A stretch of DNA of 20,347 bases from a virus. Positions 1-20,347 of the stretch are shown piece by piece. The translations under genes were made by a program, and so were the position numbers. The stretch is from the IMG/VR virus record IMGVR_UViG_3300020173_000077, positions 1 through 20,347 of that record; one strand, given 5' to 3'. Each line of letters begins with the position of its first letter. Position 1 is the stretch's first letter. The notes under the pieces were generated by a model that worked only from the letters and a program-made list of their open reading frames with translations, did not search any database and was not told where the DNA came from.

Positions 1-313
1 GTTCTTGAGGATCAGTTTTTGTAGATTTGTCATTAATTTCTTCTTCGAGCATAGAGACTAATATGTCTCCCATAAAATTTTTAAACCTTTTAGATTTTTC
101 TAATTTAGCTTTTTTCTTACCTTTCGGTACTTCATTGATAGTAAAATCAAATTTAACAATTGGTTCTTCAAGAGTACCTTTGATTTGTACTTTGCCATAA
201 GTGTATATTACACCAGAATAAGGGCCTTGTACAACCTTTAATGAATAAAGTTCACTATCGCCTTTTTCAACAAATTGAATAAACTTATCTACGTTAATTT
301 TCTTCGCTGTCAT
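1..313 (-). CDS. Conserved phage protein downstream of uvsX, 3' end cut by window
   Basis: The ATG at 313 opens a frame that stays open to the window edge, giving about 104 residues without a stop. Its first 20 bases overlap the end of uvsX, so the two genes are probably translationally coupled. The N-terminal half is mixed polar/hydrophobic with beta-like segments (GVIYTYGKVQIKG, IVKFDFTINEV). It is followed by a lysine-rich stretch (KGKKKAKLEKSKRFKN), then GDILVSMLEEE and a hydrophilic tail. In T4 the gene after uvsX is gene 40, followed by helicase gene 41, so this protein sits at the gene 40 position. I do not see enough similarity to call it gp40. No catalytic motif is visible and the function is unknown. 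Confidence 0.8.
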   Translation of the reverse strand, partial: MTAKKINVDKFIQFVEKGDSELYSLKVVQGPYSGVIYTYGKVQIKGTLEEPIVKFDFTINEVPKGKKKAKLEKSKRFKNFMGDILVSMLEEEINDKSTKTDPQE

Positions 314-1346
314 TGCTTTCTTCTGTTACCATTTCTACTGTACCAACTTTAAACTTCTTTGTGATGAAGTTCGAAAAGTCTGTCTTTTCAAATACTGGTG
401 TCCAAAACGTCTTTTCCAACGTTTGCTTAGCTCTTACGTTTCCTGAAAGTTCTTCATCTGTCGCTGGATTCTTTGCCATATACCAACCATTCTTAGGTTT
501 AACTACATATCCACCTTGCATTGCAACATCTAATAGACCAGACCATTTTTGGATTCCACCTTCCCAAGAAACTGAAATCGGAATCTTCGATTTCTCTTTA
601 ACAAACCGTGATTTTTCAACATTAATCACAAAGTGGTATCCTTTGATTTCTGTGCCATCTTTATCTTGCTGTCGGCCAATAATCCAAACATTATCTGCTG
701 AATACATTACACCTGTTCCTCCTGAGACAACAGCCTTTGGAAACATCCCCTGCTCCATATATGTGTGATTGATTGCTAGAAGAGGAATATCTTTTAATGT
801 TAGCATAGGAGTAACCATTCTAAACAAACCTTTAAGCGCTTTAGCACGTGTCATATCAGCAACTGATTTCATATTTTCAGCATCTTCGACTTCTTTCTTC
901 GAAGCAATATTGCCGACTGAGTCAATAACAACAACTACCTTATCATTACGATCAATCTCTTGTAATTGGTGTACCAAATCGAATTTTAGTTCTTCGATAT
1001 TTGTAACTGGAGTATGTAGAACACGTGAAGTGTCGATTCCAAAAGATTCAAAATATGATTGTGGTGAACCAAATTCTGAATCATAAAAAATTAGCACAGA
1101 GTCTTCATGTTTTTTAAGATATGCCGCTGCCATCAAAAGCGCAAAGGATGTTTTAAAGTGTTTTGATGGGCCAGCAAGTACTGTAAGCCCAGACGCAAGA
1201 CCACCGTCAATAGAACCTGAAAGGGCAACGTTGATCATTGGAACTGGTGTTGTAGTCAGCTCCTTTTCAGAAAAAAGTTTAGATTCTGAAAGGACTGAAG
1301 CACCCGCAGAGCGGGATGATTTTTTGAGTTTTTCTAATAAGGACAT
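294..1346 (-). CDS. uvsX: UvsX RecA-like recombinase
   Basis: UvsX is the T4-type strand-exchange protein. It coats single-stranded DNA (loaded by UvsY in T4) and drives recombination-dependent replication and repair. The 350-residue product (T4 UvsX is 391) has a Walker A motif GPSKHFKT at about residues 59-66, matching the T4 form GPSKSFKS. Walker B is VVVVIDSVGNIAS, with the acidic residue near 142. A RecA-core segment (TRAKALKGLFR...PLLAINHTY) follows, with an acidic C-terminal tail (EESNDSEEN). The ATG at 1346 lies 16 nt downstream of the predicted start of a sigma70 promoter at 1369-1397. The stop overlaps the start of the next gene. The methyltransferase homologue ends 54 bp upstream, so uvsX has its own promoter but may also be read through from the modification operon. 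Confidence 0.96.
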   Translation of the reverse strand: MSLLEKLKKSSRSAGASVLSESKLFSEKELTTTPVPMINVALSGSIDGGLASGLTVLAGPSKHFKTSFALLMAAAYLKKHEDSVLIFYDSEFGSPQSYFESFGIDTSRVLHTPVTNIEELKFDLVHQLQEIDRNDKVVVVIDSVGNIASKKEVEDAENMKSVADMTRAKALKGLFRMVTPMLTLKDIPLLAINHTYMEQGMFPKAVVSGGTGVMYSADNVWIIGRQQDKDGTEIKGYHFVINVEKSRFVKEKSKIPISVSWEGGIQKWSGLLDVAMQGGYVVKPKNGWYMAKNPATDEELSGNVRAKQTLEKTFWTPVFEKTDFSNFITKKFKVGTVEMVTEESNDSEEN

Positions 1347-1368
1347 ATTTGATCTTTAGCTTGTAGAT

Positions 1369-1397
1369 ATTATACTATAAATTTATTTATTTGTACA
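1369..1397 (-). promoter_or_regulatory. Sigma70-type early promoter of uvsX
   Basis: -35 TGTACA (1392-1397), 17-bp spacer and -10 TATAAT (1369-1374). The predicted start is near 1362, giving a leader of about 16 nt before the uvsX ATG at 1346. Confidence 0.8.
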
Positions 1398-1400
1398 CCA

Positions 1401-2597
1401 TTAAATGAATGATTCAATGGTTTGAATATTTTCTTCAAATTCTATTGTTTGTTTCTTATTATCAGCAATACCAAAATCTGCTTCGCGACTATCTAATTTT
1501 CCATCAAGCCAATCTTTAATATTTAATGCCATGTCTGTAGCTGTACTAACAGGAACATTTTGACAAATCATATTAAGATTTCTTTTTCCTCCTTGAAGTT
1601 GAAAATCCTTTGGCATTTTCATAATCGCTAAACACTCTCTTATTGTAAGATATCTGTCTTCGTGTGGGTGTGTAAGGCACATTGGCATATGACCTACAAA
1701 AGCACCAATATAATCCTTTGGTATTTCGGTCAATTTACGCATAACATTTCCTCCAGCTTTTAGTTTTTTATGAACCTGTAAGCATCTTTCTGCTTTTTTG
1801 GGATAACCATTATTTTCCATCCAAACAGCAACTTTATCATATTCTATACCATGATTTTCTATATAATCCATAGGATTAATAGTTCTTTCAATCTTATCAA
1901 AGAATTGCCGATGTGTAATACCACCTTCAATTTCTTCTAAAACATATCTGTAAAAAGGATTCTCTGATGGTTTACCACTATTCGTCAATTGATTCATAGG
2001 ATCATCGTCTGAAACAAAAGCATTTAAAATAGTATCTTCAATTCTTTCATGCGGTCGATGGTGAAAACGCATATATGGAATTCGTTTTCCTTTCCAAAAG
2101 AAATAAAAAGATCTATCCCTAGTTTGGCTTAAGCCGTGCAATTTTGATTTTGTTTTGTATAAAAGTAAAGTATAACCATTTTCTTTTGCTAAATTTCTTA
2201 GTTTTTTTACAATAGGGCTACCCATCTTTGATGCAAGACGAGGGGCATTTTCTCCCCAAAAGACTTTAGGTTTAACTTCACCTAAAACATATTTTGCAGA
2301 TTCAACCATCCAATCATTTGCCTTATTGTCTGTTGAAGCTGATGGACTAAGAGAAGATAAACCAGCACATGGGCATACTGCATTTACAACATCTACATAA
2401 CTTTTCTTTTCATCACCTTCATCAATTAAATGATAAGGTACTTCATTGTTATAATGTTTTAGAAGCTGTGAGTCGTTTTCCTGAAAAGGAGAATATGATA
2501 AAATATATTCAGGTCTTTTTCCAAAGGCGTTTTCCATTGCAAGCGTTTCACCACCTATGAGTGGAACACATGAAGCATAGTTATATTTATTTTTCAT
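1401..2597 (-). CDS. C5-cytosine DNA methyltransferase homologue
   Basis: The 398-residue protein has most landmarks of DNA cytosine-5 methyltransferases in order. A motif I-like LIGGETLAMENAFG lies at about 13-26. The catalytic motif IV is PCAGLS, with the nucleophile at Cys77. Motif VI is ENA at 116-118, and motif VIII is QTRDR at 158-162 (QxRxR). Motif IX is LTIRECLAIM, and motif X is QNVPV. Two deviations stand out. The usual acidic/aromatic DLFxG start of motif I reads SCVPLIGG, and the acidic motif II residue that contacts the AdoMet ribose appears absent (ILSYSPFQEND). The chosen ATG at 2597 lies one base after the stop of the glucosyltransferase gene. A TTG at 2618 would add seven residues but overlaps that gene. 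Such an enzyme normally transfers a methyl group to C5 of cytosine, which should be blocked in hydroxymethylcytosine DNA. Its substrate here is unclear. Family confidence is high, activity uncertain. Confidence 0.85.
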   Translation of the reverse strand: MKNKYNYASCVPLIGGETLAMENAFGKRPEYILSYSPFQENDSQLLKHYNNEVPYHLIDEGDEKKSYVDVVNAVCPCAGLSSLSPSASTDNKANDWMVESAKYVLGEVKPKVFWGENAPRLASKMGSPIVKKLRNLAKENGYTLLLYKTKSKLHGLSQTRDRSFYFFWKGKRIPYMRFHHRPHERIEDTILNAFVSDDDPMNQLTNSGKPSENPFYRYVLEEIEGGITHRQFFDKIERTINPMDYIENHGIEYDKVAVWMENNGYPKKAERCLQVHKKLKAGGNVMRKLTEIPKDYIGAFVGHMPMCLTHPHEDRYLTIRECLAIMKMPKDFQLQGGKRNLNMICQNVPVSTATDMALNIKDWLDGKLDSREADFGIADNKKQTIEFEENIQTIESFI

Positions 2598-2598
2598 C

Positions 2599-3834
2599 TT
2601 ATACAAAAAACTCTTCAATATTTACAATACGTTTAGTTTCTTTATTTGTTTTTTTCACCTTATTGAAAAAATCATTAAAAGATGAATCAGGTGAGTTGTG
2701 AGAATAATAGTATTCATAAGCTTTATGTCTCCATTCATCCCGCATTATAGAATCTTTTCTTAGTTGATTGATTAACTCCATATTTTGCGTATGATCTGAA
2801 CCAACTTCTCCAAGCCAGATTGTTCCATTATCGTTATCAAAAGTCATTGGATTACCTGTCTGTAAATGATAGCAATGATCGCCATAAGACTTTCTAAATA
2901 TTGGAATGCATCCAGCCGCTACAATTTCCAGGTGAGTAAATTCAATAAAATTTTGAATGTATTCAGGTTGAAGATATGTTAGTTGAAAACCAAAAGCACA
3001 TTTAGATAATCTTTCAAGCATTTCAGTATATTTGTATGCTGAAAATACATAAGGTTTAGTGTTGTATTCTAATTTAAAGTTGAAGTCACTATCTGGATGA
3101 TGGAAATCAAATTTTTTACGTATATCTGCAAACTGAATTGATCGTTCCATTCCTTCTAATGTAAAAAGAAACCCTTGATTTTTTGCGTTGTTTTCATATA
3201 AGTCGAAAAGAACGTCAAACCCTTTCCAATACGCACTACGCCCAATCCATTTTAAATGATTTTCATCCTGATCTTCAATTGATTTCCAATATTTATTTTT
3301 AATCTCTGAAATATCAATACCATTACAGAAATTATATAGTGCTGCGTTTGTTCCAAGACTTCTACAATAATTCATAAAAGGACTCTTTGTAGAATAAGAA
3401 AATATAACATCAGACTTTTTAATTGTTTCATCAAGGAGTGAATTTCGTCGAATTGACATCATTTTATGATCATGTTGAATCATAACAAGCTTAGTGTTAA
3501 TATTATCAATAAGTTTGCTAAAGTTCTCAATGCAATCATCTGGATGACCTTTTGAAGGGAGAGAGCCAATAATCACCATATCAGCGTCCTTCGTGTCTTC
3601 AATAATATTATCAACACCATAGATGGTATCACCTCTCGAAGGCTTATTACCGAATTTTTGTTCAATTACATTTTCACCTAAATCATGAGATTTTGACCTA
3701 GTCCAACGCTTATCTTTAGTGGCATAAATTTTATAATCCCACCCTTGAGCTAATGCCCAATCTTTCATTTCTAAAGTAAAGCGAGTTACACCACAACCTT
3801 CGATGCCTCTACCCAATATATGTACAATTTTCAT
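2599..3834 (-). CDS. agt: DNA alpha-glucosyltransferase, T4 alpha-gt family
   Basis: This GT-B fold enzyme is expected to transfer glucose from UDP-glucose to 5-hydroxymethylcytosine in phage DNA, protecting it from host nucleases. The 411-residue product (T4 AGT is 400) resembles T4 AGT along its length from memory. The N-terminal ILGRGIEGCGVTRFTLE parallels T4 MARGLEGCGVTKFSLE. QHDHKMMSIRRNSLLDETI parallels T4's QHDHSVLSLRRN. WIGRSAYWKGFDVLFD parallels WIGRTTTWKGF. LEGMERS parallels MEGLERS. EMLERLSKCAFGFQL and EFTHLEIVAAGCIPIFRKS parallel the donor-binding C-terminal domain. The gene starts 9 nt after the Nmad1-like gene and ends one base before the methyltransferase homologue. The three probably form one operon driven from the promoter at 4186-4214. 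The linkage configuration (alpha or beta) is inferred from similarity only. Confidence 0.93.
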   Translation of the reverse strand: MKIVHILGRGIEGCGVTRFTLEMKDWALAQGWDYKIYATKDKRWTRSKSHDLGENVIEQKFGNKPSRGDTIYGVDNIIEDTKDADMVIIGSLPSKGHPDDCIENFSKLIDNINTKLVMIQHDHKMMSIRRNSLLDETIKKSDVIFSYSTKSPFMNYCRSLGTNAALYNFCNGIDISEIKNKYWKSIEDQDENHLKWIGRSAYWKGFDVLFDLYENNAKNQGFLFTLEGMERSIQFADIRKKFDFHHPDSDFNFKLEYNTKPYVFSAYKYTEMLERLSKCAFGFQLTYLQPEYIQNFIEFTHLEIVAAGCIPIFRKSYGDHCYHLQTGNPMTFDNDNGTIWLGEVGSDHTQNMELINQLRKDSIMRDEWRHKAYEYYYSHNSPDSSFNDFFNKVKKTNKETKRIVNIEEFFV

Positions 3835-3842
3835 GTGTGTTT

Positions 3843-4178
3843 TTATTTTTTTTCACGATTGAGAAAATCACGATCCGGACGCTGTCCTTCTATTTTTCCT
3901 CGTGAATACGCCACAGCAAATGACGCGTAATTGATCAAATCTTTTAGTGAGTCTTCAATCGACTCAAAGTTAGGTTCATATTCTGGATCATTCTCCATTG
4001 CTTCAATTACTGACCACAAACGAATTGTTTTCGTGTTAATCAATTCCATGATTGACATAACACCTCGAGGATAATAATCTGATTGCTTAATTCGTGAATT
4101 AGGGTTTTGATAATCCCGGGATTTTTTAATTTGAACTTCTGCGCATTCATTAAGCACTTTAATTGATTCCTTTTCCAT
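3843..4178 (-). CDS. Nmad1/DUF1599-like nucleotide-modification-associated protein
   Basis: The 111-residue, probably all-helical protein contains KKSRDYQNPN near residues 19-28, a central MSIMELINTKTIRLWSVIE, and SIEDSLKDLINYASFAVAY near 73-91. The pattern of a Lys/Asp-Tyr start, a lysine-arginine helix and a DSLxDLxNYA helix matches my recollection of DUF1599 (nucleotide modification associated domain 1). That family recurs beside thymidylate synthase-type and base-modifying genes in phages. Its biochemical activity is not established, and an NTP-pyrophosphatase-like role is possible. The ATG at 4178 is one or two bases from the predicted start of transcription, so the mRNA would be nearly leaderless. 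It lies between the nuclease-like gene and the glucosyltransferase, which fits a role in base modification. Confidence 0.7.
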   Translation of the reverse strand: MEKESIKVLNECAEVQIKKSRDYQNPNSRIKQSDYYPRGVMSIMELINTKTIRLWSVIEAMENDPEYEPNFESIEDSLKDLINYASFAVAYSRGKIEGQRPDRDFLNREKK

Positions 4179-4185
4179 ATACGAT

Positions 4186-4214
4186 ATTATACAATATTTA
4201 GTTCTTTTTGTAAA
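4186..4214 (-). promoter_or_regulatory. Sigma70-type promoter of the Nmad1-agt-methyltransferase operon
   Basis: -35 TTTACA (4209-4214), 17-bp spacer and -10 TATAAT (4186-4191). It lies in the last codons of the upstream nuclease-like gene. The predicted start is near 4179, one base before the ATG at 4178. Confidence 0.8.
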
Positions 4215-4636
4215 ACAAATTTTTTGCTATTATTATCCCAATCATATGATCCATGGAATGTATAATCACCTGTATTTTTATCGCCAATAAAAATGTATAA
4301 AATCTTAGGATAATTTCTCCATGATTTTGATGCCGCGCGATTTGCTCTTTTTAAGACATAAGGAACATAGTATTCTCCTTCAGTAGCTTTTACTTCAACA
4401 GGACTACCATTTGGGTGAATCACGTCTCTGTATTTACGGTCATCGTCAGTAAAACCACATTTTTCAATTAAGTAAACTTCTGGCGCATGACCATACAATG
4501 TAGTTTTAAATATTTCGACAAAAGTTCTATTTTTTCGAGTGCTTTCTTTAGAATGAATTTCTTCAGTTTCCTTTCTAGCTCTTTCAATATAGTAACTATG
4601 TTCTAAATCGTCGGCATTAAATTTAATATTAGTCAT
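4187..4636 (-). CDS. PD-(D/E)XK nuclease-like protein
   Basis: The 149-residue protein carries a pattern typical of restriction-type nucleases. An early acidic residue lies in GHAPEVYLIEK (Glu53). Asp71 follows in KYRDVIHPNGSP, then Glu81-Val-Lys83 in PVEVKATEGEYY, i.e. D-x9-ExK. The ExK strand is followed by a basic helix (LKRANRAASKSWRN) and a hydrophobic strand (KILYIFIGD), as in the core fold. No DNA-recognition domain is visible. The gene follows gp42 by 15 bp and lies within the hydroxymethylation/glucosylation cluster. A role in degrading unmodified host DNA, parallel to T4's cytosine-DNA endonucleases, is an inference from context. A structural or inactive member of the fold is the main alternative. 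Confidence 0.65.
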   Translation of the reverse strand: MTNIKFNADDLEHSYYIERARKETEEIHSKESTRKNRTFVEIFKTTLYGHAPEVYLIEKCGFTDDDRKYRDVIHPNGSPVEVKATEGEYYVPYVLKRANRAASKSWRNYPKILYIFIGDKNTGDYTFHGSYDWDNNSKKFVLQKELNIV

Positions 4637-4651
4637 AATATTCTATTTTAT

Positions 4652-5380
4652 CTATCCCATTGCCTTAGCCGCTAGAACATGAGCGCGATCCATACTTTCA
4701 GCTAATTCAATTTCAGATTCAATAAATTTAAAATGTCTTTCATAAACGTGAAGAGAGCCAACTTGCCATGTGATATCACCAATAGAATATTTGTTTTCAC
4801 CAAGTGTATTTAGATCTTTTACTAGCTTTTTTAAAACATACTTTTGCCAAGCATAGTCATTACGATATCCAAAGACAACATCATTTGATCGCATTTGAAC
4901 AATTGCGTGAACATAGTTATTACGCACAACATACTGAACACCATTAGTACAAATAAAATCAGACATACCATCAACATTGAAATCTTCATGCATCGAAGGG
5001 CGCTGATAAATCATAACAGCACGACGAGAATTAGGATCAACTAATAGTTGTTGAAGAACATTTTTATATTGCTCGTAATTGTTTTTGTGATAAATGAGAT
5101 ACCCATAGTTAGAATTTACTTTACCCTTAGTTGATGCAATTTGATTCCAAATCGCTGGTGTATCACCAGGAATGTTATAAACATATTGGCTTTTTGATTC
5201 GTACCAAGAGATTTCTCGGTTAATATAGTCTTGATTTGGGGAACCAAAGATTGCTGGTTTATCAGCAATAAATGAAGCACCAACCAATTCGATTGTTTTT
5301 ACACCTGTCTTATCTTGAACAAATTCTCCTTTTTTATAAAGGTCAATAAATGTTTCTTTAATGTCTATAACTTTTTGCAT
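4652..5380 (-). CDS. 42: dCMP hydroxymethylase (T4 gp42)
   Basis: This enzyme converts dCMP to 5-hydroxymethyl-dCMP using methylene-tetrahydrofolate, the committed step to hydroxymethylcytosine DNA. The 242-residue product (T4 gp42 is 246) matches gp42 closely: DKTGVKTIELVGASF, IPGDTPAIW, KGKVNSNYG, SRRAVMIYQRPSM, DFICTNGVQY and MRSNDVVFGYRNDYAWQKY. Cys144 corresponds to the catalytic Cys148 of T4. Asp175 in RNDYAW corresponds to T4 Asp179, which gives cytosine rather than uracil specificity and separates it from thymidylate synthase. I start at the ATG at 5380, which gives an N-terminus of T4-like length. A longer frame to 5446 would run through the promoter at 5388-5416. The predicted transcript begins about one base before this ATG. 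Confidence 0.96.
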   Translation of the reverse strand: MQKVIDIKETFIDLYKKGEFVQDKTGVKTIELVGASFIADKPAIFGSPNQDYINREISWYESKSQYVYNIPGDTPAIWNQIASTKGKVNSNYGYLIYHKNNYEQYKNVLQQLLVDPNSRRAVMIYQRPSMHEDFNVDGMSDFICTNGVQYVVRNNYVHAIVQMRSNDVVFGYRNDYAWQKYVLKKLVKDLNTLGENKYSIGDITWQVGSLHVYERHFKFIESEIELAESMDRAHVLAAKAMG

Positions 5381-5387
5381 GATAATA

Positions 5388-5416
5388 ATTCTACCACATT
5401 TTTTAGTGTTTGTAAA
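5388..5416 (-). promoter_or_regulatory. Sigma70-type promoter of gene 42
   Basis: -35 TTTACA (5411-5416), 17-bp spacer and -10 TAGAAT (5388-5393). It lies between the thyX stop and the gene 42 start. The predicted transcription start near 5381 is one base before the ATG. Confidence 0.8.
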
Positions 5417-5421
5417 TCTTT

Positions 5422-6051
5422 TTAGATAGTTCCTTTTGATTTCCAAGCACTAAAAGTTGCTTCAAAGGGATTGCCTTCAATATTCTCTACGAGCTTAAGC
5501 ATTTTCTCTGCAATTTCTCTGATTTCTTTTTGAGCATGTTCGCTATTACGAAGCTTCAAAAAGTTTCCAAATGAACGCATATTAAACATAATATCAGACT
5601 GAATCTTACTATTATAAGTCTTAAAGAAACGAGCGCTCTCTTTAGCACGTTTACGTCCAAGAGTATCTGTCAATTCACCTACACATTGGTGATAAAGCTC
5701 ATTGCCTTGCTGTGTGTAATGTGCTAATTTTTTTTGCCAATATTCAGACCAATCGTCTGGTACTATGAACTTGTCTTCTTTAAGCTCTTTGTAACGCGCT
5801 GACTCAGCATTGAGAGAGCTAATCCTATGCTTAAGAAGATGAATGTGGCTAGCAATATCACAATCCACAAGAAAATGCACAGTACCTTTTTCAAAGGGCG
5901 TTTCATGTCCCTCTCTCCATAGCATATCAATGAGTTTAGGTATGCGCTTCTTTTTATCATCAGTTAAGTCTCTTGATGTTGATGTCCAGGCACTACAGGC
6001 GATGACTTCATCTGATCCATAGTATCCCAATAATTTTACTGTATTAATCAT
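5422..6051 (-). CDS. thyX: FAD-dependent thymidylate synthase ThyX
   Basis: ThyX methylates dUMP to dTMP with methylene-tetrahydrofolate, FAD and NADPH, supplying thymidylate for phage replication. The 209-residue protein contains the ThyX signature as KHRISSLNAESARY at 74-87. The canonical RHR-x7-S becomes KHR-x7-S, with Ser84 and Arg86-Tyr87 retained. Also present are GHETPFEK (48-55) and the C-terminal MRSFGNFLKLRNSEHAQKEIREIA typical of the tetramer's FAD/dUMP site. T4 uses a ThyA-type enzyme (Td), so this is a non-homologous replacement. It lies directly upstream of gp42, which belongs to the ThyA fold. The ATG at 6051 has only a weak GGA upstream. It follows the 147-residue protein by 37 bp, and I see no strong promoter in that gap. 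Confidence 0.95.
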   Translation of the reverse strand: MINTVKLLGYYGSDEVIACSAWTSTSRDLTDDKKKRIPKLIDMLWREGHETPFEKGTVHFLVDCDIASHIHLLKHRISSLNAESARYKELKEDKFIVPDDWSEYWQKKLAHYTQQGNELYHQCVGELTDTLGRKRAKESARFFKTYNSKIQSDIMFNMRSFGNFLKLRNSEHAQKEIREIAEKMLKLVENIEGNPFEATFSAWKSKGTI

Positions 6052-6088
6052 TCCAATGTTTAATTCTCTATAAAGTTCTCACAAATAT

Positions 6089-6532
6089 TTATTTAGCGCT
6101 TAGAACAACATATTCGTGGTGGTCCTTATAACTATTTGCGTAGTCAATACACGATTTAAAATCACCACTATGATCAATATATGCTACATCAATCACGCAA
6201 AAGTCACCTTTTGGCATTGGAATATTTTCCCTAGACGCTGAATTCGACAGTAGAAACGGTGAAATTTCCCAATTCCCACTTGGTTTTTTTTCAACAACAG
6301 TTTCAAACTTTATGATGTCTGCAGGATTAGATGATCCAAAAGCGCTATACATCTTTTCAACCTGCATTCTAGTTAAAGTGACTGTTGCTGGCATTGCAAC
6401 AATCTCTTGATTTGTTTCAACTCGTTGAACTGTTTTAGGGACACTGATATTTGGTTTAACCTTTGTTAAATAGACTGCTGAAGCCCAGAGTGGAATCAGC
6501 CCAACCGACAATAATAGTAATGTGTGTTTCAT
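6089..6532 (-). CDS. Secreted or membrane-anchored protein of unknown function
   Basis: I do not recognise this 147-residue protein. It begins with a short basic/polar start and a hydrophobic segment (LLLLSVGLIPLWASAVYL, residues 5-22). This could be a signal peptide with a cleavage site after ASA, or a single anchor. The rest is soluble and moderately polar, with no cysteine pair that would mark a lipoprotein. It contains KPSGNWEISPFLLSNS and FCVIDVAYIDHSG. Its ATG overlaps the TGA of the 35-residue membrane peptide upstream (ATGA), so the two are translationally coupled. Together with the 29-residue peptide they form a small run of membrane-type genes behind the tRNAs. An envelope role such as lysis or superinfection exclusion is possible, but nothing in the sequence shows it. 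Confidence 0.75.
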   Translation of the reverse strand: MKHTLLLLSVGLIPLWASAVYLTKVKPNISVPKTVQRVETNQEIVAMPATVTLTRMQVEKMYSAFGSSNPADIIKFETVVEKKPSGNWEISPFLLSNSASRENIPMPKGDFCVIDVAYIDHSGDFKSCIDYANSYKDHHEYVVLSAK

Positions 6533-6636
6533 ATAATGTGTTTAATAAATGCAAGTGTTAAAATTGTAAAAAACCAAATAGCAAGACAAAATGCTACAAC
6601 GTTTTCAAAAAATTCTCTATTTTTTTCTTTTCTCAT
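6529..6636 (-). CDS. 35-residue membrane peptide
   Basis: This frame starts at the ATG at 6636 and ends at TGA 6529-6531, overlapping the next ATG by four bases (ATGA). It encodes a charged N-terminus (MRKEKNREFFENV) and one continuous hydrophobic helix (VAFCLAIWFFTILTLAFI), ending in KHII. The layout is that of a single-pass inner-membrane peptide. It overlaps the end of the 29-residue frame upstream in another frame. The tight coupling on both sides is the main argument that it is real. Function is unknown. Confidence 0.6.
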   Translation of the reverse strand: MRKEKNREFFENVVAFCLAIWFFTILTLAFIKHII

Positions 6637-6706
6637 AATTCTGATCAGTCAATAATTCAATCCCTGCCCAAACTGTTGTTACTATTAATAATAATTCAAA
6701 ATACAT
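6617..6706 (-). CDS. 29-residue hydrophobic peptide
   Basis: This short frame runs from ATG 6706 to TAG 6617. It encodes a hydrophobic N-terminal half (MYFELLLIVTTVWAGIELL) followed by a polar, basic tail (TDQNYEKRKK). It starts 13 nt after the 3' end of tRNA-Met, with a weak AAAGAA upstream, and its last 20 bases overlap the next small gene. The single hydrophobic segment and the overlap suggest a real membrane peptide, but its small size leaves doubt. Confidence 0.45.
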   Translation of the reverse strand: MYFELLLIVTTVWAGIELLTDQNYEKRKK

Positions 6707-6718
6707 TTCTTTAAAAAT

Positions 6719-6794
6719 TGGTGCGCCCGGCTGGACTCGAACCAGCGACCAAGGGTTTATGAGACCCCTGCTCTAACCACTGAGCTACAAGCGC
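6719..6794 (-). tRNA. tRNA-Met (anticodon CAT)
   Basis: A full cloverleaf on the minus strand. The acceptor GCGCTTG pairs with CGGGCGC through two G-T wobbles. The D-arm is GCTC/GAGC. The anticodon loop CTCATAA has CAT at 6759-6761. The T-arm is GCTGG-TTCGAGT-CCAGC, with discriminator A and an encoded CCA. The paired first position (G1-C72) argues against an initiator tRNA. A tRNA-Ile whose C34 becomes lysidine cannot be excluded from sequence alone. Confidence 0.93.
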
Positions 6795-6805
6795 GTTGTT
6801 AAAAT

Positions 6806-6882
6806 TGGTAGCTCGAGTGGGATTCGAACCCACACTGTACGGATTTTAAGTCCGCTGTCTCTGCCAATTGGACTACCGAGCC
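6806..6882 (-). tRNA. tRNA-Leu (anticodon TAA) with short variable loop
   Basis: A minus-strand cloverleaf with acceptor GGCTCGG/TCGAGCT (wobble at both ends) and anticodon loop CTTAAAA with TAA at 6846-6848. The T-arm is GTGGG-TTCGAAT-CCCAC, with discriminator A and an encoded CCA. The anticodon reads UUA, but the variable region is only five bases (ACAGT). Bacterial leucine tRNAs normally have a long class II variable arm. It lies 11 bp from tRNA-Met and is probably co-transcribed with it. Confidence 0.9.
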
Positions 6883-6891
6883 TTATAAGTT

Positions 6892-7038
6892 TTATTTTCC
6901 TTTTTTATAAAAACTCGACCAATCGACTTTCTTTGAATTGTAAAGTCGATTTTGTTCCTGTTCGTAGAATTTACGGCGAGCCATTTCTAGCTTTTGTTGT
7001 CCTGATTTAGACATAGTAGCTTTAATCAATTTACTCAT
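6892..7038 (-). CDS. 48-residue basic protein
   Basis: This frame runs from ATG 7038 to TAA 6892 and encodes a strongly basic, helix-prone protein (MSKLIKATMSKSGQQKLEM, then ARRKFYEQEQNRLY and SKKVDWSSFYKKGK). The charge suggests nucleic-acid contact but no motif is recognised. It starts 14 bp after the stop of the 161-residue gene and ends 9 bp before tRNA-Leu, filling the space between them. A 10-bp inverted repeat lies inside its coding sequence. Function is unknown. Confidence 0.65.
   Translation of the reverse strand: MSKLIKATMSKSGQQKLEMARRKFYEQEQNRLYNSKKVDWSSFYKKGK
6921..6951 (-). repeat. 10-bp inverted repeat within the 48-residue gene
   Basis: Perfect arms AATCGACTTT and AAAGTCGATT are separated by 11 bases. 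The transcript would form a stable hairpin about 40 nt upstream of the tRNA-Leu 5' end, inside coding sequence. No T-run follows, so it is not a simple terminator. It may be an mRNA/tRNA processing or stability element. Confidence 0.6.
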
Positions 7039-7052
7039 AATTTAGTGACTTT

Positions 7053-7538
7053 TTAAGCAACCTTAAAATAATTATTAAGACCTTCACGGTCAAGCGTTTG
7101 ACCATCTTCCATACAGTACTCTACAGTGGCGCTAAGATGTTTTCCGTTTTGGTCAATCTCAGTTACAGTTTTCTTACTCTTAATCCCTTTCCTTAAGGAA
7201 GAGAATTCATCTTCTTGGAAAAGCTCCATAAAGAACCCGCCTTTAGGACTCGGGGAAACAATCAATGGAGTATCCCATGCTTCAAGTCCTGAATATGGTT
7301 CAGTTGTCTCTTCAACGAAAGCAACAAACTCCTCGAAATAATTATCGGCGTACTCAATAGATCCCTTGAATTTATCGACATCTACATCTGGGCCCAAAAT
7401 ATAAACGGAACCGCTCTTATTCTTCCATCGCTGAGGGCAATTGCCAACGCCGTCCCAGTCATGGGCACCGTAGTTTTCACGCAATTGAGTAAAGATCTGA
7501 ACGAAGCGTGGAGTAATAGTGGTAGTAGTGGTAGTCAT
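7053..7538 (-). CDS. Early protein of unknown function, 161 residues
   Basis: I do not recognise this protein. It opens with a run of six threonines (MTTTTTTITP) encoded by a short GGTAGT-type repeat, which may vary in length. The rest is acidic and aromatic, with HDWDGVGNCPQRWKNKSG and a segment rich in Asp/Glu/Tyr around residues 50-85 (DVDVDKFKG, EYADNYFEEFVAFVEE). It ends with TVEYCMEDGQTLDREGLNN. No signal peptide or membrane segment is visible. It is driven by its own promoter (7569-7597), whose leader is almost identical to that of the upstream 133-residue gene. The leader of about 24 nt lacks a strong Shine-Dalgarno. The acidic character and strong promoter would fit a small host-takeover protein, but that is inference. 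Confidence 0.8.
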   Translation of the reverse strand: MTTTTTTITPRFVQIFTQLRENYGAHDWDGVGNCPQRWKNKSGSVYILGPDVDVDKFKGSIEYADNYFEEFVAFVEETTEPYSGLEAWDTPLIVSPSPKGGFFMELFQEDEFSSLRKGIKSKKTVTEIDQNGKHLSATVEYCMEDGQTLDREGLNNYFKVA

Positions 7539-7543
7539 ATAGT

Positions 7544-7574
7544 TAGTTTCTTGTTTGATTATGGATATATTCTA
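7544..7574 (-). repeat. Duplicated promoter-leader block, copy 1
   Basis: 31 bp covering the -10 and the 5' leader, identical at 29 of 31 positions to 8027-8057. It precedes the 161-residue gene. Confidence 0.85.
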
Positions 7575-7597
7575 AAATATTTTTTGCGGTTTGTAAA
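7569..7597 (-). promoter_or_regulatory. Sigma70-type early promoter with A-tract upstream element
   Basis: -35 TTTACA (7592-7597), 17-bp spacer and -10 TAGAAT (7569-7574). Two A7 tracts on the minus strand (7601-7607 and 7621-7627) lie just upstream about 20 bp apart, like an UP element. The predicted start is near 7562. Confidence 0.82.
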
Positions 7598-7625
7598 TAC
7601 TTTTTTTGCGGAAAACCGCATTTTT

Positions 7626-8027
7626 TTAGAGGTACGTACCCATGAGGCTGAGCTCATCGTTGATATCGTCTTCTGTATAAGCGAGCTCACCCCATGAAAC
7701 ATTCCCGTAGTTTTTACTTTCTACGATTTCTTCAACCTTTTCTACTGGAGCTTCTACCTCTTCAATAAGCTTCTTAATGACCTTTTTGACAGATACTTCT
7801 TTTTTACCATTTTTTAGGATTTTATCCGCAAGTTCCAACATTTTATCAACGTTGTAAGTTCCTCGTTCATTTCCTCTGGCGGTAGGCTTTATGAGTGGAT
7901 AAGTATCCTTTTCAATAAGACCATTTTTGATGGCAATATTAACAATTGTTTTCCGAGGGATATCCCCACTGAAGGTTGAGATGACGTTGCGGAGGAGTTG
8001 GATGTTCTTTTTACCGGTTCTTTTCAT
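7626..8027 (-). CDS. Early protein of unknown function, possible DNA-binding N-terminus
   Basis: The 133-residue product has a basic N-terminal half (MKRTGKKNIQLLRNVIST). This is followed by IPRKTIVNIAIKNGL and a segment ending in ARGNERGTYNVDKMLELADKI, which reads like a small winged-helix or helix-turn-helix fold. A charged coiled-coil-like stretch (VKKVIKKLIEEVEAPVEKVEEIV) follows, then an acidic tail (YTEDDINDELSLMGTYL). I chose the ATG at 8027. A longer frame from a GTG at 8063 would include the -10 TATAAT of its own promoter and cannot be translated from that transcript. It shares a near-identical leader with the next gene. The helix-turn-helix reading is tentative and no family is recognised. 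Confidence 0.75.
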   Translation of the reverse strand: MKRTGKKNIQLLRNVISTFSGDIPRKTIVNIAIKNGLIEKDTYPLIKPTARGNERGTYNVDKMLELADKILKNGKKEVSVKKVIKKLIEEVEAPVEKVEEIVESKNYGNVSWGELAYTEDDINDELSLMGTYL

Positions 8028-8057
8028 AGTTTCTTGATTGATTATGGATATATTATA
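8027..8057 (-). repeat. Duplicated promoter-leader block, copy 2
   Basis: 31 bp of -10 and leader, identical to 7544-7574 at 29 of 31 positions. The first three bases are already in or next to the start codon of the 133-residue gene. Confidence 0.85.
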
Positions 8058-8080
8058 GCACAAAAAGAGGCCCGTGTGAA
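8052..8080 (-). promoter_or_regulatory. Sigma70-type early promoter with A-tract upstream element
   Basis: -35 TTCACA (8075-8080), 17-bp spacer and consensus -10 TATAAT (8052-8057). Minus-strand A7 tracts at 8084-8090 and 8105-8111 are spaced 21 bp. The predicted start near 8045 gives an 18-nt leader. Confidence 0.85.
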
Positions 8081-8149
8081 TACTTTTTTTACAAAAAATG
8101 GCACTTTTTTTCAGTTGTATTACAGATTTTTGGTGTTCAAGTGAACAAT

Positions 8150-9091
8150 TTACTCTATTTTAGAGGATTTTAGGGCAAAATCTATCGCTCGGGCCGCTTC
8201 GAGCTTTATAGGGCGGCCTTTATACCACCCTCCGCTTTCGTTGTCAATTTCTCTAACAATCGATTCAATTTCAATAGGACTAATAGGGTATTTCCTACGT
8301 ATTGCATTTGCAGCAATGCTCATCATAATACGATACATATGGTGGTACCATCCAGATTCGTTGATCGTTGAATATTCTGCCACAAGCTGCTTATTGACAA
8401 ATGGACAATCGCGATATGAAGACCACCTAATATCAGTGTTGGTCAATTTGCTCTCATAGTGCTTTTTGAGCTCTTTTTGGATTGCCTCTGGTAAGTGATC
8501 GCTCAATGTATTACCAGTACTACTCACAAAATCATATTTGTCCATCAGCGCAATAGGATCAAGAAATGGGCCCTCATGAGTGAAAATGAAATTATACGCA
8601 TTTGGATATTGCGCTGGAACATAATACATACGAGAGAGATCTTTTGTTTGTGGATCTCCAAGTGAGTTATACTCTTTATTCAATGCAAACCAAAGATGCT
8701 TAATCTTATCAGCCTTTACTTCTTGTGTAAGCGGGAAGACGATTCTGAATTTTGGTTTTTCTTTCGATGAAGATGCAGAGCTATAGCACACGAATCGATG
8801 ACCTTTAAAGGTTTCGATCGTTTCTTCGAATGAAGTATCATACTCATCAATGTCAAGGGCCACCCAACTAGCCCAAGAAATAACGTTTTTGTTGGCACGA
8901 GTAGTGCCCCTATCATAGGTAGCTGGTGTAATAAGCGGCGAGCCATCTTTTCTTTCTCCTTTTTTTGGTTTGTAACCTGGTTGTGTACTCAAAGAATATA
9001 ACAAATCTTCAAAACCTTGCCACGTTGAAAAACTCATTTTGCGATGAGTCTTATTGTCGAAGATAGATTTGAATATCGTAAGTGAATACAT
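8150..9091 (-). CDS. Primase-like protein of archaeo-eukaryotic/Rep type (tentative)
   Basis: The 313-residue protein resembles the N-terminal primase domain of plasmid and phage Rep or VirE-like proteins. WVALDIDEYD gives a DxD pair at 80 and 82 after a beta-strand. FVCYSSASSSKEKPKFRIVFPL (about 100-121) resembles the Ser-rich strand that normally carries the second catalytic residue, and KDLSRMYYVPAQYP (about 150-163) resembles the third motif with Asp151. The usual His of the middle motif is not evident (Arg116 sits there), so polymerase activity is doubtful. A helical C-terminal domain (MYRIMMSIAANAIRRKYPI, then EIESIVREIDNE) resembles primase C-terminal regions. No helicase domain follows. 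It starts one base after the MazG-like gene's stop, so the two are coupled, and it lies downstream of DNA polymerase. A T4-type gp61 primase is not in this window. Confidence 0.6.
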   Translation of the reverse strand: MYSLTIFKSIFDNKTHRKMSFSTWQGFEDLLYSLSTQPGYKPKKGERKDGSPLITPATYDRGTTRANKNVISWASWVALDIDEYDTSFEETIETFKGHRFVCYSSASSSKEKPKFRIVFPLTQEVKADKIKHLWFALNKEYNSLGDPQTKDLSRMYYVPAQYPNAYNFIFTHEGPFLDPIALMDKYDFVSSTGNTLSDHLPEAIQKELKKHYESKLTNTDIRWSSYRDCPFVNKQLVAEYSTINESGWYHHMYRIMMSIAANAIRRKYPISPIEIESIVREIDNESGGWYKGRPIKLEAARAIDFALKSSKIE

Positions 9092-9092
9092 T

Positions 9093-9509
9093 TTAAGAAA
9101 TCTTTTTCAAATCACCATGATTTCCTTCATGAGAAGGAGCTGTCCAACCTTCTGGTTTAATCAAATCAGGAAGTCCCAATGGATTTGGTCTGGATTCTTT
9201 AATCCCAACTTCTTTATTCATATTTGCTTCAAGTACAGCATCCCATGCTTTATTGGAATCAATACCAAAAGCATCAAGAGTTCCAATAGCCACAACACAT
9301 AGGTCAATAAGACCATCAACTACCTCTTCACAATCGATATAGCCAGCATTAGATGCTGCATCGATTGTTTCGTTCAATTCTTCTTTGAGAAAATTAATTC
9401 TAAAATTTAAGAATGTTCGTAGATCTAAATTGTTCATTTTTTCTACGGCTTCTTTCACACCATATTTTGTGTGCATATCATTAATATCTTTTACCCAATC
9501 TTTGCTCAT
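9093..9509 (-). CDS. MazG/PRA-PH-like nucleotide pyrophosphohydrolase
   Basis: The 138-residue helical protein carries the metal-binding pattern of the MazG superfamily. LKEELNET (EExxE at 43-47) is followed by EEVVDGLIDLCVVAIGTLDAFG, with Asp65 and Asp69. AWDAVLEANMNKE follows as the third helix. Such enzymes hydrolyse (d)NTPs to monophosphates and pyrophosphate. In a phage that replaces cytosine, an obvious candidate role is trimming unwanted nucleotides from the pool, in parallel to T4's gp56 dCTPase, but the substrate cannot be read from sequence. The gene lies just downstream of gp43 with its own promoter. Its ATG at 9509 is about 3 nt from the predicted transcript start. It is coupled to the primase-like gene. 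Confidence 0.82.
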   Translation of the reverse strand: MSKDWVKDINDMHTKYGVKEAVEKMNNLDLRTFLNFRINFLKEELNETIDAASNAGYIDCEEVVDGLIDLCVVAIGTLDAFGIDSNKAWDAVLEANMNKEVGIKESRPNPLGLPDLIKPEGWTAPSHEGNHGDLKKIS

Positions 9510-9518
9510 CGTGTTTGT

Positions 9519-9547
9519 ATTATACTGTATTTAGTTGATATTGTAAA
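9519..9547 (-). promoter_or_regulatory. Sigma70-type promoter of the MazG-like gene
   Basis: -35 TTTACA (9542-9547), 17-bp spacer and -10 TATAAT (9519-9524), immediately after the gp43 stop. The predicted start near 9512 leaves about 3 nt before the ATG. Confidence 0.82.
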
Positions 9548-9549
9548 TA

Positions 9550-12024
9550 TTAAAATAAGAATTGTTGAAGGTCAGCTCTTGGTTCTGCAGACCACCCAAT
9601 TGCATCAAGGATAATGTTAATGGGATCTAGGAATGTCTTTTGGAATTGAAGGTCGTGGTTGATGTATTTAGTGAGTTCTAATTCATCCGGTAAATGGCCT
9701 GGGAAAGAAATAACATTTTCTTGGATTGTATTTGGAACACGCAGATAAATGAATTTAATCTTATCGCCGTTCTGAATAAGCTCGTATTGTTTTTCTAAAG
9801 CAAGTGAGCGCACCCGATTATTGTAGAGGAGAGCACCTCGTACGTGAATAGGTGTCGCCTTTTTGTAAATAGTAGAACGGCTTGACCACTTAGTCATATC
9901 TGTAACTCCTCGAGGAAAGGCGATTTCATCAGCAGGTAAAGATTTGAAATGATCTTTGAAAAGTTTAATTGCCTCTTGTGTTTTAGATTCATCGCCACTT
10001 ACAATAATCTTAAACATCTGATTCATTGCTTTTCGGCATACTTGAGGTGTTGATGACTTAACTGCTTCAATACCCATCATCTTAATTTTAGGTTCAGCAT
10101 ATTGAACACCCTCGTTGTTATGCACATTAAGAATGTATCTTTTCTTTGCAGTCCAAATACCTCGATCAGCGATTGCTTCACGTTTCATAACCATGCGATT
10201 CGTATACGCATTTGATTTATCGGCAAATTCTTTAAAGGCCTTTTCAAGCATAGGTTCAATAGCTTTAGAACCAAACTTGTCAAGAAAAGAAATAGGATTA
10301 TTTGGCTTAAACTTTTCAATAACATCATTAACACCAATATAAAGCGAATCAGTATCCATAGCAATAACACGATCTTTGCTTTCGCCAATGAAATTGTCAA
10401 GAAAAGCATTTACACTTTTTTCGCCATGTTTAATGACAGATTGACCAGTCATAGTAATACCAGATGCGATGCGAAGATCGAAGTAACGAAAATATTTGTT
10501 ACCCATAGCACCATAGAGAGAATTAAGAAGAATCTTAATTGCTGTCTGAAGAGTTTCTAATCGAGCGACTTGGCCTGAAGTTACTTGGTATTCTTTACGT
10601 TGACGCTTTGAAATAGTTTCTAGTTTAGTCTTTGCTTCGAGCATTTCATTTTTAACAGTGACACGCTTTGCATAAAGTTCTTCGACAATCTCAGGAATAA
10701 TACCTTTTTTCGCCTTACTAAATACTGCTCCATTTGAAGCTGTAGCGCCTTCTGCACCAGGCATACCTAAGATTGTTTCAGGCGACATATTGTATTGAAC
10801 AATAAGATTTGGATAAAGCGAGTTGAGGTCAAAGGACATTACCCAATCATGCATACCAACACGAGGATCCTTAACGTAACCACCAGGAAAAGCTTCAGAT
10901 GTTTTTTCCTCGGATGGAATCGTTGCAATTTTAGATCGAGCAAGACGACGGAAAATAATCGAATCCCATATCGCACACGTACCGAGAGTATCTTGGTAAT
11001 TCACACCGCCAAGATATGCCATAGTCATAACAAGAGTAATGAGACCGAGTTTTTCTTCCATACGTTCGATAAGCTCGACATCTTTAATGTTATAGTCAAC
11101 AAACATTTGATAGTCTGCACCATAAAGATCGCGTAATGAACCTACTTCAGAATAGTCTAGTTTTTTCTCGCCTAGAACAACACTTGAAATATGATTAAGA
11201 GAATAAGATTCTTGATTGCCATACGTATAAGCAAACTTTTTGAACAATTCCATATAGTCAAGATGCTGAATACCCATAATGTCAAATGTAGTTCGGACAC
11301 TACCTTGAACACGAATATCTCTGCGTTCAATCTTACGCCATGGAGAAATATTACGTACACGTTCTTCACCAAGAAGAAAAACCATACGTGAAATCATATA
11401 TGGAATATCAAAAAAGCGTGTATTCCAACCAGTGATAACGTCTGGTGTATTATCAGGCGTTGACCAATATTCAATGAAAGCTTCGAGCATTGAAGACTCA
11501 TTGGTGAATTGGCGGTATTCAATATTGAGATGCTTTAGCTCTGTTTTTTCTTCATCATACGGCTTAAGACCCCACACGATATATGTTTCATCCTTTGAGC
11601 TTTTAAGAGCAATAGTAAGAATTTCATTAACTGGATTATCAACCTCAGGAAAACCATCACCAAAGGATGTTTCAATATCAAGAGATGCGATGTCAATTAA
11701 TCGACGATCATAAGGAATTTCGTTTGGAAACTGACCTTGAATAAAGGCCGGAATATGTCGTTCGTTGCCATACAATTTAAAGTCAGGAACATCGCGATAT
11801 GTTTTTTGAAAGTCGCGAAGCTCTGACATAGAGCTAAATTGGATAGGATCAACTGGAACTCCATCTAGAGATTTCCATGTCGTATTTTGCTTTTTTGATT
11901 TGAGGTAGAGCGTTGGCTTGTATTTAATTCGATGAGAAATCTTTTTACCATCATCATCGTAACCACGATAGAGAAGATGATTTCCAAACCTTTCGACACT
12001 CGTATAAAACCCACCTAGTAACAT
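9550..12024 (-). CDS. 43: Family B DNA polymerase (T4 gp43)
   Basis: This is the replicative polymerase with 3'-5' proofreading. The 824-residue protein (T4 gp43 is 898) starts GGFYTSVERFGNHLLYRGYD, aligning with T4's EFYISIETVGNNIVERYID, so the ATG at 12024 is well supported. Exonuclease motifs are SLDIETS (Asp116, Glu118), WNTRFFDIPYM (Asp206) and YNIKDVE (Asp315). Polymerase motif A is SFDLNSLYP (Asp399), motif B KILLNSLYG (497-504) and motif C MDTDSLY (Asp557, Asp559). The C-terminus ADLQQFLF resembles the clamp-binding tail of T4 gp43 (ASLDFLFG), which binds gp45. The predicted transcription start falls exactly on the A of the ATG, so the early mRNA would be leaderless. No RegA-type leader can therefore lie in front of it on that transcript. 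Confidence 0.97.
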   Translation of the reverse strand: MLLGGFYTSVERFGNHLLYRGYDDDGKKISHRIKYKPTLYLKSKKQNTTWKSLDGVPVDPIQFSSMSELRDFQKTYRDVPDFKLYGNERHIPAFIQGQFPNEIPYDRRLIDIASLDIETSFGDGFPEVDNPVNEILTIALKSSKDETYIVWGLKPYDEEKTELKHLNIEYRQFTNESSMLEAFIEYWSTPDNTPDVITGWNTRFFDIPYMISRMVFLLGEERVRNISPWRKIERRDIRVQGSVRTTFDIMGIQHLDYMELFKKFAYTYGNQESYSLNHISSVVLGEKKLDYSEVGSLRDLYGADYQMFVDYNIKDVELIERMEEKLGLITLVMTMAYLGGVNYQDTLGTCAIWDSIIFRRLARSKIATIPSEEKTSEAFPGGYVKDPRVGMHDWVMSFDLNSLYPNLIVQYNMSPETILGMPGAEGATASNGAVFSKAKKGIIPEIVEELYAKRVTVKNEMLEAKTKLETISKRQRKEYQVTSGQVARLETLQTAIKILLNSLYGAMGNKYFRYFDLRIASGITMTGQSVIKHGEKSVNAFLDNFIGESKDRVIAMDTDSLYIGVNDVIEKFKPNNPISFLDKFGSKAIEPMLEKAFKEFADKSNAYTNRMVMKREAIADRGIWTAKKRYILNVHNNEGVQYAEPKIKMMGIEAVKSSTPQVCRKAMNQMFKIIVSGDESKTQEAIKLFKDHFKSLPADEIAFPRGVTDMTKWSSRSTIYKKATPIHVRGALLYNNRVRSLALEKQYELIQNGDKIKFIYLRVPNTIQENVISFPGHLPDELELTKYINHDLQFQKTFLDPINIILDAIGWSAEPRADLQQFLF

Positions 12025-12030
12025 GAGAGT

Positions 12031-12059
12031 ATTATACCCTATTTACACAAATTTGTAAA
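12031..12059 (-). promoter_or_regulatory. Sigma70-type promoter of DNA polymerase gene 43
   Basis: -35 TTTACA (12054-12059), 17-bp spacer and -10 TATAAT (12031-12036). The predicted start coincides with the ATG at 12024. The -35 lies in one arm of a perfect inverted repeat (12041-12060). Confidence 0.83.
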
Positions 12060-12060
12060 T
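12041..12060. repeat. Inverted repeat over the -35 of gene 43
   Basis: ATTTACA and TGTAAAT arms with a 6-base centre. A second, offset palindrome ACAAATTTGT lies at 12047-12056. It could be an operator, or chance in AT-rich DNA. Confidence 0.45.
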
Positions 12061-12071
12061 ACTAAAATTGG

Positions 12072-12854
12072 CTATTCATTATCAACCATAATTAAGTCAA
12101 ACATTGCACCGCCGCCGCATGTATTACCAGAATCTCCGCGTATTTCTAAATCGGTTTTTTCTTCAAATTTAAGAGGAACGGGATACTGGTATGTAAACGG
12201 AGTACCAAATGTTCCCGTCTGCCCTTTGAGATTCCATGCTCCGTTAAATGGTCTTGCAAATAATTGGAAAATAGCATCTGTATTCTTATCAACAGAAATT
12301 GTGGAGGCCAATAGATAAGCAGTCTTTCCAGCTGGAATTGTATACAAACACATAAGCGTTTGACCATTCTCAGGTAAAATTTTTGCTCTATCTGATCCAC
12401 CAATAGTTACTGTTATAGTTCCGACATTCGTATCTTGACCACTACCTGGAGTTGTTACCTTTACTCTAAAAATTCTTAAAAGATCAGTTGCAGCGTTATC
12501 GCCAAGAGTAATAGTTTGTGTGACTACATTGTAATTAGAATCTAAACCTTGTATTTCTATTTGTGCACCATTATCATCTGTCGATGAACTAGATGCAGTA
12601 ACTGTTCCAGCAGATGTTGAATAGCTATAAACGGTTTGGCCATCCCAAATTGTAACACCACCAGAAATGTCATTAGAGTATCCAAATTTATTGATATGCG
12701 AATATCCAGAAACTTCACCAGAAGCAATAGGGATATTCGATGCTGATCCGCTAGTATTTAAGATATTTCCATCTTTATCAGCTAACATTACAACTTCATA
12801 TTGTTGCGTATTATTCGCATTAAGCGTTTGTGTTACTTTATTCCAAATAGCCAT
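12072..12854 (-). CDS. Probable virion structural protein
   Basis: The 260-residue product is rich in Ser, Thr, Gly, Asn and Asp and poor in Lys/Arg, with many beta-type segments (TVTASSSSTDDNGAQIEIQG, TVTIGGSDRAKILPENGQT, AIFQLFARPFNGAWNLKG). This composition is typical of phage decoration, tail or fibre proteins. I do not recognise a named family. I start at MAIWNKVTQ (ATG 12854), because the frame upstream to 12914 reads through a terminator and a promoter. A T4-type late promoter TATAAATA (12860-12867) ends 5 bases before the ATG, so expression should be late and nearly leaderless. Its position between early replication genes, right after the hsp20 terminator, marks it as a late insertion in this block. 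No terminator is seen between it and gp43. Confidence 0.8.
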   Translation of the reverse strand: MAIWNKVTQTLNANNTQQYEVVMLADKDGNILNTSGSASNIPIASGEVSGYSHINKFGYSNDISGGVTIWDGQTVYSYSTSAGTVTASSSSTDDNGAQIEIQGLDSNYNVVTQTITLGDNAATDLLRIFRVKVTTPGSGQDTNVGTITVTIGGSDRAKILPENGQTLMCLYTIPAGKTAYLLASTISVDKNTDAIFQLFARPFNGAWNLKGQTGTFGTPFTYQYPVPLKFEEKTDLEIRGDSGNTCGGGAMFDLIMVDNE

Positions 12855-12859
12855 ATTTC

Positions 12860-12867
12860 TATTTATA
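12860..12867 (-). promoter_or_regulatory. T4-type late promoter of the virion protein gene
   Basis: Consensus TATAAATA on the minus strand. By T4 spacing the transcript would start at the A of the ATG at 12854. It shares its last base with the T-run of the hsp20 terminator. Confidence 0.75.
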
Positions 12868-12902
12868 AAAAAAACTCTCTTAAGTTTTACCTTAAGAGAG
12901 TT
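12867..12902 (-). terminator. Rho-independent terminator after hsp20
   Basis: A 12-bp perfect stem (AACTCTCTTAAG / CTTAAGAGAGTT) with a 6-base loop is followed by a T-run on the minus strand. It lies 33 bp past the hsp20 stop and immediately before the late promoter of the next gene. Confidence 0.92.
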
Positions 12903-12935
12903 AAAGTTAACCAATATGGACCAATACTTATTTAA

Positions 12936-13343
12936 TTAGTCATTAATTTCAAAGGATTTTGGTTTTTTCTCTTCAGGAATTTTCTTCTCTAAAAACACAG
13001 ATAGAATTCCATCAGTGAGAGATACTTCTGAAACTTCAATGTATTCACCTAACGTAAACGTTTTATTAAATTTACGCATTGCAATTCCTTTATGGATAAT
13101 TTCACTATCACCAAAGAAATTGGAATCATTTGAAGAAACTGTAAGAACGTTTTCTTCTTGTTTAACAGACAAATCACTCTTACCAAATCCAGCGACTGCA
13201 ATAGCAATTTCAAAGCTATCTTCATCGTGTTTCACCACGTTATGTGGTGGGTATGTTGGCTGTTTTGAACTCAATTTTTCGATTCGGTCAAAAACGGAAT
13301 CGAACCCGACTGTCCACGCATGTGGAATATTGTATGTTGTCAT
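12936..13343 (-). CDS. hsp20: Small heat-shock protein, Hsp20/IbpA-like chaperone
   Basis: The 135-residue protein is an alpha-crystallin-type holdase. Its core reads DSFEIAIAVAGFGKSDLSVK, then VLTVSSND, HKGIAMRKFNKTFTLGEYIEV and the characteristic DGILSVFLEKKIPEEKKPKSFEI. These closely parallel E. coli IbpA (IAIAVAGF, GIAERNFERKF, GLLYIDLERVIPEAKKP). The short N-terminus (MTTYNIPHAWTVGFDSVFDRIE) also fits IbpA. I start at the ATG at 13343 because AAGGAGAT, one of the clearest Shine-Dalgarno sequences in the window, lies just upstream. A TTG-started extension to 13424 is rejected. A late promoter at 13429-13436 gives a leader of about 80 nt, and a strong terminator follows. Hsp20 genes are common in T4-like marine phages, where they probably aid virion assembly. 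Confidence 0.95.
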   Translation of the reverse strand: MTTYNIPHAWTVGFDSVFDRIEKLSSKQPTYPPHNVVKHDEDSFEIAIAVAGFGKSDLSVKQEENVLTVSSNDSNFFGDSEIIHKGIAMRKFNKTFTLGEYIEVSEVSLTDGILSVFLEKKIPEEKKPKSFEIND

Positions 13344-13427
13344 TTTTTTTATCTCCTTATTTAAGCGAGTTAATAGTGCGGACTCCTTTCGGACATCCAA
13401 TTTAAATAGCTTCTTGCTATTCAAAAC

Positions 13428-13850
13428 TTATTTATACGATTTAACGTTCCCAATCGTGTATTTTGTTTCTAAATTCCATTCGCTTTTATCACGATGTGAA
13501 ATAATCTTTATGGCTCTTAGAGAAACTTTTGGCTTTGCAGATTCTGGAATAACTATTTCCAATAAGCCCCAATCAGATAATAAAGTTGCAATAGTATTTC
13601 TTCTACCTAAATCATCTTCAGAAAAATTTGAAGGTTTTCCATCGAGGAGAAAAAGTTCTTTAAAATGCACGATAAAATACCGACCTTGCTTATGTAAAAT
13701 ATGGCAACTTTGATAAAGCGTGTTATGTTCTCTTTTTGACGATACTCCAATACGAGTAAGAGTTTCTTTTATTTTTAAAAAATCGTCAGGTTCATCAATA
13801 CGAACCTCTAGCATGCTGTGTGGTGTCCATTCTATAATATTTTCACTCAT
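13428..13850 (-). CDS. regA: RegA translational repressor
   Basis: RegA binds ribosome-binding regions of early phage mRNAs (in T4 including those of 44, 45 and regA itself) and blocks initiation. The 140-residue product (T4 RegA is 122) matches it clearly: EPDDFLKIKETLTRIGV, LYQSCHILHKQGRYFIVHFKE, LFLLDGKPS, DDLGRRNTIATLLSDWGLLEIV and the C-terminal EWNLETKYTIGN. It keeps the T4 position between clamp loader and polymerase, except that two late genes have entered between regA and 43. A TATAAATA late promoter ends 6 bases before its ATG. Several presumed targets here have predicted leaders of 0-5 nt, so the T4 mode of binding around the start codon would need some adaptation. Confidence 0.96.
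   Translation of the reverse strand: MSENIIEWTPHSMLEVRIDEPDDFLKIKETLTRIGVSSKREHNTLYQSCHILHKQGRYFIVHFKELFLLDGKPSNFSEDDLGRRNTIATLLSDWGLLEIVIPESAKPKVSLRAIKIISHRDKSEWNLETKYTIGNVKSYK
13429..13436 (-). promoter_or_regulatory. T4-type late promoter of hsp20
   Basis: TATAAATA on the minus strand, overlapping the last codons of regA. The predicted start is near 13423, giving an 80-nt leader with a small TCC-GAAA-GGA tetraloop hairpin and a strong AAGGAGAT ribosome-binding site. Confidence 0.75.
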
Positions 13851-13856
13851 GTAGTG

Positions 13857-13864
13857 TATTTATA
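13857..13864 (-). promoter_or_regulatory. T4-type late promoter in front of regA
   Basis: TATAAATA on the minus strand. By T4 spacing the transcript begins about 1 nt before the regA ATG at 13850. An A/T-rich run lies upstream. Confidence 0.65.
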
Positions 13865-13882
13865 AAAAAAGAAAACTTCACA

Positions 13883-13978
13883 TTATTTTTTAATTTTTTT
13901 AAAAGTCCAAGAAAATAATTTAATATAAAGCAAAGCTGTTCCTACAAAATAGACGTGTTTTATTGTATTCTTTTTCAT
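13883..13978 (-). CDS. 31-residue basic membrane-type peptide coupled to gene 62
   Basis: This frame runs from ATG 13978 to TAA 13883. The ATG overlaps the gene 62 stop as ATGA and is preceded by GGGAGG, one of the strongest Shine-Dalgarno sequences in the window. It encodes MKKNTIKHVYFVGTALLYIK followed by LFSWTFKKIKK, a hydrophobic centre with basic ends. The strong ribosome-binding site inside the clamp-loader operon argues that it is expressed. It may be a membrane peptide or a small protein partner of the replisome. No homologue is recognised. Confidence 0.65.
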   Translation of the reverse strand: MKKNTIKHVYFVGTALLYIKLFSWTFKKIKK

Positions 13979-14403
13979 TTTCCTCCCTTATCATGTTTCT
14001 TATAAAGTTTATTTATTTCATTCTTATTAAATAAAGGATAGACAGCTTCTGCCTTCTCTCTTGAATATCCATATTCTTTTTGAATTATTTCAACATCTTT
14101 CATAACATTTGCTTTTTTTCCCCATTTAGAAAATCTACGCTTTGCAGTAACGATATTACGATAAAAATCATATTGCATACGATTAGGAATATTATGGTGA
14201 ATATTCATTTCATTTGCAAATAGAATAGTGTCTTTAAAGTAAGACAAACCACGATTAATCATAAATGGAACGTATGCTTTATCAGGAGAGTCTGGATTTG
14301 TAATTTCAAGAGAATGATCTGCCTTACAATCTTCTAATAAATGCTTTCCTTTTCGACCATCGTTGATCGAATTAATAAAAGTGAATGGTGTTAATTTACT
14401 CAT
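13975..14403 (-). CDS. 62: Clamp loader small subunit (T4 gp62)
   Basis: gp62 joins four gp44 subunits to form the T4 clamp loader. The 142-residue product (shorter than T4's 187) is divergent, but its position directly after gene 44 is diagnostic. It contains VPFMINRGLSYFKDTILFANEMN, resembling T4's [21 protein letters not shown], and RMQYDFYRNIVTAKRRFSKWGK, resembling T4's [20 protein letters not shown]. I start at MSKLTPF (ATG 14403), which overlaps the gene 44 TGA by four bases. Another ATG at 14409 would add two residues. The overlap implies translational coupling, as in T4. The 3' end overlaps the 31-residue gene. Confidence 0.9.
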   Translation of the reverse strand: MSKLTPFTFINSINDGRKGKHLLEDCKADHSLEITNPDSPDKAYVPFMINRGLSYFKDTILFANEMNIHHNIPNRMQYDFYRNIVTAKRRFSKWGKKANVMKDVEIIQKEYGYSREKAEAVYPLFNKNEINKLYKKHDKGGK

Positions 14404-15341
14404 TTCCATTCAGATGATGCCATGATTTCTGTTAAACAAGCCACAGTGTTAAGCTCTTTATCAGCTACAAAAGCAGCCTTATATTGATAATCAGCAAGGA
14501 TTAAAATAATAGCCGGAATAGATTGCGGTTGTGCATAATCATAAAGTGTATCATAGATACGCCTAAAAATGACAGATGAATCGATGTCTGTATTATTAGT
14601 CACCCAAGATCTCATATTTTTAAAATCCTTTGATTTGAGATAACCAACAAGTGCAGCAATATTCTGATCAGACATACCAATTAAGATATCAGCAGTTATC
14701 TCACCAGATGATGAATACCTTTGAACTTCGTTAATAACTCTACGCCAATCAGGTGCATACCGCATAATCAATTCAGCAAGAATTTTATTATTAAAGCCTA
14801 CATTTTCGGCTGTAAGAATATCTTGAAGTCGCTTCATAAAACCAGCAGCAAGTTCTGCCAGTTGTTTTTTAGTAGTATTGAACTCAATTACAGAACAACG
14901 TGAATGAAGGGGTTCAATGATTCGATTCTTAAAATTACATGTAAGTATGAATCGACAATTAGCACTAAATTCTTCAATGAAACCTCGAAGAGCAGGTTGT
15001 GTAGATTGCGCATTCAAGTAATCAGCCTCATCAAGGATAACTACCTTAATACCACCATTTAAAGAAACTGACGAAGCAAACTGCTTAATCTTAGAACGAA
15101 GAACGTCGATACCACTTTCTTCTGAAGCATTGATAACCATGTAATCGAGATCTAATTGATTACACAACGCTTTAGCAACTGTCGTTTTACCAAGACCTGC
15201 AGATCCTGTGAGAAGCATATTATGCATTTCACCAGTATCAACAATCTTTTGAAAAGTCTTTTTTAGACTTTGAGGAAGAATACAATCTTCGATAGTTTGA
15301 GGGCGATATTTTTCAACCCATAGGAATTCACTTTTACTCAT
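14400..15341 (-). CDS. 44: Clamp loader large subunit, AAA+ ATPase (T4 gp44)
   Basis: gp44 is the ATPase that opens and loads the gp45 clamp. The 313-residue protein has FLWVEKYRPQTIEDCILP near its start, as in RFC-like loaders. Walker A is LTGSAGLGKTT (44-54) and Walker B is VVILDEADYLN (Asp104-Glu-Ala-Asp). ILTCNFKNRIIEPLHSRCS carries the SRC arginine finger (Arg148). I use the ATG at 15341. A TTG six bases upstream adds only two residues. The gene lies after tRNA-Asn with its own promoter and overlaps gene 62. The predicted leader is about 4 nt. Confidence 0.97.
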   Translation of the reverse strand: MSKSEFLWVEKYRPQTIEDCILPQSLKKTFQKIVDTGEMHNMLLTGSAGLGKTTVAKALCNQLDLDYMVINASEESGIDVLRSKIKQFASSVSLNGGIKVVILDEADYLNAQSTQPALRGFIEEFSANCRFILTCNFKNRIIEPLHSRCSVIEFNTTKKQLAELAAGFMKRLQDILTAENVGFNNKILAELIMRYAPDWRRVINEVQRYSSSGEITADILIGMSDQNIAALVGYLKSKDFKNMRSWVTNNTDIDSSVIFRRIYDTLYDYAQPQSIPAIILILADYQYKAAFVADKELNTVACLTEIMASSEWK

Positions 15342-15351
15342 AAACAAATAT

Positions 15352-15380
15352 ATTATAGGCTATTTTAGCCTAAATGTACA
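15352..15380 (-). promoter_or_regulatory. Sigma70-type promoter of genes 44-62
   Basis: -35 TGTACA (15375-15380), 17-bp spacer and -10 TATAAT (15352-15357). The spacer holds the inverted repeat AGGCTA-TTT-TAGCCT (15357-15371 as read on the plus strand), a possible operator. The predicted start is near 15345. Confidence 0.82.
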
Positions 15381-15388
15381 TAAAAAAA

Positions 15389-15463
15389 TGGCTCGGGTAC
15401 TTGGATTCGAACCAAGGGCCTAGTGGTTAACAGCCACCCGCTCTGCCGCTGAGCTATACCCGA
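15389..15463 (-). tRNA. tRNA-Asn (anticodon GTT)
   Basis: Minus-strand cloverleaf. The acceptor TCGGGTA/TACCCGA is fully paired. The anticodon loop CTGTTAA has GTT at 15429-15431. The T-arm contains TTCGAAT, with discriminator G and an encoded CCA. It lies between tRNA-Thr and the gene 44 promoter. Confidence 0.95.
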
Positions 15464-15473
15464 ATTAGAAATA

Positions 15474-15549
15474 TGGAGCTTCCTGTCAGACTCGAACTGA
15501 CGACCCCGAGATTACAAATCACGTGCTCTACCAACTGAGCTAAGGAAGC
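15474..15549 (-). tRNA. tRNA-Thr (anticodon TGT)
   Basis: Minus-strand cloverleaf. The acceptor GCTTCCT/AGGAAGC is fully paired. The anticodon loop TTTGTAA has TGT at 15514-15516. The T-arm contains TTCGAGT, and CCA is encoded. One T-T mismatch lies in the anticodon stem. It follows the 96-residue gene by 6 bp. Confidence 0.93.
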
Positions 15550-15555
15550 AAAAAA

Positions 15556-15846
15556 TTACTTAAAGATGTTGGTCAATCGTGAAAAAATACCTGGTTTTTC
15601 AACTTCGATATATTTCACAACTTCTTTTTCAATCACCTTTGGTTCAGGTTCAGAAAATTGAACAGGATATACATCCTCTGGATTTTTCTTTGCACGGTTT
15701 AAAGCTTTTTCCATATCACTATGTGTAAAAAGATACGCTTCACCATTTTCTCCAAAAACATGAAAATATTGTTTTGATGAACTTGTTCTTCCGTTCTTAT
15801 TTGTAACAAGGCTAATATAAGCTCTCTGTGGATTTTTTTTAGTCAT
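15556..15846 (-). CDS. Small protein of unknown function, 96 residues
   Basis: I do not recognise this protein. It starts basic and polar (MTKKNPQRAYISLVTNKNG), continues with FHVFGENGEAYLFTHSDMEKALNRAKKNPEDV, a small alpha/beta-like unit, and has a Lys/Glu linker (EPEPKVIEKEVVKYIEVEKP). It ends in an amphipathic IFSRLTNIFK that could contact a membrane or partner protein. It lies between the 84-residue gene and tRNA-Thr and has no clear promoter of its own, so it is probably read from the gp45 region or from the late promoter at 16221-16228. Confidence 0.75.
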   Translation of the reverse strand: MTKKNPQRAYISLVTNKNGRTSSSKQYFHVFGENGEAYLFTHSDMEKALNRAKKNPEDVYPVQFSEPEPKVIEKEVVKYIEVEKPGIFSRLTNIFK

Positions 15847-15906
15847 AATCTAAAATTTTATTAAAGTTATGGCCAGTTTTACAACATAGCCAGGTTGCCG
15901 AGTTGG

Positions 15907-16161
15907 TTACTCCGAGGTTTCCTCAGTCCCCTCTGTGCTAGGAGCATCCGTCGGATTCTCTTCTTTTGGCACATGAAATTCAACAAAAGCCGCAAAAGAG
16001 TCGCGGACATTTCCTACGGCAGAGAGTTCAGATCCTCGAAAGGCTCCGCGCTCTGACGAAAGATCAATGATCTGAACGACCGCTGCAATTTGTTGAACAG
16101 ATAGTTGAGGTTCTGCATTTTCCTGTGTTACTTCTGGAGTATTTTTTGTTTCTTCTGACAT
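15907..16161 (-). CDS. Small conserved-type phage protein, 84 residues
   Basis: The protein has disordered acidic ends (MSEETKNTPEVTQENAEPQ and EENPTDAPSTEGTEETSE) around a compact helical core, LSVQQIAAVVQIIDLSSERG, followed by AFRGSELSAVGNVRDSFAAF. I recall similar short proteins with an RGAF..EL..VG pattern in marine T4-like phages, but no function is known to me. It starts 6 bp after the gp45 stop. A candidate late promoter lies inside the end of gp45, so it may be made both early and late. The core looks like a small protein-protein interaction domain. Confidence 0.78.
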   Translation of the reverse strand: MSEETKNTPEVTQENAEPQLSVQQIAAVVQIIDLSSERGAFRGSELSAVGNVRDSFAAFVEFHVPKEENPTDAPSTEGTEETSE

Positions 16162-16167
16162 AATATA

Positions 16168-16839
16168 TTATGAGTTATAGTTTGAGTTTTTTTCAAGTGC
16201 GATCCAATATTGGGTTTTGTTATTTATACCATTCCATTGTGAAATAAGTTTAGAACTTACTGAAATTTCATAATCGTCTGGTAGCAATTTCAAGTTAGAA
16301 ATAAGAAATTGGAAATCATAAGACCTTGATTCTCCATCGCCAATATTAAGACGATATGTATTTGCAGAAGAATTATCAGGATCTTTTACTTCCAAATATA
16401 CCTTATCACTATCTTCAGTTGATACAATAGAGACTACCGCATGTCCTAATGCACCTCCTGCTTTACGAATTTCATTAATAATATTCGAAGTAATTTTTAC
16501 TTCGAAATCTGGCTCCGGCATATTTACATCTTTTTGCGGAGATGTAAGAATAAGAGGATCAGAATAACGATAATTCACAGAAGCTCTTTCGTTTCTAATT
16601 GACACCGAATTATCACCAAAGTCCAATTCTGGATCTTCAATAAGATTGAGTGCAGACAAAAATTCGTTTAAGTCATAGATTCCCACTTCGGTATCGAAGG
16701 TTTCCTCAACTGTTGCATTTGCCATAATATTTTTAGCATCCGCAATGGTTGATAGCTTGTTGCCATTTTTAATCACAAGGTTTGGATTAATGGCAGAAAA
16801 GTTCTTTAAAACTTCGATTGTTTCTTTACTGATTTTCAT
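16168..16839 (-). CDS. 45: Sliding clamp (T4 gp45)
   Basis: gp45 is the trimeric processivity clamp. In T4 it also activates late transcription together with gp55 and gp33. The 223-residue product (T4 is 228) matches at both ends. MKISKETIEVLKNFSAINPN parallels T4's MKLSKDTTALLKNFATINSG. VGIYDLNEFLSALNLIEDPE parallels T4's VAIYDLNGFLGILSL. LNIGDGESRSYDFQFLISNL parallels T4's LTLGDYDGENTFNFIINM. YWIALEKNS parallels T4's YVVALEADS. The ATG at 16839 lies about 5 nt from the predicted start of its own promoter. The gene keeps the T4 order 46-45-44, with a small nucleotide hydrolase gene inserted before it. Confidence 0.96.
   Translation of the reverse strand: MKISKETIEVLKNFSAINPNLVIKNGNKLSTIADAKNIMANATVEETFDTEVGIYDLNEFLSALNLIEDPELDFGDNSVSIRNERASVNYRYSDPLILTSPQKDVNMPEPDFEVKITSNIINEIRKAGGALGHAVVSIVSTEDSDKVYLEVKDPDNSSANTYRLNIGDGESRSYDFQFLISNLKLLPDDYEISVSSKLISQWNGINNKTQYWIALEKNSNYNS
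16221..16228 (-). promoter_or_regulatory. Candidate late promoter inside gene 45
   Basis: TATAAATA on the minus strand within the last codons of gene 45. The predicted start near 16215 leaves a 54-nt leader for the 84-residue gene. It is coding sequence, so chance occurrence is possible. Confidence 0.45.
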
Positions 16840-16848
16840 AAACTTGAG

Positions 16849-17157
16849 TTATTCTACACTATTTTTAGCAGTTTGTAAATAATAAAATTCCAATAAAAAC
16901 ATCATACAGCAGATTGCGTGTGCGGCATGATGAATGCCGGTCTCCTCATCAGTCGTTTCTCCACGTTGTAAGGCCCATAAGTGACGTTGCGCTGCAGCAA
17001 AATAACGATTATCAAGATTCTCAAGGAATTTCCAATTGTTTCTGTCATATTTTTGGGCACCATAGGTTAAAACCTTTACTACGTCGTCGAGAGCATTCGG
17101 AGGAACTAAGCTATAGTCTGGTTTTGTTGAATCGTATTTAATTCCTGTTGTGTTCAC
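16849..17157 (-). CDS. dATP/dGTP diphosphohydrolase-like protein (DUF5664 type)
   Basis: The 102-residue protein matches the pattern I recall for the dATP/dGTP diphosphohydrolase N-terminal family: GIKYDSTKPDYSLVPPNALD at the start, TYGAQKYDRNNW at about 31-42, AAAQRHLWALQRGE at about 54-67 and DEETGIHHAAHAICCMMFLLE at about 70-90, with the helix-bound His/Asp/Glu residues kept. Such enzymes remove dNTPs, and relatives take part in the purine-pool remodelling of base-modified phages. The start is a GTG at 17155-17157. There is no ATG before the conserved region, and the -10 of its promoter ends only 5 bases upstream. Its 3' end carries the gp45 promoter. Confidence 0.82.
   Translation of the reverse strand: MNTTGIKYDSTKPDYSLVPPNALDDVVKVLTYGAQKYDRNNWKFLENLDNRYFAAAQRHLWALQRGETTDEETGIHHAAHAICCMMFLLEFYYLQTAKNSVE
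16851..16879 (-). promoter_or_regulatory. Sigma70-type promoter of gene 45
   Basis: -35 TTTACA (16874-16879), 17-bp spacer and -10 TAGAAT (16851-16856), located in the 3' end of the upstream gene. The predicted start is near 16844. Confidence 0.82.
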
Positions 17158-17162
17158 AAATT

Positions 17163-17191
17163 ATTATACTGTATTTTAAGCTAATTGTAAA
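17163..17191 (-). promoter_or_regulatory. Sigma70-type promoter of the diphosphohydrolase-like gene
   Basis: -35 TTTACA (17186-17191), 17-bp spacer and -10 TATAAT (17163-17168), overlapping the end of gene 46. The predicted start falls on or beside the GTG start codon. Confidence 0.8.
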
Positions 17192-18897
17192 TCACTTTTT
17201 TTCATTTGGCTAAAATTATTCACCTTTTCAAATTCTATTTTAGCAGGAAATTTACCTTCTAGTAGATCCTGTTTATGGGAAATAATAAAAACGTTTGTTT
17301 CGTTTCCAAGTGTATAGAGAATTTTAATAAGGTTGTCAACTCCGTCTGCATCCATACTTGAATCAAATGTCTCGTCAAGAACCAAAAGGTTTGTATTGGC
17401 ACTATTTTTCATCTTAGCTATTTGTCGCCATGCAAAAAGAAGACTCAAATCAATCCTTTGTTTTTCACCTTCAGAAAATGAAGCATACGTAAATTCATCT
17501 CTATGACGAGATTTAATTGTTTCGTTAAATGAATCATCAAGATGGAAGAGAACAAAGAAGTCAAGTACCTGTAAATATTGGTTAATCAACTTATTCATAA
17601 TAGGGAGATACTGACGTATAACCTTTGTCTTAATTCCAGTATCTCTTAACAATTCACCAATGGCATCAAAATAAGAACTAATTTTTGCTTGTTCAACCCT
17701 AACAATATTAAGCTCTTCTTGCTTTTTTCTATCGTTCAAAAGAATTTCTTGCGCATCGCTACTATCTTGCTTATCTATCGTTTTTGAAAGTGATTGTATT
17801 CTATTTTTAAGAATATTAATCCGTGTTTGATTGTTAAGAATACTACTATTAACTTCGTTTAAATGAACTATTTTCTTATGTAGTACCTTAACATTTTCTT
17901 CAACTACCTTCAATTTTTCTTTTGCGGAATAATAGTCTTCATTTAGAGATTTGGCTTTTGCTTTACATTCATGGTTTTTATTCTTTTTAAGATCTTCAGA
18001 AATATCCTGTGAACAAGTAGGACAACAATCGTTTTCATCATAAAAAATAGATTCTTTTACAACATCATCCATTTTCTGTTTAAGTGCATTGATAGTTATA
18101 GCATAATCATGGCTAGTTGATGTTTCTTTATTATGTAATTTTAAACTTAAATCATAATCTTTGTCATATTCATCCTGTAAAGAAGTATTACTTTTTAGCA
18201 ATTCAGCAATTTCTTCGTTTAAATTTGCGATTTCTTTTTGACGCTTTTCTTCTTGTGACGAATCAATCTTTTTTAATTCATCAATATGTTTTGTTTGGAG
18301 ACTGATCCTTTCTTTAAGGATATTTAAACTGTTGTCGGTTTCTGCCATCTTATTTCTAAGATGTATTGTTTTTTCTTTTAGAACTCCATTCATTTTTGTG
18401 AAGATTCCAATATCAAGAAGATCTTCAATCACATTCCTCCTTTGATGCGAAGGTAATTGCATAAATGGAATAAAGTTTGATGAACCTAAAACAACAACCT
18501 GATGAAAAGATTTGTGATTCAGTTTAAGAATATTTTGCTCAATAAGTTTTTGATAATCACGACTATGTGATTCTTGATTTAACAAATTACCATTACGATA
18601 AACCTCAAAAATGTTAGGCTTTATCCCTCGAATAATTTTGTATTCTATAGATCCAACTGAAAACTCAATTGTAACTAAACAGTTTTTGTTGTTTATAGAA
18701 TTGACTAGCTGAGGTTTATTAATGCTCCTATGAGGTTTACCAAAAAGCGCATAGGATAGAGCATCTAACATAGTAGATTTACCAGCACCATTTGAACCGA
18801 CAATCAATGTTGATTTTTCACGGTTAAGATAAATTACAGATTCGTTATTTCCAGTTGATAAAAAATTCTTCCAAGTAAGTTTTTTAAATATAATCAT
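17176..18897 (-). CDS. 46: Recombination endonuclease subunit, SbcC/Rad50-like (T4 gp46)
   Basis: With gp47, gp46 resects DNA ends for recombination-dependent replication and takes part in host DNA degradation in T4. The 573-residue protein (T4 is 560) has Walker A VGSNGAGKST (33-42) and a long central coiled-coil region with a zinc hook CPTC (Cys292, Cys295). The ABC signature is SFSEGEKQRIDLSL (473-486), Walker B is LLVLDETFDSSMD (Asp508, Glu509), and the switch segment is IISHKQDL. The start codon shares one base with the gene 47 stop (TAATG), so the two subunits are translated together. The gene's last codons contain the next gene's promoter. Confidence 0.97.
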   Translation of the reverse strand: MIIFKKLTWKNFLSTGNNESVIYLNREKSTLIVGSNGAGKSTMLDALSYALFGKPHRSINKPQLVNSINNKNCLVTIEFSVGSIEYKIIRGIKPNIFEVYRNGNLLNQESHSRDYQKLIEQNILKLNHKSFHQVVVLGSSNFIPFMQLPSHQRRNVIEDLLDIGIFTKMNGVLKEKTIHLRNKMAETDNSLNILKERISLQTKHIDELKKIDSSQEEKRQKEIANLNEEIAELLKSNTSLQDEYDKDYDLSLKLHNKETSTSHDYAITINALKQKMDDVVKESIFYDENDCCPTCSQDISEDLKKNKNHECKAKAKSLNEDYYSAKEKLKVVEENVKVLHKKIVHLNEVNSSILNNQTRINILKNRIQSLSKTIDKQDSSDAQEILLNDRKKQEELNIVRVEQAKISSYFDAIGELLRDTGIKTKVIRQYLPIMNKLINQYLQVLDFFVLFHLDDSFNETIKSRHRDEFTYASFSEGEKQRIDLSLLFAWRQIAKMKNSANTNLLVLDETFDSSMDADGVDNLIKILYTLGNETNVFIISHKQDLLEGKFPAKIEFEKVNNFSQMKKSDLQLA

Positions 18898-19955
18898 TAT
18901 ATAGTGTCTTGTGCTTGCGCTTCAATCAATAGTTCTTGCATCATTTTTTTAAGAACATCTTGATTTAAATTAGTTTCTGTAGCATCGATATAGCTATTTA
19001 GCAATGTTGGAGTATCATCGACCTTGACGTCTGAATCATCGATTTTATCACCAGAATATTCATCCAAAGATTCAATGATACGCACTTCGTATGGGTTAAA
19101 GTCGTATACTTGTTCCATGAATTTATCAAAGATGTATAAATCAGTTTTATTAGTGACAACAATCTTTATATAGGTATTCTCGATATCACTCCGACTAAAT
19201 GTCGGTATTTTTGTTTCGTCATAATATACTTTTTGAAACAATACAATAGGATTACATACAGAAGTCAATTCCCTTGTATCAGTATCTAAAATGTGAAAGT
19301 GCTTAGGATCATTTGCGTCTGACCAAGTTAATTCATATTGAGTTCCAAGGTAAGTGACATTTCCTTCAACGCTTTTTGTGTGATAATGACCTGAATAAAC
19401 AGCATCATAACGATTAAATAAGCTCTTATCCATACCATGAGATTTTATATTTGCATTACCCATGTACTTAAATCCTCCTAATTCAAGGTGGCCCATAAGA
19501 ATTGAAGCATTTGAATTTTGAATAAAATCCATGCATTCTTCTTCATTTTCAGGACAAATCCATGGAAGAAAGCCAATTCCTAATCCATCGAATTTTTTTA
19601 TTGTTGGGTCAGTATGTATATTAATACGATCATTATATTTTTCCAGTATTAATTCTAAAGAATTTAGACTATTTGTATTTTTGTAATAAACGTCATGATT
19701 TCCTGGAATGATATCCATGTAAATATCATTATCATAAAGCTTACTAATAAATGTATCATAGTTATGTTTTAACACTTTATAATTTACGAATTTACGATGA
19801 TCAAAATAATCTCCGAGGTGAATTATGTCTCTGATACCATTATCATTTAAGTATGGAAAAAAAACTTCCTCGAAAAAACGACGAGAATAATTCAAATATA
19901 TATCAGACCCATTTTTAACACCAAAATGAGTATCATTTATAAGAGCTATCTTCAT
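18897..19955 (-). CDS. 47: Recombination nuclease subunit, SbcD/Mre11-like (T4 gp47)
   Basis: The 352-residue protein (T4 is 339) is the metallophosphoesterase partner of gp46. Metal-binding motifs appear in order: NDTHFGV (Asp8, His10), HLGDYFDHR (Asp49), PGNHDVYY (Asn86, His87), MGHLELGG (His156) and SGHYHTK (His190, His192). A C-terminal region rich in acidic residues follows, which in the family binds the Rad50-like subunit. The ATG at 19955 comes one base after the gp55 stop, and the stop overlaps the gp46 start. This gives a compact 55-47-46 operon. No Shine-Dalgarno is visible, so coupling probably drives initiation. Confidence 0.96.
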   Translation of the reverse strand: MKIALINDTHFGVKNGSDIYLNYSRRFFEEVFFPYLNDNGIRDIIHLGDYFDHRKFVNYKVLKHNYDTFISKLYDNDIYMDIIPGNHDVYYKNTNSLNSLELILEKYNDRINIHTDPTIKKFDGLGIGFLPWICPENEEECMDFIQNSNASILMGHLELGGFKYMGNANIKSHGMDKSLFNRYDAVYSGHYHTKSVEGNVTYLGTQYELTWSDANDPKHFHILDTDTRELTSVCNPIVLFQKVYYDETKIPTFSRSDIENTYIKIVVTNKTDLYIFDKFMEQVYDFNPYEVRIIESLDEYSGDKIDDSDVKVDDTPTLLNSYIDATETNLNQDVLKKMMQELLIEAQAQDTI

Positions 19956-19956
19956 G

Positions 19957-20347
19957 TTAAGTAAAATTATCTAATAGACCAATTTTCTTTTTGGTGCGGG
20001 TTTTTCTTTTTAGATCTTTACCAAACTTCCTAATTTCAGAATCCCTTTTACGAATCAGCTGAGATTTAAATCTAACACGATCTACAATACCAGCTGCATC
20101 AGGACAACCGCCTACATCCATAAATCCTTCTGCTCCAGAGTGTTCCATATAGAGCTCTTTAATATCTTGATGTTTTTTCTCTTTAGCAATCCTTCTTAAA
20201 AATGCATAATACGTTATCTGCGTAAAATAAGCAAAAGCGTTTGGTAAACCTGTTCTTGTTGCCTTTTTGACGTCATAATTCATAATAGCTTTGATGCAAT
20301 TTTCTACAGCATCCATAACCATTTCCTCTCTGTATGTGTATCCTGAG
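19957..20347 (-). CDS. 55: Late sigma factor (T4 gp55), 5' end cut by window
   Basis: gp55 is the small sigma-like factor that directs host RNA polymerase to TATAAATA late promoters. The frame is open to the window edge, so the N-terminus lies outside. The first visible residues, [20 protein letters not shown], align with T4's [43 protein letters not shown] then aligns with T4's [20 protein letters not shown]. The C-terminus is more basic than T4's ([22 protein letters not shown]) and ends in LLDNF, a plausible analogue of the gp45-binding tail of T4 gp55 (SLDFLYE). Four TATAAATA sequences in this window are its likely targets. Confidence 0.93.
   Translation of the reverse strand, partial: [129 protein letters not shown]

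Follow-up and report, generated by a model that had tools for sequence, protein, structure and literature searches.

That cytosine-specific nucleases degrade host DNA is a classical part of T4 biology, established in coliphages and phages closely related to them. T4 DenB (endonuclease IV) cuts DNA that contains cytosine, mainly when it is single-stranded, and spares hydroxymethylcytosine DNA; to our knowledge it has no Pfam family. In T4, endonucleases II and IV start the breakdown of cytosine-containing host DNA, DenB by cutting DNA that contains cytosine; the gp46/47 exonuclease completes host DNA breakdown in a second, non-cytosine-specific step, and hydroxymethylcytosine protects the phage DNA (PMC6071114). 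The denB gene has the "same distribution as gene 42", whereas that of denA is wider (PMC2993671), and denB has been taken as an indicator of modified bases (PMC8056088).

The window analysed here, a whole virus record of 20.3 kb, derives from an uncultured T4-like phage, probably of marine habitat. T4-like replication genes are present, and the nearest GenBank phages have patches of polymerase or UvsX in common with the window and nothing more. Our subject is a 149-aa protein with an ATG start, labelled NUC (Table 1), whose gene lies 15 nt from gp42 on one side and 8 nt from a DUF1599-like gene on the other, the three being tightly packed in the same orientation. The gp42 neighbour matches T4 dCMP hydroxymethylase (1b49) at E 1.9e-86, whereas its best match to a thymidylate synthase reaches 6e-10. 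Thymidylate synthases carry Asn at a position where Asp marks the dCMP-type enzymes of this family; the neighbour has the Asp, in the motif GYRNDYAW, and so do 68 of 68 homologues with sequence at that site. Judged by sequence, it is a true gp42, its actual start probably being an internal ATG at about 5380. The C5-methyltransferase-like gene of the window recurs beside AGT and UvsX in phages whose cytosine is already hydroxymethylated as a nucleotide.

Table 1. Position of NUC, its predicted functional parts and neighbouring genes in the window
Feature	Coordinates	Strand	Evidence
NUC, predicted PD-(D/E)XK nuclease, probable compact remote homologue of T4 DenB (endonuclease IV)	4187..4636	-	ORF, homologues, conservation, structure prediction, DenB bridge
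Predicted catalytic codon stretch: E53 (4478-4480), D71 (4424-4426), E81 (4394-4396), K83 (4388-4390)	4388..4480	-	Conservation and model
NUC N-terminal motif I-(H/F)-x-K-x-S-T-R-x-x-R, residues 15-37, ahead of the predicted catalytic helix	4526..4594 (limits approximate)	-	Alignments
dCMP hydroxymethylase, T4 gp42 homologue	4652..5446	-	Match to 1b49
DUF1599 / "nucleotide modification associated domain 1"-like protein	3843..4178	-	PF07659 E 0.022; phrog_1485 E 7e-12
DNA alpha-glucosyltransferase (AGT)	2599..3834	-	PF11440 E 2.1e-59
C5-cytosine methyltransferase-like protein	1401..2618	-	PF00145 E 2.5e-18
Primase-like gene, census anchor; adjoins NUC in most relatives	8150..9091	-	phrog_9765 (DNA primase) E 7e-54
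gp46/gp47 recombination exonuclease genes, whose products would likely complete the breakdown of nicked DNA	17176..19955	-	Named from ORF translations

Iterated scans of IMG/VR recovered 3, 8, 79 and then 124 relatives, and dN/dS of NUC is ~0.1–0.16 against L005/L006; on these two grounds we regard NUC as a real gene. The E-x17-D-x9-ExK pattern that the first-pass annotation had read in this ORF is present, as E53-x17-D71-x9-E81-x-K83. In a single sequence such a motif is weak evidence, because a permissive regular expression of this type also matches ~13–20% of shuffled NUC-family proteins. All 57 non-redundant homologues have E53, D71 and K83, and E81 is kept in 56 and replaced by D in the remaining one; E23, I27, R37, G49, L56, D64 and T85 are invariant as well. 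The invariant I27 and R37 fall in the N-terminal motif I-(H/F)-x-K-x-S-T-R-x-x-R, which NUC has in common with the DenB-like bridge proteins described below (phmmer of L231 against L097; bridge alignment). The closest relative (L001:6001-6450) differs from NUC at 14 nucleotides (dN 0.039, dS 0.006). Almost all of these differences alter the amino acid, and nine fall in codons 144–148, while gp42, DUF1599 and AGT are almost unchanged between the same two; this pattern suggests that NUC has either evolved rapidly in recent time or undergone a local indel event at its 3' end.

Sequence searches of Pfam, NCBIfam, PADLOC and the PDB with NUC gave nothing usable, and matches to TaqI_C, Lipase and similar Pfam-type entries were below cut-off and are attributed to chance. 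PHROG 2095, a family of unknown function, matches residues 38–86 (E 8e-4) and gave no further lead. Using tblastn against GenBank phages, three NUC members found no relative and a fourth only chance matches; a scan of genome contigs for NUC relatives returned none, and the NUC profile did not match T4, GAP32 and the other genomes it was run against. The family is new to the libraries searched: it is absent from Pfam, NCBIfam and 50,697 phage records and has no convincing PHROG. The proposed strategy itself is already known, being that of T4.

The predicted structure of NUC is that of a PD-(D/E)XK nuclease with a PvuII-like core. In the AlphaFold2 model (43 sequences; mean pLDDT 92.5, pTM 0.87), E53 lies in helix 39–60, D71 stands right before a short strand and E81 and K83 are in strand 79–85, followed by helix 88–103 and strands 112–119 and 124–134. 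The elements are thus predicted in the alpha-beta order expected for PD-(D/E)XK enzymes, with the motif at the edge of the central sheet. The best PDB matches are mostly PD-(D/E)XK proteins (NhoI, RecE, SSO0001, PvuII and lambda exonuclease), each individually weak (best Foldseek E 0.008), and with a second aligner, VIA, influenza PA endonuclease, Eco15I and DXO also appear, at a Z (about 7) no higher than background. Influenza PA-N and DXO head the VIA list, and we read them as the common superfamily core at that background. NUC resembles the PvuII-like type II enzymes (PvuII, NhoI, the N-terminal domain of Eco15I, DpnI) in its predicted catalytic-core fold, but it has no detectable sequence relation to them and no linked cognate methyltransferase, and the structural scores are near background. 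The proposal that this ORF encodes a PD-(D/E)XK nuclease is supported by conservation in the 57 homologues and by the predicted fold; neither a fold devoid of the core nor loss of the acidic residues emerged from structure prediction and the homologue search.

Comparison with T4 DenB was undertaken because the NUC model matched the "DNA endonuclease IV" of phage OLB35 in BFVD (E 0.077). Four residues (E62, D89, E102 and K104, T4 numbering) are invariant in 12 DenB proteins, and all four align with those of NUC in a direct profile comparison that is weak (P 0.0014; score 27.6 vs a shuffle maximum of 22.8). The DenB PHROG (1360) gave no match when searched with NUC. The two families are linked through bridge proteins, L231 and L225, which came from loci picked by the primase-like gene alone. 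The T4 DenB profile matches both (2.6e-12 and 1.3e-6, respectively), and L231 alone, among 11,756 ORFs, retrieves DenB homologues at 6.6e-8 and a NUC member at 7.9e-5; an iterated profile started from L231 recovers the whole NUC family. Profile comparison gives P 3.6e-12 between DenB and the bridge and P 3.1e-6 between NUC and the bridge (score 43.6 vs ≤20.8 in 60 column shuffles), the best NUC-bridge alignment covering residues 11–88, mainly the N-terminal half, with the ExK motif two columns out of register. The L231 model (pLDDT 87) has the secondary-structure order of the NUC model, and most of the best BFVD neighbours of NUC recur in its list, the OLB35 protein among them.

Genomic position points in the same direction. 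A targeted scan yielded 14 DenB-like loci, of which 13 were new to the set, each with the gene immediately upstream of DUF1599-gp42 or DUF1599-x-gp42; the 13 bridge-protein loci and the founding locus L225 all have it in the slot that NUC occupies, between the primase-like gene and gp42. One DenB-like slot protein (L275:5980-6552) keeps the Asp and has lost the ExK (FDCISQ), and may be inactive or altered in function. NUC has the four predicted catalytic residues of DenB in the same order, is joined to it by bridge proteins whose genes sit in the same slot, and has a distribution nested in that of gene 42, as published for denB. However, NUC is shorter (149 aa vs 185 aa), has D-x9-ExK where DenB has D-x12-ExK, and adjoins gp42, whereas denB in T4 adjoins rIIB. 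On this sequence evidence, NUC is probably a short, highly diverged member of the T4 DenB family, and the first-pass idea of an analogue from a family different from T4 endonuclease IV is probably wrong. By the same comparison T4 DenB is itself indicated as a PD-(D/E)XK enzyme, with E62, D89, E102 and K104 as its predicted catalytic residues.

The most constant feature of the NUC neighbourhood is gp42. The usual gene order is polymerase, MazG-like, primase-like, NUC, DUF1599, gp42 and dCMP deaminase, sometimes AGT and C5-methyltransferase, then UvsX. The placement between gp42 and the glucosyltransferase noted at first holds in this window, but not across relatives, in which NUC is regularly accompanied by the primase-like gene, DUF1599 and gp42 and the glucosyltransferase is often absent. 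Among 17 long NUC contigs, 15 carry a thymidylate-synthase-family gene, the other two (L033, L043) ending 1–1.5 kb past NUC, whereas AGT is on five and was found on none of the other 12. Sufficient flanking sequence was available for 30 NUC loci. At 26 of these a close gp42 lies near NUC, and at L094 it lies at a greater distance on the same contig; L022 and L032 are without the usual gp42 yet encode a second member of the thymidylate synthase family that carries Asp at the dCMP position. Altogether, 29 of the 30 have gp42 or a dCMP-type protein of this family on the contig; at L091, none was found on the stretch examined. The protein in the usual place of gp42 in one NUC clade (L022:8906-9640, L021:6717-7451, L032:9867-10601; PF00303 E 2.5e-7, Asp at the dCMP position in SCDVVRHLHNDLFFA) is possibly a different dCMP-modifying enzyme.

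A census anchored on the primase-like gene gave the same picture. Most contigs are fragments, and 36 dereplicated loci reach UvsX; counts are given for these because L160, called gp42-negative in the census, has a thymidylate-synthase-family gene elsewhere on its contig. NUC occurs in 7 of 19 gp42-positive and 0 of 17 gp42-negative loci (Fisher p 0.008) and, with less complete loci included, NUC or DenB occurs in 9/28 against 0/24 (p 0.002), both p values being optimistic, as the loci come from related phages. Whole contigs of the gp42-negative group held no NUC, apart from a weak match to a slot protein in L151 (type C, below). In the gp42-negative relatives L104 (phage C48C1), L176, L177, L183 and L189, genes resembling nucleotide-sugar epimerase and UDP-glucose dehydrogenase follow the primase-like gene in place of the nuclease and gp42. 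The NUC family is nested within gene-42-positive phages, in agreement with the published denB distribution (PMC2993671) and with the view of denB as a sign of modified bases (PMC8056088). Of the flanking modification enzymes proposed as self-protection, gp42, which would supply hydroxymethylcytosine, is the invariant partner and the glucosyltransferase is not; since the latter is optional in NUC phages, being often absent from the sequence available, protection likely comes from the hydroxymethyl group itself. The suggested role against unmodified-cytosine DNA, with base modification as the shield, draws support from this linkage to a predicted dCMP hydroxymethylase.

The slot often holds other nuclease-like proteins in gp42-positive loci without NUC. 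Type B (PD-(D/E)XK-like; L171, L166, L203) and type C (E-D-ExKxQ; L216, L220, L222, L224, L229, L167 and the gp42-negative L151) resemble NUC in motif, slot and mostly gp42-positive setting, and have marginal DenB PHROG matches (E 0.003 and 0.05), but they are separate sequence families. Types D (L126, L128) and E (L174) show a motif in few sequences. A GIY-YIG slot protein in L222 matches PHROG 1111 at E 9.4e-7, and this PHROG is that of T4 denA, as checked on T4 denA. NUC resembles T4 DenA (endonuclease II) in its proposed task of starting cytosine-DNA breakdown, and L222 has its DenA-like protein in the same slot; however, DenA has a GIY-YIG catalytic fold and NUC has the PD-(D/E)XK motif and predicted fold, with no phrog_1111 match that would give it a GIY-YIG identity. 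Further proteins were seen around the slot: a GIY-YIG-like protein with a weak Eco29kI match (L229:8211-8657; PF09517 E 0.0016) lies right before the type C protein of that gp42-positive locus, giving two nucleases in one slot; a DnaQ-like 3'-5' exonuclease (L125:11631-12326; FVDLETTGLD motif) follows gp42 in a locus without NUC; and the stretch from the primase-like gene to DUF1599 holds, in one locus, a zinc-finger protein with a PDFYL...K motif (L150:4694-5377) that may be a homing-type nuclease.

A blind scan of the slot with a permissive motif found a candidate in 15 of 19 gp42-positive against 3 of 17 gp42-negative loci (p 6e-4), a difference that is weaker per ORF than per locus, as gp42-negative slots offered 22 eligible ORFs against 36. 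The gp42-positive loci L125, L149, L211 and L259 have a slot without a recognised nuclease. Strict gp42 linkage of all slot nucleases is contradicted by L151 (type C) and L253 (GIY-YIG), both gp42-negative; we keep this claim for NUC/DenB only. The variety of occupants suggests that slot nucleases replaced one another repeatedly. More tentatively, and as a possibility that we would not yet favour, the slot may be, in T4-like phages, a replacement hotspot at which five or more nuclease families, distantly related or unrelated, take turns (NUC, DenB, types B to E, DenA-like GIY-YIG), all of which would tell host from phage DNA by the hydroxymethyl mark. It would then be a restriction-modification cassette in inverted form: the phage would mark its own DNA and cleave whatever lacks the mark, and NUC would possibly be a sequence-specific double-strand cutter.

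Several other explanations of NUC can be weighed against this evidence. NUC might have the proposed fold and role while its kinship with DenB is limited to the PD-(D/E)XK core, having been recruited independently into the same slot. The slot clearly swaps nucleases (types B, C, D, E and GIY-YIG), NUC and DenB match weakly when compared directly, and type C, which is unrelated, has a match to NUC as well, over 17 columns around the motif (P 4.5e-4). Nevertheless, the NUC-bridge match includes the N-terminal region outside the motif and scores far above shuffles, and the L231 profile gathers the entire NUC family, so that we consider independent recruitment rather unlikely. Less probable again is a structure-specific recombination nuclease, for instance a Holliday-junction resolvase or a flap nuclease, that would sit with polymerase, primase and gp42 as a member of the replication cluster and have no connection with cytosine modification. 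NUC does adjoin replication genes, small PD-(D/E)XK proteins include Hjc-type resolvases, Hjc is listed among the structural matches of the DenB-like bridge model (Z 5.7; in this model's list only), and the resolvase role appears vacant, as the T4 endonuclease VII family (PF02945) was found on no NUC contig searched, including the 123 kb G001. However, the phrog_843 match is negligible (E 0.18, 1 of 43 NUC members), and the slot is common to DenB and DenA-like proteins. A core recombination enzyme, moreover, should not track gp42, yet NUC is absent from all 17 gp42-negative and from 12 of 19 gp42-positive loci whose cluster is otherwise the same.

The resemblance of the model to restriction enzymes raises two further readings. 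NUC could be the restriction enzyme of a phage type II pair with the C5-methyltransferase-like gene, acting against competing phages or for genome retention; its fold matches include PvuII-like, NhoI and Eco15I restriction enzymes, and the PF00145 methyltransferase is two genes away. The two are unlinked across the census (methyltransferase in 3 of 7 NUC-positive loci vs 7 of 12 gp42-positive loci without NUC), the constant partner being gp42, and we hold such a pair to be very unlikely. Still more improbable is a modification-dependent nuclease like NhoI, Eco15I or DpnI, cutting modified DNA of rival phages or unglucosylated progeny. These three methylation-dependent enzymes are among the top solved-structure matches of both the NUC and L231 models, but the similarity is slight (Foldseek E 0.008; VIA Z about 7, as is common in the background) and reflects a shared core of PvuII type. 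Cutting hydroxymethylcytosine would also be self-destructive in NUC phages in which no glucosyltransferase was found (12 of 17 contigs).

We therefore favour, as likely, the reading of NUC as a metal-dependent PD-(D/E)XK DNA endonuclease, probably a diverged DenB-family member, that would cut ordinary-cytosine DNA while hydroxymethylcytosine spares the phage genome. The gene itself, its conserved catalytic residues, its predicted fold, its linkage to gp42 and the slot it has in common with DenB homologues are the observations from which we infer DNA cleavage, cytosine selectivity and host-DNA degradation. In the proposed scheme, the phage would build its genome with 5-hydroxymethylcytosine via gp42 and, in this phage, then glucosylate it. 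NUC would take the part of endonuclease IV and cut DNA that lacks the modification, the host chromosome included; the resulting fragments would be degraded, probably by gp46/47, and the released nucleotides would be reused, phage DNA being spared by the hydroxymethyl group on its cytosines.

The NUC family suggests that the strategy described for T4 is also followed in abundant uncultured aquatic T4-like phages. Additionally, the slot gives a place in which to find further self/non-self nucleases, and if its occupants differ in sequence preference, they may provide useful reagents that spare hydroxymethylcytosine DNA.
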